A stretch of DNA of 64,000 nt from Haloterrigena salifodinae. GTDB lineage: Archaea; Halobacteriota; Halobacteria; Halobacteriales; Natrialbaceae. Under the pieces are notes generated by a model. It was not told where the DNA came from. It did not search any database and saw only the letters and a list, made by a program, of their open reading frames with translations. How positions within the stretch are numbered: the stretch's first letter is position 1; every line of letters starts with the position of its first letter. Below are positions 1 to 64,000 of the stretch, piece by piece. The stretch lies in contig NZ_RQWN01000002.1 of assembly GCF_003977755.1 (NCBI RefSeq), positions 248,001 through 312,000 of the forward strand. The letters run 5' to 3'. A program made the translations under genes and the position numbers.

Positions 1-269
1 TTGGCGGTATCGTTCTCCCCGCCGTCGCTCTCGTTCGTCATCTCGCCGGTCTCGTTTTCCGTTTCGTTGGCGGTATCGTTCCCTTCCCCGTCGACCAGAC
101 CCTCGTCTTCGTCTCTCTCTTGTCCGTTCCCCGTTCCCTCTTCGGCGGCCGGTTCGTCGTCCTCGTCGCCGCCACCGCTCGGGCCGCCACAGCCGGCGAC
201 CAGCGCCGTCGCCGCCGTCGCACCCGTTACCCGCAACAGCCGCCGTCGCGTCCGTTGCTGTGGACTCAT
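1..269 (-). CDS. Secreted lipoprotein, N-terminal part only (runs off the window)
   Basis: The reading frame begins at an ATG on the minus strand (complement of 267-269) and is still open at base 1, so only about 89 residues are visible. The protein starts with a basic stretch (QRTRRRLLR), a short hydrophobic segment and the lipobox-like ALVAGC, so it is probably exported (Tat-like) and lipid anchored. The mature part begins with a Gly/Asp/Glu/Asn/Thr-rich linker. The last 30 visible residues hold five Asn-X-Ser/Thr sequons. The functional domain lies outside the window, so no function can be given. Confidence 0.75.
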   Translation of the reverse strand, partial: MSPQQRTRRRLLRVTGATAATALVAGCGGPSGGGDEDDEPAAEEGTGNGQERDEDEGLVDGEGNDTANETENETGEMTNESDGGENDTA

Positions 270-420
270 ACCACGTGCAAGTATTCCCCGTCCGATAAGT
301 TCTGAGCCGACACTCGCGTGTGTCGGACCCTCGACGGCGAGGGCGAACGGTGACGGATCGACTCGAGGAGTTAGGGAGATGAGCCGACCGCCGGAGTCGG
401 CTGCGCCGCAGCCCGTGGCG

Positions 421-669
421 TTACCAGGTGCGTCGACGAGGGGAGCCCCCACCGGCGTCGAACCGCTCGACCCGAGGCCCGGGCTCGAAGAAGTCCCCGC
501 GGTCGTCGTAGGTGACCCAGCCCTCGAGGACCATCGTTTCCAGCACGTCCCGGACGAGCTCCGGATCGTAGCCCTCGATCTCGCGGGGCCGGAGCGGGAG
601 TCCCCGGCAGATCATCCACTCGAGGGCGTCGTTCCAGATCGCGTCGCGCTCGGGATTGCGCGCGTACAT
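421..669 (-). CDS. Small conserved-looking haloarchaeal protein, winged-helix-like
   Basis: Eighty-two residues beginning MYARNPERDAIW. It is acidic and soluble. The middle (PLRPREIEGYDPELVRDVLE, then MVLEGWVTYDDRG) reads like helix-helix-wing, so a small winged-helix fold is possible, though this rests on pattern only. The codon positions have the strong G/C bias of the neighbours, unlike the shadow frames across it. It stands alone between the lipoprotein gene and the oxidoreductase gene. The function is unknown. Confidence 0.6.
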   Translation of the reverse strand: MYARNPERDAIWNDALEWMICRGLPLRPREIEGYDPELVRDVLETMVLEGWVTYDDRGDFFEPGPRVERFDAGGGSPRRRTW

Positions 670-792
670 GTGTTAGCTGCGGATTCCCGACGGCAGCTAT
701 CAATCTTCTGCCCGTTCCGAGCGTGGATCGACGCGAGCGTGCCTCTCAATGTAGGCAGTAGGCAAAAGCCGAACGCGAGCAAATCGCCGCCC

Positions 793-1200
793 GTGACAGC
801 AATCCCTGACGCCTTCTACGACCTGTTCGAGAAGCAAACGTTCGCGCACGTCGCGACGCTGACCGAGGACACCGATCCCCACGTCACGCCGGTCTGGATC
901 GACTACGACGCCGACGACGACCGACTTTTGGTCAACACCGAACGCGGTCGCCGCAAGGAGCGCAACGTCCGCGAGGACCCGTCGGTCGGCGTCAGCATGG
1001 TCGATCCCGAGAACCCCTACCGGCGACTCTCGATCATCGGCGAGGTCGAGGAGATCACGACCGAGGGTGCTCGAGAGCACATCGACGAACTCGCGCAGCG
1101 ATACACGGGCGAAGACGAGTACGGGGCGCCCATTGAAACCGAGCGGGTTATTCTGCGGATCCGCGCCGACGACGTCGTCGACGCACAGGACGCGAGCTGA
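793..1200 (+). CDS. PPOX-class (pyridoxamine 5'-phosphate oxidase fold) F420/flavin-dependent oxidoreductase
   Basis: A 135-residue split-barrel protein. The visible family features are FAHVATLTEDTDPHVTPVWI at the N-terminus, a basic patch (ERGRRKERNVREDP) where the cofactor phosphates usually bind, and YRRLSIIGEVEEI in the second half. The size fits the short PPOX/DDN-like enzymes that bind F420 or FMN. The substrate cannot be told. The frame is open far upstream, but the GTG at 793 gives the usual N-terminus for the family and the upstream part has no coding character, so I chose this start. Confidence 0.8.
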   Translation: MTAIPDAFYDLFEKQTFAHVATLTEDTDPHVTPVWIDYDADDDRLLVNTERGRRKERNVREDPSVGVSMVDPENPYRRLSIIGEVEEITTEGAREHIDELAQRYTGEDEYGAPIETERVILRIRADDVVDAQDAS

Positions 1201-1237
1201 TCCCGCCAGGGTATCTCCGACGTCGAATCCGTCACCG

Positions 1238-1468
1238 TCACGCGTCGTCGGTTTCGGTCTCCGGTTCGCCGTCAGGCGAATCGGCCGGCGGCGTCTCATC
1301 GGCGGCCGACGGTTCCGAATACTGGCGCCGAGTCTGCTGGTTGAGCAGTTCCACCTCGTGGCTGCGCTCGGCGTGGCGGTTGAAAAACGTCTGGGCGTCC
1401 TCGAGCCCCTCGATGAGTCGTTCCGTGTCGCAGGTGTGACAGACGCACCGGTACAGATCCTCACTCAT
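1238..1468 (-). CDS. Small cysteine-containing haloarchaeal protein
   Basis: Seventy-six residues. The N-terminus MSEDLYRCVCHTCDTERLIEG holds three cysteines (CVCHTC), and a histidine pair follows at HAERSH. Together they could form a small zinc site of C2H2 or C3H type. The C-terminal 25 residues are a disordered acidic tail (EPETETDDA). It converges with the PPOX gene, 37 bp away. The function is unknown. Confidence 0.7.
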   Translation of the reverse strand: MSEDLYRCVCHTCDTERLIEGLEDAQTFFNRHAERSHEVELLNQQTRRQYSEPSAADETPPADSPDGEPETETDDA

Positions 1469-1777
1469 CGATCAACGCTCGTGAGGAGATAGTGGTGACT
1501 ATCGGCCGGACGTGACCAGCGACGGTCTCAGGGCGGGGTCGAGTGGCATTCATGGGTAGTCAGGTTGCGCCGCGCCGGTCGGGAAACGATTCTCGCTCTC
1601 GTCGCAATCGGTGCTTCTGATCAAGGTAGATGTGTGTGGACGGTAGCTGTATCCGGTTCGGTACGACAGTCATTGTCCACGACTTGTTCGGCAATACAAA
1701 AAGCCCGTCCCTAACCTATTTGGAAGAAAAGGAGGTACTTATTCTAGTTTGGATTTTCGAAGTTATTCGGGGAGCAT
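1469..1777. other. Intergenic stretch without a recognised gene
   Basis: The 309 bases lie between the start of a small minus-strand gene and the stop of an Lrp-family gene. The part from about 1680 to 1780 is clearly richer in A/T than the flanks. A plus-strand frame from 1630 runs into the Lrp gene antisense and has no coding bias. I see no RNA gene, repeat or clear promoter. Confidence 0.5.
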
Positions 1778-2278
1778 TCATTCTCGGAAGTCGCCGGGTC
1801 GCTGTTCTTCGCCGACATCCCCGGTGAAGAAGTCGACGGGACGACTCCGCGTCTTCCGCAACAGCCGTTCCCGTTCGATCGTCAGCGGGAGGTCGTCCAG
1901 ACGACTCGTGATCTCGTTTACCTCTTCGGTGTTATTCGCGACCGCCAGCGCCTGAATGTTCTCCCGCGCACTCAGCATCTCGTCGACCTTGACGATCTGG
2001 GGAAGTTCGAGCGCCCGCTCGGCGACCTCCTGGCGGTCGTCGGTCGCGGCCGTACAGGAAAACTGGAGGCGGATCGGAAACCCAGCCTTCTCGTAGTCGA
2101 TGATCGGCACGTAGCCCTCGATGATTCCGTCGTCCTCGAGCTGTTCGATCCGGTTGCGGATCGTCGTGTCTGTCACCGGCAGCTGTTCGGCCATATCGAC
2201 CGGCGTGGTCGCTCGAGCATTCTGTTGGAGAAGATGAAGGATTCCGTAATCGATCTCGTCGAGTCCGTCGGCAGCCAT
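1778..2278 (-). CDS. Lrp/AsnC family transcriptional regulator
   Basis: A 166-residue protein. The N-terminal HTH (LDEIDYGILHLLQQNARATT, then DTTIRNRIEQLEDDGIIEGY) is the classic AsnC-type reader head. After it comes an RAM-like effector domain (FSCTAATDDRQEVAERALELP, then ENIQALAVANNTEEVNEI). A longer frame exists upstream, but the ATG at 2278 gives the standard start MAADGLDEIDYGIL. It probably controls its own or nearby genes in response to a small molecule. The ligand and targets are not visible. Confidence 0.88.
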   Translation of the reverse strand: MAADGLDEIDYGILHLLQQNARATTPVDMAEQLPVTDTTIRNRIEQLEDDGIIEGYVPIIDYEKAGFPIRLQFSCTAATDDRQEVAERALELPQIVKVDEMLSARENIQALAVANNTEEVNEITSRLDDLPLTIERERLLRKTRSRPVDFFTGDVGEEQRPGDFRE

Positions 2279-2420
2279 ACTCAGGGTATCCGAGCAGTCG
2301 CTAAAGGGTCTTCGGGTCTCGAAGCGGGTAAGCGGGGCGTACGCACGCACCAGAGTGAATCCGCGTGCCAGTCAGTGACGCGTCACAGACAAAGCCGGAA
2401 CCGGAGACGCGTCGCGCCGA

Positions 2421-3485
2421 TTACGCGTCGTCGCGGTCGTCCGTACACTTCGTATCGGTGTCGGCCTTCTCCGTGTCGACCGCCTCGCCCTCGTAGGTGA
2501 CGGTCACGGACGTCTTCCGGTCGTCGAGCACGGTCACCCAGAACGAGTTCGACCCCTCGGCGTCGACGTAGCACTTGCCGCCCTGCTTGTCGCCGTTAAC
2601 GGTCCAGCCGAGCTTCACGGCCTCCGTGCCGTGATTGCGGACGCAGAACTTGGCTTCCGTCGTCTTCTCGACGCCGCCGTTACCGCCGTCGACGGCGCCG
2701 TTCTCGGCGTTCCGCTTTCGCGTCCGGTAACAGACCGCCTCGAGGTCGATCTTGTCCGCCATCGTCGACTCCCGGCACGCCGCCGTGTCGACGCTGACCG
2801 ACTCGATCCGCTTCCCGTCGTAATAGAGTTCGACCGCCGAATCCATCGAGAGGGCGGCGGCCCGGAACGACTCGACGCCGCCCTTCGGGACCGTGACCGT
2901 CCCGTAGAGCTTGTCGAGGTCGAACTCCGCGTCCTCGAGGTCGACGCCCTTCTCCTCGGCGAGTCTCTCGAGGTCGATCGTCTGCTTGCCCAGATCGAGC
3001 GTCGTGCCGTTAAGTTCGATCCGCTTCCCCTCGAGACGCTCGAGATCGTCGGCATCGACGTTCATCCCCTGGGATCGGGCGTAGGCCTCGAGCGCGGCCG
3101 TATCGTTCTCCCCGAAGTCGTCCTGATCTAGCTCCTCGAGGGCAGCCATATCGAGGTCGCCGAGCTCGAGCCCGTCGACGTCGACCTTCCAGCTGAGCGT
3201 CGCTTCCGCCGAGCGCTCGTTCCGGACGCGGACCGTCGCCTCGCCACCCTCGTGGCAGACGACCTCGAGGTCGAGGCCGGCTTTCGTCGCCGCCTCGTCG
3301 TCCTGATCGTCGTCTTTTTTGTCGTCGTCGCCGGCTGCCCGTTTCTTCCCGTCGGTCTTTTTCTCAGCCGTCTCGTCGCCGTCGAAGACGCCCGAAACGC
3401 CGATGGCGGTCCCGCTGAGGGCCGTCCCCACAGCGCCGATTCCGAGCAGACTCTGTCGCCGTGAAAGTAGATCGTCCTCTGACAT
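2421..3485 (-). CDS. Tat-exported protein with a duplicated beta-rich domain
   Basis: A 354-residue protein. MSEDDLLSRRQSLLGIGAVG is a twin-arginine type signal, followed by a Lys/Asp-rich linker (about residues 40-65). The mature protein has two related units. Unit 1 has LDLEVVCHEGGEATVRVRNE, then LSWKVDVDG and a final VSVDTAAC. Unit 2 has IDLEAVCYRT, then AKFCVRNHGTEAVKLGWTVNG, VTYEGEAV and a final DTDTKC. Each unit starts with VC and ends with a cysteine, so one disulfide per unit is plausible. Unit 1 carries an inserted acidic helical segment of about 110 residues (DLDMAALEELDQDDFGEN onward). It is probably a cell-surface or secreted protein. The function is unknown. Confidence 0.75.
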   Translation of the reverse strand: MSEDDLLSRRQSLLGIGAVGTALSGTAIGVSGVFDGDETAEKKTDGKKRAAGDDDKKDDDQDDEAATKAGLDLEVVCHEGGEATVRVRNERSAEATLSWKVDVDGLELGDLDMAALEELDQDDFGENDTAALEAYARSQGMNVDADDLERLEGKRIELNGTTLDLGKQTIDLERLAEEKGVDLEDAEFDLDKLYGTVTVPKGGVESFRAAALSMDSAVELYYDGKRIESVSVDTAACRESTMADKIDLEAVCYRTRKRNAENGAVDGGNGGVEKTTEAKFCVRNHGTEAVKLGWTVNGDKQGGKCYVDAEGSNSFWVTVLDDRKTSVTVTYEGEAVDTEKADTDTKCTDDRDDA

Positions 3486-3881
3486 CGTTGAACTCCCGCA
3501 ACCCGACGGTCGCGGCTACCGAACACTCGCAGAGAGTCGACTATTGTTATAGCGCGACTGTAGTGTCGAGCGCGCGACGGCTCTCGACGATCGTTTTCGG
3601 ACGCTGAGCGCGCCGTCGATCGGGTTGTATTCGACCGCGTGTCCCGGAAGAAATCGGTTGCTATCGTCCGTAACGTCCACATTCAATTTCGAACCGCTAG
3701 TAGGGGAACCGCTCCCCTGCAGCATCCCGGTCGTGACAACCGAACGCCGCGTCGCCTATTGGCAGCCCCTACTCGCCGGCGGGCAAGTGGTCCGCCGCTG
3801 TAGCGAGCGGTTTTCAGTCGCCCCGCCGACGCCGTGTGTGCAGGGCGGGCGATTAATGACGGCGCCGTGGACGGGACGTTC
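3486..3881. other. Divergent intergenic region between the secreted protein gene and the ThDP enzyme gene
   Basis: About 396 bases that should hold the promoters of both divergent genes. The only structure I see is a short inverted repeat at about 3702-3718 (AGGGG, seven-base loop, CCCCT). The frames that cross it lack coding bias. No RNA gene or mobile element is visible. Confidence 0.45.
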
Positions 3882-5462
3882 ATGGCGACCACAGCCGAGT
3901 TGCTCGTCGACTGTCTCGAGGCGGAAGGCGTCGAGCGCGTCTTCGGCGTGCCGGGCGAAGAGATCGAGGATCTGTTGTTCGCGCTGCGCGAGTCGTCAAT
4001 CCGCTTTCACCCGACGCGCCACGAACAGGGGGCGGCGTTCATGGCCGACGTCCACGGGCGGCTGACCGGCGAGGCCGGCGTCTGCCTGTCGACGCTCGGC
4101 CCCGGCGCGACGAACCTCATGACCGGCGTCGCCGACGCTCAACTGGACAAGAGCCCGGTCGTCGCCATCACCGGCCAGGGGGGCCGCGAACGACTGCACA
4201 AGGAAAGCCACCAGGCGCTGGACGTCGTCGACGTCTTCGAGCCGATCGTCGCCTGGAACACCCGGATCGGCGAGCCCGAAATCGCGCCCGAGTCGGTCCG
4301 CAAGGCGTTCAAACTCGCCGAGTACGAGAAGCCCGGCGCGACCCACCTCGAGTTCCCCGAGGACGTCGCCGTCGAGGAGATCGACGCGACGCCGATCGAG
4401 ACGCGCGACCCCGTGCGCCGACCGGACCCGGACGATCAGTCGGCCGCGCGAGCGGCGCGGCTGCTCGAGGAAGCCGAGCGACCGATCCTCCTGGCGGGCA
4501 ACGGCGCCGTGCGGACGCGCGCGTCCCAGACCATTCGGTCGCTGGTCGACCGCATCGGGATTCCCGTCGTCGAAACCTACATGGGAAAGGGGGCGATCTC
4601 GGACCGCGAGGCGGCCTCGCTGATGACGCTCGACTCGGGGCCCGACGAGGAGGCCGCGCTGGCGATCGACCGCGCCGATTGCGTGATCGCGGTCGGCTAC
4701 GACATCGCCGAGCACGATCCGGCGGGCTGGAACCCCGACCTCGAGAAGACCATCGTCCACGTCGACTACGAACCCGCGGAGGTCTACCGCCACTACAACC
4801 CCGACGTGGAGATCGTCGCCGACGTCGGCGCCGCGCTGGCGGCCATCGACGAGCGCCTGTCTGACGCGGCCTGTTCGCTGTGGTGTGACGACCTCCACGA
4901 GCAGTTGCTCGAGTCGGTGACCGAGCCGCCGGCCGACGACGATCCGATCACCGTCCGGAACTGCCTGCCGCTGTTGCGCGAGGCCATGGCCGATTCGGAC
5001 GTGCTCGTCTCCGACGTCGGCAGCCACAAGATGGCAATCGCCCAGTCGTTCCCGACCTACGAGCCCAACACGTGCGTGATCTCGAACGGGCTGGCCAGCA
5101 TGGGAATCGCCGTTCCCGGCGCGCTTGCGGCCGATCTGACGACGGACGCGAACGTGGTGGCCGGGACCGGCGACGGCGGGTTCATGATGAACGCGGCGGA
5201 ACTCGAGACCGCCTCGAGACTGGGCTGTCGCTTTACGACGGTCGTGTTCAACGACGACGACTACGGCCTGATTTCCGAGAAACAGGAGGGCCACCGGGGC
5301 GAGCACACCGGGACCGAACTGTCGAATCCGGATCTGGTGACGTTCGCGGAGAGCTTCGGCATCGAGGCGTATCGGCCGGAGGGATGGGACGAGGTGGAGG
5401 CGGCGTTTAGCGAAGCCGTGCCGTCGGACGAGTTGGCGTTGATCGAGATCGAACTCGAATGA
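3882..5462 (+). CDS. Thiamine-diphosphate-dependent enzyme, acetolactate synthase large-subunit-like
   Basis: A 526-residue protein of the IlvB/benzoylformate decarboxylase superfamily. The N-terminal Pyr domain begins MATTAELLVDCLEAEGVERV, with the catalytic glutamate in FGVPGEEIEDLL. A central domain (about 190-320) follows. The C-terminal PP domain has the ThDP/Mg motif at GTGDGGFMMNAAELETA and continues to NDDDYGL. No regulatory subunit (ilvN) lies next to it, unlike true biosynthetic acetolactate synthase. It may therefore be a catabolic acetolactate synthase or another 2-oxoacid-using enzyme. The chosen ATG at 3882 gives the standard N-terminus. It stands alone on this strand. Confidence 0.85.
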   Translation: MATTAELLVDCLEAEGVERVFGVPGEEIEDLLFALRESSIRFHPTRHEQGAAFMADVHGRLTGEAGVCLSTLGPGATNLMTGVADAQLDKSPVVAITGQGGRERLHKESHQALDVVDVFEPIVAWNTRIGEPEIAPESVRKAFKLAEYEKPGATHLEFPEDVAVEEIDATPIETRDPVRRPDPDDQSAARAARLLEEAERPILLAGNGAVRTRASQTIRSLVDRIGIPVVETYMGKGAISDREAASLMTLDSGPDEEAALAIDRADCVIAVGYDIAEHDPAGWNPDLEKTIVHVDYEPAEVYRHYNPDVEIVADVGAALAAIDERLSDAACSLWCDDLHEQLLESVTEPPADDDPITVRNCLPLLREAMADSDVLVSDVGSHKMAIAQSFPTYEPNTCVISNGLASMGIAVPGALAADLTTDANVVAGTGDGGFMMNAAELETASRLGCRFTTVVFNDDDYGLISEKQEGHRGEHTGTELSNPDLVTFAESFGIEAYRPEGWDEVEAAFSEAVPSDELALIEIELE

Positions 5463-5598
5463 GGACAGGTGGCGCACCGTTACCGACCCCGTCGAACAGC
5501 CGCAGTTTTGATCGTCTAGAATATAATTAAATTGGACACTAGCAGAAATAAAACTGAACAGAGTTTTTATTATTCGGCGAGTAAATATTTGGAGTGTA

Positions 5599-6924
5599 AT
5601 GTCCGACGAGATTAGTTCAACTGAGTTAAACAGGCGAAGTGTTCTAAAAACGACCGGTGCGATCGGTGCGGCCGGGCTCGGACTCTCGCTCGGTACCGGT
5701 TCCGTCGCCGCCGTCGAACCTGGCGACGCGAGCGAGTGGACGGCGGAACACGCGTCGAATATCGAACGCACGGACGCGACCACTGCACCGGTAATCGACG
5801 ACGGAGCGGAGCCGATTTCGGACGACTACTGGATCTGGGACACGTGGCCGCTCCGACATCGCGACGGTTCGATCGCGAAGATCGACGGCTGGCAGATCGT
5901 CTTCTCTCTCACGGCGTCGAAAGACCTCGTGCCTGGCGCTCGCCACAACGAGGCGACCATCCGCTATTTCTATTCCCGGAACGGCCACAGTTGGCAGGAA
6001 GGGGGTACGGCCTTCGAGAACCCGCTCGGCCATCACCAGTGGGCCGGCTCTGCGATGTACGACGAGAGCGAGGACCAGATCTACCACTTCTATACGGCCA
6101 CCAGCCCGGAGCCGGAGTTCCGACAGCGACTCGCACTCGCCAAGGGGGCCTCGTTCGAAACGGGGCCGCGCGGGGTCGAACTGACCGGTGCGCAAGAGCA
6201 CACCATCATCGGTGCGGCCGACGGCGAGCTTTACCAGACGCTGGAACAATCCCGGGAGCAAGGCATCGTCTACGCGTTCCGTGACCCGTGGTACTTCGAG
6301 CATCCCGAGACCGGCGAGGATTTCGTCGTGTTCGAGGGGAACACGCCCACAGGAGGCGATAGCCCGGATGATCCGCAAAGCTACAACGGGAACGTTGGCG
6401 TAATGCGAGCGACCAACGACGAACTCACCGAGTGGGAGCTCCTCCCGCCGAACCTCGAGGCGATCGAGGTCAACCAGCAACTGGAGCGACCACACTATGT
6501 GTTCAACGACGGGAAGTGGTACCTGTTCGTCCTCAGCCACGAGTTCACGTTCGCGCCCGGCCTCCAGGGTCCCGACGCGCTGTACGGGTTCGTGAGCGAT
6601 TCGCTCTACGGTGACTACGAACCGCTCAACGGCAGCGGTCTCGTCGTCGCGAACCCCGAGTCGGCGCCCTTCCAAGCGTACTCGTGGCTGGCGATGCCCC
6701 ACGGGAACGACGTGCTGGTCGAAAGCTTCGAGAACTTCCGCGGGCTCGACGACACGTCGCGTGGCGAGATCAGCCTCGACGAGGTCGGCCACCTCCCCCC
6801 GGAGGAACAGAAGGACCTGTTCGGCGGCACGCTCGCGCCGAGCCTGAAGGTGCAACTCCAGGGTAGCGAGACGCGCGTCGTGAACGAACTCAAGGACGGT
6901 CACTTCCTCCCCTCGGGTAACTAA
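5599..6924 (+). CDS. Tat-exported levansucrase/inulosucrase-type fructosyltransferase (GH68)
   Basis: A 441-residue secreted enzyme that splits sucrose and transfers fructose to a growing fructan or to water. A Tat signal (RRSVLKTTGAIGAAGLGLSL) occupies about residues 12-38. GH68 landmarks are all present: WIWDTWPL with the likely nucleophile Asp81, WQIVFSLTA, QWAGSA (about 148-152), FRDPW with the likely transition-state stabiliser Asp229, and LERPHY with the likely acid/base Glu296 followed by Arg, then GKWYLF. The upstream 130 bases are very AT rich (ATATAATTAAATT and TTTTTATTATT near 5520-5570), unlike the genome average. Together with the neighbouring tRNA-linked scar this hints at acquisition by transfer. 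Fructan type (levan or inulin) cannot be told from sequence alone. Confidence 0.9.
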   Translation: MSDEISSTELNRRSVLKTTGAIGAAGLGLSLGTGSVAAVEPGDASEWTAEHASNIERTDATTAPVIDDGAEPISDDYWIWDTWPLRHRDGSIAKIDGWQIVFSLTASKDLVPGARHNEATIRYFYSRNGHSWQEGGTAFENPLGHHQWAGSAMYDESEDQIYHFYTATSPEPEFRQRLALAKGASFETGPRGVELTGAQEHTIIGAADGELYQTLEQSREQGIVYAFRDPWYFEHPETGEDFVVFEGNTPTGGDSPDDPQSYNGNVGVMRATNDELTEWELLPPNLEAIEVNQQLERPHYVFNDGKWYLFVLSHEFTFAPGLQGPDALYGFVSDSLYGDYEPLNGSGLVVANPESAPFQAYSWLAMPHGNDVLVESFENFRGLDDTSRGEISLDEVGHLPPEEQKDLFGGTLAPSLKVQLQGSETRVVNELKDGHFLPSGN

Positions 6925-7321
6925 CGACCCAGGGACCCCCGATCGTCGTCAAGTCGGCGATGCCGCCCTCGCGTTGCAGAATTGAATCGCGTGTTGAAAG
7001 GTATCCACTGCTTCGGTCACGGGGTTCGTTATTCGCCGTCTCGGTACACTACTGCGCCACGCTTCGCTCCCCGTGTTGCGGTGTGGGAGAAGTGGGCCAG
7101 CGCAGATTCGAAATGATATCAGGGTCATGTTTTCTCACCAACGTCATCTCTCTATATCGACTTTTAGCGGGTACAGCCAGTTGGTCGGCCGGATCCGGGC
7201 GAGAGGGAATCGCGTGATCGGCATCGTCAGACCTCTAATATCTTACAGCTATATCTGAAATTTATTCGTATATATTATTTCGCCATTATATTTATATACC
7301 TATTTACATAATCTTCGATCG
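6925..7321. other. Intergenic region with a partial tRNA-Pro copy and an AT-rich promoter zone
   Basis: Of the 397 bases, positions 7083-7112 are a near-identical copy of the tRNA-Pro 3' end (listed separately). Positions 7235-7320 are strongly AT rich and lead straight into the secreted-protein gene at 7322, so they probably hold its promoter. No convincing open frame is present. Confidence 0.55.
7083..7112 (-). repeat. Partial copy of tRNA-Pro 3' end (att-like direct repeat)
   Basis: Thirty bases match 8227-8256 with two mismatches (positions 7084 and 7099). They lie in the same orientation as the tRNA on the minus strand. The copied part covers the acceptor 3' strand, the T-arm up to its TTCGAA loop and ten bases of downstream trailer. 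That is exactly the block usually duplicated when an element integrates into the 3' end of a tRNA gene. The two copies bracket about 1.14 kb holding one secreted-protein gene and no integrase. Confidence 0.7.
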
Positions 7322-8026
7322 ATGTCTGGTAAAAAACTCACCGGCAGGCGGACCGTCCTGAAAACGATCCCCGCGACGATCGCTGGTGTCGGAGTCGTTG
7401 GTGCCATCTCGGGGAGTGCCCAGGCTGACGATAACATCACCACGCTCGGCCAGAACGACGATCAACTCGGCGATAACGCGTACATCGAACTCAGCGTCTC
7501 GGGCCCCTCGTCGACCTCCGTACAGACCAACACCATGGGTATCGCCTGGGCGATGAACCACGACTACGGAATCTACGGGCACTTCAAGAACACCACCCTC
7601 GAGTTCGACATCAAGGAATCGTGGAACCCGGCCGATAGCACGATCGACTGGGTCGAGGGCTACTCCCAGGGGACGGGCGGAATCACGGCGGAACACGTCG
7701 ATTACGCCCTCGACACGCTGTGGGCCGCGTCGCCGATTCCCACACCGAGCCCGTTCGACGTCACGCGAGATTCAGGCCTCGACATCGACCGTCCGGGGAG
7801 CAGTTTCACTCACGACCTCGGCGGCTGGGACGACAAGATCTCGGAAGACGCGACGGGCGGTGCACATTTCAACGTCTCGCTCGGGACGGACGGATCACTG
7901 GAGGACGGCCTCTACAGCTTCGAAGCGACGCTGTCGACCGACGTCTACCGCCAGTCCGGCTTCTCGAGCGGCAAGGTCGGCGAACTCGAGGCGAAAACGT
8001 CCTGCGCGCTCGTCGTAGACACGTAA
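7322..8026 (+). CDS. Tat-exported protein of unknown function
   Basis: A 234-residue protein. MSGKKLTGRRTVLKTIPATIAGVG is a twin-arginine signal peptide with a likely cleavage after SGSAQA. The mature protein is rich in Ser, Thr, Gly and Asp and looks like an all-beta secreted fold (YIELSVSGPSSTSVQT, FKNTTLEFDIKESWNPAD, FEATLSTDVYRQSGF). I recognise no enzyme motif. It is the only gene between the tRNA-Pro gene and the partial copy of its 3' end, so it is probably cargo of a decayed integrated element. A role in contact with the neighbouring exported levansucrase is possible but has no direct support. Confidence 0.72.
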   Translation: MSGKKLTGRRTVLKTIPATIAGVGVVGAISGSAQADDNITTLGQNDDQLGDNAYIELSVSGPSSTSVQTNTMGIAWAMNHDYGIYGHFKNTTLEFDIKESWNPADSTIDWVEGYSQGTGGITAEHVDYALDTLWAASPIPTPSPFDVTRDSGLDIDRPGSSFTHDLGGWDDKISEDATGGAHFNVSLGTDGSLEDGLYSFEATLSTDVYRQSGFSSGKVGELEAKTSCALVVDT

Positions 8027-8236
8027 GCCGATCACTTGCCGAGCCATCCCGTCTATCCAGCAATACTCTCCCTCGAGTGAGGCCGTCCGTTCAGGCTCCT
8101 CACTCACTTCTGACTGACGGCCAATCGTCCTTCTTCGGACCCGCATTGCGCCGACACCGACAGCCGTTGCTCAGGGTGATTCTCCATGCATTACAGACCG
8201 CTTGCTGTCGCTCGAGGTTGTGAAATGCGGGAGAAG

Positions 8237-8309
8237 TGGGCCGGCGCAGATTCGAACTGCGGTTACGGCCACCCGAAGGCCGAAGGATACCAAGCTACCC
8301 CACCGGCCC
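8237..8309 (-). tRNA. tRNA-Pro (anticodon CGG)
   Basis: Read on the minus strand, the 73 nt fold as a full cloverleaf: acceptor GGGCCGG/CCGGCCC with discriminator A; anticodon stem CGGCC/GGCCG with loop TTCGGGT, giving CGG for codon CCG; and T-arm CGCAG-TTCGAAT-CTGCG. The variable loop is short (TAAC). CCA is not encoded, which is usual in haloarchaea. No intron is seen. Its 3' end is duplicated at 7083-7112. Confidence 0.95.
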
Positions 8310-8411
8310 GCATTTGTGAGTGAGAGTCCCCGATTGTTTAACGCTTCCGAAAGTGTCTATCGCTTCGCTCGGTAGCGATTCGCACACTCGAGCCTGCGAC
8401 ACCGACCGCCA

Positions 8412-9011
8412 TTAGAACCGCTCGTAGCCCTCGGTGTCCAGATAGTGGTGCGCGACGGTGATCGCCTGATCGGCGTGCAACAGCTCCGGACCCAGCCGCA
8501 GGCGCCGATCGACGGCGTCCTCGAGCACTTGTTCCTCCGCGTCGGTGAAGTCCCGGTGGTCTGACAGCACGAACACGGGGTCCTCGAGGCCGTCGACGCC
8601 GACATCGACCACAGCGTCGCCGTCCTCGTGTAGCTGCACCACGGTCCCGTCGGCGACTTCCGCGAGCGTTTCCTCGAACCCGCGCCGGTACACTTCGATG
8701 CCGGGACTCGGCTCGGCCGGGAGGGCGCCGATGGCCTCGTCGCGGTGCTCGAGGGCGGTCCGCACCAGCGCCGCGGTGCTTCGCTCGTCGGGATTGAGCC
8801 GGCGGAGTTCGCTCCCGTCGAAGGTGATCGTGAGCTCGTCCTGGACGACGAGGTGCGTCCGGACGTCCTCGCGGATCCCGTGGGAGGTGACGAACGAGGC
8901 GGTGATCGATCGACAGAGCGCGTCGAGGCGGCCGGCCCCGCCCGCGAGGTCGTCCAGCGAGAAGTCGGGGTCGGTCGGGACGTCGTGGCCGATGCAGACG
9001 AACTGGCGCAT
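8412..9011 (-). CDS. trmY: tRNA (pseudouridine(54)-N1)-methyltransferase
   Basis: A 199-residue SPOUT-class methyltransferase that turns pseudouridine 54 in the tRNA T-loop into N1-methylpseudouridine, using S-adenosylmethionine. The family start MRQFVCIGHDVPTDPDFSLDDL and the segment SHGIREDVRTHLVVQDELTI are diagnostic. The C-terminal half has the knot region (VFVLSDHRDFTDAEEQVLE). The frame is open upstream, but the ATG at 9011 gives the standard start. Its substrate is made by Pus10, whose gene lies about 2.5 kb away on the other strand. Confidence 0.95.
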   Translation of the reverse strand: MRQFVCIGHDVPTDPDFSLDDLAGGAGRLDALCRSITASFVTSHGIREDVRTHLVVQDELTITFDGSELRRLNPDERSTAALVRTALEHRDEAIGALPAEPSPGIEVYRRGFEETLAEVADGTVVQLHEDGDAVVDVGVDGLEDPVFVLSDHRDFTDAEEQVLEDAVDRRLRLGPELLHADQAITVAHHYLDTEGYERF

Positions 9012-9221
9012 ACCGGTACGCGGCGGGCCGCGGGGATAGCCGCCACGGTTCGCCGCGACCGGTCGCCGTCGACCGCTCGTTTCGGATCGAGAGCACAGCC
9101 GTCGCATCTGTAGCCTCCGAATACCGACGATCCACGCCGCCGTCGTGCGGTGTCACTCCCGTCGTAACACTGCATAGGCATGGCCAACCGTTTCCCTCTT
9201 CTCGGGAGAGCTATGGTACAT

Positions 9222-9407
9222 ATGGCGAAATCACAGTCGTCAGCGACCGACGGCGAAGATCCGCAGTTGATCGCGATCCTCGAGGGGAGACCGTGTCCGT
9301 ACTGCTCGGACGGCGAACTCGAGCGCGGACGCTACAAGGACAAACAGGCGGCGGTCTGCGACAGCTGCGATACGCCCCACGCCCAGCTGTGGCAGCCGGG
9401 CGAGTAA
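9222..9407 (+). CDS. Small zinc-ribbon protein of the HVO_A0556 type
   Basis: Sixty-one residues from the ATG at 9222; an ATG at 9213 would add three. It has one zinc-ribbon motif built from CPYC and CDSC separated by about 21 residues, and ends in HAQLWQPGE. The pattern ILEGRPCPYCSDGELERGRYKDK is that of the small haloarchaeal zinc-finger proteins named after HVO_A0556. The function is unknown; such proteins may act in protein or nucleic-acid contacts. Confidence 0.8.
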   Translation: MAKSQSSATDGEDPQLIAILEGRPCPYCSDGELERGRYKDKQAAVCDSCDTPHAQLWQPGE

Positions 9408-9555
9408 GCGATCAACGCGTCCGCGAGAGCCTGCGAACGATTCGGATGCCTGCACTATTTTTGCCGAGTCACGCGACGCACGGACGGTCGACGACCGCGC
9501 AAATGCATCGAACAGCCGGTACCGAAGTCGTCCCGATGGCCGGCACTTCGGTCCG

Positions 9556-9747
9556 TCACCGCGATCGCGATCCGGAGTAATCGTGGCCGACGATCAGCGC
9601 GAGGGCGTGGATCGCGAGGAGGCTGACGACCAGCGAGAGGGAGCCGGCGGAGTCGACACCGGAGAGAAAGACCGGCAGGTAGGCGACCGGCAGCAGGGTG
9701 CCGATCCAGAACCCGGCGGCGGTGACGGAGTTTCCGAGGTGCATCAT
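9556..9747 (-). CDS. Small membrane protein
   Basis: Sixty-three residues with two hydrophobic segments (about 8-30 and 36-55) and a short tail HDYSGSRSR. The start is either of two adjacent ATGs (9747 or 9744). It follows the 9754-9945 gene by six bases on the same strand, so the two are probably cotranscribed. No function can be assigned. Confidence 0.65.
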   Translation of the reverse strand: MMHLGNSVTAAGFWIGTLLPVAYLPVFLSGVDSAGSLSLVVSLLAIHALALIVGHDYSGSRSR

Positions 9748-9753
9748 CGGGAC

Positions 9754-9945
9754 CTAGCGCATCGATTCGAGCGAGACGAACCCGTCGTCGTAGGCGACGA
9801 TCCAGGCGGCGTCCAGTTTCTCGTCGCTCGCCTCCCGCGGGAAGATCGCACACTCGTCGGGAGCGTCGTCGTTCTCGATCGTGACGTGATCGAGGTCGGT
9901 CAGCGGTGCGTCGGTCGGACGGGCGGTGTCAGCGTCGGGAGTCAT
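9754..9945 (-). CDS. Small haloarchaeal protein, DUF7511-like
   Basis: Sixty-three acidic residues: MTPDADTARPTDAPLTDLDH, then a conserved-looking core DDAPDECAIFPREASDEKLDAAWI and VSLESMR at the end. This pattern fits the short haloarchaeal proteins classed as DUF7511, recalled from memory rather than searched. It is the first gene of a two-gene unit with the small membrane protein that follows. Confidence 0.65.
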   Translation of the reverse strand: MTPDADTARPTDAPLTDLDHVTIENDDAPDECAIFPREASDEKLDAAWIVAYDDGFVSLESMR

Positions 9946-10232
9946 ACGTGACAGGCGATGGGTGATCGCGCTACCGATAGCTACCGGAGTCTCACCTATT
10001 GTTATCGACCTGCTAAACCCCACTGCCTGTTGATTACGGCCGATTGGCTCCCAGTTCAACGCAGTCGTTCACGAATTCGGGACAGAAACGAAATCTGACT
10101 TGTACGGGGCGTCTACACCGGGTTGTCGTCTCGACACCGTCGATTACGCTCGGCTAGGCGGTCGTTTCAAACAGTTTTGATCGGTTCATCGTCCCGGCGG
10201 AACCGGTCGCTGGCGCTCGGCTCTCGCTCGCC

Positions 10233-11348
10233 TCAGTTGGCCGGGGGTCGCTCCCCGAGCGTCAGCGAGACCGCGGTCTCGTCGCCGTAACGCCAGCACT
10301 CGAGTTCGATCGTGTCCCCCGGGCTGGTCCGCAAGGCGAGGTGGCTCGAGAGTGCGTGGCGGTCGGGGATCGGCTCGCCGTCGATGGCGTAGATGACGTC
10401 GCCCCCGACGGGGATCGAGTCGCGCGGGCGGGGCGTTGCGGCCCGGAGGACGCCGTCGGCCGGGTCGCCGGACTCGACGCCGGTGACGATGACGCCGGTC
10501 GCCTCGGGGAGGTCGTTGGCCTCGGCGATATACCGGTCGACGGTTGAGAGGGTGATCCCCATGTAGGAGTGGTCGTAGGTTCCGGTCTCGATCAGCGAGG
10601 GGACGACTCGACTCGCGACCGCCGACGGGATCGCGAAGCCGATATTGTCCCCGCCGCCGGCGGTAATGACGCCGGCGACTTCGCCGTCCAGGTTGACCAG
10701 CGGGCCGCCGCTGTTGCCGGGGTTGACCGCGGCATCGGTCTGGATCGCGTTCGAAAACGAAAACGTCCGGTCCGGCATGTCGAGCGTGCGGTTGACGCCG
10801 CTGACGATCCCCTTCGACATGGAGCCCTCGAACCCGTAGGGGTTGCCGATCGCGAGCACCTCTTGGCCGACGACGGAGCGCTCGGCGGCCAGCTCGAGGG
10901 GCGTCGCCTCGTCGGGGACGTGATCGACCTTGAGGACGGCCAGGTCGCTGTAGAAGTCGGCGCCGACGATTTTGGTGGCCGACCAGTCGCCGTTGATGTA
11001 CTGGAGGTCGACGGTGTCGGCGCCGGCGACGACGTGCTCGTTCGTGACGAGGTGGGTGTCGTCGACGAGAAAGCCCGAGCCTTGGCCGCCGCTCCGGTCG
11101 CCACCGTACGGGCTCCCGGCGCCTAGCGCCCGAACCTGTGCGACCGAGTCGATGACCGCCTCGTAGACGTCGGTGTACGTCGAGCCGTCCGCGCGCTTGT
11201 CCGGATCGATCTCCTGCGAAATCGAGTGCGAGGACGAGCCCTCTATCGAGTCGCTGGCGGTGGGCTCGGTACAGCCGGCGACGGCACCGACGAGGCCGGT
11301 ACCGGCGAGCGCGAGGAACTCGCGACGGTCCGGGGTGTGTCCGTTCAT
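10233..11348 (-). CDS. HtrA/DegP-like trypsin-type serine protease with PDZ domain, lipid anchored
   Basis: A 371-residue S1C-family protease acting outside the membrane in protein quality control. The N-terminus MNGHTPDRREFLALAGTGLVGAVAGC combines a Tat motif with a lipobox ending at Cys26. The catalytic triad is clear: His105 in TNEHVVAGA, Asp135 in YSDLAVLKV and Ser213 in NPGNSGGPLV. The PDZ domain covers about residues 265-371 (YMGITLSTVDRYIAE, GGDVIYAIDGEPIPD). The frame extends upstream, but only the ATG at 11348 leads straight into the signal peptide. Confidence 0.92.
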   Translation of the reverse strand: MNGHTPDRREFLALAGTGLVGAVAGCTEPTASDSIEGSSSHSISQEIDPDKRADGSTYTDVYEAVIDSVAQVRALGAGSPYGGDRSGGQGSGFLVDDTHLVTNEHVVAGADTVDLQYINGDWSATKIVGADFYSDLAVLKVDHVPDEATPLELAAERSVVGQEVLAIGNPYGFEGSMSKGIVSGVNRTLDMPDRTFSFSNAIQTDAAVNPGNSGGPLVNLDGEVAGVITAGGGDNIGFAIPSAVASRVVPSLIETGTYDHSYMGITLSTVDRYIAEANDLPEATGVIVTGVESGDPADGVLRAATPRPRDSIPVGGDVIYAIDGEPIPDRHALSSHLALRTSPGDTIELECWRYGDETAVSLTLGERPPAN

Positions 11349-11520
11349 AGGCGAGGCTAGCACTCGACCCATTTGAACGTCCGGGCCACTTGAGAGTCTG
11401 CTTATCAATACATTATCCCGAGAGGGAATGACGTGCCGGCCGCGGGAACGATCCGGGCGACTCCCCCACCGACGGACCGAAGGGAAAACGTGTTACCCGC
11501 GGCCGCCCGATTCCCGTGAT

Positions 11521-12894
11521 ATGATCACGGAAGACGCCCGCGCGCTGCTCGAGACGGGGCCGGTCTGTGACTCCTGTCTCGGTCGCCCCTTCGCCGAGCG
11601 GAGCTTCGGACTGACCAACGCCGAGCGCGGCCGGGCGCTGCGGACGACGATCGCGATGGAAGACGACGCCGACTTCGAGCCCGACGAGCCCGCCGACTGC
11701 TGGGTCTGCGAGGGGTACTCGGGCACCGTCGACGCGATCGCCGAGACCGTCGTCGACGCCCTCGAGGACGCCGACTTCGCGACCTACCAGGTCGGAAGCC
11801 GCGTCCCGCCACTGGTCGAGGAAAACGACCGACTCCTCAGGGAGGACGCCGGCCTCGAGCCGGACGTCGGCGAGTCGTTCAAGCGCGAGGCCAACCGCGA
11901 GGTCGGCCGTCGCGTCGGCGCGAAGACCGGCACCGACGTCGACTTCGACCGCCCCGACGTCCTCGGGATCGTCGACCTCGCGGCGTTCGATCCCCTCGAG
12001 GCTCTCGAGTCGGAATCGGTCACGAGCCACGCGGTCGATATCCAGCTCAACCCCGCCTTCGTCTACGGCCGGTACCGCAAACTCGAGCGGGACATTCCCC
12101 AGACGGAGTGGCCCTGCCGGGAGTGTGGCGGTAGCGGAACCCAGTTGAGCGACGACGGCGAGGAACCCTGCGACTACTGCGGCGGCTCGGGCTACATGTA
12201 CGATACCAGCGTCGAACAAGTTGTCCGTCCCCACGTCGTCGACGCCATGGACGGCGACGAGGGGACCTTCCACGGCGCCGGTCGCGAGGACGTCGACGCC
12301 CGGATGCTCGAGGAGGGCCGCCCGTTCGTCCTCGAAGTCAAACGGCCCAAGATTCGCGACCCCGACCCGGCGGAACTCGAGCGCGAGATCAACGCGGCCG
12401 CCGAAGGGAGCGTCGAGGTCGAGGGTCTTCGACTCGCGACCTACGAGATGGTCGAGCGCGTCAAGGAACACGACGCGAGCAAGCGCTACCGCGCCGACGT
12501 CGAGTTCGCCGAGCCGGTCGACGAGGCCGACTTCGAGGCCGCCTTCGAGGAACTGACGGGAACGACCGTCCAGCAGGATACGCCCCAGCGCGTCGACCAC
12601 CGGCGGGCCGACCTCACCCGCGAGCGAACCGTCTACGACATCGACGGCGAGTTGCGGTCGCCGACCGAGGCCGAGGTCCGCCTCCACGGCGAAGGTGGCC
12701 TCTACGTGAAGGAACTGATCAGCAGCGACGCGGGCCGCACGGAGCCGAGCCTGGCCGGCCTGCTCGAGACCGACGCCGAGGTCACGGCGCTGGACGTGTT
12801 CGGCGTCGAGGGCGAGGAGGAACCGTTCGAACTCGAGGAGTACTTCCTCGACGAGCCGCGGGACGACGGCGAGGCGGCCGCGGCGGACGCCTGA
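11521..12894 (+). CDS. pus10: tRNA pseudouridine(54/55) synthase Pus10
   Basis: A 457-residue archaeal Pus10, which makes pseudouridine 54 and 55 in tRNA. The THUMP-containing N-terminus holds a zinc site (Cys16/Cys19 and Cys60/Cys63). The catalytic domain has the motif GREDVDARML with the likely catalytic Asp257, and RPFVLEVKRPKIRDP. Around residues 199-224 there are two CxxCxGxG motifs (CRECGGSG and CDYCGGSG) like those of the DnaJ zinc domain. The ATG at 11521 gives the standard start. The C-terminal tail is acidic. TrmY, which uses its product, is encoded nearby. Confidence 0.94.
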   Translation: MITEDARALLETGPVCDSCLGRPFAERSFGLTNAERGRALRTTIAMEDDADFEPDEPADCWVCEGYSGTVDAIAETVVDALEDADFATYQVGSRVPPLVEENDRLLREDAGLEPDVGESFKREANREVGRRVGAKTGTDVDFDRPDVLGIVDLAAFDPLEALESESVTSHAVDIQLNPAFVYGRYRKLERDIPQTEWPCRECGGSGTQLSDDGEEPCDYCGGSGYMYDTSVEQVVRPHVVDAMDGDEGTFHGAGREDVDARMLEEGRPFVLEVKRPKIRDPDPAELEREINAAAEGSVEVEGLRLATYEMVERVKEHDASKRYRADVEFAEPVDEADFEAAFEELTGTTVQQDTPQRVDHRRADLTRERTVYDIDGELRSPTEAEVRLHGEGGLYVKELISSDAGRTEPSLAGLLETDAEVTALDVFGVEGEEEPFELEEYFLDEPRDDGEAAAADA

Positions 12895-12979
12895 TAGGAG
12901 CGGTTGCCGACGGCGAGTCTTCTTCGCGTTGCGACCGAACAGCGCAACGGTTTAGCCGTCGGCGACGGACCCTCGAGGC

Positions 12980-13723
12980 ATGCCATTCGGCGTCGACGAA
13001 GCCGGCAAGGGACCCGCGCTCGGGTCGATGTTCGCCGCGGCGGTCCACTGCGGGGACCCCGCGGCGCTCCCGGACGGAATCGCGGACTCGAAACGACTCG
13101 CACCCGAACGCCGCGAGGAACTGGCGGCGACGATCCGCGAGGACGACCGCGTTCGCGTCGGCGTCGCGGAGATCACGCCCGCGCGCATCGACGATCCGGA
13201 GACGGACATGAACTCGCTGGCCGTCGCGGCCCACGCCGAGGCGATCGGCGGCGCGCTCACGGACCTCGACTTCGAGCCGGGCGGATCCGACGGTGACACG
13301 CTCGAGGCCGACGCCGTCGAGCCGGCTCCGATCACCGGACTCTGCGACGCCTGCGACACCGACGAGGACCGCTTCGCTCGTCGCGTCAGGGAGGCCTGTA
13401 CGTCCCTCCCGTCAACGTCGGACTCGCTCGCTGCCGCCCTCCAGATTGAGGCGCGCCACGGCGCCGACGACGAGTCGCCGATCGTCGGCGCGGCCAGTAT
13501 CGTCGCCAAGGTCGAACGCGACGCTCACGTCGCCGCCCTCGCGGACCGCGTCGACGGGTACGAGTCCGTCGGCAGCGGCTACCCGAGCGATCCGAACACC
13601 CGCGAGTTCCTCGCGTCCTACGTCGACGAGCACGGCGATCTCCCCCCGTTCGCGCGGGAGACGTGGTCGACCTGCGAGGATCTGCTCGCCGAGGCCCAGC
13701 AGACGGGTCTCGGCGAGTTCTGA
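12980..13723 (+). CDS. rnhB: Ribonuclease HII
   Basis: A 247-residue RNase HII that cleaves RNA in RNA-DNA hybrids and removes single ribonucleotides. The N-terminal active-site motif GVDEAGKGPALG carries Asp6 and Glu7. Later landmarks are GIADSKRLAPERREELA, VGAASIVAKVERD and GSGYPSDPNTREFL. The segment at about 95-145 (GGSDGDTLEADAVEPAP, then CDACDTDEDRF) is an insertion compared with the compact bacterial enzymes. It follows pus10 by 85 bp in the same direction. Confidence 0.93.
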   Translation: MPFGVDEAGKGPALGSMFAAAVHCGDPAALPDGIADSKRLAPERREELAATIREDDRVRVGVAEITPARIDDPETDMNSLAVAAHAEAIGGALTDLDFEPGGSDGDTLEADAVEPAPITGLCDACDTDEDRFARRVREACTSLPSTSDSLAAALQIEARHGADDESPIVGAASIVAKVERDAHVAALADRVDGYESVGSGYPSDPNTREFLASYVDEHGDLPPFARETWSTCEDLLAEAQQTGLGEF

Positions 13724-13831
13724 GCGCCGAGCCGTGCCGCTCGAGACGATCGCTGGTGATCGGTCCGAGTCGAAGAAATTCACCGGGTCGTATTAGTAAC
13801 TATTTAATTCACTAAGTATGATATAATCGCC

Positions 13832-14065
13832 GTGTTTCGATCGATTATCGTCGGGATTGGGGACGTACTGCTCGGACGACTGCTCGTCGTTCTCATGTTG
13901 GGCGTGCCGGTGTTCGGCGTCGCGTTCGTGTTGGCGTTCGGAACGGACGCTCTCGTATCGCTCGGCCTCTCGAGAGGAGTCGCCGGCACGATCACTGCGA
14001 CGATAGCCACTGTGGGAAGTGTCGCCGGATTGGCTGCGTTCGCCTACTATCTGATCGACTGGTAG
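13832..14065 (+). CDS. Small two-helix membrane protein
   Basis: Seventy-seven residues from a GTG start. Two hydrophobic segments (about 5-35 and 48-73) are separated by a short turn with SLGLSRGVAG. The short region before it (13795-13830) is AT rich and could hold a promoter. No family is recognised. It may simply be a small integral membrane protein of unknown role. Confidence 0.6.
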   Translation: MFRSIIVGIGDVLLGRLLVVLMLGVPVFGVAFVLAFGTDALVSLGLSRGVAGTITATIATVGSVAGLAAFAYYLIDW

Positions 14066-14137
14066 CGACGCCCTCTCGCTGGGATTCGTCGCCGACCTGT
14101 CGACCGTTTTATGCGTGACGGCTACGCAGCATCAAGC

Positions 14138-15151
14138 ATGCTCGACGTGGTCGTCCTGTTCGCGCTCGCCGCCGTCGGAACGGCCGTCGTCTGGAAGGGC
14201 AGCGCGTGGCTCGAGACATCCGCGAACCGCCTCGCTGCGGGGTACGGCGTGCCGGCGGTCGTCCAGGGGGCGATCATCGCCGCCGCTGGCTCGAGCATGC
14301 CCGAACTGGTGAGCGTGCTCGTCTCGACGCTGTTACACGGCGAGTTCGAGGTCGGTATCGGTACGATCGTCGGGTCGGCCGTTTTCAATCTGCTGGCGAT
14401 CCCGGCCATCTCGGTCCTCGCGGCCGACGACGAGGGAATGACGACGGGCCGGGATCTGGTCTACAAGGAGGCGCTGTTCTACATGCTCGCGGTCGCCGCG
14501 CTGCTGTTGACGTTCTCGCTGGCGGTCATCTACTACCCGGCTGCGGGCGCGGGGCTCCAGGGTGAGGTCACGCGGCCGCTCGCGCTGTTTCCGCTGGTCC
14601 TGTACGGACTCTACGTCTTCACCCAGTACCTGGACACCACCGAGGACGAAACGGCGGCGGATACCGACGTCGCCCTCGGGCGGGCTTGGCTCCGGTTCGG
14701 GCTGGGACTGGTGGTGATCGTCGTCGGCGTCGAGGGACTCGTCCGAGCCGCGGTCGGGCTGGGCGAGGCCTTCGGGACCCCCGCGTTTCTCTGGGGGATG
14801 ACCGTCGTCGCCGCGGGCTCGAGCGTTCCCGACGCCTTCGTCAGCGTCGCCGCCGCTCGGTCGGGCCGTTCGTCGGTCAGCCTCGCGAACGTCCTGGGGA
14901 GCAACGTTTTCGACCTGCTCGTCGCGGTGCCGGCCGGCGTGCTGGTCGCCGGAACCCTGTCGGTTACCTTCGACCACATCGTTCCGATGATGAGCTTCTT
15001 GATCCTCGCGACGGTCGTCTTCTTTACCATCATCCGGACGGAGATGACGCTCTCCGAGCGCGAGGCCCGACTGTTGCTTGGGCTCTACGGCCTGTTCGTC
15101 GTCTGGCTAGTCCTCGAGAGCGTCGGCGTGACGACCGTCGTCCCGACGTGA
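14138..15151 (+). CDS. Sodium/calcium exchanger family membrane protein (CaCA, YrbG-like)
   Basis: A 337-residue antiporter with about ten membrane helices and the two inverted alpha-repeats of the CaCA family. Repeat 1 is GAIIAAAGSSMPELVSVLVS followed by GTIVGSAVFNLLAIPA. Repeat 2 is MTVVAAGSSVPDAFVSVAAA followed by NVLGSNVFDLLVAVPA. The acidic residues in SMPEL and SVPDA are the expected ion-binding sites. A short acidic cytosolic loop (TTEDETAADTD) joins the halves. I chose the ATG at 14138 (MLDVVVLFALAAVG) because it begins the first helix. It probably exports Ca2+ in exchange for Na+ or H+. Confidence 0.88.
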   Translation: MLDVVVLFALAAVGTAVVWKGSAWLETSANRLAAGYGVPAVVQGAIIAAAGSSMPELVSVLVSTLLHGEFEVGIGTIVGSAVFNLLAIPAISVLAADDEGMTTGRDLVYKEALFYMLAVAALLLTFSLAVIYYPAAGAGLQGEVTRPLALFPLVLYGLYVFTQYLDTTEDETAADTDVALGRAWLRFGLGLVVIVVGVEGLVRAAVGLGEAFGTPAFLWGMTVVAAGSSVPDAFVSVAAARSGRSSVSLANVLGSNVFDLLVAVPAGVLVAGTLSVTFDHIVPMMSFLILATVVFFTIIRTEMTLSEREARLLLGLYGLFVVWLVLESVGVTTVVPT

Positions 15152-15248
15152 GACGAGGGAGGTGACTCGACAAGAGCTACGCCGACGTTCCGCTGCATTT
15201 GCAGGCGCCCCGCTCTTGCCGTTGGCCGGATCAATTGCAGTGTTCGAT

Positions 15249-15356
15249 ATGCCAGTCTGTACTAACTGCGAGAACCCCGTTTCTCTCGACTTCGAGCGCG
15301 CCTACGGCGACGACGGAACGGTCGATTGGTGTCCGCGGTGTCGAGACGGAACGTAA
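15249..15356 (+). CDS. Very small zinc-ribbon protein
   Basis: Thirty-five residues: MPVCTNCENPVSLDF, then VDWCPRCRDGT. Two CxxC knuckles (CTNC and CPRC) about 20 residues apart form a complete zinc ribbon. Short CPxCG-type zinc proteins of this size are common in haloarchaea. It stands alone about 100 bp after the exchanger gene. Although short, the full zinc motif and its codon bias support it as a real gene. Confidence 0.65.
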   Translation: MPVCTNCENPVSLDFERAYGDDGTVDWCPRCRDGT

Positions 15357-15565
15357 GCTGGGGTGACCCGTTTCTGCCGACACCACAACTGCTTCTCGTC
15401 GGCGTCAAGCGAAGCGTCGGCTAACCGATTCGCGTCTCGAGTGATCCGCACAAGAACCAGTACCCACCGTCTGTCTCTACGTCAAGAGCTGAAGGTCCTC
15501 GGGTGAAAGCCGGTATCCGCTGAAACCCGATCTCCGCGAAAACGACCGCTGCGTGTCTGTCCGCG

Positions 15566-17191
15566 CTACTTGTCCGTCAACAGCCGCTGGAGGATGTCCC
15601 CGTAGGCGGGCCGAGTGATGAGCACGCCGACGAGCACGCCGAGGATGGTGATGATGGCGAACCCGCGCAGATCCCCGAGGCTCAGGACGGCCAGTGGCGA
15701 CATGGCGATGATCGTCGTCGCCGCGGCGGCGCCGATGACCCAGAACGCCTTTCGGAAGCGGGATTCGAACACCCGCCTCGAGCTGACGTCGCCTTGCTCC
15801 ATCACCTCGTCGGCGATGATGACGAGGTCGTCCACCCCGGTCCCGACCACGGCGATGAAGCCGGCGACGTGAGAGAGATCGAGCGGCATGCGTATCAGCG
15901 CCGCGAAGCCGAGCAGGATGAGCACCTCAGACATCGCGGTGACGATCATCGGCGCGGCGACGCGGGGGTTCCGATAGCGCAGGAAGACGACGCCGCTGAC
16001 GGTGATCACCGCCAGCGCTCCGATCACCAGCGAGTAGAGCTTGAACTGTTCGGCCAGCGCCGGCGACAGCGAGTAGGTCTGGGCCTCGCTGAATTCGAGC
16101 GGCGCGGGCAACGAACCGGACTGGAGATTCACCGAGAGCGCCTGGCCCTGCTGGGCGCTCTGTGCGCCCATCTGGAACGTGGGATCGTTCTCCCAGGAAC
16201 CGGCTTGCATCGACCTCGCGAGACGGGGGCCCATGGAGTGGGCGTCGACGACTTCGCCGTCGATGACCGTGAGCAGACAGTACCGCTCTCCCTCGTGGTC
16301 GAAGTTGATGCTCTCGCCGTCACCGCGGAGCCCACATTGCTGGACACCGACGTTCGGGTCGGTGAAGCCGAGTTCGTTCAACCTCGACTGGAACTCTGGC
16401 GCGGCGTTGCTGTCGACCTGAACGGGAACGACGGTTTCCCCGGTGTCCTGGTTGATTTCTGGCGGATCGACTTTCGCAATATCGTCTCCGCTCAGGACCG
16501 TTTCGTTCGTGTGGTTGCCGTCCTCGGTCGGGTGGTAGGCCTGCACTTCGACGATCCCTCGCTCGGCGAGCAGCTCTCGAAGCTCGTCGGCGCCCATGTC
16601 CGGCGCCTCGGTGACGATGTAGTAGCCGCCGCCGAGCCTGGCCGATTCGTAGACGTTGCCACCAGAGAGGCCGGCCGCGTTGATTCGCGACTGGATCGTA
16701 TCGACCATCTGCTGGCGCGTCTCCGCGGTCACGCCCTTTCGGATGTCCTCGTTGGGATCGACCTCGACGCCGGCTTCGGTGAGCGCGGCGGCGAACTCCT
16801 CCTCGCTCACGTTCTCGGTGAACAGCTCGGCGTGGGCGTTTCCGTCGTCGTCGACGCTGACGCGGACGTTCCCCGTCTCGAGGCCGGTTTCGTCGTACAG
16901 CGTTCGCTCGATTTCCGTAAGCCGTGCCTGATCGACGCTGCCGTTATCCCTGACGGCGCCGGCGTCGATGTCCTCGGCGGTCATCCCGGTGACGGGGGCG
17001 CTGATCCGCGTCCCGCCCTCGAGGTCAAGTCCGTACTCGAGGTTCGTCGCCCCGCTGTCCTGGGTCTCGACGTAGTCGTTGCCCCCCATGACGCCGCCGG
17101 GGACAAACAGGGAGACCATCGAACCGGTGATGAAGACGACCAACAGCAGCAGCCGCCAGTGGTCTTTGACGAACGTGACCGGGCTGGTCAT
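15566..17191 (-). CDS. secD: Protein-export membrane protein SecD
   Basis: A 541-residue RND-type subunit that works with SecF to drive late steps of Sec export. It has one N-terminal helix (WRLLLLVVFITGSMVSLFVP), then the conserved LEYGLDLEGGTRISAPVTG, a large extracellular domain (about 50-370) and a C-terminal block of five helices (LVIGALAVITVSGVVFLRYR, AGFIAVVGTGVDDLVIIADEV). The start chosen at 17191 overlaps the secF stop by four bases (ATGA), so the pair is translationally coupled. SecF first, SecD second is the archaeal order. Confidence 0.95.
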   Translation of the reverse strand: MTSPVTFVKDHWRLLLLVVFITGSMVSLFVPGGVMGGNDYVETQDSGATNLEYGLDLEGGTRISAPVTGMTAEDIDAGAVRDNGSVDQARLTEIERTLYDETGLETGNVRVSVDDDGNAHAELFTENVSEEEFAAALTEAGVEVDPNEDIRKGVTAETRQQMVDTIQSRINAAGLSGGNVYESARLGGGYYIVTEAPDMGADELRELLAERGIVEVQAYHPTEDGNHTNETVLSGDDIAKVDPPEINQDTGETVVPVQVDSNAAPEFQSRLNELGFTDPNVGVQQCGLRGDGESINFDHEGERYCLLTVIDGEVVDAHSMGPRLARSMQAGSWENDPTFQMGAQSAQQGQALSVNLQSGSLPAPLEFSEAQTYSLSPALAEQFKLYSLVIGALAVITVSGVVFLRYRNPRVAAPMIVTAMSEVLILLGFAALIRMPLDLSHVAGFIAVVGTGVDDLVIIADEVMEQGDVSSRRVFESRFRKAFWVIGAAAATTIIAMSPLAVLSLGDLRGFAIITILGVLVGVLITRPAYGDILQRLLTDK

Positions 17192-18072
17192 GATCGAACC
17201 CCCTCGAACTTGTACCAACGAAGCAGACTCAGATTGAGCATGTACGTATTCATCAGGTCGGCCGCGAGTCCGACGAAGAGGACGATCCCGATCGACGAGA
17301 GCAACTCGACGCCGAACAGTCCCGCGGCGATGCCCATGACGAGCATCGCCGCCATCGACGTTACCGTCATCGTGATCCCGGTGCGCATCGCGCGGTGGGT
17401 GCTCTCGTAGAAGTCACCCTGGCGACGCAGGATGTGATTGTTCAACAGGATGTCGGAGTCGACCGAGTACCCGATCAACATCAGCAAGGCGGCGACGGTC
17501 CCCAGCGACAGCGAGATGTCGGCGACCGTCATGAACGCCAGCGGGATCACCAGGTCCGAAAACGCGGAGAGGACGATGGCGATCGACGGCACGAACGTCC
17601 GAAACAGCAGGAAGGTGATGACGCTCATCCCGACGAAGGCCACGGCGACGCCCAGCAGCGCCGTCCGCTGGGTCTGTTTCCCGAAGCTCCCCGACACCGT
17701 CGACTGGAGTTGGACGATGTCCGCGTCGCCGTCCTGCTCTAGGTTCTGCTCGGCCTGCTGGCTCAGCGACTCGAGGTCGGTCGAGGTGAACTGGATGACG
17801 TACTGGTTCTGGGAGTCGGGCGCGGAAACCGACTGAATCGACTCGGGTTCCTCGTCGAAGGCGTTCGCGATCTCTTCCTGGGAGGAGGTCGTCTGAATAG
17901 TCAGTTCGGAACCGCCGGCGAAGTCCATCCCCAGCGGCACCGGCGCGCCCGTCATGAGGAACGTGCCGGTGAGAACGAGCAATGCAACCGCGAGTACCGC
18001 AAGCGGCACCGCCGCGAGTTGGCGGTTGCTGTACCGGGTGTAGGAACGGTCCGGTACGTCGAAATACCCCAT
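17188..18072 (-). CDS. secF: Protein-export membrane protein SecF
   Basis: A 294-residue partner of SecD. The first helix (about 18-40) is followed by the motif PLGMDFAGGSELTIQT, a short extracellular domain, and five helices. These include SVDSDILLNNHILRRQGD, the matching signature to the SecD motif, and GIVLFVGLAADLMNTYMLN near the end. It is the first gene of the secFD unit and starts close to a divergent gene at 18194. Confidence 0.95.
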   Translation of the reverse strand: MGYFDVPDRSYTRYSNRQLAAVPLAVLAVALLVLTGTFLMTGAPVPLGMDFAGGSELTIQTTSSQEEIANAFDEEPESIQSVSAPDSQNQYVIQFTSTDLESLSQQAEQNLEQDGDADIVQLQSTVSGSFGKQTQRTALLGVAVAFVGMSVITFLLFRTFVPSIAIVLSAFSDLVIPLAFMTVADISLSLGTVAALLMLIGYSVDSDILLNNHILRRQGDFYESTHRAMRTGITMTVTSMAAMLVMGIAAGLFGVELLSSIGIVLFVGLAADLMNTYMLNLSLLRWYKFEGVRS

Positions 18073-18193
18073 ATACTTGACTACTGGCGAGCCCCTGAGG
18101 TAAGCCTTCTCAATTTATGTAGCATGTTTCGATTACATTGGGGGTGAGAAATACCGTAGGCTGAAGCCACTCGAGGCCCTTCGGTCGGGTATT

Positions 18194-18526
18194 ATGACCG
18201 AGTCCGACCAGCGGTCCGGAGTCACGGACGACCGGTCCGATCGCTCCGACGCGACCGGTGCCGAACGCATCGTGATCTCGTACCCGGCCGCCCTCTCGGC
18301 GGCTGGCCGCCGACAGCTCGAGAAGCAATCGTTTCGGTCGTACCTCCACAAAACCCACGACGAGGCCCGCGCGAGCGACGTCTGGGAGGAGTTCGTCGGC
18401 GTCGGCTGCGGGACCACGCGCGACGTGTCGCTGCGGATCGAACGCGTCGACGGTGGTGTCGAAATCACCGAGGAAACGACGATTAGCTACGCACCTCGCG
18501 ACGACGGCGAACTCGAGGAGGAGTGA
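18194..18526 (+). CDS. Conserved-looking haloarchaeal protein of unknown function
   Basis: A 110-residue soluble, acidic protein. The first 25 residues are disordered (Asp/Ser/Arg rich). The core reads IVISYPAALSAAGRRQLEKQSFRSYL and later VSLRIERVDGGVEITEETTISY, suggesting a small alpha/beta fold. It is divergent from secFD and convergent with the DUF5812 gene. No motif suggests a function. Confidence 0.65.
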   Translation: MTESDQRSGVTDDRSDRSDATGAERIVISYPAALSAAGRRQLEKQSFRSYLHKTHDEARASDVWEEFVGVGCGTTRDVSLRIERVDGGVEITEETTISYAPRDDGELEEE

Positions 18527-18577
18527 GACGTCCGTGATCGAACTACGCGAACCGAGAGTGAGATCCCAGCGAGCGCT

Positions 18578-19051
18578 TCAGTCTGGCAGGTACCGCACGC
18601 TCAACACGCCGTCGTCGGCCGACCGGCGGACCTCGACGCGGACCGCCTCGAGTCGGGCCGCCCGCGCGATGGTCTCCTCGTCCTCGAGGACGTCCTGGGC
18701 CGCCGACTCCACCTCGTCTTCGGGCACGCGAAAGACGTGGATCTCGCCGGTGCCGGCCCGCTCCTTCTGAATCAGGTCGCCGACGTCGGCGTCGTCGGCC
18801 AGTTCTTTTTCGTGTTGGGTCGGCGAGAGGTCGCTGTCGACCAGTTCGATCGACCGTCGGTCGGCGACGTCGACCACTTGCCAGGTAACCTCCAGGGGCG
18901 GCTCGGGGGCGACGGTCGCCTCGAGGACGTCGTGGATCTCGAGGCCGGGGTTCGAGCCGAGCGTGTGGACCTGGGCGGTCTCGACGTCGCGGATGACGGC
19001 CGACTCGCTCTCGGCGTGGGTGACGACGAACGTGCTCGTCTGTTCGGTCAT
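18578..19051 (-). CDS. DUF5812 family protein
   Basis: A 157-residue acidic protein. The N-terminal part (FVVTHAESESAVIRDVETAQV, VHTLGSNPGLEIHDVLEAT) and the core (EVTWQVVDVADRRSIELVDSDL) match the haloarchaeal DUF5812 pattern as I remember it. It is soluble, without signal or membrane segments. The function is unknown. Confidence 0.75.
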   Translation of the reverse strand: MTEQTSTFVVTHAESESAVIRDVETAQVHTLGSNPGLEIHDVLEATVAPEPPLEVTWQVVDVADRRSIELVDSDLSPTQHEKELADDADVGDLIQKERAGTGEIHVFRVPEDEVESAAQDVLEDEETIARAARLEAVRVEVRRSADDGVLSVRYLPD

Positions 19052-19149
19052 GAGCGGTCGTAGCGGGCGGATCGGTTTCCGGGTTTCGGCTTTCGATCGG
19101 AATCGGCGATGCGAAGGACTGTTCGCTACTCACACTGCTCGGACCGAGG

Positions 19150-19542
19150 ATGGCAATTCACTCGATTAATCAAAACCCAGATGCGTGTGAAAATGACGGG
19201 GTGTCAACCGTACTCGCGTCGAATTTCCGTCCGCATATGGGAGAGCTACGGAATCAACTGTTCGATGCGCTGTCGGACGAGCAACGGCGATGGATACTAT
19301 TCGCTCTCCTCGAGCGAGAGGGATCGATCAACGTCGACCCACCGTCTGACGGAGTCACCGATCAGTACAGTGCGGCGGTCAAGCGCCGGCACGTCCACCT
19401 CCCCAAACTGGCAGACTACGACTTCGTCGAGTGGCGTCGGCAGGCGAACACCGTTACGAGGGGGTCTCGGTTTACGGAGATCGAACCGATGTTGCGATTG
19501 GTGGCTGACAATCGAGAACTCCTGCCGGCCACGGTAAAATAG
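19150..19542 (+). CDS. DUF7344 domain protein (HTH-like), upstream of a response regulator
   Basis: A 130-residue protein. The core ELRNQLFDALSDEQRRWILFALLERE and YSAAVKRRHVHLPKLADYDFVEW is the DUF7344 pattern, a winged-helix-like haloarchaeal domain. An ATG at 19237 (MGELRNQLFD) would give a shorter form that begins at the domain itself. The extra 29 residues have weaker codon bias, so the true start is uncertain. The response-regulator gene starts 36 bp after its stop, so the two are probably cotranscribed. Confidence 0.75.
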   Translation: MAIHSINQNPDACENDGVSTVLASNFRPHMGELRNQLFDALSDEQRRWILFALLEREGSINVDPPSDGVTDQYSAAVKRRHVHLPKLADYDFVEWRRQANTVTRGSRFTEIEPMLRLVADNRELLPATVK

Positions 19543-19578
19543 TGGGACGATCTCTCCCGGAACACGATTCGAAATAAT

Positions 19579-20049
19579 ATGTCCCCGTTCACTAAACAGA
19601 GCAGTGCCGTCGAACCGATCGACGTTCTGTTCGTCGAAGACAACCCTCACGACGTTACTCTGCTGCGGGACGCGTTCGAGAGCGCGGTGACGAATCGCGA
19701 GACGAGACTGCACGTCGTCACCGATGGCAGCGACGCGATGTCATTTCTCTGCCGGTCGGTCGAGTCCGATACGGATTCACCGCCGAACTTCGTCCTTCTG
19801 GATCTGAACCTGCCATCCTACGACGGAACCGAAATCCTCGAGACGATCACCGACAACCCGCAGTTACGATGGCTTCCGATCGTCGTCCTCACCGGATCGG
19901 ACGATACGTACAATCTCGTGCGCTGTTACGAGGGAGACGCGAACGCGTGTCTGACTAAACCACCCGATCTGGAGGGATTTGTCTCGCTCGTCGAGACGAT
20001 AGACCGGTTCTGGCTCACCCAGGCGACGCTCCCACCGACGTCGATCTGA
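19579..20049 (+). CDS. Single-domain response regulator (Rcp1-like)
   Basis: A 156-residue receiver domain with no output domain. The acidic pocket is at VLFVEDNPHD (Asp21), the phosphate acceptor is Asp75 in FVLLDLNLPSYDG, the switch threonine is in IVVLTGSDD, and the conserved lysine is in CLTKPPDLEGF. The wide spacing before the acceptor and the motif LNLPSYDG fit the Rcp1-like group that partners phytochrome-like or PAS histidine kinases. No kinase lies nearby. The upstream DUF7344 protein could be its DNA-binding partner, which is inference. Confidence 0.88.
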   Translation: MSPFTKQSSAVEPIDVLFVEDNPHDVTLLRDAFESAVTNRETRLHVVTDGSDAMSFLCRSVESDTDSPPNFVLLDLNLPSYDGTEILETITDNPQLRWLPIVVLTGSDDTYNLVRCYEGDANACLTKPPDLEGFVSLVETIDRFWLTQATLPPTSI

Positions 20050-20111
20050 TCGGTTCACAGCGGAGGCACTGTGACGTCCGTGAGCGACAGTTCAGTTAAC
20101 TGATGGAAAAC

Positions 20112-20151
20112 GGCGGGACCCGAAGTGGTTGGGCCAGATCGGGTCCCCGCC
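20112..20151. repeat. Intergenic inverted repeat (stem-loop)
   Basis: GGCGGGACCCGA at 20112-20123 pairs with TCGGGTCCCCGCC at 20139-20151. The arms are perfect apart from one bulged base, around a 15-base loop. The element lies about 60 bp after the response-regulator stop and 170 bp before the TrmB-type gene. It could be an RNA hairpin ending the upstream transcript, or a binding site. Confidence 0.55.
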
Positions 20152-20321
20152 ACTGACACCTACCGAACGTGCACTCAAGTAGTTTGTGTGATAATCTGAG
20201 TGAACTGTATATTCCCTTCATCCTAGCACTGCAAAGATGACGGATTATTCACGAACGCGAATTCTTTTCCATCCGCGTATCGTATCCTGCGTGTTCGGAT
20301 ATCCGAATTCGTGGTTGGGCC

Positions 20322-21137
20322 ATGACACAGGACGAAACAACGGTAGAGGCGATCAGTATATTGCAGGATCTCGGCCTGCAAGAGTACGAAGCACGCTGCT
20401 TTATGGCGTTGAACAAACTTCCCAACGGAACCGCAAAGGAGATCCACGAAATCTCCGACGTCCCGCGGACGCGAGTCTATGACGCGATCCGCGTCCTCGA
20501 GACGCAGGGGCTGGTCGAAGTCCAGCACTCGAGCCCCCAGCGGTATCGCGCCGTCGGGATCAACGAGGCGACAGAGATCCTTCGACAAAAGTACAACAAC
20601 CGGATCGATACGCTCGAGACGTACCTCGAGGAGACGGACGTGGAGGAACCCGAGGACGACGATCATCTCCAGGAGATCTGGTCGTTGAGCGGCCACGAGG
20701 CGATCGAGTCGCGGACGATCGAACTGATCAGGAACGCCCAGTCGGAAATCGCGCTGCTCGTCGTCGACGACGACGTCCTCTCTGAGACGCTGTTCGACGG
20801 CATTCAGCAGGCGATTGAACGGCATCTCACCGTCGTCGTCGGCGGCCAAACTGCGGCGACGATGGCGACGCTGGAGTCTCGACTTCCCGAAACGCGCGTG
20901 TTCGAAACCGATATGGACTGGCTTACCGGGAACGAACTGGACGCCGAGGTCGCGATCAGCCGGATCCTGCTCGTCGACCGGGAGACGCTTCTGATCGGAA
21001 CCTACTACCCCGACGCCAACGATGGCGAGACGAGAGAGCAGGCCGTCTTCGCAAAGGGGCTACAGAACGGGGTCGTGGTGCTCCTGCGGAGACTCGTGAC
21101 AGCCGGCCTGTCCGGGATCGAGGACCCGGGAAGGTGA
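20322..21137 (+). CDS. TrmB-family transcriptional regulator
   Basis: A 271-residue protein. The N-terminal winged helix (ILQDLGLQEYEARCFMALNKL, IHEISDVPRTRVYDAIRVLE) is characteristic of the TrmB family. It is followed by a short coiled coil (YNNRIDTLETYLEE) and a phospholipase-D-like effector domain (EIWSLSGHEAIESRTIELIRNA and later RILLVDRETLLIGTYY). Members sense sugars or other metabolites and control transport or central carbon genes. Glucose-6-phosphate isomerase follows 51 bp downstream in the same direction. Confidence 0.88.
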   Translation: MTQDETTVEAISILQDLGLQEYEARCFMALNKLPNGTAKEIHEISDVPRTRVYDAIRVLETQGLVEVQHSSPQRYRAVGINEATEILRQKYNNRIDTLETYLEETDVEEPEDDDHLQEIWSLSGHEAIESRTIELIRNAQSEIALLVVDDDVLSETLFDGIQQAIERHLTVVVGGQTAATMATLESRLPETRVFETDMDWLTGNELDAEVAISRILLVDRETLLIGTYYPDANDGETREQAVFAKGLQNGVVVLLRRLVTAGLSGIEDPGR

Positions 21138-21188
21138 CGCTCGTTCGCTGACGGAACGCCTTTACCGCAGGCCGTCGCCTTCTCGCGT

Positions 21189-22490
21189 ATGAACGTCGAC
21201 ATCGGCAACGCGCTCGCGTCGGTCGCGTCGCCGGGCGCCTCGAGGGACTCCCTCGAGCGCCTGGATGAGCAGGTCGCGGACGCCCACGAACGCATCGTCG
21301 CGGGAATGGAACATTCGGAGCACGGCTACGAGGCCCTCAACCTCCCGGAGCGAACCGACCCGGACGAGATCCGGGCGGCCGTCGAGCCGGTCGCCGACGC
21401 CGAGGCACTGATCACCGTCGGTATCGGCGGCAGCGCGCTCGGCGCGGCGACGATCACGGACGCGCTCGCCGACGAGAGCGACACCGACGCCGTCTACCTC
21501 GACAACGTCGACCCCGCTTGGGTGTCGAACCACCTCGAGGGACTGCCCCTCGAGGAGACGGCGATCAACGTGGTCTCGCGGTCGGGAACGACGGCGGAGA
21601 CGCTGGCGAACTTCCTCGTCGTCCGTGACGTCTTCGAGGCTGCGGGCGTCGACTGGACCGAGCGGACGATCGTAACGACCGGCGAGTCCGGTCCGCTCCG
21701 GAACCTCGCGGACCGGAACGACCTCCCGTCGCTGAAGGTCCCCGACGGCGTTCCGGGCCGCTTCTCGGCGCTGTCGGCGGTCGGCATGGTCGCGGCGGCC
21801 GTCTGCGGCCACGATCTCGAGGCCTTACTCGAGGGCGCCGCCGCCGAGCGCGAGAGCCTGACCGGCTCGCTGTTCGACTGCCCGGCCTACGCCTACGGGG
21901 CGATGGCCTACGCGCTCGACCAGCGCGGCGCCGCCGTCAACGCCATGGTTCCCTACGCGGAGTCGCTCGAGACGTTCGCCGAGTGGTTCGCCCAGCTGTG
22001 GGCCGAGAGCCTCGGCAAGGACGACCTCGGGCAGACGCCGGCGCGGGCGCTCGGCGTAACCGACCAGCACTCGCAGTTGCAACTCTACCGGGCGGGCCCG
22101 CGGGACAAACTCGTCACCTTCGTCTCGCCGGGCGAGACCGACGACCGGTCGATCCCCGACACCGATGTCGACGAACTGGCGTACCTCGGCGACGCGACGC
22201 TCGGCGAACTGCTCGAGGCGGAGTTCGAGGCCACCGAGGCCAGCCTCGCGGCGGCCGGCCGGCCGAACGTCCGGCTCGAACTCGAGACCGTCGACGAGTA
22301 CGAACTCGGCGGCCTCCTCTACGGGATGGAGGCGGCCTGCGTCCTCGCGGGCGAACTGTACGGTGTCAACACGTTCGAACAGCCGGCCGTCGAGTGGGCC
22401 AAGAAGGCGACTCGCGGCCTGCTCGGCGGCGGAAACTTCGAGGAGGCCGACGCCGTCGCCGAGAAGACCGAGCTTCGTATCGAACGGTAG
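21189..22490 (+). CDS. pgi: Glucose-6-phosphate isomerase
   Basis: A 433-residue SIS-fold enzyme interconverting glucose 6-phosphate and fructose 6-phosphate. The sugar-phosphate site appears as VGIGGSALGAATI (about residues 79-91) and VSRSGTTAETLANFL. Other landmarks are LPSLKVPDGVPGRFSALSAVG and WAESLGKDD. The C-terminus GGGNFEEADAVAEKTELRIE completes the domain. It follows a TrmB-type regulator that could control it. Confidence 0.92.
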   Translation: MNVDIGNALASVASPGASRDSLERLDEQVADAHERIVAGMEHSEHGYEALNLPERTDPDEIRAAVEPVADAEALITVGIGGSALGAATITDALADESDTDAVYLDNVDPAWVSNHLEGLPLEETAINVVSRSGTTAETLANFLVVRDVFEAAGVDWTERTIVTTGESGPLRNLADRNDLPSLKVPDGVPGRFSALSAVGMVAAAVCGHDLEALLEGAAAERESLTGSLFDCPAYAYGAMAYALDQRGAAVNAMVPYAESLETFAEWFAQLWAESLGKDDLGQTPARALGVTDQHSQLQLYRAGPRDKLVTFVSPGETDDRSIPDTDVDELAYLGDATLGELLEAEFEATEASLAAAGRPNVRLELETVDEYELGGLLYGMEAACVLAGELYGVNTFEQPAVEWAKKATRGLLGGGNFEEADAVAEKTELRIER

Positions 22491-22556
22491 CCGGATTCAG
22501 TTCCGGACCCGACCGCGTTGCGGTGCGCCTATGGGTTCGCGCTCGAAGACGCACGT

Positions 22557-23681
22557 ATGAGCGATCTCACCCGGACCGCCGACGGCGACGGTGACGCCGG
22601 CTCGGCCGTGTCTGACGTCGTCCCGACCGTCGGAACCGTCCTCTCAGCCGTCGTTCTCGTCGCGCTCGTGTTGCCGGTCCGCCGCGGCGTCGACTCCCCC
22701 GCGGTCTGGCTTGCGGCGGTCGGCGCCCTCGTCGCCACGGGCGCGTTCGTCGGTCGCCGCCACGGCTTGCTCGAGCGGCGCGTCGCCGGGGCGGCCGCCG
22801 CCGGCGGGAGCCTCCTCGTCGTCGTCCTGTCGGGGTACGCGATCACCCAGGGCGTCCTGGGATCGGTCGTCGTCCCGGGCCTCGAGGGGGCGGTCTCGTC
22901 GCTGTTCGTCGCCCTGGTCGCCGCGATCGGCGCGGTCGGCGTCGGTATCGCCGACCGCGGCGGCGTCTCGGGGTCGGGCCTGTACCGCCGGCTCGCACGG
23001 ACGGTCGAGATGTGTATACTCGCCGTCGTCGGCCTGTTCAGCCTCTCGATCGCGACGGTGTTTCTCTCGCTGCCGGTGACCACCCTCGTCGGCGAACCCA
23101 CGCCGCTCCAGCAGTCGCTGGTCGAGTACCCCGCCTACGCGCTCGGCCTCGGCGGGATCGCGGCGGGCTACCTGGCTTACCGCGGTCACGATCGGTCGTT
23201 CATCGACCTCGAGCGACCGACGCTCCGGACGGTCGGCTGGATCGTCCTCGGTCTCGTCTTGCTCTTTGCCGTGAACATCGGAATCTCGCAGGTCATGACG
23301 GCGCTCGGCATCGACGCCTCGGACCACACCACCACCCAGCGGCTGGCCGAGAACCCCGAACTGGCGATGGTCGCCGTTCCGTCGATGCTCCTGTTCGTCG
23401 GGCCGTTTGAGGAGCTGTTCTACCGGAACGTAATCCAGAAGAGCCTCTACGAGCAGTTCTCCCGGGCCGGCGCCGTCCTCGTCGGGAGCCTCGTCTTCAT
23501 GATCGTCCACCTGTTCGCGTACGCGACCGCGGGACCGGGCGCGATGCTCGCGAGCCTCGCGCTGGTGTTCGCTCTCGGGTTGATCCTCGGGACGATCTAC
23601 GAACGGACGGACAACCTGCTGGTGCCCGCGCTGGTCCACGGCTGTTACAACGCGTTGCTGTTCGTCGAATATCTCGTGTGA
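22557..23681 (+). CDS. CPBP-family intramembrane metalloprotease
   Basis: A 374-residue integral membrane protein with about eight to ten helices. The Abi/CPBP (type II CAAX-like) active site is complete: GPFEELFYRNVIQ with the paired glutamates, SLVFMIVHLFAY with the first conserved histidine, and VPALVHGCYNALLF with the final His/Asn motif. The N-terminal half is an additional hydrophobic region with low similarity to anything I know. The ATG at 22557 is preferred over an earlier in-frame ATG at 22518 that adds a non-membrane stretch. The substrate is unknown. Confidence 0.85.
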   Translation: MSDLTRTADGDGDAGSAVSDVVPTVGTVLSAVVLVALVLPVRRGVDSPAVWLAAVGALVATGAFVGRRHGLLERRVAGAAAAGGSLLVVVLSGYAITQGVLGSVVVPGLEGAVSSLFVALVAAIGAVGVGIADRGGVSGSGLYRRLARTVEMCILAVVGLFSLSIATVFLSLPVTTLVGEPTPLQQSLVEYPAYALGLGGIAAGYLAYRGHDRSFIDLERPTLRTVGWIVLGLVLLFAVNIGISQVMTALGIDASDHTTTQRLAENPELAMVAVPSMLLFVGPFEELFYRNVIQKSLYEQFSRAGAVLVGSLVFMIVHLFAYATAGPGAMLASLALVFALGLILGTIYERTDNLLVPALVHGCYNALLFVEYLV

Positions 23682-23711
23682 GAAAACGGGGTACCGACGG
23701 CGAGAGCCGAA

Positions 23712-24170
23712 TTACGAGGGGTTCTTCCGCGCCAGCTCCGAGCCGCAGATCGGGCAGCGGTCCTTCTGTTCGTCGAACTCGCGACCGCAGCCCTGACACT
23801 GGTAGCGCCAGTGACGCTGTTCGTCGATGCCCTCGCGGGCGATCACTTCGACGTCGACGTTTAACTTCTCCGCGACGTTTTGCATCGCGTAGTCGTCGGT
23901 GACGAGCGTTCCGTCGAGTTCGAAACTCGCCGCGACGAGGCGAACGTCGGTTTCGGAGAGGACGTCGAGATCGCCCGATTCGCGGGCCGCGCGCTGGACT
24001 TTCTCGGTGGTGTCGTCGTTGGGAATGTGGATGTGCATCCCCGAGCCCTCCATCGCGTCGTAGCGATAGGCGCTCTCGTCCTCGAGTTCTTCGCGGACGA
24101 GGGGAATGGTTGCAGTCTGTTCTGTCGTGTGAAAGTCGTGGATAAACGCCGAGGAGTCGAGAACGTACAT
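23712..24170 (-). CDS. nob1: rRNA maturation endonuclease Nob1
   Basis: A 152-residue PIN-domain nuclease with a C-terminal zinc ribbon; in archaea Nob1 trims the 3' end of 16S rRNA. The PIN domain starts MYVLDSSAFIHDF with catalytic Asp5, and further acids appear in SETDVRLVAASFEL and LVTDDYAMQNVA. The zinc ribbon uses CQGC and CPIC. I chose the ATG at 24170 because it gives the standard start and follows the PRC-barrel stop by four bases, so the two form an operon. Confidence 0.9.
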   Translation of the reverse strand: MYVLDSSAFIHDFHTTEQTATIPLVREELEDESAYRYDAMEGSGMHIHIPNDDTTEKVQRAARESGDLDVLSETDVRLVAASFELDGTLVTDDYAMQNVAEKLNVDVEVIAREGIDEQRHWRYQCQGCGREFDEQKDRCPICGSELARKNPS

Positions 24171-24174
24171 ACCG

Positions 24175-24420
24175 TTAGCGCTGGACGACAATGTAGTCTT
24201 TGACCGCCTGAACGCGGTTGACGGGGACGAGGAATCGGCCCGCGTCGTCGACGTCGAAGTCGACCGTTCGCGGGGAGATTTCGTCGTCGGGATCGATAAC
24301 GAGGTCGTGGAGCTTGCCGGATTTGAGATCCATTGTGATGTTATAGAGCAATCCGAGCTCGGTGCCGTCGGAACCCATGACGGACTTCCCCGAGAGATTT
24401 TCAGCGAGTATATCGCTCAT
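24175..24420 (-). CDS. PRC-barrel domain protein
   Basis: Eighty-one residues making up one PRC barrel: MSDILAENLSGKSVMGSDGT, VIDPDDEISPRTVDFDVDD, ending RVQAVKDYIVVQR. Small free-standing PRC-barrel proteins are common in archaea, often near RNA-processing genes. This one is the first gene of a unit with nob1, which supports a role in ribosome or RNA maturation. It diverges from infB. Confidence 0.9.
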   Translation of the reverse strand: MSDILAENLSGKSVMGSDGTELGLLYNITMDLKSGKLHDLVIDPDDEISPRTVDFDVDDAGRFLVPVNRVQAVKDYIVVQR

Positions 24421-24724
24421 GCATACCCGTACTTACTAATCGGTATTAAAGTCCACGGGGTAGATAGCGAGGCGTCGTACCCGCCGTCGTCGCGTCGCTC
24501 GAGCGAGATCGCCGAACGGCGATTCGACTCGATTCGGACTCCCTCGAAGCGACACGGATCCGGTCCGATAGCAGCCGCTCGAGGGGCGGCCGATCGGCGT
24601 CGATCCGGACGGACTCAGTTTCGAGTCGAGCGACCAGTCAGACCGGCGAGAACAGCGCGGATGACGATGGGTTTAACTACCGCTCTACCGACCCCTTAGA
24701 TAAGACCTTCTCGGGTGGTTCACC
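24421..24724. other. Divergent promoter region between the PRC-barrel/nob1 unit and infB
   Basis: About 304 bases. Short AT-rich patches lie at about 24430-24450 (near the PRC-barrel start) and 24670-24680 (GGTTTAACTA, about 50 bp before infB). These are plausible TATA regions for the two directions. No coding frame, RNA gene or repeat is supported. Confidence 0.4.
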
Positions 24725-26524
24725 ATGTCGAATACGGATACGCACGACCCCACATCTCTCAGAACGCCGATCGTGGCCGTCCTCGGCCACGTCGATCACG
24801 GCAAGACCAGTCTCCTCGACAAAATACGCGGCTCCGCGGTAATCGAGGGCGAAGCGGGCGCCATCACTCAGCATATCGGCGCGACGGCGGTCCCGCTCGA
24901 CATCATTTCCTCGATCGCGGGCGACCTCGTCGACCCCGACGACTTCGACCTGCCCGGCCTGCTCTTTATCGACACGCCGGGCCACCACTCCTTTACGACG
25001 CTACGCTCGCGGGGCGGCGCGCTCGCTGACATCGCCATCCTCGTCGTCGACGTTAACGACGGTTTCCAGCCCCAGACGCTCGAGGCGCTGGACATCCTCA
25101 AGCGCTCCCAGACGCCCTTCATCGTCGCGGCGAACAAGATCGACACCGTCCCCGGCTGGGATCCCAACGAGGACACGCCGATCAACGACACCTACGAGTC
25201 CCAGTCCGAGCGCGTCCGCCAGCGACTCGACGAGAGCCTCTACGAGATCATCGGCAATCTGAGCGACGAGGGGTTCTCCGCCGACCTCTACTGGCGCGTT
25301 CAGAACTTCCAGCGCAACGTCGGCGTCGTCCCCGTCTCGGCGATGACTGGCGAGGGCGTCCCGGACCTGCTGACCGTGATGATGGGCCTCTCCCAGCGGT
25401 ACATGAAAGAGGAGATGGAAATCGACGTCTCCGGCCCCGGCGTCGGCACCGTCCTCGAGGTCAAAGAGGAGAAAGGGTTCGGGAAGACGGTCGACATCGT
25501 CCTCTACGACGGCACGATCAAGGAAGACGACACGATCGTCGTCGGCGGACAGAACGACCCGATCGTCACCGAGGTTCGCGCGCTGCTCCAGCCCCGTCCG
25601 CTCGCGGAGATCCGAACCGAGAGCCGCTTCGAGAACGTCGACGAGGTCGGCGCCGCGGCCGGGATCAAGGTCGCCGCGCCAGAACTTGGCGACGCGATGG
25701 CCGGCGCGCCCGTCCGGGTCGTCCGCGACCGGGACCTCGATGACGTCATCGAGGAAGTGCAGGCCGAACTCGCCTCGATCGCGGTCGACACCGCCGAAGA
25801 GGGCGTCGTCGTCAAGGCCGACACGCTGGGAAGCCTCGAGGCGATGGCCGACGCCTTGGACGAGGCGGAGGTGCCGATCGTCCGCGCGGAGGTCGGCGAC
25901 GTCGCGCCGCGTGACATCTCGGTCGCATCGACGGCCGAGGATCCGAAACAGCAGGTCATCCTCGGGTTCAACGTCGACGTCCTCTCAGACGCGGAACACC
26001 GCGCCGAGACCGACGACGTGACGATCTTCACCGACGAGGTCATCTACCAGCTTGTCGAGGAGTACGACGAGTACGTCGAGGGGATCGAACAGGCCCAGCA
26101 GGATACCATCCTCGAGAACATCTCGCGGCCCGCCCGGTTCCGCATCCTGCCGGACCACACGTTCCGCCAGAACGATCCCGCGGTCGTCGGTGTCGAGGTC
26201 AACTCCGGGACCGTCCAGAACAACGCCACCGTCGTGAAGTTCGAGGGCAACGAGCCCGAACGCGTCGGCCAGATCAAGGGCATCCAGGAGCAGGGCGAGG
26301 ACGTCGACGAAGCCCGGGCCGGCAACCGGGTCTCTGTCGCCATCGACGGCCCGACCGTCGGCCGCCAGATCGAGGAAGACGACGAGCTCTGGATCCAGAT
26401 CCCCGAGAAACACGCGAAGATCTTAGAGCAGGAGCTGACCGACGAGATCCCCGCTGACGAACTCGAGGCGCTGAACATGTACCTCGACAAGCAGCGCAGC
26501 CGGGATCCGTTCTGGGGCAAGTAG
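24725..26524 (+). CDS. infB: Translation initiation factor aIF5B (IF-2 homologue)
   Basis: A 599-residue GTPase that helps subunit joining and placing of initiator tRNA. The GTP site is complete: GHVDHGKTSL (about 21-30), DTPGHHSFTTLRSRGG and AANKIDTVPGW. Domain II and the helical C-terminal half follow to EALNMYLDKQRSRDPFWGK, the typical end of the archaeal protein. Some archaea carry an intein in this gene; none is present here. Confidence 0.95.
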   Translation: MSNTDTHDPTSLRTPIVAVLGHVDHGKTSLLDKIRGSAVIEGEAGAITQHIGATAVPLDIISSIAGDLVDPDDFDLPGLLFIDTPGHHSFTTLRSRGGALADIAILVVDVNDGFQPQTLEALDILKRSQTPFIVAANKIDTVPGWDPNEDTPINDTYESQSERVRQRLDESLYEIIGNLSDEGFSADLYWRVQNFQRNVGVVPVSAMTGEGVPDLLTVMMGLSQRYMKEEMEIDVSGPGVGTVLEVKEEKGFGKTVDIVLYDGTIKEDDTIVVGGQNDPIVTEVRALLQPRPLAEIRTESRFENVDEVGAAAGIKVAAPELGDAMAGAPVRVVRDRDLDDVIEEVQAELASIAVDTAEEGVVVKADTLGSLEAMADALDEAEVPIVRAEVGDVAPRDISVASTAEDPKQQVILGFNVDVLSDAEHRAETDDVTIFTDEVIYQLVEEYDEYVEGIEQAQQDTILENISRPARFRILPDHTFRQNDPAVVGVEVNSGTVQNNATVVKFEGNEPERVGQIKGIQEQGEDVDEARAGNRVSVAIDGPTVGRQIEEDDELWIQIPEKHAKILEQELTDEIPADELEALNMYLDKQRSRDPFWGK

Positions 26525-26608
26525 CGCCGACGCGGAGTCCGCCGACCCCGACAGCACTGACGTCCGACCGGCCGCTATCCTTATCGTGATGCCTATCTTA
26601 TAATTCTC

Positions 26609-26812
26609 ATGAACCGTCTCGTCTGGCTACTCGCCGCGTCGTACGTTGCGCTCGGGACCGTGCTCTTCTACGGGCTCGCGATCGACTCGGCGACGGTCGT
26701 TCTCGGCGCCACCGCGTTACTCGCGCTGCTGGGCGTTCCCCAATGGCTGCTTCTCTCGAGGGGCGGCGGACGAACGCGGACGCCGGAGCGGGCGCCGCGG
26801 AATCGCACCTGA
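26609..26812 (+). CDS. Small membrane protein
   Basis: Sixty-seven residues with two hydrophobic helices (about 4-25 and 29-50) and a basic tail RTRTPERAPRNRT facing, presumably, the cytosol. It lies between infB and a convergent cyclophilin-like gene, ten bases away. No function is known. Confidence 0.65.
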   Translation: MNRLVWLLAASYVALGTVLFYGLAIDSATVVLGATALLALLGVPQWLLLSRGGGRTRTPERAPRNRT

Positions 26813-26821
26813 CGACGGAAC

Positions 26822-27259
26822 TTACGCCGCGCGCTCGAGTCGCAGTCGCGCTCCGCCCTCGAGATCGGCCAGCGCGGCGCAGTCCTCGACTCGAGCGACG
26901 ACGGTAACGGGCGCGGCGGCGCGCGGTTCGCCGTTCTGGCTCGCGGTTCCGTCGTCACCGCTCTCCATATCGAGGTCTTCGCTCCGCTCAGGCCTCGCAC
27001 GGCTGGCCGGCGTCTCGCGCCAGAACAGACACAGCTTCTCGCCGGCCGGCCAGTACGCGATCGAGCCCTCGGGGACGACCTCGCGGGCGTTTTCGGGTGG
27101 AACATCGAGCGAAACGTCGAAGTAGAGTTCGTTACCCCAGCGGACGGCGTCGCCGGCGACCGGCAGGGCCGCCTCGAGTGCGGCCCTCGCCTCGGGGGCG
27201 TCATCGGTCCAGGCGGCCGCGAGCGTTCGGTCGCCGACGGTAACGGTGAGGTCGGTCAT
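26822..27259 (-). CDS. Cyclophilin-like fold protein
   Basis: A 145-residue protein. The start MTDLTVTVGDRTLAAAW and the central WGNELYFDVSLDVPPENA, REVVPEGSIAYWPAGEKLCLFW are the pattern of the cyclophilin-like (TM1367-type) family in archaea. Proline-isomerase activity is not established for this family. A serine/glutamate-rich loop (ARPERSEDLDMESGDDGT) is inserted before the last strands. The next gene upstream on the same strand ends 26 bp before its start. Confidence 0.75.
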   Translation of the reverse strand: MTDLTVTVGDRTLAAAWTDDAPEARAALEAALPVAGDAVRWGNELYFDVSLDVPPENAREVVPEGSIAYWPAGEKLCLFWRETPASRARPERSEDLDMESGDDGTASQNGEPRAAAPVTVVARVEDCAALADLEGGARLRLERAA

Positions 27260-27285
27260 GCGAGAGGCCACGGACGGATGCGCCT

Positions 27286-28188
27286 TCAATCCGCGAGGTC
27301 CGGTTGCCGCGTCGCGTCCGCTCGCCCGCGGGCGCGTTGGATTCCCTCGAGGGTCGCCTCGGGGTCGTCGATCGCCGCAGGGTCGCAGCGCAGGTCGAAC
27401 CACCGGCGCTCGAAGACGAGTTTGTCGTCGGTCAGCCGCACGTCCGCGACGTCGTCCCACGGAACGAACGTTCTCGAGACGGAGCGCTCGACGACGAGTC
27501 CGGCTTCGTGGGCGCGGATCGTCGGCGGGGTCGCCTGTTCGTTCTGGTCGAAATTGAGCCAGTCGCCGCCGATACCGTACCACTGGAGGAGAAAGATGAG
27601 CCCGTAGAAGACCATGAGCGAACTGACGTTCAGCCCCCACGCGATCGTGCTGTAGAGGCCGCCGCCGATCGTGATCACCAGATAGGCGCCGAACACGATC
27701 CCGCCGGAGGTGAGGCCGGTCTGTCGCCACGTCCAGACCGCCGCGGGCTCGTCGGCGGTGAGCGCGTCGATGTACCGGTTGCGGGCCATCCGATCGACGC
27801 CGTACGCCGTGACGCCGGTGACGAGCGTCACGACGAGCGTCAGGACGACGAACCGGCCGGTCGCCTCGATCGATATAACGAGGGGGAGTGCCAGCGTCGC
27901 CGCGAACGCGATCGGCGGCGCGTAGCAGGCCAGTCGGCGCCATCGGCTCCGGCCGATCCGCTCGGGCAGGCCGCGGGCCCGCCTCGTGAGGATGTGGCCG
28001 GCGATCGCGACCGCCGTCACCATCGACGGCAGGATGCCGAGCAACGTCGCGGTGGAAACCCCTGCCAGGAGCCCCGCGGTCGCCGCGACGCCGGCCGCGA
28101 CGAGGCCGACGTAGAACCCGAATCCGGCCTGAAAGCCGGTGTCCGGCTCGTCGAACTCGAGGGCGGGTCGTCGTTCGTGAGACGCCAC
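27286..28188 (-). CDS. Membrane protein with PH-like cytosolic domain
   Basis: About 300 residues from the proposed GTG. The first 200 residues form about six membrane helices in pairs. The last 90 residues (HEAGLVVERSVSRTFVPWDDVADVRLTDDKLVFERRWFDLRC) look like a bacterial-type PH domain. A longer frame runs upstream, but a TATA-like stretch at 28213-28226 lies about 30 bases before this GTG, which fits a nearly leaderless transcript beginning here. The function is unknown. Confidence 0.7.
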   Translation of the reverse strand: MASHERRPALEFDEPDTGFQAGFGFYVGLVAAGVAATAGLLAGVSTATLLGILPSMVTAVAIAGHILTRRARGLPERIGRSRWRRLACYAPPIAFAATLALPLVISIEATGRFVVLTLVVTLVTGVTAYGVDRMARNRYIDALTADEPAAVWTWRQTGLTSGGIVFGAYLVITIGGGLYSTIAWGLNVSSLMVFYGLIFLLQWYGIGGDWLNFDQNEQATPPTIRAHEAGLVVERSVSRTFVPWDDVADVRLTDDKLVFERRWFDLRCDPAAIDDPEATLEGIQRARGRADATRQPDLAD

Positions 28189-28212
28189 AGTATCTCGGTG
28201 TACGAACGCACG

Positions 28213-28226
28213 GTATAAAATAAATG
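28213..28226 (-). promoter_or_regulatory. TATA-box region for the PH-like membrane protein gene
   Basis: On the minus strand the sequence reads CATTTATTTTATACC, an AT-rich island in a GC-rich region. It is centred about 30 bases upstream of the GTG at 28188. The spacing matches an archaeal TATA box for a transcript starting at or just before the start codon. Confidence 0.55.
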
Positions 28227-28429
28227 GGGTAATGAGAGATAACAGACATCTCTGTTCGACGATCGACGGCCTCGAGGTACACGTCGTACACTCGACGATG
28301 AAATCGCGCTCAGTAGGCTCGAGACGGTAATCGCGCGGCGGTTTCGACCGGCGACTCACCGCGGGCACTCATGAATTGGTTGAGCCTTCCACTACAAGCA
28401 TTAACTGGCTACTGCTGGTGGCCAGTATC

Positions 28430-28855
28430 ATGCTCGTTCATCTCCGGCAGTACAAGCACGAGGAGGTCCAGTTCGACGATAACAGAACGACAGGCGAGTC
28501 CCAGACCGAAGATACGGTCAACCCAGACGCGGAGGATTACTTCGGCAAAGACATGGACGAGTTCGACGTCGAGACGTGGGACACGGTCGAGCACGAGGGC
28601 GACCCGATCGAGCGTCGCTCCGTCACGATCGAGGGGGTCACCGCCGTCTCCGTCCCGCAAGAACCGACCGACGAGGACGATCCGGACCTTCCGGGGCGGA
28701 CGCTCCAGTTGCGCATGGGCGGCGGCATCGAGTTCATGGAGCAGGCCGAAATCGTCGAAGTGCAGGACATGGAGGTCACGGAGTCGGAGGCCGAAGGCAA
28801 GGTGTCCAAGGAAGACGATCCGCAGGGGAAGGCGTCCATGGACGAGGAACCGTAG
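28430..28855 (+). CDS. Acidic soluble haloarchaeal protein of unknown function
   Basis: About 141 residues from the ATG at 28430; an upstream ATG at 28376 would add 18 hydrophobic residues. The protein is very acidic (for example DAEDYFGKDMDEFDVETWDTV). Its middle, IERRSVTIEGVTAVSVPQEP and LQLRMGGGIEFMEQAEIVEVQDM, looks beta rich. It precedes pyrG by 140 bp in the same direction. The start is uncertain and no function can be given. Confidence 0.65.
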   Translation: MLVHLRQYKHEEVQFDDNRTTGESQTEDTVNPDAEDYFGKDMDEFDVETWDTVEHEGDPIERRSVTIEGVTAVSVPQEPTDEDDPDLPGRTLQLRMGGGIEFMEQAEIVEVQDMEVTESEAEGKVSKEDDPQGKASMDEEP

Positions 28856-28995
28856 TCGCCGACAGTCGCCCTTCTTTCCGGTCGCGGTTTCGGGGAAACA
28901 GCTGTGGCCGAATCTATCATCGTTCGGGATGACAACGCCTGTCGGAGACGGTGCGGTCCCGAAATCGTTTTCAACCGGTCGCGCGCACACTCGGT

Positions 28996-30684
28996 ATGCC
29001 GACGGAATCGGACACTCATTATGACCCCTCGCTGGGGAACAAGTTCATCTTCGTCACCGGCGGCGTCATGTCGGGACTCGGCAAGGGGATTACGGCCGCG
29101 AGCACTGGCCGTCTCCTCAAAAACGCCGGGTTCGACGTCACCGCGGTGAAGATCGATCCGTACCTGAACGTCGACGCGGGGACGATGAATCCCTACCAGC
29201 ACGGGGAGGTATACGTCTTGGAGGACGGCGGCGAGGTCGACCTCGATCTGGGGAACTACGAGCGGTTCCTCGACATCGACATGACCTCGGACCACAACAT
29301 CACTACGGGGAAAACCTACCAGCACGTCATCGAGCAGGAGCGCGCTGGCGACTACCTGGGCAAGACGGTCCAGATCATCCCCCACATCACCGACGACATC
29401 AAGCGTCGCATCCGCGAGGCCGCGGAGGGCACCGACGTCTGTATCATCGAAGTCGGCGGCACCGTGGGAGACATCGAGGGGATGCCCTACCTCGAGGCGC
29501 TGCGCCAGTTTGCCCACGAGGAACCCGAGGAGAACGTCCTCTTCACCCACGTCACGCTCGTCCCGTACTCGAAGAACGGTGAGCAGAAGACCAAGCCGAC
29601 CCAGCACTCGGTCAAGGAGGTCCGCTCGATCGGCCTCCAGCCCGACATCATCGTCGGCCGCTGCGAGGACCGACTCGACCCCGAGACCAAGGAAAAGATC
29701 GCGCTGTTCTGTGACATTCCCACGGAAGCGGTGTTCTCGAACCCCGACGTCGAGGACGTCTACCACGTCCCGCTGATGGTCGAAGAAGAGGGGCTCGACC
29801 AGTACGTCCTCGAGCACTTCGGGATGGCCGACGAGGCCCTGCCCGTCGGCGAACGCGCCAACGAGTGGCGCGAGATCGTCACGACCGAGAAGGAAGGGAC
29901 GGTCGACATCGCGCTGGTCGGCAAGTACGATCTCGAGGACGCGTACATGTCGATCCACGAGTCGCTGAAACACGCCGGTTTCGAGGTCGGCGTCGACGTC
30001 GAGCGCCACTGGGTCCCGGCCGACGAACTGGCCGACGGCCACGACGGACAACTCGAGGGGATGGACGGAGTCATCGTTCCCGGCGGCTTCGGGATGCGCG
30101 GCTCCGAGGGCAAGATCGAGGCCGTCCGCTACGCCCGCGAGAACGACGTTCCGTTCCTCGGGCTCTGTCTCGGCTTCCAGATGGCCGTCGTCGAGTATGC
30201 CCGGAACGTGCTGGGCCTTGAGGACGCCCATTCCGCCGAGATGGTCGAGGACTCCCCCCACCCGGTCATCGACATCCTGCCGGAGCAGTACGAGGTCGAG
30301 GATATGGGCGGGACGATGCGCCTCGGCGAGCACACGACCGTCATCGAACCCGAGACGCTCGCTTACGACCTCTACGGCGATACCTCCTGTTCGGAGCGAC
30401 ACCGCCACCGCTACGAGGTCAACCCCGAGTACTTCGACGCCTTCGAGGACGAACCGCTCGTCTTCTCCGGGACCGCGGGCAACCGGATGGAGATCCTCGA
30501 ACTCGAGACCCACCCCTACTTCGTCGGGACGCAGTTCCACCCCGAGTACACGTCTCGTCCCGGCCAGCCGAGCCCGCCGTTCCTTGGACTGGTCGAGGCC
30601 GTCCTCGAGCAGTCCGAGGCCGAGGACGCCGAGACCGCAGACGCGGATGCCGACACCGACGCGGAAACGGAGGTAACCCACTGA
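28996..30684 (+). CDS. pyrG: CTP synthase
   Basis: A 562-residue two-domain enzyme making CTP from UTP, ATP and glutamine. The synthase domain has [20 protein letters not shown] (about 18-37), [23 protein letters not shown] and [17 protein letters not shown]. The glutamine amidotransferase domain begins near 300 and has the nucleophile Cys391 in [11 protein letters not shown] and the His/Glu pair in QFHPEY. The tail of about 25 residues is Asp/Glu/Ala rich. Its stop shares one base with the start of guaA (TGATG), so the two are translationally coupled. Confidence 0.96.
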
Positions 30685-31601
30685 TGGTAGATACCGACAC
30701 GTTTGTTCCAGAAGCAGTTGCAGAGATCGGCGACGAAATCGGCGACGAAAACGCCGTCATCGCACTCTCGGGCGGGGTCGACTCGTCGGTCGCCGCCGCC
30801 CTGGCATACGAGGCCATCGGCGACCGGCTGACCCCGGTGTACGTCGATACCGGCCTGATGCGGAAAGGCGAGACCGACCAGATCCGCGAGACCTTCGACT
30901 ACATGGAGTCGCTGCGGATCGTCGACGCCAAGGATCGGTTCCTCGAGGCCCTCTCGGGCGTCACCGACCCCGAGGAGAAGCGCGAGATCATCGGCGAACA
31001 GTTCATCCGCGAGTTCGAGCGCGAGGCGAAGGACGCCAACGCGGACTACCTCGTTCAGGGGACGATCTACCCCGACCGCATCGAGAGCGAGGGCGGAATC
31101 AAGTCCCACCACAACGTCGGTGGCCTGCCGGAGGTCGTCGACTTCGAGGGGATCGTCGAACCCGTTCGCGACCTCTACAAGGACGAGGTCCGCGAGGTCG
31201 CGCGCCACCTCGGCCTGGACGAGATCGTCGCCGAACGGATGCCGTTCCCCGGCCCCGGACTCGCCGTCCGCGTCATCGGCGAGGTCACCGAGGAGAAACT
31301 CGAGGTCGCCCGTCACGCCTGCCACGTCGTCGAGGAGGAACTCGAGGAGTACGAGCCCTGGCAAGCGCTCGCAGCCGTCATCGGCAAGGCGACGGGCGTG
31401 AAAGGCGACAACCGTGTACACGGCTGGGTCGTCTCCGTCCGCTCGGTCGAGTCCCGCGACGGGATGACCGCCCGCGCACAGGAGATCGACTGGGATACTC
31501 TCCAGCGCATCCAGTCGCGAATCACCGGCCAGAACGACAACGTCGCCCGCGTCGTCTACGACGTGACCCACAAACCGCCAGCGACAATCGAGTACGAATG
31601 A
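30684..31601 (+). CDS. guaA: GMP synthase, ATP-pyrophosphatase subunit (subunit B)
   Basis: A 305-residue subunit that adenylates XMP and aminates it with ammonia supplied by a separate glutaminase subunit, as usual in archaea. The PP-loop is [16 protein letters not shown] (about 25-40). Other landmarks are [42 protein letters not shown] and the C-terminal dimerisation end [11 protein letters not shown]. The glutaminase subunit is not in this window. It sits between pyrG and a DUF7126 gene with overlapping stops and starts. Confidence 0.95.
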
Positions 31602-31924
31602 GCACGGACGCAATCGTCGCCGGTCCCGACGAGGACGACATCGCCACCGCCCTCGAGGCGGAGGGCGCTACCGTCGCCCGCCTCAACGGCGACATCTCCC
31701 GGCCCGCTCTCGAGGAGGCCGGGATCGTCGACGCCGATCTGTACGTCCTGACCGACACCGGGCAGGCGACGACGATCCCGATCGTCTGCGATCTCTCGGA
31801 CGACATTCGAACGGTCGTCTACGCCCGGGATACGGTCCCGGAGTTCGTCAAGGGCCAACTCGACCTCGCCCTCGACCCGCAGTTGATGGACGTCGGGATC
31901 GTCGCCGACGAACTGACCAGCTAG
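31598..31924 (+). CDS. Small protein in the pyrG-guaA operon (DUF7126-like)
   Basis: A 108-residue acidic protein whose ATG overlaps the guaA stop by four bases (ATGA), so it is probably made together with GuaA. The pattern [48 protein letters not shown] resembles half of a Rossmann/RCK (TrkA-N) domain, but the glycine-rich nucleotide loop is absent. It may be a small partner or regulator of nucleotide synthesis, which is inferred from position only. The family name is from memory. Confidence 0.75.
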
Positions 31925-32420
31925 CCGCTCGCGGCAGCTTCCCTTTTGTGCGGATCGTCGCCGCTCGCGTCGACTTCGAACAGACGCGTCCCCGACGTTC
32001 ACGAATAATTGTGCGTTGGGACGGAGTGCGGCAGTATAAACCGTAATACGGGCGGTTTCGGCCGCGTAAACTGGGATTGAAATCGACGGAATCCGGGATA
32101 ACCGTCGAATACCATCGCCCCCGTTGAAGTAGGATCCGCGGCTATCGATAGATGGAGGTCGACGGGCAGACCCCACCGAGGCATCCACCGCCTGCACCCG
32201 TGACTTCCAACCCACCCACAGCACCCTTCCCCCACCACTGCCACACCGTACCGATTCCCGGTACCGACGCAGGCCTTGCACCCGCCTGCGTCCCCACACC
32301 CTGCGGTTGGCACTCGAGGCGCCGGGGTATTTCCGGCCCTCGGGATGGTTCTCAGCACTTTCGCTTCGACAGTCGCTGTCCGATCGCAGCGACGGCTCCG
32401 AACCGATCCGGCGAACCGAC
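31925..32420. other. Non-coding segment with unusual composition and several inverted repeats
   Basis: About 496 bases. A TATA-like GCAGTATAAACC lies at 32031-32042. From 32150 to 32330 the plus strand is very rich in C and poor in G (runs of CCCACC, CCCCCAC), unlike the flanks. It holds nested inverted repeats: CCAACC (32207-32212) with GGTTGG (32305-32310); GTACCG/CGGTAC (32248-32253/32259-32264); and GACGCAGGC/GCCTGCGTC (32266-32274/32284-32292). The open frames crossing it encode odd Pro/His/Cys-rich peptides and are not convincing. A structured RNA on one strand is possible. Confidence 0.5.
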
Positions 32421-33161
32421 TTACGACGACTGCAACCGCCGGAGGACCGGAATCTCCTCGAGACGTTCCTCGTCGAGCAGATCCCAGTCGATTCCGGACG
32501 GCTGCGCGCGGCTTTCGGGACGGATCGTCCGCTCGGGAGTGACGACGAGGTCCATCGAGACGTCGTGGTCGCCGATCGCGACGGTGTCGTCGACGAGTTG
32601 CCGCTCGTGGACCGTCGTCGCGACCGCCGTCGACTCGTCGACGAGGCCGAGGCCGCGCAGGATAGCGTACTCGAGGTCGCTGTAACCCTCTCCTTTCCCG
32701 ATCCGACCCCCGTTCTCAGTGACTGCCACGCTCCCGGAGACGATCAGATCGATCTCCTCGACTGCGTCGGGGCCGACCTGCTCGCCGTGTTCCGAGGAGC
32801 CCGAAACCGTCGTCGCCGCGTCGTAGTCGGAGAGTTCGTCGGGGTCGAGTTTCAGGAAGCATTTTTCGTCGGCGAGTCGCGGAACGGCCATGTAGACGGT
32901 CTTCCCCGCGCGCAACGCCGCCCGCCGGACGGGCAACTGGGGCGCGTCGGGATTGGCCTTGATCGTCGTCGCGTCGCGCCACTCCGGCTGTTCGGCTAGT
33001 CGTTCGGCGGCGTCGTCCGCACCCGCGAAGTTCGGAATCCGGCCGTGGGGCGGGAAGGGGAACCGCGCCTCGCCGCTCTCCTCGAGGTCGTCCCAGACGC
33101 ACTCGCGGATCGTCTCCTTGTCGACGCCGTCGGCGGCGTCGGCGGTGTCTGAATCGTCCAT
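32421..33161 (-). CDS. 5-formyltetrahydrofolate cyclo-ligase family protein
   Basis: A 246-residue enzyme of the MTHFS fold, which converts 5-formyl-THF to 5,10-methenyl-THF with ATP. Visible landmarks are the N-terminal ETIRECVWDDLEESG, then FPPHGRIPNFAGADDAAERLA, GRIGKGEGYSDLEYAILRGL near residue 165 and a C-terminal VSMDLVVTPERTI. The ATG at 33161 is one base after the stop of the MogA-like gene, so the two are one transcription unit. Confidence 0.88.
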   Translation of the reverse strand: MDDSDTADAADGVDKETIRECVWDDLEESGEARFPFPPHGRIPNFAGADDAAERLAEQPEWRDATTIKANPDAPQLPVRRAALRAGKTVYMAVPRLADEKCFLKLDPDELSDYDAATTVSGSSEHGEQVGPDAVEEIDLIVSGSVAVTENGGRIGKGEGYSDLEYAILRGLGLVDESTAVATTVHERQLVDDTVAIGDHDVSMDLVVTPERTIRPESRAQPSGIDWDLLDEERLEEIPVLRRLQSS

Positions 33162-33162
33162 C

Positions 33163-33912
33163 TCACTCGCCTCCGTCGTCGGGTTCGGACGCGGGTTCCA
33201 CGGCCGTTTCGCTCTCGAGGTCCTCGCCCTCGCGTTCGCCTTCGATGTCGCGTTCGCCTCCTTCTCCGGTCGCCTCGCCCTCCTCGAGTGCGGCCTCGTC
33301 GACGGCCCACCTGTCCTGGGCGATGTCCTCGCGCGCGAGGCTGACGAGATTGTGGATCTCCGGGAGGATGATCTCCTCGAGTCCCATCCGCGCCGCGTCC
33401 TCGTTGCCGGGGAGACAGAACACCGGCGTTCCCTCGGTAACGCCCGCGATCGTCCGCGCCGCGACGACGCGCGTGCCGACCGTCTCGTAGGCCATCGAGG
33501 TGAACAAATCCTCGAAGGCGGCCAGTCGCTTCTCGAGCAGCGGTTCGACGGCTTCGATGGTGACGTCGCTCGGCTCGATGCTGGTCGCCCCGCCGGTGAC
33601 GATGACGTCGACGTCGTCGCGGTCGAGCATCCGCGAAACGGTCGACTGAATGCGGTCGTGATCGCTCCCGATGTGTTCGCGCGTGACCACCTCGTGGTCG
33701 GCCCGCTTGAGGCCCGTGACGAGCGCCTCGCCGGCGCCGTCAGACTCGAGCGAGCGGTCCGTCGCGATCGTGACGACCCCGACGCCGAGCGATCGGCCGT
33801 CGATGTCATTACCCTCGTCGGGCGGCTGCTCGTCTGCGTCGCGTTCCTCGTCCGGCGCCGGTTCTTCGGTCGCCCCCTGCTGTCGCTCCTCGCTCGAGTC
33901 CGTCTCGGTCAT
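33163..33912 (-). CDS. MogA/MoaB-family molybdopterin biosynthesis protein
   Basis: A 249-residue protein. After a disordered acidic N-terminus of about 40 residues, the MPT-binding domain reads LGVGVVTIATDRSLESDGAG, DVIVTGGATSIEPSDVTIEAVE and VFCLPGNEDAARMGLEEIIL. These match the molybdopterin adenylyltransferase fold, with a serine where many members have the GGTG threonine. The last 50 residues are an acidic low-complexity tail. It is coupled to the cyclo-ligase gene. Confidence 0.87.
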   Translation of the reverse strand: MTETDSSEERQQGATEEPAPDEERDADEQPPDEGNDIDGRSLGVGVVTIATDRSLESDGAGEALVTGLKRADHEVVTREHIGSDHDRIQSTVSRMLDRDDVDVIVTGGATSIEPSDVTIEAVEPLLEKRLAAFEDLFTSMAYETVGTRVVAARTIAGVTEGTPVFCLPGNEDAARMGLEEIILPEIHNLVSLAREDIAQDRWAVDEAALEEGEATGEGGERDIEGEREGEDLESETAVEPASEPDDGGE

Positions 33913-33972
33913 AGCTCGTCGTTCGAGAGCCGACGGGTAAAACGCTGTCACCCGCCGTCGTCCCGCGGCGCG

Positions 33973-34269
33973 CTACGAGTCGTCGGTCTCGAGGCCGTCG
34001 ATCAGCGCCTCGAGGGTGTCGATGTGGTCCTCGAAGAGTTCCTCACCGCGCTCGGTGAGCCGGTAGGTGGTCTGCGGTTTGCGGTCGACGAATTCCTTGT
34101 CGACGGCGACGCAGTCGGCGTCTTCCATCCGCTCGATGTGGCTGGCGAGGTTCCCCTCGGTGATCTCGAGTTCCTCGGTCAGCGCCGTGAAACTCGCCTC
34201 GCCGTTGGCGTAGAGGTGGGCGAAGATGCGAAGGCGGGTCGGCTGGTGGACGAGTTTGTCGAATTCCAT
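33973..34269 (-). CDS. Winged-helix transcriptional regulator of the ABC exporter operon
   Basis: A 98-residue DNA-binding protein: LVHQPTRLRIFAHLYANGEA, TALTEELEITEGNLASHIERME and a wing QTTYRLTERGEELFEDHI. This is the ArsR/MarR-like single-domain type (HTH_34-like). It is the last gene of a four-gene unit, starting one base after the stop of the membrane protein gene. A regular three-half-site operator lies upstream of the first gene, so autoregulation of the exporter is likely. Confidence 0.88.
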   Translation of the reverse strand: MEFDKLVHQPTRLRIFAHLYANGEASFTALTEELEITEGNLASHIERMEDADCVAVDKEFVDRKPQTTYRLTERGEELFEDHIDTLEALIDGLETDDS

Positions 34270-34270
34270 G

Positions 34271-34894
34271 TTAGCGCCGGGAGAGAACGACGTAGGCGGC
34301 GACGTGCTGGACGGCGATACCGAGCCCGAAGACGGCGTACTCCCAGCCCTCGGCAGCGGGGACATGGGGGATAGCGGCGGCGAGAACGAGGATCCACGCG
34401 CCGCCGGCATAGAAGGCGTAGCGGTCGGCCGCCCGGATGTCGTACGCGCCGAGCAGTTGGCCCATGTAGACGTAGCCGGCGCCGACGACCGCCCCCGCGG
34501 AGACCAGCGCCAGCCGGACCGCGTTCCGCTCGCCGAGCACGTCGAACACCGGCAGGAGGCCGACGAGCAGCGCGCCGATGGCGGCGAGGACCGCGAGGAG
34601 CCAGAGACGCTGGTCCGGTAGCCCCGCCGTCGGCGGCTCGTAGGCCGCTCTAATCCGGCGTTTGACGAGCGTCCCGAGGCCGAGCAGGCCGACGAACGCG
34701 GCGAGGATCGGCAGTTCGGGCCCGCCGCGGAACCAGAACTGCACGAGGGTGAAACAGCAGCCGGCGCCGACGCCTTCGACGAGCCAGAACCGCCACCAGT
34801 AGGGGTGGTCCTCCGCGAGTCCGATCGCTCCCTTGATCTCGGCGAGCTCCGCCTCGAGGGCGGCCGGATCGACGTCTTCGGTTCCGTCGGTCAT
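34271..34894 (-). CDS. Membrane protein in the ABC exporter operon
   Basis: A 207-residue protein with about five to six membrane helices after a short acidic N-terminus (MTDGTEDVDPAALEAELAEI). WWRFWLVEGVGAGCCFTLVQFW leads into the first helix. It overlaps the ATPase gene by four bases and abuts the regulator gene. It may be an accessory or sensing subunit of the exporter. No domain family is recognised. Confidence 0.8.
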   Translation of the reverse strand: MTDGTEDVDPAALEAELAEIKGAIGLAEDHPYWWRFWLVEGVGAGCCFTLVQFWFRGGPELPILAAFVGLLGLGTLVKRRIRAAYEPPTAGLPDQRLWLLAVLAAIGALLVGLLPVFDVLGERNAVRLALVSAGAVVGAGYVYMGQLLGAYDIRAADRYAFYAGGAWILVLAAAIPHVPAAEGWEYAVFGLGIAVQHVAAYVVLSRR

Positions 34895-35802
34895 CGGTTG
34901 TGAGTCGGGCGTTCGTCCGGACCAGTGTTCGTGTAGTAGTTAAACAGGTCGGTGTACGTCGGCTCAGCGACGGCGAGATCGTCCGGGTCGATGCCGGTCG
35001 CGGCCGCGACGTCGTCGACGGCGGGATCGGGGTCGTCGCCGTCGGCCGGCAGGAACCCCCGGACGTTGCCCGCGACCGCGTAAGGATCCCCGTGGATTGC
35101 GTCGGTCAGCGCGCCCGTGTGGGCGGTCCCGGTCTCGAGGATCGGCGGGAGCGACGCTAACAGCTCGTCCGGCGTCCCGACGGTAGCGATTTCGCCGTCC
35201 GCGAGGAAGGCGACCCGGTCGGCGATGTCGGCGTCCATCGGGCGGTGGCTGGCGACGACGAGCGTCTTCCCCGCGGCCCGTTTCTCGCGGAACAGGTCGT
35301 GAACCGTCTGGACCGTCGGCAGGTCCAGCGCCGCGGTCGGTTCGTCGAAGAGGTAGATCGGGACGTCGATGCTCGCCGCGATCGAGAGCTCGAGCTTGCG
35401 CACCATCCCGCCGGAGTAGTTCTCGACGGGCCGCTCGAGGTCCTCGGCGATCCCGAGCCGGTCGGCGTAGTCGCGCCACGCGTCAGTGAACTCAGGGTGG
35501 AGCCGGTCGTAGAACGCGACGTTCTCCCGGCCGGTAAGCTTCTCGTGGCAGAGCGCGTCCTGCAGGAGGAAACTCGTCGTGTCCGCGCGTGCGGTGGCCG
35601 GCTCGCCGAAGACGGACACGCTGCCCTCGGTCGGGCGGTCGCTGCCGGCCAGACAGGAGAGCAACACCGATTTGCCGACGCCGTTGGGTCCCATCAGGAC
35701 CAGTAGCTCGCCGTCCCTGACGGTGAGATCGACGTCCTCGAGGACGCCCTCCTCGTCGAAGGATTTCCGGACCCCGCTGGCGGTGACGACGGCGTCGCTC
35801 AC
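34891..35802 (-). CDS. ABC transporter ATP-binding protein
   Basis: A 303-residue ATPase of the drug/antibiotic exporter type. Walker A is LMGPNGVGKSVLL (about 38-46), the Q-loop is FLLQDALCHEKLT, the signature is ENYSGGMVRKLELS, Walker B is PIYLFDEPTAALD, and the switch histidine is in VVASHRPMDAD. Walker A has Val where Ser/Thr or Cys is common before GKS. The C-terminal 80 residues form a variable tail. The GTG at 35802 overlaps the permease stop by four bases. Confidence 0.92.
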   Translation of the reverse strand: MSDAVVTASGVRKSFDEEGVLEDVDLTVRDGELLVLMGPNGVGKSVLLSCLAGSDRPTEGSVSVFGEPATARADTTSFLLQDALCHEKLTGRENVAFYDRLHPEFTDAWRDYADRLGIAEDLERPVENYSGGMVRKLELSIAASIDVPIYLFDEPTAALDLPTVQTVHDLFREKRAAGKTLVVASHRPMDADIADRVAFLADGEIATVGTPDELLASLPPILETGTAHTGALTDAIHGDPYAVAGNVRGFLPADGDDPDPAVDDVAAATGIDPDDLAVAEPTYTDLFNYYTNTGPDERPTHNR

Positions 35803-36695
35803 GGCCACCACCCCCGGTCGTAGGCGTACCGGTTCAACAGGACCGTTCCGGCGACCAGCGCGACGATCGCGTAGCCGGCCAGCAGCGCGACGAACTCGAG
35901 ACCGGTCGGCATCGCCGGGGGCGCGGCGCCGAGTTCCGTCCAGTTCTCGGCGGGGACGAGGTGGTAGACCAGCAGCCGCGTCGGCAGGGCGTTCGGGAGG
36001 TAGTTCAGCAGTTCGCCCTCGATGGGCGACTGGGCGGGCAGCGCGCCGTTGAAGCCGGTGAGGACGAACGCGGCGACCGCGACCAGCGAGCTGACCCACT
36101 CGGCGACGGACTCGTTGTCCGCGGCCAGCACGATCGGGATCGCGACGACCATCCAGAAGACCCAGGTCAGCAGTCCAGCGACGACGATAATCGGAATCGA
36201 CTCGGGCCCGCGGAGGCCGTACTCGGCGCCGGTCGCCACCCCCGCGAGGATCGTCGCCGCGAACGCCGCCGTCGCGAGGACGAGGCCGGCGGCCATCCGC
36301 CCAGCCAGATCGGCCGCGGGCGAGAGCGGCATCGACCGGTAGGCCGCGTACCGCCGGTCCTCGAGGTCGCCCGCGAGCTGGTCGCCGAAGAGGTAGAGGC
36401 AGACGAAGAGCGCGCCCATCACGCCGATTCCGATCGAGATGATCGCGTCGGCCGTCGCCGGCCCGTCCGTTCCCTGCGCGACGAAGAAGAGGTACATGAC
36501 CGACGGAAACACGATCACCCACCCCAGCAGCAGCCAGCTGTTGCGCACCTCTTGAAGGCTCCGTCTGGTGAACGCACTCGCCTGTGCGAGCCAGCGTCGC
36601 GGGTCTCGATCCCGTTCTCGTGTGGGTTCTCGGTCCCGTTGATTCCGCTCGAGGTCGGCGTTGGATCGGCGGCCGGTTTGTGTCTCTGTTGACAT
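35799..36695 (-). CDS. ABC transporter permease (ABC-2 type)
   Basis: A 298-residue permease. The N-terminal 45 residues are hydrophilic and arginine rich. Six membrane helices follow, with the ABC-2 pattern SWLLLGWVIVFPSVMYLFFVA, then DLEDRRYAAYRSMPLSPAADL and a final helix ending LLNRYAYDRGWWP. It is the first gene of the operon. A TATA-like ATTATG lies about 30 bases upstream of the ATG at 36695, which supports this start. Confidence 0.9.
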   Translation of the reverse strand: MSTETQTGRRSNADLERNQRDREPTRERDRDPRRWLAQASAFTRRSLQEVRNSWLLLGWVIVFPSVMYLFFVAQGTDGPATADAIISIGIGVMGALFVCLYLFGDQLAGDLEDRRYAAYRSMPLSPAADLAGRMAAGLVLATAAFAATILAGVATGAEYGLRGPESIPIIVVAGLLTWVFWMVVAIPIVLAADNESVAEWVSSLVAVAAFVLTGFNGALPAQSPIEGELLNYLPNALPTRLLVYHLVPAENWTELGAAPPAMPTGLEFVALLAGYAIVALVAGTVLLNRYAYDRGWWP

Positions 36696-36742
36696 TGTCT
36701 CTACGTCAGCTGACACGTCTGTAACACATAATAGTTCCTGCC

Positions 36743-36766
36743 GCAAAGTAACTTTGCAGCGCAAAG
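36743..36766. promoter_or_regulatory. Operator array of three GCAAAG half-sites
   Basis: GCAAAG (36743-36748), CTTTGC (36752-36757) and GCAAAG (36761-36766) alternate in orientation with exactly three bases between them. This gives overlapping palindromes of 15 bp. The array lies just upstream of the TATA-like stretch of the exporter operon and about 70 bp before the divergent MDR oxidoreductase gene. It is probably the binding site of the winged-helix regulator encoded in the operon. Confidence 0.6.
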
Positions 36767-36836
36767 CGACCGATCGTCGACCAGCAGAGTGCTGGTAGCC
36801 AAACTGTTATGGCCGGAGTTTCCGTCATACGCGAGT

Positions 36837-37862
36837 ATGCAGGCAGTCAAGATCACCGAACACGGCGACACGGACGTCATCGAGTACGGGGAGTACTCCG
36901 ATCCGGACGTCGACCGCGACGAGGTACTGGTCGACATCAAGGCGGCTGCGCTCAACCACCTGGATATCTGGACGCGGCGGGGGATGCCGGGGATCGACCT
37001 CGAGATGCCCCACGTTCCGGGCAGCGACGCCGCCGGCGTCGTCGAGGAGGTCGGCCCGGACGTCACCCGCTTCGAGGAAGGCGACCGCGTCGCGGTCTCC
37101 GCCGGCGTCGGCGACCTGCGGATGGACGATCCGACGCTCGATCCCCGATTCCACATCATCGGCGAGCACGTCCAGGGCGTCCACTCCGAGTACGCCGCCG
37201 TTCCCGAGGACAACCTGATTCCGGTCCCCGAGGACGTCGACTGGGCGGTCGCCGGCTCGAGCTGTCTGGTGTTCCAGACCGCCTGGCGGATGCTGATCGA
37301 CCGTGCGGAGCTCCAGGCCGGCGAGAAGGTGCTCGTGCTGGGCGCCAGCGGTGGGGTCGGCCACGCCGCGCTCCAGATCGCCGACTACGCGGGCGCGGAG
37401 GTCTACGCGACCGGCAGCACCGAGGAGAAACTCGACTACGCCCGCGAGCACGGTGCCGACCACGTCTGTAACTACGAGGACGAGGACTTCGCTGACTGGG
37501 TGCTCTCGGAGACCGACGGCCGCGGCGTCGACGTCGTCGTCGAACACGTCGGCGCGCCCACCTGGCAGAACTCGCTGAAGAGCCTCACCAAGGGCGGTCG
37601 GCTGGTCACCTGCGGCGGCACCGGCGGTGGGAATCCCGAGACCGACATTCCGCGGATCTTCTGGGAGCAACTCCAGATCATCGGCTCGACGATGGCGACG
37701 CCCGATCAGGTCGACGAAGTGATGGACCTCGTCTGGGACGGTACCTTCGAGCCCGCGATCCGCGAGGAGTTGCCGATGAGTGAGACGCCCCGCGCCCACG
37801 AGATCATCGAGAACCGCGAAGGGTTCGGCAAGGTCGTCGTCCGTCCCGACAGCGAACTCTAG
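36837..37862 (+). CDS. MDR-superfamily NAD(P)-dependent alcohol dehydrogenase/quinone reductase-like
   Basis: A 341-residue medium-chain reductase. The catalytic-domain start MQAVKITEHGDTDVIEYGEY, NHLDIWTRRGMPGIDLEMPH and GSDAAGVVEEVGPDVTRFEEGDRVAV are typical. The nucleotide-binding domain has VLVLGASGGVGHAALQIA. The lobe that normally carries the four structural-zinc cysteines reads GDLRMDDPTLDPRFHIIGEH and has none, so this is a zinc-poor, quinone-reductase-like member. The ATG at 36837 gives the standard start. It diverges from the ABC exporter operon. Confidence 0.88.
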   Translation: MQAVKITEHGDTDVIEYGEYSDPDVDRDEVLVDIKAAALNHLDIWTRRGMPGIDLEMPHVPGSDAAGVVEEVGPDVTRFEEGDRVAVSAGVGDLRMDDPTLDPRFHIIGEHVQGVHSEYAAVPEDNLIPVPEDVDWAVAGSSCLVFQTAWRMLIDRAELQAGEKVLVLGASGGVGHAALQIADYAGAEVYATGSTEEKLDYAREHGADHVCNYEDEDFADWVLSETDGRGVDVVVEHVGAPTWQNSLKSLTKGGRLVTCGGTGGGNPETDIPRIFWEQLQIIGSTMATPDQVDEVMDLVWDGTFEPAIREELPMSETPRAHEIIENREGFGKVVVRPDSEL

Positions 37863-37913
37863 GGACCGACGACGGCGATTCGGAATTGGCTCGACGCTGC
37901 CGAGGTAGCGCCG

Positions 37914-38159
37914 TTACCGTTCGGTGTCGTCCGACTCGAGTCTGTAGTCTTCCGGATCGTACGTATCAGTCACCGAGAGGACCAACAGCGCCCCGAACGT
38001 TAGCAGCGAACTGTAGAAGACGTCGACCGTGATCGGTCCGACGGCGAACTGGTGCGTTCCCGGACTGGAGCACACGACCGTTACGATCAGCCCGCCACAG
38101 GCGAGAACAGGATAGTGGTAGTGATGGATCTTCGTCAGTGTCCGCAGCCACGTTTCCAT
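37914..38159 (-). CDS. Small membrane protein
   Basis: Eighty-one residues with two hydrophobic segments (about 16-33 and 42-63), a His/Tyr-rich start (KIHHYHYPVLACGG) and a charged tail (TYDPEDYRLESDDTER). Codon use is less biased than in core genes. It may be a real but fast-evolving gene. No function can be proposed. Confidence 0.55.
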   Translation of the reverse strand: METWLRTLTKIHHYHYPVLACGGLIVTVVCSSPGTHQFAVGPITVDVFYSSLLTFGALLVLSVTDTYDPEDYRLESDDTER

Positions 38160-38356
38160 GCTGTGATCGGTCGCCGTTGCGATACAAGTAACTTGACTGT
38201 TTCCGAGACGTGGACAGTGGCGACTCGAGTCGCGCTGTGTCTCCGCTCAAATCGGCTTCAGCGGGCAACTCGAGTCATACGCCGAACCGGTTCGGCCGCG
38301 GCGCAGCATCTCTTCGGAACCACAGATGCTTTTACTATCGCCTCGAACGCCCAAAT

Positions 38357-38653
38357 ATGTGCCCGAGCGACGATGGCGGATACGTCCACGACCCGTCCAC
38401 GTTCGACGAGGGGGGGAAGCGGACCAAAACCGCCGGCGGTTCCGACCCACCACATCCCGATTCGACCGACCGGGAGTTCGACTGGCGCGGCTGGACCGTC
38501 GTCGGGATGATCGTCCTCACCTTTATCGTCGCGCCGGCGGCGATCACCTTCTGGCCGCCCGACGTCGGCTACCGCTTCGCCCTGCTGTCGCTGCCACTGT
38601 TCCCCGCGGTGTTGCTCGCGCTCACCGCCGTCTGGGGCACGACGCGGCCCTGA
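38357..38653 (+). CDS. Small two-helix membrane protein; a truncated copy lies downstream
   Basis: Ninety-eight residues. The first 40 are disordered and hydrophilic (MCPSDDGGYVHDPSTFDEGG). Two helices follow (GWTVVGMIVLTFIVAPAAITF and FALLSLPLFPAVLLALTAVW), ending GTTRP. The last 23 residues are clearly related to a fragment at 40372-40461, on the far side of the M24-fold gene. No function is known. Confidence 0.7.
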   Translation: MCPSDDGGYVHDPSTFDEGGKRTKTAGGSDPPHPDSTDREFDWRGWTVVGMIVLTFIVAPAAITFWPPDVGYRFALLSLPLFPAVLLALTAVWGTTRP

Positions 38654-38788
38654 CGGACGCCGCCGAGCGGAGCATGTCGGCCGACACCGGCACGACGGTA
38701 GCTACGCGCGAGCCTCGCGGCCGTCTTCGATGCGTTTCGGTAGGAGCTGTCCTGGCCCTTCAGCGGCGGGACGTGACGGATCTGGCAA

Positions 38789-40048
38789 CTACGAGTTCTT
38801 GTACAGGACGGCGGGCCGCGTGACGGTCGCGTCGTCCACGTACGACGCCGCCTCGAGGGTCGGCCACTCCCCGGTCGTCGTGAGCGGTTCGATCGCGTCG
38901 TCGGTCACCAGGACCGTCCCTTCGCTCTTCGCCCCTTTCACGGTCGGATTCCACGCGTACGCCATCGGTGCCGTGACGCTCGTCTGCAGCCCCGGCGTCG
39001 CGACCCACTCTCGGCTCGCGTACCCGGCCGCGCCACCCTGGTGGTGTTCCTGCCACTCGGTCGGAAGGCCCGCTTCTCCGTACCCGGCCTGAATCGCCCG
39101 GAAGACGTCGTCGGCCGTTCCGTCCGACCGCGCGGCCGCCCGTGTCGAGGCCAGCGCGGTCGCGTCGATGCGCGTCGCGATTCGATGTCGTTCTTCAAGC
39201 CACTCCGGCGGGTCGAAGGCGACCGTGCGCGTACAACTGGCGTACTCCCCGAGCCGTCGGCCGACGACGGAGACGACGACGAACTCGCCGAGTTCGACGT
39301 CCCGCGGGACGGGATGGCGATACTTCCGCGCCCGCGCTCCGCCCGCCACGAGTACGACCGGATGATCGATCCCGTATCGATCGAGCGCACAGCCCAGTGC
39401 GTTCGCGAGCTGTTGCTCGGTGTCGCCCGACTCGGCGTTTCGACAGACGCCCTCGACCGCGGCGGCCGTTTCGGCGCCCAGTGTTCGGTACCGTTCGATA
39501 TCGCCGGCCGTGAGCGGCTGTCGGAGCGGGCTCGCATCTAGCGACTCGAGACCGGGTACGTCGAAGTCCGCGGCTGCGGGCGTCGGCGACCGTTCTGCGA
39601 CGGCGTCGCCGAGCGACGTCGCGTACCACGGGAACGTCTCGATCGTCACGTCGGGAAGTGCCGGCGTCAGGTGGCAGTCGTCCGAACCGCCGCCGTCGAA
39701 CCGCTCTTCCCGGACGAGCGCGCGTTCGTCGTTGTCGACGACGATCGTGAGGTCCGCCCCGTCGTAGCCGACGGCGGCGACGCCGGTTGCCGAACTCCGG
39801 TCGATGACGTTGCTTCGGCCGGTGAGCCACGCGTACGAGTCCGAATCCGCGAACCAGACGGCCTCGAGCCCGTTCTCGTCGAGATACGCGTCCAGCCGGT
39901 CGAACTTTTCCTGACGAGACTGGGTGACGTCCGAGGCGTCGTCGCTCCGTGCGCCCACTGCGCTACTCAGCGCGGGAATCGATACGGCACCGCTGGCCAT
40001 CTTGAGATATGTTCGCCTATCGATGTCGAGGATATCTTGCAGTGTCAT
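38789..40048 (-). CDS. Exported M24-fold (Xaa-Pro peptidase/creatinase-like) protein with altered metal site
   Basis: A 419-residue protein. DIDRRTYLKMASGAVSIPALSSAV is a Tat-like signal region. The creatinase N-domain (KFDRLDAYLDENGLEAVWFA, SYAWLTGRSNVID) is followed by the pita-bread domain. In active M24 metallopeptidases two aspartates lie in the strand pair that here reads VVVSVVGRRLGEYASCTRT; both aligned positions are changed (Ser260 and Cys272). The histidine region EHHQGGAAGY and the glutamate in KSEGTVLVTDD remain. A non-metal activity, as in creatinase, or loss of catalysis is likely. Confidence 0.82.
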   Translation of the reverse strand: MTLQDILDIDRRTYLKMASGAVSIPALSSAVGARSDDASDVTQSRQEKFDRLDAYLDENGLEAVWFADSDSYAWLTGRSNVIDRSSATGVAAVGYDGADLTIVVDNDERALVREERFDGGGSDDCHLTPALPDVTIETFPWYATSLGDAVAERSPTPAAADFDVPGLESLDASPLRQPLTAGDIERYRTLGAETAAAVEGVCRNAESGDTEQQLANALGCALDRYGIDHPVVLVAGGARARKYRHPVPRDVELGEFVVVSVVGRRLGEYASCTRTVAFDPPEWLEERHRIATRIDATALASTRAAARSDGTADDVFRAIQAGYGEAGLPTEWQEHHQGGAAGYASREWVATPGLQTSVTAPMAYAWNPTVKGAKSEGTVLVTDDAIEPLTTTGEWPTLEAASYVDDATVTRPAVLYKNS

Positions 40049-40134
40049 CTCATAGCACACTCCGTCCCGCCCTATTTTATCATAATACAAATTAATACTG
40101 GAGAAACATTTACCAGCGACCGGTTGATTTTCAC

Positions 40135-40281
40135 ATGAGTATACAAGACTTGAGGAACGGCCACAGAAGCGAAGTGGCGTACCGAGTGACTGTACCGTCC
40201 GTTGATGGCATAGTCATCGCCCGCCCAGACACCGTAGATGCCGTCCGCCGAGTTCTCGACGCCACGACCCAGCAGGAATAG
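40135..40281 (+). CDS. Possible 48-residue protein
   Basis: A short frame not overlapped by any larger gene: MSIQDLRNGHRSEVAYRVTV, then VDAVRRVLDATTQQE. It is amphipathic and soluble. It is preceded by an AT-rich patch (40075-40125) that could hold a promoter. Its second half has the G/C-rich third positions of real genes here, while the first half is weaker. It could be a small gene or a remnant. Confidence 0.4.
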   Translation: MSIQDLRNGHRSEVAYRVTVPSVDGIVIARPDTVDAVRRVLDATTQQE

Positions 40282-40371
40282 GGCTGGGTATGCACCGTAT
40301 TGGCCGACTCCAAGAGAGCTGCCGGCTGCGCTGCGTCGACGGGGCTGCGGTCGGGAGATCACCCAACCGCA

Positions 40372-40461
40372 CTGCTGTCGCTGCCGCTGTTCCCCACGAT
40401 ACTGCTCGCCCTTTCGGCCGAGGAGCGGGTCTCGACCGTGTGGGGACCCACTCGTCCCTGA
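40372..40461 (+). pseudogene. Truncated duplicate of the 38357-38653 membrane protein gene
   Basis: Read in frame this gives LLSLPLFPTILLALSAEERV and then STVWGPTRP before TGA. It matches the end of the 38357 gene (LLSLPLFPAVLLALTAVWGTTRP) with a six-residue insertion. The N-terminal half is missing; upstream in the same frame there is no related sequence. The copies are in direct orientation and flank the M24-fold gene. Confidence 0.65.
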
Positions 40462-40587
40462 TCGGACGGCGATCCGTGCTCGCGGGACCCGACGCGGACT
40501 CCCGTCTCCGTTCTCTCGGATTCCGCAAAATACGTTCGCGGTCGTCTGACCGCGTTTCGTCGCCTCGCGCCGATCGCTCGGGACGGA

Positions 40588-40911
40588 CTACGCCGTCCCG
40601 TGGGACTCGAGGTGGGCCTCGAGTCGGTCGGCGACGTCCGATCCGTGGACGCGGTCCTGGTCCGGAATCCCTTCGCGCTCGAGATAGTCACCCATCGCCT
40701 CGGCGAGTCGTCGGGTCTGGAATCCGGTGAGTACCTCCGTGTTGTCTCCGGACTCGACGGCCTCGAGCAGTTCGACCGCCCACGCCGGCGGGGTCTCGTC
40801 GGAATCGATAGCGTCGTCGATATAGTCCGCGAGGATGGCGTGAACGACCCATTGCTCGTCTCTGGAGAGCGTGACTTCGTGCGTCTCGGTTTCCGGTGGT
40901 TGGGAACTCAT
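40588..40911 (-). CDS. Small haloarchaeal protein, DUF7853-like
   Basis: A 107-residue acidic helical protein: LSRDEQWVVHAILADYIDDAID, PPAWAVELLEAVESGDNTEV, TGFQTRRLAEAMGDYLEREG. It has no membrane or signal segment. It resembles short haloarchaeal proteins classed as DUF7853, a name given from memory. The upstream region to 41127 is shared with the divergent alkaline-phosphatase-fold gene. Confidence 0.7.
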   Translation of the reverse strand: MSSQPPETETHEVTLSRDEQWVVHAILADYIDDAIDSDETPPAWAVELLEAVESGDNTEVLTGFQTRRLAEAMGDYLEREGIPDQDRVHGSDVADRLEAHLESHGTA

Positions 40912-41127
40912 TACGTCACACGGACCGTTTTCATCGGTCCACGACCGACGCTACGAACTACCGTATAATAAGCCTTGTTACCGCATCGCATATCTCCGCC
41001 TCGTGTCGCGATTCGATCCGCTGGCGTCCGCGGCGACGGCCGACCGCTCGAGTCAGCGACCGGTCGGTTCGCCGATCAAAAGCTACTAACAGAATCGTCT
41101 CCAGCCAGTATACAGGAGCCGACGCCG

Positions 41128-42219
41128 ATGGATTTCGCGACGCTATCCGAGACGATTGCGACCGGTCGCTTCGGCCACGCGCTCTCGCGGCTCGTGCCCG
41201 CGACGGCCGTCTGGGACCGCGAGTGGGACGTCTGCTGTATTCTCGACGGCTGCCGACTCGATCTCATGCGCGAGGCGGCCGCGGCCGGCCACGAGGCTCT
41301 GCCCGGACCTGACGGGGTCGACTCGCTGTGGTCGGTCGGCTCGCAGTCGGCCGAGTGGATGGACCGAACCTTCGCGCCCGCCTATCGCGAGGAGATGGCT
41401 CGCACCGCGTACGTGACCGGCAACCCCTTTTCTTCCCAGTCCTGCGAGCACATCCTCGTTACCTCCGACGAGGTATTGCCGCTGTCCGAGGCCGACTTCG
41501 GCGTCTTCCACGAGGCCTGGCGGGACGATTGGGTCGACGACGGTATCTCGACGATCCCGCCCGAGTCGCTGACTGACGCCGCGATTGCGATCTGGCGCCG
41601 CCGCGAGGAACTCGGCGTCGACCGCGTCCTCGTCCACTACATGCAGCCCCACGCCCCGTTCCGATCCCGACCGGAGTGGTTCTTCGGCTCGGCCGACATC
41701 GAACACTGGGGGCAGTTCGCCGACGGCGAGGACGGTGACGACCCGGCAGACGAGGACCTCGACCTTGAGGACCTCACGGCCGAGGAGCAGGAGGCCCTCG
41801 AGGCCTTCGCCGAGGCCGACGACGACGAGGGCTCGATGAACGACCCCTGGCTGCGGGTCCGCGACGGCGATCTGGCCTTCGAGGCGGTCTGGCGGGCCTA
41901 CCGGGACAACCTCGAGTGGGTGTTGGACGACGTCGCACGCCTGCTCGAGAACTGTGACGGCCGGGTTGCGATGACCAGCGATCACGGCAACGCGCTCGGC
42001 GAACTCGGCGTCTGGTCGCACCCGCCCGGAACGCCCGTGCCCGCGCTGCGGCGCGTCCCGTGGGTCGTCCGCGAGGGGCGGGATCTGGGTACCGGCGATC
42101 CGGCGCTACCCGATGCGGTCCGCGAGGGCGACGAAGCCGGGGCCCAACAGGACGGCCGCGGTAGCGATGGGGACGACGATGACGTCGAATCGCGCCTCGA
42201 AGCGCTGGGGTATCGGTGA
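41128..42219 (+). CDS. Alkaline-phosphatase-fold (sulfatase-like) hydrolase
   Basis: A 363-residue cytosolic-looking enzyme. Metal-site landmarks are CCILDGCRLDLM (Asp40 at a usual metal position), VHYMQPHAPF and VAMTSDHGNALGE near residue 290. The middle carries a very acidic insertion (about 195-240). Such haloarchaeal proteins usually lie in surface-glycan or lipid gene groups and are thought to be phosphoester or sulfoester hydrolases or transferases. Its stop overlaps the GTG of the next methyltransferase gene by four bases. Confidence 0.8.
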   Translation: MDFATLSETIATGRFGHALSRLVPATAVWDREWDVCCILDGCRLDLMREAAAAGHEALPGPDGVDSLWSVGSQSAEWMDRTFAPAYREEMARTAYVTGNPFSSQSCEHILVTSDEVLPLSEADFGVFHEAWRDDWVDDGISTIPPESLTDAAIAIWRRREELGVDRVLVHYMQPHAPFRSRPEWFFGSADIEHWGQFADGEDGDDPADEDLDLEDLTAEEQEALEAFAEADDDEGSMNDPWLRVRDGDLAFEAVWRAYRDNLEWVLDDVARLLENCDGRVAMTSDHGNALGELGVWSHPPGTPVPALRRVPWVVREGRDLGTGDPALPDAVREGDEAGAQQDGRGSDGDDDDVESRLEALGYR

Positions 42220-42977
42220 CGGCGGACGATCCGCTGCCCGGTCGCCTGCGAGACGCCGTCTACGCGCTCCGGAAAGCCCGTCTGGGACTCGAGCGCCGAC
42301 GGCTGGACTACGGACAGGAGATCGACGAGCGAGCCGAGCGGCTGGCGTCGGTGCTCCCCGCATCGGTCGACGAACTCCGAGCGTACGAACGCGAGTACGA
42401 TAACCTCGAGTGGTTCCACGACACCTACGCCGATCGCGTGGCGGAGATTCACGATGCCGGCGTCGCCACCGACACCACCCACTGGCGCGACGGCGCGACG
42501 CTGTACGTCGTCTGTCGCGCCCTCGAGGTCGAGACCGCCATCGAAACCGGGGTTCTGTTCGGCTCGTTCGACGCGCATATTCTGGCGGCGATGGAGCGAA
42601 ACGGCGGCGGAACGCTGCACTCGGTGGATCTGCCCAGCGGCCCGCCGGGGCCGTTCGACTACGGCCACCTAATTCCGGACCGGTGTCGCGAGCGCTGGGA
42701 GTTACGCGAGGGCGACGCGCGCGCGGTGCTTCCCGATTTGCTCGAGACCGTCGGGCCCGTCGACCTGTTCCTGCATGACTCGGATCACCGACTGCCGCAC
42801 ATGCGCTTCGAATACGAGACGGCGCTGTCGCGGCTCGAGCCCGGCGGGTTCCTCGCGAGTCACGACGTGCGGCTCTCGCGACTGTTCGATCGGTTCACCG
42901 ATGCGAACGGGCTCCGATCGTGCGTGGTCTGTGATACGGGGATTGCTCGAGTGCCGTCTTCCGGGAGAACGGACTGA
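42216..42977 (+). CDS. Class I SAM-dependent methyltransferase
   Basis: A 253-residue protein. The first 85 residues form a helical N-terminus. The Rossmann domain shows AIETGVLFGSFDAHILAAM (SAM loop), GTLHSVDLPSGPPGPFDYG, WELREGDARAVLPDLLE and LFLHDSDHRLPHMRFEYETAL, then GGFLASHDV. This is the Methyltransf_24-like layout seen in sugar or cephalosporin-hydroxylase-like O-methyltransferases. It is translationally coupled to the preceding hydrolase gene, so both probably act on the same glycan or lipid. Confidence 0.83.
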   Translation: MTADDPLPGRLRDAVYALRKARLGLERRRLDYGQEIDERAERLASVLPASVDELRAYEREYDNLEWFHDTYADRVAEIHDAGVATDTTHWRDGATLYVVCRALEVETAIETGVLFGSFDAHILAAMERNGGGTLHSVDLPSGPPGPFDYGHLIPDRCRERWELREGDARAVLPDLLETVGPVDLFLHDSDHRLPHMRFEYETALSRLEPGGFLASHDVRLSRLFDRFTDANGLRSCVVCDTGIARVPSSGRTD

Positions 42978-43074
42978 GTGTCCTCGTCCGTCGCGACGGT
43001 ACTTGCGCCGCGCCCGTCCGGCTCTCGGACGATGCGCGCAGCGCCCTTTTCAGTGCGTTCTGCGTAGGAGATCC

Positions 43075-43209
43075 GTGGTTCGACTCTCGACTATCGTTAT
43101 CTTCGTCGGGCTCGTACGGTTCACGCCGTTACCGCCGCCGCTGGGAATCGTTCTCGGGGCGAGCCTGGTACTCGTCGGAGTCGCGCTCAGAGTGTTCACG
43201 GACAAATGA
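43075..43209 (+). CDS. Very small membrane protein
   Basis: Forty-four residues from a GTG: MVRLSTIVIFVGLVRFTPLP, PPLGIVLGASLVLVGVALRV, FTDK. Two short hydrophobic segments flank a Pro-rich turn. This layout recurs among tiny haloarchaeal membrane proteins. It lies between the methyltransferase gene and the convergent toroid-protein gene. No function is known. Confidence 0.6.
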   Translation: MVRLSTIVIFVGLVRFTPLPPPLGIVLGASLVLVGVALRVFTDK

Positions 43210-43255
43210 CCCGTCCCGAGCGATCGCTGTCACGCGGCGGGTGTCGCACTCGCTG

Positions 43256-44311
43256 TCACTCTGGCTGCGGATCAGTGAAGAGATCCGCCGCCGGCGACAC
43301 CCCCGAGAGCGCGTCCGCGGCCAGCACCGCGGCCGCGCCGGTCCAGGTCGGCCGCTCGCCCGGCCAGAACGCCTCGTCCTCGAACTGGTAGCCCGTCCAG
43401 AAGATCCCCTCGTCGTCGGTCCACTGAAAGAGCCACTCGTAGATCTCTCGAGCACGCGTCGTCCGGCCGACCGCGGCCAGCGAGAGCACGAGTTCGCAGG
43501 ACTCGGCGACGGTCACCCACGGCTCGTCCGAGACGCACCGACAGCCTAACTCTTCCTCGAGAAACCGATCCGCGCCGGCGTCGAGACGGTCCCGCGCGGA
43601 ATTGCCGGTCACGACGCCACAGAGGACCGGGTAGAACCAGTCCATCGCGTACCGGGACTTGCTCTCCCAGGTGCGGTCGAACCGGTCGGGCCGAGTTCGG
43701 ATCGCCTCGCCGAGTCGGGAACGGGCCTCGAGCCACCGATCCCGTACCTCGACGCGGCCGAGAACGTCCGCGATCGTCGCGCCGCAGGCGAGGCTCTTGT
43801 AGATCGAGGCACAGCCGGCGATCAGCGCGTCCTCGTAGACCTCGCCGTCGGGGTCGACGGTCCAGTAGATCTCGCCGGTCGGGGCCTGGTGGTCGCAGGC
43901 GAAGGCGAGGGCGTCGCGGACGGTCGGCCACAGGTTCTCGAGAAAGTCGCGGTCCTCGGTACAGAGATAGTGGTGCCAGGCGCCGACGGCGACGTAGGCG
44001 CTCCGGTGGGTCTCCTTGCGAGGTTCGTCGCCGTCGTGGGCGCCGTCGTCGTCCTCGCTGTCGCCGTAGGTCGCCCACAGCGCACCGTCGTCGTGTTGGG
44101 CGTCGGCCACCCAGCGGTAGGCGCGGCGGGCGGCCTCGTCGCGGCCAGCGATCGACAGCGCCATCGCGCTCTCGACGTGGTCCCAGGGGTCGGCTGGGCC
44201 GTCGGGGTACCAGAGGATCAGTCCGTCCGCGCGCTGGACGCGCTCGATGTGGTCGACCGCGGGCTCGAGACCCCAGTCGGCGAGCGACCGGGGCCCGGAG
44301 CCGTCGCTCAC
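43256..44311 (-). CDS. Alpha/alpha-toroid protein (prenyltransferase/glycosidase-like)
   Basis: A 351-residue protein built of repeated helix pairs. Aromatic and acidic motifs recur (DGLILWYPDGPADPWDHVESAM, DDGALWATYG, PTGEIYWTVDPDGEVYEDALI, DDEGIFWTGYQFEDEAFWPG), as in six-hairpin glycosidases and squalene-cyclase-like proteins. It lacks a signal peptide. Its GTG overlaps the methyltransferase stop by four bases. It is the third gene of a GT4-methyltransferase-toroid unit, so a role in processing a glycan or glycolipid is likely. Confidence 0.75.
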   Translation of the reverse strand: MSDGSGPRSLADWGLEPAVDHIERVQRADGLILWYPDGPADPWDHVESAMALSIAGRDEAARRAYRWVADAQHDDGALWATYGDSEDDDGAHDGDEPRKETHRSAYVAVGAWHHYLCTEDRDFLENLWPTVRDALAFACDHQAPTGEIYWTVDPDGEVYEDALIAGCASIYKSLACGATIADVLGRVEVRDRWLEARSRLGEAIRTRPDRFDRTWESKSRYAMDWFYPVLCGVVTGNSARDRLDAGADRFLEEELGCRCVSDEPWVTVAESCELVLSLAAVGRTTRAREIYEWLFQWTDDEGIFWTGYQFEDEAFWPGERPTWTGAAAVLAADALSGVSPAADLFTDPQPE

Positions 44312-45030
44312 GCTGGCCCCTCCAGTTCGAAGTAGTAGACGACGCTCTTGCCCACCAGTGGGTCGAGCGCCCGCTCGAGCAGCCGCACCGTTCGGGGCGA
44401 CTCGAGAACGTCCCACTCGAGGAAGCGATCGTAGGCCCGCAGCGTCAGCGGCGCCTCGCCGCGCTGGTCGCGGTCCCACCAGAGACACTTCAGCCACCAG
44501 TAGGGCGCGTGCAGGGCGTGGGCGAAGTGGTCGTCGACCCGGCGGAAACCGCGTCGTTCGATCGCGGCCCGCAGTTCCTCGCGGTCGAAGATGCGGACGT
44601 GGCCGCCCTCGACCTGGTGGTACTCGTCCGACAGCGCCCAGCAGACCCGTTCGGGCCCCTCGCGAGGGACGCTGACCGCGAGCGTCCCCTCCGGCTTGCA
44701 GACCCGGCGGAGTTCATCGAGCGCGGCCTCGTAGTCGGGGATGTGCTCCAAGACCTCGGTACAGCAGACGACGTCGAAGGCGCTGTCCTCGAAGGGAAGC
44801 CGGAGCGCGTCGCCCGCGGCGAACGTAACCGGCACGTCCGTCTCGCCGGCGATGTACGACGTGTAGTCCTCGCGCGCGGCGGTCAGGTTCTCCCGCCCGA
44901 TGTCGACGCCGACGACCTCCCGGACGTTCTCGAGGGCGGCGGCGTGGACGTGTCGGCCCTCCCCGCAGCCGACGTCTAAGACGCGCATCCCCGGCGTCAG
45001 CGTGAGCCGGTCGAAATCGATCGTCTCCAT
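44308..45030 (-). CDS. Class I SAM-dependent methyltransferase
   Basis: A 240-residue methyltransferase. Motif I is MRVLDVGCGEGRHVHAAAL (about 15-33), followed by VVGVDIGRENL, AAGDALRLPFEDSAFDVVCCTEVLEHI and LRRVCKPEGTLAVSVP, as in the Methyltransf_11 group. The C-terminal part (HALHAPYWWLKCLWWDRDQ) is aromatic and may bind a lipid or sugar-lipid acceptor. It lies between the GT4 and toroid genes, spaced three bases from the first and overlapping the second. Confidence 0.87.
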   Translation of the reverse strand: METIDFDRLTLTPGMRVLDVGCGEGRHVHAAALENVREVVGVDIGRENLTAAREDYTSYIAGETDVPVTFAAGDALRLPFEDSAFDVVCCTEVLEHIPDYEAALDELRRVCKPEGTLAVSVPREGPERVCWALSDEYHQVEGGHVRIFDREELRAAIERRGFRRVDDHFAHALHAPYWWLKCLWWDRDQRGEAPLTLRAYDRFLEWDVLESPRTVRLLERALDPLVGKSVVYYFELEGPA

Positions 45031-45032
45031 GG

Positions 45033-46406
45033 TCAGGTCTCCCGCGTCCGCCGTGCCTCGATCGCGGTTCGGTACGTGCGGACAGTCTCGCCGGCGGCCC
45101 GCTCCCAGTCGAACTCCTCGACGATGCGCTCGCGGCCGCGCTCGCCCAGCCGGCGGCGCCGGTCGTCGTCCGCGAGCAACTCGCGGATTGCGTCGGCCAT
45201 CTCGCCGGCGTCGCCGGGGGCGACGAGGTTGCCGGCGTCGCCGACTACCTCGGGCAGGGCGCCGCCGGTGGTGGCGACGACCGGGACGCCACAGGCCATC
45301 GCCTCGCCCGCCGGGAGGCCGAAGCCCTCGTACAGCGAGGGGACGACGGCGACGTCGGCGGTTCCATAGAGTTCGATCATCCGGTCGTAGCTGATCTCGC
45401 TGTGGGTCTCGACGGCGTCCTCGATGCCAAGCTTCGAGACCAGTCGCTCGCAGTCGCCGCCCTCGTCGAACTCGCCGACGACGACGAGTTCGGCGTCGAC
45501 GTGCTCGCGAACGTCGGCGAAGGCCTCGAGCAGGTAGCGAGCGCCCTTCAGCGGCACGTCGGCGCTGACGGTCGTCATCACGCGCGGGCGGTCGTGCTCG
45601 CGGTCGACGGGTTCGAACAGGTCGGTGTCGATCCCGTTGTGGACGACGCGGAGCGCGTCGGGGTCGGCGCCGAAGTCGGCGACGGTGCGGCGCTTGGCCG
45701 CTTCGGAGACGGTCAAGACGTGGGGGAGGTCGCGGACGACCTCGCGTTGCATCCGGAGGAACCGGTACCAGCGGCGGATCAGCAGCCGCTCGCCCCAGCC
45801 GTCGGCCGCAGCGAGGGCGACGTCGCGGTCGACGGTGATCGGGTGGTGAACCGTCGCCACCACGGGGTGGCCCCGTTCGCGGAGCGTCTGCAGCCCGTAA
45901 CACAGAGACTGGTTGTCGTGGATCACGTCGTACTCGGGTCGGCGTTTCTCGAAGTAATCGACGACGCGGCGACCGAAGGCGTAGGGGTCGGGGAAGCCGC
46001 CGGTGAGTGCGCTCAGCCACTCGTACATCGCCAGCGGATCGCGCAGATATGAGGGTTCGAACTGTCCTAATCGGTCGAGTTCGTCGACGACGTTCTCGCC
46101 GGGCAACTTCACCAGCCCGACGTCGTCGTCGAGTTCGGGGTAGGGCTTCCCCGAAATCACGTCGACGGAGTGTCCGAGGTCGGTCAGCGCTCGGCTCAGA
46201 TACTTCACGTAGACGCCCTGGCCGCCGGAGTAGGGGTTCGATCGGTAGCTCAACAGACAGATATCCAACGGCTCGCCCTCGGGTCGCGCCGAGTCGGGCG
46301 ACGGCCCCGTCTCCGTCGTCGATCCCGTCGCGGTCGAACTCCCCGCCGACGCGGACGATGTGGCGACGCTCCCCCGGAGAAGACGCCTGAACGTATCACT
46401 GACCAT
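45033..46406 (-). CDS. GT4-family glycosyltransferase
   Basis: A 457-residue glycosyltransferase. After about 45 disordered Ser/Thr-rich residues the N-terminal Rossmann domain begins ICLLSYRSNPYSGGQGVYVKYL. The C-terminal donor-binding domain has VHNGIDTDLFEPVD, the lysine in SADVPLKGARYLLEAF and the E-x7-E motif in PSLYEGFGLPAGEAMACGVPVVA. It is the first gene of a three-gene unit. It probably adds a sugar to a surface glycan or glycolipid; donor and acceptor are unknown. Confidence 0.9.
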   Translation of the reverse strand: MVSDTFRRLLRGSVATSSASAGSSTATGSTTETGPSPDSARPEGEPLDICLLSYRSNPYSGGQGVYVKYLSRALTDLGHSVDVISGKPYPELDDDVGLVKLPGENVVDELDRLGQFEPSYLRDPLAMYEWLSALTGGFPDPYAFGRRVVDYFEKRRPEYDVIHDNQSLCYGLQTLRERGHPVVATVHHPITVDRDVALAAADGWGERLLIRRWYRFLRMQREVVRDLPHVLTVSEAAKRRTVADFGADPDALRVVHNGIDTDLFEPVDREHDRPRVMTTVSADVPLKGARYLLEAFADVREHVDAELVVVGEFDEGGDCERLVSKLGIEDAVETHSEISYDRMIELYGTADVAVVPSLYEGFGLPAGEAMACGVPVVATTGGALPEVVGDAGNLVAPGDAGEMADAIRELLADDDRRRRLGERGRERIVEEFDWERAAGETVRTYRTAIEARRTRET

Positions 46407-46649
46407 CGCAGTCTATCCTTCATGTGTGGGCACTCACTAATAAACCTCCCGCTAGTGTACTGTTTCTAGACGGTGTCCGTCGCCGAGACGCGACGGTCTC
46501 GTCGATCGGTTCTCATCCGGAAAATCGCGGGAGTTGCGTCCTCGAGCCGTCCGAACGGCCGGCGATCGGATCTCGGTGCGGCGGGGTTCGGGATCGGCCG
46601 ATTCGGCAGAAGTGTCAGAATGACGGCTATCGGGTCGCGATCGGCGGCG

Positions 46650-47210
46650 CTACCGGACGTCGCGTCGCATCGCGATCTCGAACCAGGGACAGAGGCGGAG
46701 TTGGCGGTACCATTCGGGGTTCGAGTGGAGTCGCTCGTAGGGGACCCACATCAGGCCCGTGACCTCCTCCTCGTCGGGATCGAGGTCGCGATCGGACAGG
46801 GTCAGCTGCAGGACGGCACAGACTTCGTGTTCGAGGCCCGCGTTCTCGAAGTAGCGCTTGTACTCGAAGCGGTCGGTCAGCCGCAGGTCGCCGTACTGGT
46901 CGGGGGTGATCCCCAGTTCCTCCTCCAGTCGCTGGCGCGTCGCTTCCTTCTGGCTCTGTCCCTCAACGGGGTGGGAGGCGACGGTTCCGTCCCAGTAGGT
47001 TCCCCAGAGTCGCTTGTCGGGGGCTCGCTGGGCCAGCAGAATGTTCCCCTCGCCGTCGAAGACCAGCGACGTAAACGCTCGGTGGCGAATTCCGTCGCCG
47101 GTGTGGGCCTCGAGCCGGTTGACGAGCTCGAGTTCGTTGTCGTCGGCGTCGACGGCGATCACGTCCTGTTCGGCGTTCTCGTGGGAGTGGTCGTCCTGTG
47201 GCGTACTCAT
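46650..47210 (-). CDS. IDI type 1-like Nudix protein lacking the catalytic cysteine
   Basis: A 186-residue protein with the fold of type 1 isopentenyl-diphosphate isomerase. All five metal ligands known from the bacterial enzyme have counterparts: His36 and His43 (EAHTGDGIRHRAF), His80 (VASHP), and Glu127/Glu129 (LEHEVC). The Nudix-like helix is SQKEATRQRLEEELGI. The catalytic cysteine, Cys67 in E. coli in the motif NSVCGHP, is replaced by Ala78 in GTVASHP. It may therefore be an isomerase with a different mechanism, or a hydrolase acting on another diphosphate. It stands alone between the glycan gene unit and the kinase gene. Confidence 0.8.
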   Translation of the reverse strand: MSTPQDDHSHENAEQDVIAVDADDNELELVNRLEAHTGDGIRHRAFTSLVFDGEGNILLAQRAPDKRLWGTYWDGTVASHPVEGQSQKEATRQRLEEELGITPDQYGDLRLTDRFEYKRYFENAGLEHEVCAVLQLTLSDRDLDPDEEEVTGLMWVPYERLHSNPEWYRQLRLCPWFEIAMRRDVR

Positions 47211-47289
47211 ACCCCCACAATCACAGCGGGTCTTGAAACCAGTATCGTCTCGCCGCGGCGGTGCGCGCGGTTCAGTCCTGCGGTGTGCG

Positions 47290-48237
47290 TCAGACGATCC
47301 CGCCGTTCGTCGCCTCCTCATCCGGATCGATTCGGTACTCGCTCCCGACGGCGATCTCGAGCGCGCTCGCGTCGGTCTCGAGGTGAAGCGTCTCGGTCTC
47401 GAGCATCTCGCCGTCGAGGCTGTACTCGACGGCGTCGCGCTGGCTCTCGATCTCGAGCGACGGCGTCCGCCGCGTGATGATGCAGTCGCTGTCGGCGTCG
47501 AGCAGCCCCTGTCGGGCCGCACCGCCGAGCAGTTCCGTGACCGCGGCGTCCTCGACGATCGTGACCTCGAACAGCCCGTCCTCGACGTCGGCCTGGGCGG
47601 TCCGCGTGCCGGTGAAGCGCCGGCAGTTGCCGACGAGGACGAACAGCGCCTCGCCCTCCCACGCGTGTGCGTGTTCGCCGTCGGGTCTCGTGGCCGTCTT
47701 CAGTCGCAGGGGAAGCGAGTCGAACGAGCCGACCGTCCCGACCGTGTTCTTCACATAGGCGAGCACGCCCAGATTCGCCTTGCTCTCCGACGACGTCTCG
47801 CTGCTGGCCTCGGCGGTGATCCCGCCGACGCAGGAGTTGACGAAGATGCGGTCGTTCGCGATCCCGAGGTCGATCCGCCGACGGCGGCCGTCCTCAATCA
47901 CGTCGAACGCGTGCTCGAGTCCTCGGATCCCGATGTTCGAGGCGAAGTTGTTGCCCGTCCCCGCGGGGACGACCCCGACGGTCGTCGACTCGAGGGCGCC
48001 CGCCGCTGCGACGCCGTTGGCGACGGCGTTGACCGTCCCGTCCCCGCCGGCCGCGGCGACCAAGTCGGCCTCGGGGGCGGCCTCGCGGGCGAACCTCTTC
48101 GCGTCGCCGCCTTTCTCGGTCTTTCGAATCTCGAAGCCGCGATCGGCCGCCAGTTCGACGACCTCGTCTACGTGGTCCCCGCTTCCACTTACGGGATTGA
48201 GGACCAGAACGCGGTCGCTCGCACCGTCGGATCCCAT
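47290..48237 (-). CDS. Diacylglycerol/lipid kinase-family protein
   Basis: A 315-residue kinase of the DAGK/sphingosine-kinase fold. The start RVLVLNPVSGSGDHVDEVVEL, the nucleotide-binding motif VAAAGGDGTVNAVANGV and VGVVPAGTGNNFASNIGI are clear. The C-terminal beta domain contains the conserved EYSLDGEMLE. It presumably phosphorylates a lipid alcohol such as an archaeal polyprenol or diether lipid at the membrane. It diverges from the PHP gene 54 bp away. Confidence 0.88.
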   Translation of the reverse strand: MGSDGASDRVLVLNPVSGSGDHVDEVVELAADRGFEIRKTEKGGDAKRFAREAAPEADLVAAAGGDGTVNAVANGVAAAGALESTTVGVVPAGTGNNFASNIGIRGLEHAFDVIEDGRRRRIDLGIANDRIFVNSCVGGITAEASSETSSESKANLGVLAYVKNTVGTVGSFDSLPLRLKTATRPDGEHAHAWEGEALFVLVGNCRRFTGTRTAQADVEDGLFEVTIVEDAAVTELLGGAARQGLLDADSDCIITRRTPSLEIESQRDAVEYSLDGEMLETETLHLETDASALEIAVGSEYRIDPDEEATNGGIV

Positions 48238-48291
48238 ACTACAGGAGATGCCGGCCGCACGCAAAAGGGTCTGCCCGGCGTTTGCCCTTCC

Positions 48292-48999
48292 ATGTACTCC
48301 GTCGACCTCCACGCGCACACGAGATTCTTCCACGGTCGTCGGCGCCTCGGCGACCGCTTCGACCCGCTGGGAGTCCGACTGCTCGCCCGGGCCGCCGATC
48401 GCCGGGGCCTCGCGGGCGTCGCGACGACCAACCACGACTACTACACGCCGCTGGATCCGCCCGGCGGCGCCCAGACGCTGCCGGGGATCGAGATCACGAC
48501 CGACCGCGGCCACGTCCTCGTCGTCGGTCCCGATCCGCCGGAAGCGACGAAACCCGGCGCGCTCTCCCCCGAAGAGGCGGTCGCGCTGGCACACGACCGG
48601 GGCTGCGCCGCGATCGTCGCCCACCCCTTCCGGAACAGCACGGTGCGGGAACTCGAGGACGTCCCCTTCGACGCGATCGAAGTCAACGGCAAACACCCGC
48701 GCTCGAGGCCGCTGGTCGAGGAGTTGGCCGAAGAGCGCGATCTCCCGCTCGTCGGCGGCAGTGACGCTCACTACCCCTTCGAGGTGGGCCGGGCGTACAC
48801 GGTCGTCGAGGCCGACGAACTCACGCCCGAATCGGTCGTCGACGCGATCCGCGACGGGCGGGTGAGCGCTCGCGTCTCCGAGTCGCTGCTGGACCGACTG
48901 TTGCGCCGGGGCTACCGGGCGATCCACCGCCGGAAACACGTGATCGACGCGATCGAGCGACCGACGCCGGGCGTCGGGACGCCGCCTGGCGAGGGCTGA
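48292..48999 (+). CDS. PHP-domain metal-dependent phosphoesterase
   Basis: A 235-residue PHP-fold protein. Motif I is YSVDLHAHTRFFHG; the others are ATTNHDYYTPL, LPGIEITTDRGHVLVVG, CAAIVAHPFRN and LVGGSDAHYPFEVG. These supply the usual trinuclear metal site of His, Asp and Glu residues. The C-terminal 40 residues are helical and basic (LLRRGYRAIHRRKHVID). It probably hydrolyses a phosphoester; the substrate is unknown. Confidence 0.88.
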   Translation: MYSVDLHAHTRFFHGRRRLGDRFDPLGVRLLARAADRRGLAGVATTNHDYYTPLDPPGGAQTLPGIEITTDRGHVLVVGPDPPEATKPGALSPEEAVALAHDRGCAAIVAHPFRNSTVRELEDVPFDAIEVNGKHPRSRPLVEELAEERDLPLVGGSDAHYPFEVGRAYTVVEADELTPESVVDAIRDGRVSARVSESLLDRLLRRGYRAIHRRKHVIDAIERPTPGVGTPPGEG

Positions 49000-49498
49000 T
49001 CCACCTCGAGGCGTTATCGTAACGAGGACGGGACTGCGGTGGCGCGCGCTGGACCGCGGCGAGCAGTGTGAGGCCGAACGGAGTGAGGCCTCGAGAGGCG
49101 AACGGTGACAACGGGAATCGTGGGCCCAGTGACCCGCGATTCGAAGCCGTGCGAGCGAATCGGCTGGGGTGGACGCGGCGACCTCCATTGCCAGGAGTAG
49201 CAGGACGCTTCTCCGCGTCTTGCGTCCATCAGCAGAAGTAGCCCTCAGCGGCCTCGAGTACCGACTGACTCGAGAAAACATTGATCGCTGGTCCACTCTC
49301 GAGACCGGATCGAGAGATCTGTGATGTCGAGATAACTGTGCGAGCGAGTGATCTGCTCATACTGGCGGCAGGGAATTGCCACACCCTCCCCAGCCGATTC
49401 GCTCGCACGGTTTCGTGCCACGGCTCACCGCGGCACAGCGCGCGCCACTACAGCGTGGATCGTCGCGACAGAGCCGACGACGGGCGTCTCTGACCCTC
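49000..49498. repeat. Intergenic region with a large interrupted inverted repeat
   Basis: Of about 499 bases, two pairs of inverted arms stand out. The outer arms are 49039-49063 and 49424-49448 (25 bp, three mismatches; they begin GTGGCGCGCGCTG). The inner arms are 49147-49169 and 49388-49410 (23 bp, no mismatch; they contain GCGAGCGAATCGGCTG). The left arm has about 70 bp of extra sequence. The middle encodes nothing convincing. It may be two copies of a dispersed haloarchaeal repeat facing each other, or a non-autonomous element. Confidence 0.6.
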
Positions 49499-49912
49499 CT
49501 AGCCGAGTTCTTCGTCCAGGATGAGCCGTGTCTTCGTGCTTACGACCTCCTCCTGATCGCGGGCCTTCGTGATGAGATCGTTGACTCCGCGCGTGTCCGC
49601 GGCGTCGACGACGAGCACGACGTCCTGCTCGCCGGAGACCATCCAGACGAAGTCCACTTCGTCCCACTCGGCGATGCGCTCGGAGACGGCCTTCGTGTCG
49701 ACGTCGACCGCGACGCTGAGCTCGATCATCGCTTGGACGTTGCCCGTCCGGGTCGAGATGGTGAAGCGTTCGATGACGTCCTCGTCGATCATCCGTTCGA
49801 CGCGGTTGCGGACGGTTCCCTCGCTCGTCCCGACCTCGTCGGCGATCTCGGTGTAAGGCGTGCGGCCGTCTCGCCGAAGCTGATCGAGGATCTGTCGGTC
49901 CAGGTCGTCCAT
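49499..49912 (-). CDS. Lrp/AsnC-family transcriptional regulator divergent from carA
   Basis: A 137-residue protein. The HTH (MDDLDRQILDQLRRDGRTPY, GTSEGTVRNRVERMIDEDVI) is followed by the RAM domain (VDVDTKAVSERIAEWDEVDF, VSGEQDVVLVVDAADTRGV). It starts 102 bp from carA in the opposite direction. A perfect palindrome lies between them, so it probably represses or activates carA and itself in response to an amino acid or nucleotide. Confidence 0.9.
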   Translation of the reverse strand: MDDLDRQILDQLRRDGRTPYTEIADEVGTSEGTVRNRVERMIDEDVIERFTISTRTGNVQAMIELSVAVDVDTKAVSERIAEWDEVDFVWMVSGEQDVVLVVDAADTRGVNDLITKARDQEEVVSTKTRLILDEELG

Positions 49913-49948
49913 GGAGATGCGTGACTACGTGTGTCCTGCACTTACCGA

Positions 49949-49963
49949 TTACGAAAATCGTAA
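49949..49963. promoter_or_regulatory. Palindromic operator between the AsnC gene and carA
   Basis: TTACGA at 49949-49954 and TCGTAA at 49958-49963 form a perfect inverted repeat around AAA. A further TCGTAA half-site lies at 50010-50015, touching the carA start codon. The palindrome is 37 bp from the regulator start. A site of this size and symmetry fits an AsnC/Lrp dimer. Confidence 0.55.
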
Positions 49964-50014
49964 CTGAGCTTCGAAGACAACACTTATGATGGTCCATCCG
50001 ATACGTAGATCGTA

Positions 50015-51091
50015 ATGACGGAAGCCTACGTCGCACTGGAAGACGGCCGCGTACTCGAGGGACGTGGTCGCGCTTCGGGCACGGCTCGCGGGGAACTCGT
50101 TTTCACGACAGCGTATACGGGATACGAAGAGAGTCTGACCGACCCCTCCTACGAGGAGCAGGTTCTGACCTTCTCGTACCCGCTGATCGGTAACTACGGC
50201 GTCCGCGAGGAGCGGTTCGAGGACGACCGCGTCCACCCGCGCGCCGCACTCGCCAAGGAGTTCACCGAGGACGTCGCCGAGTGGCTCGAGAGCGAAGGCG
50301 TCCCGGCGGTCGACCACCTCGACACGCGAGAGGTCGTCACCACCATCCGCGACGGCGGCGCCATGAAGTGCGGTATCGCCGTCGGCGAGGACGTCACCGA
50401 GGAAGACGCCAAGGAGCAACTCGAGGCCTGCAAGGCCATGAGCGATCATACCGAGATCGGCGAACAGGTCAGCGTCGACGAGGTCGAGGTCTACGGCGAA
50501 GACAACGACGGTCAGACCGTCGCGCTGGTCGACTGCGGCGCGAAGGGCTCGATCGTCGACTCGCTGCTGGCCCGCGACGCCGAGGTCCACGTGCTCCCCC
50601 ACGACGCCAGCGTCGCCGACGTCGAGGCCGTCGACCCCGACGTCCTCTTCATCTCGAACGGTCCCGGCGACCCGGTCAACTTCGAGCAGACGATCCACCT
50701 CGTCGAGGAGTTCGTCGAGGACACGCCCGTCGCCGGCATCTGTCTCGGCCAGCAGATCGTCGCCGAGGCGCTGGGCGGTACGACCGAGAAGATGGACTTC
50801 GGTCACCGCGGCGTCAACCAGCCCGTCCTCGACTTAGCGTCCGGACAGGTCGTCATGACCACCCAGAACCACGGCTACACGGTCGCTGAACCCGGCGAAC
50901 ACCTCGAGGTCACGCAGATCAACGTCAACGACGACACGCCGGAGGGCATCGACGGCATCGAGTACGACGTCATCACCCGCCAGTATCACCCCGAAGCCAA
51001 CCCCGGTCCGGAGGATACCCTCGACTTCTTCGACGACGTCCTCGCGATGGCCGACTCGCGATCGGAGCAGGCCGTCCCCGCCGACGACTGA
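50015..51091 (+). CDS. carA: Carbamoyl-phosphate synthase small (glutaminase) subunit
   Basis: A 358-residue subunit that frees ammonia from glutamine for carbamoyl phosphate, which feeds arginine and pyrimidine synthesis. The N-domain start AYVALEDGRVLEGRGRASGT and TAYTGYEESLTDPSYEEQVL are typical. The amidotransferase domain has ISNGPGDP, the nucleophile in GICLGQQIVAEALGG and the His/Glu pair in QYHPEANPGP. The large subunit carB is not adjacent in this window. Confidence 0.95.
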   Translation: MTEAYVALEDGRVLEGRGRASGTARGELVFTTAYTGYEESLTDPSYEEQVLTFSYPLIGNYGVREERFEDDRVHPRAALAKEFTEDVAEWLESEGVPAVDHLDTREVVTTIRDGGAMKCGIAVGEDVTEEDAKEQLEACKAMSDHTEIGEQVSVDEVEVYGEDNDGQTVALVDCGAKGSIVDSLLARDAEVHVLPHDASVADVEAVDPDVLFISNGPGDPVNFEQTIHLVEEFVEDTPVAGICLGQQIVAEALGGTTEKMDFGHRGVNQPVLDLASGQVVMTTQNHGYTVAEPGEHLEVTQINVNDDTPEGIDGIEYDVITRQYHPEANPGPEDTLDFFDDVLAMADSRSEQAVPADD

Positions 51092-51256
51092 TCGGCGACC
51101 GCGAGTGAACCGCGGCTTTCGGCTGCTATCATTTACCGTTCGTCGCTTGATCTGATCTCCCCGTAGCGACTGGACCGCCGCGACCGCGACGCGAGTCGGA
51201 CCCGCATCGCCGGTCGATCACGGGACAGGTCGTTCGTGTTCTAGTTACAACAGTTA

Positions 51257-51273
51257 TAGTGTCGGCAACACTA
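51257..51273. promoter_or_regulatory. Short palindrome upstream of the DUF5518 gene
   Basis: TAGTGT (51257-51262) and ACACTA (51268-51273) form a perfect inverted repeat around CGGCA. It lies ten bases before the ATG at 51283, where a repressor would block the transcript start. No regulator gene is next to it, so the role is only suggested. Confidence 0.4.
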
Positions 51274-51282
51274 TCGATACGT

Positions 51283-51726
51283 ATGACCCGTGATCGCAGT
51301 CGCCGATCCCTGCTAGCCGACGACAGCTGGCGGTACGCGATCGTCGGCGGCCTCGCCTCGCTCCCGTTCACGACGGTCACCTACTGGCAGACGGGAAGCG
51401 AAATCGGCCTCTTACCGGTAGTGTTCGGCGGACTCGTCGCCGGTTACCTGTATGAAGGACCGTCGGCTGTCCGCTCTCGAGTCGGCTTTCGGGCCGGTCT
51501 CATCGGTCTGTTGCCGGCGCTGTGGATGCTGGTCGATATACTGTGGTTCGTCCACGTCGAACTCGGCGGACCGGTGGTGTCGCGGGTACTTCAGACGGTC
51601 CTCGCAATCGTGGCCGTCGTCACTATGTTCGTCTTCGCCGGCCTGGCGGCGATAATCGGATCGCGAATCGGGGATTGGCTGAGCAAGAAAGTCGGACGCT
51701 ACCGGCCGTCGGTCGTCGCTCGGTAA
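51283..51726 (+). CDS. DUF5518 membrane protein
   Basis: A 147-residue protein with four membrane helices. The DUF5518 pattern is visible: AIVGGLASLPFTTVTYW, VVFGGLVAGYLYEG, VGFRAGLIGLLPALWML and the Gly-rich end AGLAAIIGSRIGDWL. The ATG at 51283 (MTRDRSRRSLL) places a basic N-terminus before the first helix. Function unknown. Confidence 0.8.
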   Translation: MTRDRSRRSLLADDSWRYAIVGGLASLPFTTVTYWQTGSEIGLLPVVFGGLVAGYLYEGPSAVRSRVGFRAGLIGLLPALWMLVDILWFVHVELGGPVVSRVLQTVLAIVAVVTMFVFAGLAAIIGSRIGDWLSKKVGRYRPSVVAR

Positions 51727-51828
51727 GGACTCGCCGTGAACAGTTAGTTGGAGTGACTCAATAATGCCTCTGAATGAGTTAATTATGAATATATTTGAAC
51801 TATTTGTAAAATAGTTCGCTATAGTAGA

Positions 51829-52605
51829 ATGAGTAGTAGTCAGCCAGCGATTCGGACGACGTTTCCGTTGATTCTCGTCGTGAATCTGCTTCCAGTTGCC
51901 GGGGTTGTTTTTCTCGAGTGGCGGGTATCCGAGGCCACATTCGCGTATTGGGTAGCAATCGGCTTCTGCATACTTCTCTACTGTGGATTGACACTCTTTG
52001 CAAAGCGAGAGCCGATACCAGAAGCCGAAGAAAAACGTCTACACGCAGGCGCGATATCGATTCCACGCCGAACTGGTTCAGTACGGCCGATCGGATGGGT
52101 ACCACCGATTCACTATCGAAACGTTCGTTATCTCCCCGAGAATCTCGCCTTCGTACTCTTCTTCTGGCTGTTTTCTTCACCGCTATTCGTCGAATTCGGA
52201 AACCCCGACACGGGGCTAGAAGACGGAATGAAGATCGGAGAGTTGGCGGCTATCTATACGGAAGCGTTCGCTTTGAAAGCGTTCGGTGCGGTCGGACTCA
52301 TGTTCGGGGTTCAACTCCTCCTCGTCTATCGCGAATACCTCGGCCGTCACCAGTACGAACGGTTCTCACCTTCGATGGTAGCGGCCAACCCGTGTCGGAT
52401 CGTGTTGTTCTGGGTGGCTATGACGATACTTCTGCAACTAGTGGTACTCGCACTCGATCCGCCGGTCCTTCAAATTGTGGTGCTCGCGGTTGTCTTCGTC
52501 TCGAAACTTGCGGTTGACTTGTCATTGGTCCGGGCGCGTCATCTGGATACGTCAGGAAGCTTCTCGCGCTGGTTCGTCCCGAACGAGCCGAGTCCAGGAG
52601 AATAA
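51829..52605 (+). CDS. DUF6498-like membrane protein
   Basis: A 258-residue protein with about seven membrane helices. The N-terminal FPLILVVNLLPVAGVVFLEW and FAYWVAIGFCILLYCGLTLF and the C-terminal EYLGRHQYERFSPSMVAANP, VVFVSKLAVDLSLVRARHL match the DUF6498 pattern as remembered. The region before it (51740-51828) is AT rich, and codon bias in the first half is weaker than in core genes, so recent acquisition is possible. Function unknown. Confidence 0.75.
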   Translation: MSSSQPAIRTTFPLILVVNLLPVAGVVFLEWRVSEATFAYWVAIGFCILLYCGLTLFAKREPIPEAEEKRLHAGAISIPRRTGSVRPIGWVPPIHYRNVRYLPENLAFVLFFWLFSSPLFVEFGNPDTGLEDGMKIGELAAIYTEAFALKAFGAVGLMFGVQLLLVYREYLGRHQYERFSPSMVAANPCRIVLFWVAMTILLQLVVLALDPPVLQIVVLAVVFVSKLAVDLSLVRARHLDTSGSFSRWFVPNEPSPGE

Positions 52606-52663
52606 TACGAGCAACTGAAAAGAGCGATGGAATCGAAGTCGACGAACTCGGAGCGACGATTCG

Positions 52664-52954
52664 CTATTCCGATCGCTCGAGTTCTGCCGCCCGCTCGCGG
52701 ATCTCGTCGAGCACCTGCGCGGGCCGTCGCTGGCCCCGTTCGTCTCGCCGCGTCGCGGTCTCATCGTTGATATTGGTGTCGTCTGCGTTCGGCGACGTAG
52801 GACTCGGCGAGACGTCGGATTTCGTTCGCGTCGCGGTCGTTGGGAGCCGCCGCTACGGGGAGATCTATCCACGACTCGAGGTCGGCCCGCTCCGCGTCTC
52901 GATTCCGGAGGTACCACCGCCAGTAGCCGACGTACCGACGCTGATGGCCGCGGT
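52664..52954 (-). pseudogene. Decayed C-terminal remnant of a flavoprotein gene (paralogue of 54109-55092)
   Basis: Translated on the minus strand from 52954, one frame gives YVGYWRWYLRNRDAERADLE and later NEIRRLAESYVAER, then a stop. The next frame continues with DERGQRRPAQVLDEIRERAA and ELERSE before TAG. These match RRYTKNRDEEWADPERW, NVRRLAESYAAER and TERGQRRLAEALDDE...IRERAAELE of the intact gene. About 210 residues of the FAD-binding part are gone, and there is a frameshift and an internal deletion. It abuts the stop of the binding-protein gene, exactly as the intact copy does. Confidence 0.85.
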
Positions 52955-54064
52955 TCAGAACTCGCCGGTAACGATCTCCGCGACCCGCTCGCGGTCGAAC
53001 AGCGTCGCGTCGTCGAACGCATCGGGATAGATGTCCGTCGCGGCGCGTTCGGTGTGGTAGAAGTTGATGATCGGGCCCTGGTCGAGGTAGCCGGCGCTAT
53101 AGACGGCGTCGTCCTTGACCGCTTGGACCTTGCTGGCGGCCGGATCGTCCCGTAGCGGCTCGACGACTGCTTCTCGGAACTCCGATTCGGAGTCCCCGCC
53201 GTGGTTGCGAACCAGCAGTACCTCGGGATCGATCTCGAGGAGAGTCTCCAGATCGACCGTGCTTCGATCGCCGTATCTGTAGTGTCCCACGTCGGTCGTT
53301 GCGAGCGCGTCGGTCAGTCCGAGATCCCGCCACTGCTTGGTACTGATCCCGCCGTCGTCGAATCGGAAGGGGTAGAACTCGTTTCCCGACTCGGCCGGAT
53401 AGACGAGCATCGCGGTCGGTCGCTGGTCGTCCGGCGGTAATCGCTCGTCGATCGTCCCGAGCATCGTTTCGTGAAGGTCGACGAGCGCATCGTAGCGGTC
53501 TCGCGCCTGGAACACCTCGGCCATCAGTTCGAGGGCCTCGTAGAGGTCGTAGTAGCGGTAGTCGTGCCACTCGTCACTGTGTCGACGAATGAAGTTGCCG
53601 AAGAAGGGGCCGACGTCGGTTCTGACTTGATCGACGTCGTCACGATCCCAGTCATACCAGTGTGTCAATATGTGTGGATCGATGAAATGGGCGTCGGCGT
53701 CCATTTCGTAAAACAGCTCCGTGTCGACGCCGCCTTCGGTCAGTTCCGTGACCTCGTCCTCGTCGAACTCGATGCCGGGCAGTTCGTCGTAGACCTCGGT
53801 CCCGAACCGCGCGTGGTTCTGAATACCGAGCGTCTGCCCGCCGCCGAGCGCGAACGCCATATCCGCGTAACTGGGCAACAGCGCAGTCCATCGCTCGGGT
53901 ACCCCCTCGAATTCGACCTCGCCCATCGGCTCCATCGAAACCGTGTACGCCTCGCCGCTTGAGCCGTCCATTGCGTCGCCGCTGATACAGCCCGCGAGGA
54001 GCGCGCCGCCGGTGGCGGCCCCCGCGCCAATGAACTTCCGTCGCGTCGTTTCAGACGATCTCAT
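52955..54064 (-). CDS. Siderophore-type ABC transporter substrate-binding lipoprotein (copy 1)
   Basis: About 369 residues from the ATG at 54064; a GTG at 54067 is also possible. The N-terminus (TTRRKFIGAGAATGGALLAGC) is a Tat-type lipoprotein signal. The mature part follows the periplasmic-binding-protein type III fold: YTVSMEPMGEVEFEGVPERW, ADMAFALGGGQTLGIQN, and late EVLLVRNHGGDSESEF. It is paralogous to the gene at 55095 (shared PMGEVEF, DVHF/DAHFIDP, YYDLYEALELMAEVFQARDRYDAL). It binds an iron complex outside the cell, by inference from family and iron box. Permease and ATPase genes are not in the window. Confidence 0.88.
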   Translation of the reverse strand: MRSSETTRRKFIGAGAATGGALLAGCISGDAMDGSSGEAYTVSMEPMGEVEFEGVPERWTALLPSYADMAFALGGGQTLGIQNHARFGTEVYDELPGIEFDEDEVTELTEGGVDTELFYEMDADAHFIDPHILTHWYDWDRDDVDQVRTDVGPFFGNFIRRHSDEWHDYRYYDLYEALELMAEVFQARDRYDALVDLHETMLGTIDERLPPDDQRPTAMLVYPAESGNEFYPFRFDDGGISTKQWRDLGLTDALATTDVGHYRYGDRSTVDLETLLEIDPEVLLVRNHGGDSESEFREAVVEPLRDDPAASKVQAVKDDAVYSAGYLDQGPIINFYHTERAATDIYPDAFDDATLFDRERVAEIVTGEF

Positions 54065-54075
54065 CACACCCGATA

Positions 54076-54095
54076 TTTTTAGGTCTACCTAAAAA
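54076..54095. promoter_or_regulatory. Iron-box-like palindrome upstream of binding-protein copy 1
   Basis: TTTTTAGGT and ACCTAAAAA form a perfect inverted repeat around CT, 12 bases before the start of the binding-protein gene. The core TTAGGT-N2-ACCTAA is that of DtxR/IdeR/SirR-type metal repressors. It overlaps the place expected for the TATA box, so iron-bound repressor would shut the gene off. Confidence 0.7.
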
Positions 54096-54108
54096 TTGTA
54101 TCGATTGA

Positions 54109-55092
54109 TCAGTCGTCGATCAGGTCGGCGTTCGACTGCGCGTTGCCGCCCTCGAGTTCCGCCGCCCGCTCGCGGATCGCCTCGTTGTCGACGGCCTCGA
54201 GCAACACCTCGTCGTCGAGCGCTTCCGCGAGCCGTCGCTGGCCGCGCTCGGTTCGCCGAGACGCGGTCTCCGCCTCGAGGTAGCTCTCGTCGCGCTCGGC
54301 CGCGTAGGACTCGGCGAGGCGCCGAACGTTCTCTGCGTCGCGGTCCTCGGGGGCGATCTCATCGAAGAGTTCGACCCAGCGCTCGGGGTCGGCCCACTCC
54401 TCGTCTCGGTTCTTTGTGTACCGGCGCCAGTCGTACTGCCGTGCGAATCGGTCCCAGTACCCCTCCTCGCGGCGCAGGTCCCGGAGCAGCGTCCGGGCTA
54501 CTGTCGCGCCGTGGCCAGCCGCGATGATCGCCTGATCACCGCTCCCAGCCAGCGGGCCGGCGACGTAGAGCCCCGCGACCGGCGTCCGGCCGTCGTTGTC
54601 CGGATACGCGCGGTCGAACCGTTCGACGCCCCCGTCGGCGCCCTCCTCGGTGACGAACAGCGCCTCGTCGTCGTCCAGTCCGCGGAGGTACGACCCGTCG
54701 TACTTCGTCGCCGCGATCACGAACCGCGCCGTCACGGGATCGCCGCCCTGGGGCTCGAGTCGGAACCCCTCGCCGTCCGCTGTGACCTCGGTTTCGCCGT
54801 TCCCCGCGAGCGCGACGACGGAGTCTACGAGTTCCTCGCGGATTCGACACCCCGCCTCCCTGGCGTGGGTTTGCGCCAACTTGAGGAACCGCTCGGCGTC
54901 GATCCCGCAGGGGAAGCCGAGGTAGTTCTCGAGGCAGGCACACCGACGCAGCGAGGAGGAGCCGCGGTCGAAGACGACCGTCTCGAGGCCGTACCGCGCG
55001 GTGAAGACACCGGCCGAACAGCCGGCGGGGCCGCCGCCAACGACGGCGACGTCCACGTCGAATCCGGCGTCGGTATCGGCTCTGTCTGCCAT
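54109..55092 (-). CDS. FAD-dependent pyridine-nucleotide-type oxidoreductase of the siderophore module
   Basis: A 327-residue flavoprotein. The FAD site is VDVAVVGGGPAGCSAGVFTARYG (about 12-34), and GLYVAGPLAGSGDQAIIAAGHGA near residue 175-195 is the second FAD motif. It resembles thioredoxin reductases but the redox CxxC is missing; the only cluster is RRCACLENYLGFPCG. A helical C-terminal extension of about 125 residues follows. It lies three bases after the binding-protein gene at 55095, so it may reduce or modify the imported ferric siderophore. A decayed paralogue lies at 52664-52954. Confidence 0.85.
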   Translation of the reverse strand: MADRADTDAGFDVDVAVVGGGPAGCSAGVFTARYGLETVVFDRGSSSLRRCACLENYLGFPCGIDAERFLKLAQTHAREAGCRIREELVDSVVALAGNGETEVTADGEGFRLEPQGGDPVTARFVIAATKYDGSYLRGLDDDEALFVTEEGADGGVERFDRAYPDNDGRTPVAGLYVAGPLAGSGDQAIIAAGHGATVARTLLRDLRREEGYWDRFARQYDWRRYTKNRDEEWADPERWVELFDEIAPEDRDAENVRRLAESYAAERDESYLEAETASRRTERGQRRLAEALDDEVLLEAVDNEAIRERAAELEGGNAQSNADLIDD

Positions 55093-55094
55093 CG

Positions 55095-56282
55095 TTACTC
55101 CGCAGCGCCGTCGGTCACGATTTCCGCGACGCGGTCACGGTCGAACAGCCGTTCGTCGTCCGGAATCTCGGGGTACGACTGCCCGGATTCGTGCCCCGGC
55201 CACTCGCCGAACCGGTCGGGATAGAGCTGCTTGGCCGTCATCTCGAGCTGGAAGAGGTTCATGATCGGCCCCTGGTAGCGCATCCCGCTGGCGACGACGC
55301 GGTCGTTCTGGACGGCCGTCAACTCGCTTCCCGCGGAGTGGTCCTCGAGCCGTTCGCGGATATCCTCGATGGCGTACCGCGACGTGATCCCCCACAGGTG
55401 GAGGATGACGTCGGGATCGGCCTCGAGCATCGTTTCGTAGTCGACCTCGCCCCAGTCGCCCGACCATTCCACGTCGCCAAGCGCGTCGCGGGCTCCGAGC
55501 GGCCGCGTCTCGGCCTGCCAGAAGCCGTCCGTGTTGATGTGGTAGGAGTAGAAGACGTCCTGTCCTTCCGGCCCCAGCGTGACCCGCGCGACCGTCGGCC
55601 GCTCGTCTTCGGGCGGCAGGTTCGACTCGATCTGGGCCCGCGTCTCGTCGTAGACCTCCTTCAGCGCCTCGTAGCGCTCCCGCTCCTGAAAGACCTCGGC
55701 GATCCGCTCGAAGAGCTCCCAGAGCGTGTAGTACTCGTAGCTGTCGGCGTAGGCCTCCGCGGGCTCGCTGTGGACCCCGCTGTGGAAGTTTCCGAACCAG
55801 GGACCAACCTGCTCGGCGACGGTATCGATCTTGGATTCGGACCAGTCGTCCTCAGTGGTCAGGACGTACGACGGATCCAGGAAGTGGACGTCGCTGTCGT
55901 ACTCGTAGAGGTCCTCCTCGACCACCCCGTCCTCGAGCGGGTGGGGCAGCGACTCGCCGTCGAAGGAAACGCCCTCGAGCCGGTCGTAGAACATCGACAT
56001 CGTCGACCCCGACATCTCGGGCGCGAACAGCGTGTTCACCGCGTCGCCGTGGCCCAGCGCGACCGCCATGTCCGCGTAGTGGGCGAACGTGACGAAGGCG
56101 TCCCGGGGGACAGCGTCGAACTCGACTTCCCCCATCGGCGCCATCGACACCGTGTAGGAGTCACCGTCCTCCGAGCCCGAGCCGTTGCCGGTGATGCAGC
56201 CGGCCAGCGCCGCGCTCCCGGCGGCGATCCCCGTCGCCACGACCTCCCGCCGACTTCGCTCGAGTCGCCGTATCGATTTCAT
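55095..56282 (-). CDS. Siderophore-type ABC transporter substrate-binding lipoprotein (copy 2)
   Basis: A 395-residue lipoprotein. SRREVVATGIAAGSAALAGC is a Tat-type signal with lipobox. The mature protein has YTVSMAPMGEVEFDAVPRDA, ADMAVALGHGDAVNTLFAPE, DVHFLDPSYVL and a late MLEADPDVILHLWGITSR. It is the first gene of the binding-protein/flavoprotein pair and the paralogue of 52955-54064. It presumably captures a ferric siderophore for an importer encoded elsewhere. An iron box lies six bases upstream of its start. Confidence 0.88.
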   Translation of the reverse strand: MKSIRRLERSRREVVATGIAAGSAALAGCITGNGSGSEDGDSYTVSMAPMGEVEFDAVPRDAFVTFAHYADMAVALGHGDAVNTLFAPEMSGSTMSMFYDRLEGVSFDGESLPHPLEDGVVEEDLYEYDSDVHFLDPSYVLTTEDDWSESKIDTVAEQVGPWFGNFHSGVHSEPAEAYADSYEYYTLWELFERIAEVFQERERYEALKEVYDETRAQIESNLPPEDERPTVARVTLGPEGQDVFYSYHINTDGFWQAETRPLGARDALGDVEWSGDWGEVDYETMLEADPDVILHLWGITSRYAIEDIRERLEDHSAGSELTAVQNDRVVASGMRYQGPIMNLFQLEMTAKQLYPDRFGEWPGHESGQSYPEIPDDERLFDRDRVAEIVTDGAAE

Positions 56283-56287
56283 ACGCT

Positions 56288-56301
56288 TTAGGCTGGCCTA
56301 A
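56288..56301. promoter_or_regulatory. Iron-box-like palindrome upstream of binding-protein copy 2
   Basis: TTAGGC and GCCTAA form a perfect inverted repeat around TG, ending six bases before the ATG at 56282. It is the same core (TTAGG-N4-CCTAA) as the box of copy 1. A DtxR/IdeR-type repressor is the expected reader. Confidence 0.68.
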
Positions 56302-56364
56302 TAATTCAAAAGTCGTTCGGTTTTTGGCCGGCCGAACCGTTGCGGCGGCGCTCGGTCGTCCGTG

Positions 56365-57120
56365 TTACTCGACAAACGCGTACGTGACCGTCACGCTGGC
56401 GCTCACGCTGACGGGATCGGTCTCGATCTCTGTCGGCGGCGCCGCCTCCGCTGCCGCGTCACCGCTCGCGAGATGCCCTTCGACCGGCCGAACCCGAACA
56501 TCGCCGGTCGTGACGGCCGTCGTTTCCTCAAGGTCGACGTTTCGGTTGTCGGCGACGTGGGCCGCCTCCTCGTCGGCGGTAGCGAGCGCGGCGTCGATCG
56601 CGTCCCGTCGCAGCGTCGCTCGCGTCTCCGCCTGCAGCGCGAAGTTTACGCGTCCGACGTCGTCGGCGCCGGCCTCGATCGCCGCGTCGATGACCTCGCC
56701 GACGCGGTCGACGTCGGTGATCGTCACCTCGAACGAGTGTGCTCCCTCGAACCCCTCGGCGTCCCGCTCGCGTTCCGGATGGACCCGATATTGGGCTTCT
56801 TCGACGTTCTCCGGCGGGATTCCGAGGTCGGCGAACGTTCCGCGAAGTTCATCGGCCCCCGTCGCCAGTTCGTCGGTCACGGCGTCGGCGCTCTCACCGC
56901 TCGCCTGTACGCCCACGGTCACGACCGCCCGGTCGGGTTCCGCCTCGACGTCGCCGCTGGCAGTGACTGTGATCTCGCCGCGGTCCGCGCGCTCGCTCTC
57001 GTCGCTGGCCGATTCGGTCGGCGCTTCGCCGTCGGTATCGCTGCGCACGTCTCCGACACAACCTGCTATCGCCGCCGCGAGCCCGACGGTCGAGCCCGTG
57101 AGTAACTGTCGTCGATTCAT
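56365..57120 (-). CDS. SIMPL-domain (DUF541) lipoprotein
   Basis: A 251-residue exported protein. MNRRQLLTGSTVGLAAAIAGC is a Tat-type lipoprotein signal. The SIMPL domain shows ITVTASGDVEAEPDRAVVTV, GVQASGESADAVTDEL and GIPPENVEEAQYRVHPER, then the terminal VSVSASVTVTYAFVE. Such proteins lie at the outer face of the membrane; their role is poorly known. Only the ATG at 57120 leads into the signal, so the longer frame was not used. Confidence 0.88.
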   Translation of the reverse strand: MNRRQLLTGSTVGLAAAIAGCVGDVRSDTDGEAPTESASDESERADRGEITVTASGDVEAEPDRAVVTVGVQASGESADAVTDELATGADELRGTFADLGIPPENVEEAQYRVHPERERDAEGFEGAHSFEVTITDVDRVGEVIDAAIEAGADDVGRVNFALQAETRATLRRDAIDAALATADEEAAHVADNRNVDLEETTAVTTGDVRVRPVEGHLASGDAAAEAAPPTEIETDPVSVSASVTVTYAFVE

Positions 57121-57250
57121 AGCCGACGGACGACGGGTTGCGGAAAAAAGCCCCAGCCGCGCTCGACCGACCCGCCGAACCGCGAGCGCCCGCACGACCC
57201 GAACCGATTCGGGACAACTGGTAGTGGGGTTGTCCCGCGTGTCTGAACTA

Positions 57251-58198
57251 ATGGCACCAGCAGTCGACTCCGCGGCCGAGGCCGAAATCGACGCCGCCGA
57301 GACCGTCGACGAACTGATCGGGCAAACGCCGCTGTTGCGACTGGACGCGTTCGCCGACAACTGTTTCGGCAAACTCGAGGCGCACAACCCCTACTCGGTC
57401 AAGGATCGGATCGCGCGGGGGATCGTCGACGCCGCCGAGCGAGCGGGCGCGCTCGAACCCGGCGACACCGTCGTCGAATCGACCAGCGGCAACACCGGCA
57501 TCGGGCTGGCCGCGGTCTGTGCCGCTCGCGGCTACGACTGCGTGCTGACGATGCCGTCCTCGATGTCGACCGAGCGCCGTCAGCTCCTGGCGGCGTTGGG
57601 CGCCGACCTCGAGTTGACGCCCGCCGAGGACGGGATGGGCGGCGCGAACGAGCGTGCCGAGGAACTCGTCGCCGAGCGCGAGGACGCGATCATGGCCCGG
57701 CAGTTCGAGAACGAGGCGAATCCGGCGGCTCACCGGGAGACGACCGGTCCCGAAATCTGGGAGGCCACGGACGGCGCGGTCGACGCGGTCGTCGCGGGCG
57801 TCGGCACTGGTGGCACCATCACCGGGGTCTCGGAGTACATCAAGGAGGAACAGGGGAAGACCGACCTCACGTCGGTCGCCGTCGAACCGGCAGAGTCACC
57901 GACGCTCTCCGAGTTGAGCAGCGACGGCCACGACATTCAGGGGATCGGTCCCGGCTTCGTGCCGGACATCCTGCGGACCGACCTGATCGACGAGACTCGC
58001 GCCGTCGAGGGGAACGCGGCGAAGGACGCATCCCGAAAGCTGGGTCGCACCGAGGGTGTACTGGTTGGGATCTCCGCGGGCGCGGCGCTGTCGGCCGCGG
58101 CCGAGTACGCGTCCGAGCACCCCGACGAACTGGTCGTGGTCGTCCTCCCCGACACCGGCGAACGGTACCTCTCGACGGATCTGTACGCGGACGAGTGA
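57251..58198 (+). CDS. cysK: Cysteine synthase (O-acetylserine sulfhydrylase type)
   Basis: A 315-residue PLP enzyme making cysteine from an activated serine and sulfide. The PLP lysine lies in NPYSVKDRIARGIVDAAE (near residue 55), the substrate loop is ESTSGNTGIGLA, and the phosphate-binding loop is AGVGTGGTITGVSEY. The end LPDTGERYLSTDLYADE is characteristic. An in-frame GTG at 57239 could add four residues. It diverges from the SIMPL gene. Confidence 0.92.
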   Translation: MAPAVDSAAEAEIDAAETVDELIGQTPLLRLDAFADNCFGKLEAHNPYSVKDRIARGIVDAAERAGALEPGDTVVESTSGNTGIGLAAVCAARGYDCVLTMPSSMSTERRQLLAALGADLELTPAEDGMGGANERAEELVAEREDAIMARQFENEANPAAHRETTGPEIWEATDGAVDAVVAGVGTGGTITGVSEYIKEEQGKTDLTSVAVEPAESPTLSELSSDGHDIQGIGPGFVPDILRTDLIDETRAVEGNAAKDASRKLGRTEGVLVGISAGAALSAAAEYASEHPDELVVVVLPDTGERYLSTDLYADE

Positions 58199-58206
58199 GC
58201 GGAGAC

Positions 58207-58863
58207 TCAGGAGTCGACGAGATCGCCGTCCTCGTTCCACTCGCAGGTGGCGACCTGGGCGTACCCCTGGGCCACCTGTAGGTCGTCGGGGCCGACGTCG
58301 ACGAACGCCTGAAAGCTTCCCTCGTCGACCGTCCAGGTCTCGACGACTCGCTCCGAACGCGCCGGGATCCCGATCTCGGCGCGGTAGCTCCCGAACCGGT
58401 AGTCCGGGCCGTCGAGCGCGGCGGACTCGTTCGCCGAGACGGTGACCGTTCGCTCGAGCAGCGGCTCCTCCTCGTATTCGATCCGGACCTCGAGCGTCAC
58501 CGCTTCGTCGGTCCCGTTCTCGATCCGCACGGAATCGGCCGGCGGCGCGGTCTCCTCGAGTCGCAGCCGGGTCACGTCGTCGCTGTCGCGTTCAACTACA
58601 GCCGCGTAATAGCGGTCGCACCACCGAAGATACGACTCGTCGACCGTCTCCGCGAGGACCAGTTCGTCCTCGGTCTCGTAGCTGCCGTTCTCGAGGGCGT
58701 CGGTTACCTCCGCTTCCGCGGGGTCGGGGAGTGAACCGACGCGGACGATCGTGTTCGGACACGTCTCGTATTCGATGTCACCCTCGCGGGCGAACGCGCC
58801 GAGACAGCCGGTGAGACCGCACGCAGCGGCGCTGGCGTTCGCGAGGAGCGGGCGGCGTTTCAT
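58207..58863 (-). CDS. Secreted lipoprotein of unknown function
   Basis: A 218-residue protein. MKRRPLLANASAAACGLTGC is a lipoprotein signal. The mature part is acidic and beta rich (RLRLEETAPPADSVRIENGT, TLEVRIEYEEEPLLERTVTV, SERVVETWTVDEGSFQAFVD), like an Ig-like or BsuPI-type fold. Three further cysteines (YETCPN, RWCDRYY, ATCEWN) may form a disulfide. It converges with cysK. The function is unknown. Confidence 0.75.
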   Translation of the reverse strand: MKRRPLLANASAAACGLTGCLGAFAREGDIEYETCPNTIVRVGSLPDPAEAEVTDALENGSYETEDELVLAETVDESYLRWCDRYYAAVVERDSDDVTRLRLEETAPPADSVRIENGTDEAVTLEVRIEYEEEPLLERTVTVSANESAALDGPDYRFGSYRAEIGIPARSERVVETWTVDEGSFQAFVDVGPDDLQVAQGYAQVATCEWNEDGDLVDS

Positions 58864-58921
58864 ACGCCGACGGTCGGAAAGCAAGGATAAGTGCTTTCCG
58901 AGTTGACAAAAGAATCTGCGC

Positions 58922-59036
58922 ACGAAGTTTGGCAGCTTCGTCGCGTTCGTTCAGTCGTGCCGGAACCAACGAAAGACGTCACTTCGCTCGTCTTTCGAGT
59001 TTCAGACACGCCTTCGCACGTTCAGTCGTGTCTGAA
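58922..59036. repeat. Three successive stem-loops at the end of purNH
   Basis: ACGAAG/CTTCGT (58922-58927 and 58936-58941), CGAAAGACG/CGTCTTTCG (58970-58978 and 58989-58997) and TTCAGACACG/CGTGTCTGAA (59001-59010 and 59027-59036) are three perfect inverted repeats in a row. The last covers the purNH stop codon. CGTTCAGTCGTG occurs twice (58949-58960 and 59019-59030). They may stabilise or end the purNH transcript. Confidence 0.6.
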
Positions 59037-60659
59037 GCTCCGCTGACCCGTAAACGCCATCGCGATCCCGTGTTCGTCCGCGGCCTCGATCACGTCGTCG
59101 TCGTTGACCGAGCCGCCGGGCTGGACGACCGCCTCGATGCCCGCCTCGGCGGCCTCCTCGATCCCGTCCGGGAACGGGAAGAAGGCGTCCGAGGCCATGA
59201 CGGCGCCCTCGGCGTTCTTCCCCTCGGCGTGCTCGTCGGCCTTCATGGCGGCCAGCCGGACTGCGTCGACGCGTGAGACCTGTCCCATGCCGATGCCGAC
59301 CGTCTCGGTGCCGTCCGCAAAGAGGATGCCGTTGGACTTGACGTGCTTGAGGGTCTGCCACGCGAAGACCATCGACTCGAGTTCCTCGTCGGTCGGCTCG
59401 CGCTCGGTGACGACCTCGAGGTCGTCGACGGAGATGGACTGCAGATCGCGCTCCTGGACCAGTCGACCGCCCACGAGCGGTTTCTCGGTGAAGCGTTCGG
59501 TGCGCTCGCCGAGTTCACCCACGTCGAGGACGCGCAGATTGTCCTTCTCGAAGAGGACCTCGAGGGCGTCGTCGGTGTAGCCGGGGGCGACGACGACCTC
59601 CTTGAACGAGTCGATGATCTGTTCGGCGGTCTCGGCGTCGCACTCGCGGTTCAGGGCGACGATGCCGCCGAAGGCGCTCATCGGGTCCGTCGAGAGGGCC
59701 TTCTCGTAGGCATCGGCCAGCGAGTCGGCGGTCGCACAGCCGGCCGGATTCGTGTGCTTGATGACCGCGGCGGCGGGCTCGTCGAACTCCTTGATCAGGT
59801 TGAGCGCGCCGTCGGCGTCGTTGTAGTTGTTGTACGACAGCGCCTTCGCGCCCTCGTTGAGCTGGTCGGCGTGGACGACGCTGGCCTCGTCCGTCGTGTA
59901 GTCGGTATAGACCGCCGCGTCCTGATGGGGGTTCTCCCCGTAGCGGAGGGTGTCGGCGCGGTCGTTCGAGACGAGCCGGCGCAACGGGAGACCGTCGTGG
60001 TCCTCGTCTCCGACGGTCGCCACGTCGCTCTCGACGGCGACCTCGCCGGCCTCCGTATCCACGTCGACCGCGCCCTCGGCGAACCACTTCACCGCACGCG
60101 GGTACGCGCGGAACTCGCCCTCGTAGAGGACCCGCTCCTTCAGCGTCTCCTCGTCGTCGCCCTCGTAGACCGGAATCGGCTCCTGGGTGACGATCGGCCC
60201 GGCGTCGACGTCTTCTTCGACGACGTTTCCGTCCCCGTCGGTCGCGTCCGTGACGACGTGGACCGTACAGCCCGTCACCGAGACGCCCTCCTCGAGCGCG
60301 TCGCCCCAGGCGTCCATCCCGGGGAACGCGGGCAGCAAGGCGGGGTGGACGTTCAGCGTCGTCGGCGCCTCGGAGAGGAACGTCTCCGAGAGGATGCGCA
60401 TGTACCCGTCCAGACAGACCAGCTCGAAGTCGTACTCCGAGAGGGCCTCGAGCACCGCTTCCTCGTGCTCGCTCCGACTCATGTCGTCCTCGAGCGGGAC
60501 GACCTCGGTCGGGATCCCGCGCTCGGCGGCGGCCTCGAGCACCGGCGCGTCCGCGTCGTTCGTGAGGACGACGGCCAGTTCGGCCCCGCCCGGGTTGCGA
60601 TCGGCGATGTTCAACAGGTTGCGCCCTCGGTTGCCGGCCATCCCGGCGATTCGCGTCAT
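59022..60659 (-). CDS. purNH: PurN-PurH fusion: GAR transformylase plus AICAR transformylase
   Basis: A 545-residue fusion. Residues 1 to about 200 are a phosphoribosylglycinamide formyltransferase (AGMAGNRGRNLLNIADRNPG, TTLNVHPALLPAFPGMDAWG, the DAGPIVTQEPIPV end). From about 225 a linker leads to the AICAR formyltransferase domain of PurH (TLRYGENPHQDAAVYTDY, KHTNPAGCATADSLADAYEK, DAFFPFPDGIEEAAEAGIEA, ending TGQRSFRHD). The IMP-cyclohydrolase half of bacterial PurH is absent; archaea use PurO for that step. The ATG at 60659 gives the standard start. It diverges from purB. Confidence 0.92.
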   Translation of the reverse strand: MTRIAGMAGNRGRNLLNIADRNPGGAELAVVLTNDADAPVLEAAAERGIPTEVVPLEDDMSRSEHEEAVLEALSEYDFELVCLDGYMRILSETFLSEAPTTLNVHPALLPAFPGMDAWGDALEEGVSVTGCTVHVVTDATDGDGNVVEEDVDAGPIVTQEPIPVYEGDDEETLKERVLYEGEFRAYPRAVKWFAEGAVDVDTEAGEVAVESDVATVGDEDHDGLPLRRLVSNDRADTLRYGENPHQDAAVYTDYTTDEASVVHADQLNEGAKALSYNNYNDADGALNLIKEFDEPAAAVIKHTNPAGCATADSLADAYEKALSTDPMSAFGGIVALNRECDAETAEQIIDSFKEVVVAPGYTDDALEVLFEKDNLRVLDVGELGERTERFTEKPLVGGRLVQERDLQSISVDDLEVVTEREPTDEELESMVFAWQTLKHVKSNGILFADGTETVGIGMGQVSRVDAVRLAAMKADEHAEGKNAEGAVMASDAFFPFPDGIEEAAEAGIEAVVQPGGSVNDDDVIEAADEHGIAMAFTGQRSFRHD

Positions 60660-60836
60660 GGTCGGAGTGGCGCCCGCGAACGGCAAAGTGGTTGCGGTCT
60701 CGTTCCCTCGAGTATGCACGTACGTGTATACTTATGCCGATATTACCAGGGCGGGGCGGCGATCTATGCACGCTCGTGGCCCCGAGCGGGTCGCGGTTTC
60801 GATACCCTTTTTCGCCATCGTTGCGGACGGACTACT

Positions 60837-62225
60837 ATGACCGACACCGACGCCCTGTACGCCGTCTCGCCGCTGGACGGTCGGTACAGCAGCCGGACCG
60901 CACCGCTGTCGCCGTACGCCAGCGAGGCCGCGCTCATGCGAGCGCGGGTTCGCGTCGAAGTCGAGTACCTCATCGCGCTCGCGGATCTGGAGGCGACGCC
61001 CCTCGAGTTCGACCTCGAGGAGCGCGAACACCTTCGGGGCCTCTACAAGCACTTCGCCGAGGAGGACGCCCGCCTGATCAAGAAACTCGAGACCGAGGGC
61101 CACGGCGAGTTCGAGGCCACCAACCACGACGTCAAGGCCGTCGAGTACTTCGTCCGCCACGAACTCCCCGCCGACAGCGACGCCTCGGCGTGGATCCACT
61201 TCGGGCTGACCAGCGAGGACGTGAACAACCTCGCCCACCGGCTGCTCGTCCGGGACGCCGTCGACGAGGTGCTCCTGCCCGAACTGTACGAGGTCCGCGA
61301 CGCGTTGGCGGAGATGGCGCGGGAGTATCGGAACACTCCGATGCTGGCCCGCACCCACGGCCAGCCCGCGACGCCGACCACGTTCGGCAAGGAGATGGCC
61401 GTCTACGCCTCCCGGCTGGCCCGCGCGACGGGTCGCATCCGGCGGGCGACCGACGACCTGCGGGGGAAACTCGGCGGCGCGTCCGGAACCTACGCGGCCC
61501 ATCACGCGGCCTACCCCGAGGTCGACTGGCCGGCGTTCGCGCGGGAGTTCGTCGAGGACGGTCTCGACCTCGGGTTCGAGCCCCTCACGACGCAGGTCAA
61601 TCCCTGTGACGACCTCGCGACGCTGTTCGACGCCTTCCGCGGGGCCAACGACGTCCTGCTGGATCTGGATCTGGACATCTGGCTCTACGTCTCCGACCGC
61701 TACCTCGGCCAGGAGGCCGTCGAGGGCGAGACGGGCTCGTCGACGATGCCCCACAAGGTCAACCCGATCGACTTCGAGAACAGCGAGGGCAACCTCTCGA
61801 AGGCCAACTCGGACCTCACCTTCCTCGCCGACTACGTCACCACCTCGCGGCTCCAGCGGGACCTCTCGGACTCGACGGTGAAACGCAACATCGGCGCCGC
61901 CTTCGCCCACTGCCTGATCGGCTACACCAAGGCCGCCGCCGGCCTCGAGAAGGTCGTCCCCACCGAACAGGTCATGCGCGAAGAGCTCGAGTCGACCCCC
62001 GAGATCATCGGCGAAGCGGTTCAAACGATCCTCCGCCGAGAGGGCCAAGCGGACGCCTACGAGCGCGTCAAGGCCGTCACGCGGGGCAAGGACGTCACGA
62101 TCGAGGACTTCCGCGAGATGTTCGACGACCTCGACGTCGACGAGGACGTCCGCGAGGAGCTGCTGGCCCTGACGCCGACGGACTACGTCGGCGTCGCCGA
62201 CGGGCTGGTCGACGACCTCGAGTAA
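60837..62225 (+). CDS. purB: Adenylosuccinate lyase
   Basis: A 462-residue enzyme of the fumarase/aspartase fold that acts twice in purine synthesis, on SAICAR and on adenylosuccinate. Landmarks are YAVSPLDGRYSSRTAPLSPY at the start, ATNHDVKAVEYFV, IHFGLTSEDVNNLAHRL, LARTHGQPATPTTFGKEMAV and the signature GSSTMPHKVNPIDFENSEGN around residue 300. It is divergent from purNH, so two purine genes share one intergenic region of 177 bp. Confidence 0.95.
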   Translation: MTDTDALYAVSPLDGRYSSRTAPLSPYASEAALMRARVRVEVEYLIALADLEATPLEFDLEEREHLRGLYKHFAEEDARLIKKLETEGHGEFEATNHDVKAVEYFVRHELPADSDASAWIHFGLTSEDVNNLAHRLLVRDAVDEVLLPELYEVRDALAEMAREYRNTPMLARTHGQPATPTTFGKEMAVYASRLARATGRIRRATDDLRGKLGGASGTYAAHHAAYPEVDWPAFAREFVEDGLDLGFEPLTTQVNPCDDLATLFDAFRGANDVLLDLDLDIWLYVSDRYLGQEAVEGETGSSTMPHKVNPIDFENSEGNLSKANSDLTFLADYVTTSRLQRDLSDSTVKRNIGAAFAHCLIGYTKAAAGLEKVVPTEQVMREELESTPEIIGEAVQTILRREGQADAYERVKAVTRGKDVTIEDFREMFDDLDVDEDVREELLALTPTDYVGVADGLVDDLE

Positions 62226-62295
62226 CGAGGGTCGCCCACCGGGACCCACCCGACGTGTCAGTACCTATTTCTATCCGTAGTGGGTAGGGTCGACC

Positions 62296-63069
62296 GTGTC
62301 CTCGAGTCGATCGATCGCCGGGGCGGTTCCGGCGCGCGTCCGCGCCGTCGCCCTCTGTCTCGCCCTCGCCGTTGGCGGCTGGCTGACCGGCTACGCCGCG
62401 ACGCTCGGCGTCCAGGGACAGGTGTTCGCGCTCGGCTACGAGGCCGAGGCGATCGTCCAGATCTCCACCTCGATCGCGTTCAACGTCGTCGGGGCCGGCG
62501 GCCTCGCGCTGACGTACCTGATCGTTCGCCGCAACGGATTCGACCGCGAGTTCACCCGCGCGTTCCTTCGACTTCGGAACCCCACGATCTGGGATCTGGC
62601 GTGGATCGTCCTCGGTCTGGTCGGGGCGTTTATCGTCGTCGTCGGCTACCACGGCCTCGTCGAGTACGTCGATCCGTTCGGCACGGGCGGCGAGGGCGAG
62701 ACCCACTCGAGCATCGAGCAGAACCGCAACCATCCGGTGCTGTTTCTGGTCGGCATTCCGATCGCGATCCTCCTGACCGGGCCCGGCGAGGAACTGCTCT
62801 ACCGCGGCGTCGTCCAGTCGCGGCTGGGCGAGGCGTTCCCGACGCTGCTCGCCGTTCCCCTGTCCGCGCTCGTCTTCGCCACCGTCCACCTCCCCGTCTA
62901 CATGGGCGAGGAGTTCGGGGCCGTCCTCGTGAGCCTCGGAACGGTGCTGGTGCTGGGGCTCTACCTCGGCACGCTGTACGAACTCTCCGGCAGCCTGCTC
63001 GTTCCGGCGCTGATCCACGGCTGCTACAACGCGGTCGTCTACCTCTCGAACTACCTGACGTACGCCTGA
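62296..63069 (+). CDS. CPBP-family intramembrane metalloprotease
   Basis: A 257-residue membrane protein from a GTG start. It has about seven helices and the CPBP active site: GPGEELLYRGVVQSRLGEAF with the paired glutamates, ALVFATVHLPVYMGEEFGAV with the first histidine, and VPALIHGCYNAVVYLSNYL with the last His/Asn. It is shorter than the related protein at 22557 and has no extra N-terminal half. The substrate is unknown. Confidence 0.85.
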   Translation: MSSSRSIAGAVPARVRAVALCLALAVGGWLTGYAATLGVQGQVFALGYEAEAIVQISTSIAFNVVGAGGLALTYLIVRRNGFDREFTRAFLRLRNPTIWDLAWIVLGLVGAFIVVVGYHGLVEYVDPFGTGGEGETHSSIEQNRNHPVLFLVGIPIAILLTGPGEELLYRGVVQSRLGEAFPTLLAVPLSALVFATVHLPVYMGEEFGAVLVSLGTVLVLGLYLGTLYELSGSLLVPALIHGCYNAVVYLSNYLTYA

Positions 63070-63245
63070 GATCGGACGCCAGGACCGAGAAGTTCGGGTC
63101 GTCCTCAGCGATTTCGATTCCTTGTAACTCGAGTCCGGGGTCGAAGATCAAATTCCGTTGCGCTCGACGACTCGAGTCCTGCTGCGGCCAATATCGATTC
63201 CCGCTGCCGCCGACCCGCTCACGGCGGCGCGCCGTCCGTGCGTCC

Positions 63246-64000
63246 TTACCGTTCGTCGGCGGGTTCCTCGCGAGACGGCTCGGCGTCGCCGTCCCCGTCG
63301 TCGGCCGCGTCGGCGTCCCACTGCCAGCCGCCGACGGTCCAGTTCTCGTCGTCTCCGACGATGTCGATCTCGTCCCGGCCCGAATCGTCGTCGCCGTCCT
63401 GCTCGAGGACGGCCCCCGTCTCGTCCGCCCACGACCGTTCCTCGCGGTCTGTCGACCGTCCGGCAGATTCGTCTCCGCCGTTCCAGATCGCGGCGGACGG
63501 CGATCGGTCCGATTCGGTCTCCCAGCCGCCGCTCGAGCGACCGGTCGCCGACCCTGCAGTCGACTCGCCGACCGCGCCAGCGCCGAACAGGCGCTCGTCG
63601 ACATCGAACCGAAGTCGCGCGACGGCCCCGATCGCGACGGTCGCCAGCCCCATCGCCACCAGCGCGCCGAACACGGGAACGAGTTGGCTTGCGCCGAGGA
63701 CGACGGCGCCGCCGACGACCGCCGGAACGAGCGACGCCGAGTCGCTGCGCCGTCGAGCGAGTCGGTCGCCGATCGCGACGGCCCCGAGACAGCTACCGAC
63801 GACCACGGCGATTCCCCAGACGAACAGTCCTGGCGCTGCGACGACCGCTGTCAGCGCAGAGACCGCCGGGTGTTCGACCGTCATCGACAGAATCAGCGGC
63901 AGCGTCACGACGACGAGCAGTCCGAACAGGCCGAGAAATCCGGCGGCGAACGAGAGATCCGGCCGCTCGGCGATGTCGTCGCCGACCGTTCGCGTAACCG
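63246..64000 (-). CDS. Membrane protein, C-terminal part (start lies beyond the window)
   Basis: The frame is open to base 64000 and beyond. The visible 250 residues start TRTVGDDIAERPDLSFAAGF, have about five membrane helices (to about residue 130) and end in a 120-residue disordered, acidic, Ser/Asp/Trp-containing tail (ENWTVGGWQWDADAADDGDG). Polytopic domains of this kind follow bactofilin-like domains in some haloarchaeal proteins, but the N-terminal part needed to decide is missing. Confidence 0.7.
   Translation of the reverse strand, partial: VTRTVGDDIAERPDLSFAAGFLGLFGLLVVVTLPLILSMTVEHPAVSALTAVVAAPGLFVWGIAVVVGSCLGAVAIGDRLARRRSDSASLVPAVVGGAVVLGASQLVPVFGALVAMGLATVAIGAVARLRFDVDERLFGAGAVGESTAGSATGRSSGGWETESDRSPSAAIWNGGDESAGRSTDREERSWADETGAVLEQDGDDDSGRDEIDIVGDDENWTVGGWQWDADAADDGDGDAEPSREEPADER

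Follow-up and report, generated by a model that had tools for sequence, protein, structure and literature searches.

Copies of tRNA 3' ends behind haloarchaeal tRNA genes: a gene-bearing case at tRNA-Pro(CGG) and a probable form of recurrent tRNA-end insertion

How does the end of a tRNA gene come to be present twice, in the same orientation, on either side of a single protein coding gene? In the window, by which I mean the whole stretch of 64,000 nucleotides that was analysed (Haloterrigena salifodinae, contig NZ_RQWN01000002.1, positions 248,001 to 312,000), positions 7083-7112 and 8227-8256 are identical at 28 of 30 places in direct orientation, with a spacing of 1144, as read from the sequence. 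A search with the 28-mer, allowing up to three mismatches, returns the places at 7083 and 8227 as the sole matches in the window, where shuffled sequences give an expectation of 0.00, and a 20-mer of the tRNA-Pro end, at the same tolerance, matches only these two places genome-wide. With zero matches expected and no third genomic site, a chance repeat was rejected. The copy gives no match to any family annotation. It covers the 3' block of the tRNA and its trailer, as the original prediction had it, that is tRNA positions 54-73 and ten trailer bases, and its inner edge consequently lies in the T-loop. ARAGORN and Rfam also bear out the geometry that had been taken for an att-like scar of site-specific integration, with the intact tRNA on one side and the copy on the other (Table 1). 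The tRNA-Pro(CGG) gene is present in all 34 good genomes of relatives. In large scans RF00005 misses this gene in the window and finds it only when a short stretch is searched, which means that such scans undercount tRNA-Pro(CGG).

Table 1. Features around the tRNA-Pro(CGG) gene, with positions counted from the first letter of the window.
Feature	Position	Strand	Evidence
GH68 (levansucrase/invertase) gene with Tat signal, right flank	5599..6924	+	PF02435 1.1e-89, PF10518 weak
Ancestral tRNA trailer, now behind the copy	7024..7082	-	aligns with the tRNA trailer of G002
Displaced copy (X) of the tRNA-Pro 3' end	7083..7112	-	tRNA positions 54-73 at 7093-7112, 10 nt of trailer at 7083-7092
Gene-bearing segment in place of the usual X'-linker	7113..8179	no strand	G001 alignment stops at 8207, resumes exactly at 7112
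234-aa putative Tat-exported protein (RR motif), orphan family	7322..8026	+	ORF
tRNA trailer, folds into the unit's hairpin 1	8180..8235	-	fold z-score -3.2
Intact tRNA-Pro(CGG) gene, discriminator base 8237	8236..8309	-	ARAGORN; Rfam RF00005 48.7 bits at 8237-8309
Methyltrn_RNA_2 gene, left flank common to relatives	8412..9107	-	PF04013 7.3e-56; flank alignments

The segment between tRNA and copy (1.07 kb) carries one gene, its boundary at 8179 having been placed by eye against other genomes, and its GC content is low (43%) at the 7100-7300 end. As predicted, it holds a single Tat-like ORF and no integrase, and 7113-8179 is devoid of family matches. The encoded protein has the N-terminal motif GRRTVLK, judged Tat-like by eye, matches no family in Pfam, NCBIfam, PHROG or PADLOC, and yields an AlphaFold model too poor for use (mean pLDDT 43). 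Homologues were detected by tblastn in two of the 124 other genomes of the family (G076, 61% identity; G041, 29% identity), which makes three of 125 with the window; no tRNA is nearby within the 3.6-kb loci of these two homologues, and the gene was not found in plasmids or viral contigs.

G001, of the same genus, matches the window through the tRNA and the first 34 nt past it, leaves the next 1.09 kb unmatched, and resumes homology exactly at TTCGAATC of the window's copy, from where it continues through the GH68 gene at 95% identity. G003 shows the same stop-and-resume pattern; the right flank with the GH68 gene is common to both genomes (94-95% identical), and the gene-bearing segment is absent from both. 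Short units occupy the place of the insert in these two genomes, and the final copy in each of them is the orthologue of the one at 7083. The latter is also orthologous to the real tRNA end in G002, of the same genus too, where the tRNA end and trailer align to the window's copy and the trailer behind it (89 columns, 79.8%). The tRNA-Pro of G002 represents the empty site. As homology in G001 and G003 resumes at the copy, and given the site in G002, the copy is the old tRNA end, displaced by an insert that restored the tRNA. DNA was inserted at the T-loop/acceptor 3' side of tRNA-Pro(CGG), leaving the old 3' end behind as the copy, and the tRNA stayed intact because the insert brought its own matching end. 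In G001, a second unit is present between the tRNA and the unit that this genome has in common with G003, and the comparison of the two genomes indicates a precise gain of a unit beside the tRNA. The folded trailer of the window (hairpin 1) resembles that of G005, whose locus (L005) matches until about 62 nt past the tRNA.

In other genera, islands of 20-37 kb lie between tRNA-Pro(CGG) and a copy, with PF00589 integrases in those of 20 kb (G030) and 25 kb (G085); at tRNA-Pro, integrases occur only in such larger islands. Both an empty site and a larger island with an integrase at the same tRNA, which the original prediction had proposed to look for in relatives, thus exist. From these islands one could argue that a larger integrative element entered tRNA-Pro and that deletions left a 1.1-kb remnant with one gene, the palindromic units being unrelated neighbours, and the sporadic occurrence of the Tat-like gene would agree with this. 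I consider this unlikely, as the orthologous place holds units in G001 and G003 and no remnant of an island, the window retains hairpin 1 and has its junction exactly at the T-loop of the copy, and further single-gene intervals, of 0.8-1.2 kb, are present at other tRNAs. As a sufficient explanation, a lone decayed island was ranked lower after surveys of the tRNA genes.

In these surveys, the last 28 nt of each tRNA were sought in its own flanks, up to 300 bp away, in four Natrialbaceae genomes and in outgroups. Downstream copies were found for 24 of the 46 tRNAs in G000 (52%), 18 of 34 in G001 (53%), 12 of 34 in G003 (35%) and 16 of 52 in G021 (31%), and upstream copies number 0-2 per genome; mismatched combinations of tRNA and flank give 1.5-3% at the same threshold in G000 and G001. 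No own-end copies were found for the 31 tRNAs of G033, which belongs to another haloarchaeal family, or for 32 tRNAs in non-halophilic members of the phylum. The first copies are mostly located 71-145 bp from the tRNA, and arrays contain up to five copies (tRNA-Phe of G021). With so many tRNA genes of relatives followed by a copy of their own end (roughly a third to half), the idea of a singular scar of one integration finds no support, whereas the att-like reading keeps its insertion geometry, its empty site and its islands. Copies scattered without linkage to elements, which had been named as an observation that would speak against it, were not seen, since each copy keeps to the tRNA from which it derives and lies on its 3' side. 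In G021, two dense tRNA clusters on different contigs (G021:C1:6995-11080 and G021:C2:586079-588480) have matching scores and look like the tRNA arrays carried by viruses or plasmids; the few downstream copies in these clusters may be cross-matches between clustered tRNAs.

A unit is about 100-145 bp long and consists, outward from the tRNA, of a T-rich trailer with hairpin 1, an element X', a hairpin linker and the direct copy X, where X' repeats the T-loop and a portion of the T-stem as their reverse complement. In the window, the copy has no such inverted partner, X' being lost in this gene-bearing case. One linker type, type A, was sought by exact pattern in 84,980 species genomes. A tandem G-A hairpin (hairpin 1) occurs in 33% of type-A gaps against 1.7% of shuffled ones, with 32 different stems in 40 cases, and the units fold with a mean z of -4.7, compared with -0.75 in the flanks of tRNAs that lack units. 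Across 51 type-A sequences, 86.5% of the cells pair, 14 of the 25 pairs in X'-X and the inner hairpin vary at both partners, and the covariation score reaches 0.239; shuffles score 0.116, and slid controls no higher than 0.092. The sequence of X' follows that of its own tRNA more closely than those of other tRNAs, and in cases of disagreement between X and the tRNA, X' retains the tRNA version (17 vs. 3 cases). Behind tRNA-Arg, comparison of G000 with G001 reveals an exchange of linker A to B with the flanks kept. In a mixed set of loci with ascertainment bias, the tRNA-proximal copy of an array is the one closer to the tRNA by 26 to 1; this polarity was set aside, as nearly all unbiased loci are ties.

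The stable, conserved and covarying fold, and the way in which X' follows the tRNA where X differs, could indicate that the units are regulatory or processing RNAs in which X' pairs with the T-arm of the tRNA or with X, the copies being kept for their function. The RtT repeats of Escherichia coli have the same layout and are filed by Rfam as Cis-reg. However, close relatives differ by units that have been gained, lost or swapped, roughly half of the tRNAs as well as entire genomes lack them, and in one locus (L116, see below) they stand behind a protein gene, all of which makes this function a very improbable reason for their existence. A known RNA family for the units was rejected, as there is no Rfam match.

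In G000, the same insertion of about 59 bp is located behind tRNA-Asn and behind its downstream copy (L031, L234), and G001 has neither of the two, which points to gene conversion between copies. Conceivably, no recombinase is required at all, with copies arising and becoming homogenised through replication slippage, through template switching at palindromes and through gene conversion, and the gene having been acquired by illegitimate recombination; besides the shared insertion, the match of X' to its target would fit, and palindromes favour template switching. I nevertheless regard this as quite unlikely, as identical linker types behind 17 tRNA classes in many genera need movement between loci, the units are strictly on one side of the tRNA gene, and the junctions in the T-loop are exact.

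The type-A unit was found in at least 120 stretches, and among the matches listed every informative title is that of a haloarchaeon, with many genera represented. The majority of distinct type-A units (142 of 157) lie 35-332 bp behind a tRNA, comprising 17 amino-acid classes across the class Halobacteria; most of the other 15 either adjoin the edge of a contig or follow a tRNA 3' copy that stands alone, as expected if an island moved the array away. Copies of tRNA tails are a class-wide habit in haloarchaea, of which the window is one case. Downstream of its tRNA-Pro, the empty site, the locus of G002 (L011) has a truncated type-A unit (GCAGATTCGAATCAGGGAGGACTC...) that no copy closes. Searches of viral contigs, plasmids and phages for the type-A unit gave no match, which leaves the insertion model without a vehicle. 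The sole site found away from a tRNA is in Natronorubrum texcoconense (L116:950-1300, minus strand), where three tandem type-A units follow a protein coding ORF, with no Rfam match at the site. This ORF matches an OB-fold domain with a score under the Pfam cut-off, adjoins a thiolase-like ORF by inspection, and ends with GGTTCGAACCGGTCTGA, a T-loop-like sequence; the last copy has only 15 nt (GGTTCGAACCGGTCT) in common with the others and then diverges. The presence of units at a protein gene speaks for a T-loop-like core as the target, and against a dependence on tRNA function.

Comparison of these sequences shows insertion at the tRNA 3' end with restoration of the tRNA, a junction in the T-loop, gain of units, and exchange of linkers with the flanks kept. 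With modest confidence, I favour recurrent site-specific insertion behind tRNAs, with crossover in the T-loop by a putative recombinase in trans, as the probable explanation. On this reading the window site belongs to a class-wide family of palindromic units that insert behind tRNAs and stack in tandem, and its gene-bearing segment, flanked by hairpin 1 and X, takes the place of the X' and linker of other genomes. A tyrosine recombinase like those that place the larger islands at tRNA-Pro may make the crossover in trans, the folded X'-linker-X hairpin may be the site that is recognised, and X' would come to match the target either upon insertion or later, with gene conversion or palindrome correction as possible further processes. 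Against this model, none of the small units is linked to a recombinase, and a plain integrase model fails to explain why X' tracks the host tRNA, or how a linker is exchanged inside a unit. The phenomenon is real and in part explained, and constitutes a new form of tRNA-end insertion. A literature search, with most subscription papers outside its reach, found no earlier description of such units in haloarchaea.

In layout, the units resemble RtT (RF00391). At tyrT of E. coli MG1655 (L324, 1285600-1287700), the terminal 19 nt of tRNA-Tyr recur as direct copies at +159, +337 and +515, each with an inverted copy of the tRNA end ahead of it, at +59, +237 and +415, and the haloarchaeal units also consist of tandem direct copies that each follow an inverted one. 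The number of RtT places ranges from 1 to 10 per E. coli genome. However, the haloarchaeal units are shorter, occur behind the tRNAs of most amino acids in a genome, and can have other genes between the copies; the RF00391 model gives no match at E<=1 in eight unit loci or in the window, with four matches in the E. coli positive control. The old puzzle of the tyrT repeat is thereby tied to a broad archaeal family. REP/BIME palindromes, which are mobilised by Y1 transposases, are likewise small intergenic hairpins with variable stems, whereas the haloarchaeal units are strictly behind tRNA genes and contain the tRNA end in both direct and inverted orientation. With the integrative elements and proviruses that target tRNA 3' ends by means of tyrosine recombinases (PMC8371274, PMC3119063), the units have in common the restored tRNA, the 3' copy, the empty site and the att region within the T-loop/acceptor portion. 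They differ in being gene-free at about 100-145 bp, or in carrying one gene without an integrase, and in marking a large share of the tRNA genes (roughly a third to half) at once, in tandem stacks. A review of archaeal recombinases (PMC8371274) and a study of Haloquadratum (PMC3119063) describe islands with tRNA copies and no such units. Partial tRNA copies near haloarchaeal tRNA genes do not on their own count as evidence for a genomic island.

Integron cassettes with their folded attC sites show some resemblance, and no more than that, in the single ORFans without integrase between tandem repeats, the long imperfect hairpin by the junction and the conserved unpaired bases, whereas the haloarchaeal repeats are tRNA ends that track each host tRNA, and their hairpin includes sequence derived from the target. 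As a tentative and rather doubtful extension of the insertion model, Halobacteria might possess an integron-like system in which most tRNA T-loop ends serve as attachment sites, the small units are empty cassettes, and single ORFans such as the Tat-like gene are loaded cassettes in arrays bounded by tRNA ends, again with a putative recombinase in trans; RtT in E. coli would be the bacterial relic of a like process. One odd repeat has led to a class-wide and testable phenomenon, in which a third to half of tRNA genes bear repeated insertion marks, as counted in the surveyed genomes that have units, and to a possible route for single genes into archaeal chromosomes. At tRNA-Ser in G001, a single gene of 187 aa lies behind the tRNA and before a unit, and is present in one of 125 genomes of the family. 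A 168-aa gene with a bacterial PH domain is located between two tRNA-Val copies in G001 and G003, one of only a handful of such cases, and has close relatives in two of 125 family genomes. In G001 (L259), a stretch of 1.18 kb encoding a membrane-like protein of 197 aa lies between tRNA-Glu and a full duplicate of this tRNA, which is in turn followed by a unit.

Follow-up and report, generated by a model that had tools for sequence, protein, structure and literature searches.

Behind the plus-strand genes for CTP synthase, a GMP synthase subunit and a DUF7126 protein (assigned by Pfam), Haloterrigena salifodinae almost certainly carries, judging from comparative sequence analysis, a stand-alone non-coding RNA gene on the plus strand, at about 32153-32344 of the window, i.e., of the whole stretch of 64,000 nucleotides analysed here. 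Taken as a whole, our data are best explained, with a probability of roughly 0.6, by a single-copy RNA of ~190 nt, whose synthesis would be directed by an upstream repeat array and which would act in trans. The segment lies between convergent genes, those for a 5-formyltetrahydrofolate cyclo-ligase and a MoCF_biosynth protein (Pfam) being located on the minus strand, and blastn revealed one copy in the genome. The features of the locus are listed below.

30684-31601, plus strand: GMP synthase subunit, upstream gene (Pfam)
31598-31924, plus strand: DUF7126 protein, upstream gene (Pfam); both upstream genes together span 30684-31924
32034-32120, plus strand: helically phased A/T-rich repeat array upstream of the RNA (A+T autocorrelation; periodicity at this locus)
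32123-32132, plus strand: putative core promoter element GTTGAAGTAG in TATA-box position (conservation, spacing, same element before protein-gene start codons)
32153-32344, plus strand: ncRNA gene, start predicted to within 3 bases either way, end approximate (R1 match, covariation, fixed distance to the core element)
32153-32166, plus strand: helix H1, 5' arm (consensus fold)
32179-32193, plus strand: small hairpin P2 in the H1 loop, weakly supported (0.833 of cells pair, 2 double-change cells)
32197-32209, plus strand: helix H1, 3' arm (consensus fold)
32210-32238, plus strand: exposed C-rich segment with CACAGCACCCTTCCCCCACCA (unpaired in the consensus fold except for a weak 2-pair stem)
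32239-32249, plus strand: helix H3, 5' arm (0.797 of cells pair, 6 double-change cells)
32266-32292, plus strand: hairpin H4 with loop CTTGCACCC (0.897 of cells pair, 45 double-change cells)
32303-32312, plus strand: helix H3, 3' arm (covariation)
32313-32344, plus strand: terminal hairpin T (0.853 of cells pair, 79 double-change cells)
32421-33161, minus strand: 5-formyltetrahydrofolate cyclo-ligase family, convergent downstream gene (Pfam)

The C-richness reported in the first-pass annotation was confirmed, as the 180 bases from 32150 rank 152nd of 63,820 such segments by C skew, and the maximum of the whole 64 kb is reached at 32162. Folding of the plus strand was better than that of dinucleotide shuffles (z -2.73, 2 of 200 as good), while the minus strand barely surpassed them (z -1.06, 28 of 200). 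For the covariation analysis we used 73 distinct RNA sequences of the own family (f1, probably the Natrialbaceae) that pass a pattern requiring GGAGG and CTTCC; the diverged L067 and L089-L091 as well as duplicates were left out, and the weak 2-pair stem of the consensus fold was removed before counting. This fold comprises the five helices H1, P2, H3, H4 and T, in which 2791 of 3134 cells pair (0.891; 89%), compared with 0.370-0.454 (37-45%) for slid partners and a mean of 0.850 for shuffles. Compensatory changes among relatives, which had been proposed as a check on a candidate structured RNA, were indeed present: 133 double-change cells were observed, against a mean of 37.8 and a maximum of 63 in 200 shuffles and 38-62 in the slides. 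Relatedness is retained by the slides and left in place by the shuffles. Nearly all of these cells fall into T and H4, with only 6, 2 and 1 in H3, P2 and H1, respectively. The earlier proposal is thus borne out, and we consider the segment very probably a structured RNA.

The consensus of H4 is GACGCGGGC/GCCCGCGUC and that of H3 is UGCCA-ACCGU/GCGGU-UGGCA. Helix H1, with the consensus UGGAGGUC[G]ACGGG/CCCGUGACUUCCA, hardly varies in the set, but the set was selected by a pattern that includes parts of both H1 arms. Better support comes, by eye, from L089-L091 outside the set, which display GGAGACCACG/CGUGGUCUCC; among diverged members of the set, L064-L066 show GGAGGCAGCGGG/CCCGUGGCUUCC and L069 shows AACGGG/CCCGUU (also by eye). 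The C-rich segment is nearly invariant, CCACAGCACCCTT being kept in 64 of the 73 sequences. As for the three perfect stems described previously, local ones do exist, namely GTACCG/CGGTAC within 32248-32264 and GACGCAGGC/GCCTGCGTC at 32266-32274/32284-32292; the fold built from them is replaced by ours. The outer CCAACC/GGTTGG pair said to close it was found with both sides in 1 of the 73 sequences, that of the window itself, and L002-L005 carry CCACTC, CCAATC, CCACCC and CCAATC at this site with GGTTGG unchanged; H1 and H3 take its place. The GTACCG/CGGTAC hairpin is an insertion between H3 and H4, which also occurs in the nearest relatives and is mostly shorter or absent elsewhere. In L017, L069 and L084, the RNA has an additional hairpin bearing a second TGCACC loop.

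That the plus strand is much the likelier RNA strand is well supported, because of the percentage of paired cells (0.891 vs 0.816 for the complement), G-U pairs, one of which was found in H1 of all 73 sequences, and the promoter. Two results count against it: the complement has as many double-change cells (145 vs 133), and P2 pairs better there (0.911 vs 0.833). The 3' end of the RNA, which we would place at the last conserved hairpin, is a guess, since a scan for sigma-70/T-run signals revealed no T-run terminator.

The statement that no known RNA family is present was upheld by Rfam 15, with no match at gathering score in the window; the loci of 12 relatives gave no match at E up to 0.5. A single sub-threshold match at E up to 1 concerned the unrelated family Sphinx_1 (E 0.56), located beside the RNA on the minus strand at 32020-32120. 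By blastn, the segment was detected in 21 of 41 genomes, comprising 21 of 25 of the own family and none of 16 from other families. Model R1, built from these 21 loci, spans 32100-32350 and therefore contains the promoter (53 bases). Among 293 genomes of the order, 70 gave a match; f1 accounts for 58 of them (63 genomes sampled), genus g36 in f17 for eight, f5 for three and f2 for a doubtful one. Beyond f1 the matches are short and, by eye, rest largely on the promoter part. Three f1 genomes of genus g10 showing no R1 match carry a diverged form of the RNA behind the DUF7126 gene (L089-L091); at L095, also behind this gene, no form of the RNA was recognised by eye, and L097 was judged by its best core scores alone. 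Beside the RNA at G100:C14, L068 displays a partial second copy consisting of promoter and H1 and ending in CTGTCTCTTATACAC and an N, which we take to resemble a sequencing-adapter join, so this copy is probably an assembly artefact.

A pattern scan of named genomes yielded 11 stretches, five of them bacterial and taken as chance, and six from haloarchaea, namely Halopiger djelfimassiliensis, Natronorubrum halalkaliphilum, Halorussus amylolyticus, Halorussus aquaticus, Halobellus inordinatus and a Halobacteriales MAG. Searching from Halobellus into its own family by blastn, 13 of 79 matched, two of them convincingly. On viral contigs, none of 39 stretches sharing an exact 15-mer was an R1 match at E up to 1. 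At 15 Halorussus loci, a sequence opening with UGCGGUC 20 nt past the core element folds back on GACCGCA and displays C-rich hairpin loops (44% C vs 29% G). It could not be aligned with the f1 RNA, and homology between the two would rest on promoter and position.

About 100 bases upstream of the RNA are conserved, consisting of A/T-rich half-sites ~10-11 bp apart followed by GTTSAAGTRG. The A+T profile has an autocorrelation at lag 10 of 0.33 in 79 f1 promoters and 0.25 in 15 Halorussus promoters, and the array at our own locus is clearly periodic (z 5.4, 0 of 300 shuffles), while TRF reported no tandem repeats. From the end of TTSAAGT to H1 the distance is 22 nt in 72 of 73 f1 sequences. An archaeal TATA box is expected at just the distance from the start at which the core element lies, and transcription is therefore expected to begin near 32153; we regard the promoter and this predicted start as highly likely. 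The half-sites, lying on one face of the helix, would probably be bound cooperatively by a regulator. The TATA-like stretch annotated earlier at 32031-32042 does exist (GCAGTATAAACC), but is the far end of the phased array and not the core promoter, since it lies ~115 bases upstream of the RNA, which is too far. In R1, the conserved 5' motif is still treated as RNA, an assignment that we rejected because the same motif precedes start codons of protein genes. In a number of Halorussus-type loci (L055, L057, L059-L061, L121, L140, L141, L146 and L151), the array between promoter and RNA is dyad-like, with GTTCA half-sites on the left and TGAAC on the right, each ~10 bp apart.

The core/promoter pattern was found in 95 of 392 genomes; reversed as a control, it hit 6 places spread over 5 genomes. 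At eight loci of other families, hand-picked for a plausible frame (L155 and L172 were left out), the first ATG follows 19-27 nt past the core element; at L167 and L173 it opens just 2-4 codons, the longer frame beginning at 24, and some of the eight, e.g., L163 and L170, may be chance matches. Model R2, which uses sequence only, was built from 43 promoters (alignment A2, 43 of 67 picked), those left out including L115, a bacterial chance match. On 12 genomes it gave 13 strong matches, two of them in G194 and one in each of the other 11; as all but one of the 13 are training members, the informative part is the next match in the own genome at E 1.3. Over 293 genomes, 104 were matched at E up to 1e-4, including 60 of 63 in f1. 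By eye, 12 of 20 hits hand-picked outside f1 and the training set precede proteins with a signal-like N-terminus, three precede other membrane- or enzyme-like frames, three precede RNA-like sequence (L241, L243 and L245) and two are unclear. Other, unrelated-looking signal-peptide proteins are located behind R2 matches at L229, L231, L233, L234, L239, L240 and L244 (f12 and f5), so further secreted proteins may be under this class of promoter in these two families.

Many of the proteins encoded behind promoter matches share an acidic secreted form, APGNAP ... GPPxDLPxQVPDHV. Pfam gave no match for the protein of L169 and matches below the cut-off for that of L168, and NCBIfam likewise provided only sub-cut-off names. 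In our own genome, the gene for this small acidic protein (L250) is located on the minus strand at G000:C3:715960-716280. An ATG lies 22 nt past the end of TTCAAGT, with a second in-frame ATG 9 nt further (in G013, the start used is apparently that at 29), and AAA runs are found upstream at -105, -94, -85/-84, -73, -63 and -54/-53. The strict core pattern CCNCNTTSAAGTNG occurs at 33 places in five genomes, compared with 19 for the reversed pattern, and at 6 vs 6 in our own genome. Of 30 of these places with loci, seven have a periodic upstream array (p < 0.02) and the other 23 gave p values of 0.05 or more; to the seven, three genomes contribute their RNA locus and four their secreted-protein gene. 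In G009 and G013, the promoter of the RNA misfits the strict pattern and is not among the tested places. We therefore think it likely that both genes have the same type of promoter; if so, their products are probably made under the same condition, and we lean slightly towards shared regulation of the two.

Of 20 genomes searched, 12, our own among them, encode relatives of the secreted protein; none was detected in the other eight (G022, G024, G018, G014, G095, G145, G063 and G258), all of which have the RNA or the promoter, so a fixed pairing of RNA and protein is not general. Among nine ORFs beside the secreted-protein gene at three loci, none contained a transcription-regulator domain. In G194 (f12), L169 has the promoter directly behind the DUF7126 gene, with the secreted-protein gene there in place of the RNA of our family. 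The chances are about even that a very small regulon, made up of one structured C-rich ncRNA and the gene for one small acidic secreted protein, is governed by this promoter class (a 10-11-bp phased array with GTTSAAGT at the TATA position) via a dedicated transcription factor, and that the same module mainly drives secreted-protein genes in other haloarchaeal families, sometimes at the place of the RNA.

How would the RNA act? Its 5' end would be closed in H1, leaving the conserved C-rich strand exposed; further GCACC motifs would be displayed in hairpin loops, and the molecule would end at a hairpin. We infer that the RNA most likely works in trans, with its repeated C-rich/GCACC sites offered to a partner. 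GCACC occurs 2.73 times per RNA, compared with 0.56 in mononucleotide shuffles of the 73 RNAs; enrichment is weak in the 15 Halorussus sequences (1.53 vs 0.91), and the added hairpins of L017, L069 and L084 carry extra copies by eye. As for the partner, we tentatively favour an RNA-binding protein that would be bound or titrated over pairing with mRNAs, since long targets are not above control and no pairing with the secreted-protein mRNA was seen. The exposed strand and loops might instead pair with G-rich sites in several mRNAs, as in a base-pairing sRNA, which would fit the near invariance of the C-rich segment and its predicted unpaired state. A search in seven genomes for the 21-base complement (G-U allowed, at most 3 mismatches), covering long complements and not short seeds, revealed the RNA locus in 7 of 7 and otherwise 3 places, against 3 for the reversed-pattern control, and duplexes with the secreted-protein mRNA were weaker than all 200 shuffles in three of four species and average in the fourth. 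We regard base pairing as the less likely of the two mechanisms, next in rank after a protein partner.

Far less probable is that the segment, instead of being a gene in its own right, belongs to the two convergent operons as read-through, a 3' UTR or a bidirectional terminator. In our genome, the RNA does follow the DUF7126 gene directly, a convergent gene comes next, and the terminal hairpin covaries, but the RNA has its own conserved promoter, which is located away from the DUF7126 gene in Halobellus (G227 and G263) and Halorussus (G063 and G145), and the T-run expected of a terminator was not found. Slightly less credit still can be given to a DNA element with no RNA function, be it an array site for a protein, a cruciform or a G-quadruplex. 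The upstream array is itself conserved DNA and inverted repeats are present, but the spacing between core element and H1 is fixed and is matched by that to start codons in protein genes, and plus-strand G-U pairs are found. The G-quadruplex proposed for the minus strand is represented in the window by a canonical pattern, yet this pattern occurs in 8 of the 73 sequences, against 12.0 expected from shuffles, and the proposal is not sustained. Least probable of all is leaderless translation of a small protein from the ATG at 32152, which lies at the distance from the core element expected of a start (NTG is found at 21 in the RNA loci examined for array periodicity): a coding gene was rejected for the lack of a kept frame across the 73 sequences, the distance from the start to CACAGCAC modulo 3 being distributed 33/25/15, frame lengths scattering from 5 codons upwards and the T of NTG missing in 7 of 73.

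Returning to the trans-acting RNA under array control, some known systems provide points of comparison. CsrB is a protein-titrating RNA that carries a repeated short motif in loops and single strands. A similar arrangement may exist for GCACC in our RNA; the motif itself is a different one, and its enrichment is weak in Halorussus. Bacterial sRNAs with C-rich loops have accessible C-rich segments in a compact fold. Such segments and such a fold are also predicted here, but Haloferax volcanii, according to PMC3986360, does not use a Shine-Dalgarno mechanism at its 5'-UTRs. The Natrinema sptA promoter, as described in PMC6085418, is likewise a haloarchaeal promoter with several upstream cis elements before a secreted-protein gene; it combines a TATA box with semi-palindromic elements, whereas a phased array and GTTSAAGT are found here.

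Haloarchaeal sRNAs such as sRNA132 and s479 of Haloferax volcanii and the itsRNAs of PMC7002113 are also intergenic, stand-alone and ~50-300 nt long; our RNA is set apart from these descriptions by its covariation across 73 sequences and its phased-repeat promoter. Being conserved, structured and non-coding with its own promoter, it has the sequence properties by which haloarchaeal intergenic sRNAs are recognised. From halite communities, PMC7002113 reports 22 conserved haloarchaeal intergenic ncRNAs without an assigned function and names a conserved 209-nt RNA of Halobellus limi, which could be a relative. A description of the C-rich RNA or of the phased promoter was not found in the open-access literature, which is no proof of novelty.

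To our knowledge, few conserved non-housekeeping RNAs have been described from haloarchaea. Our analysis adds a covariance-supported ncRNA family to these organisms, and links this family with a type of promoter that is apparently nearly unique in each genome tested. If the small regulon proposed here is true, its regulator, the condition under which it is expressed and the partner of the RNA would be directly testable in Natronorubrum halalkaliphilum, Halopiger djelfimassiliensis and Halorussus species.
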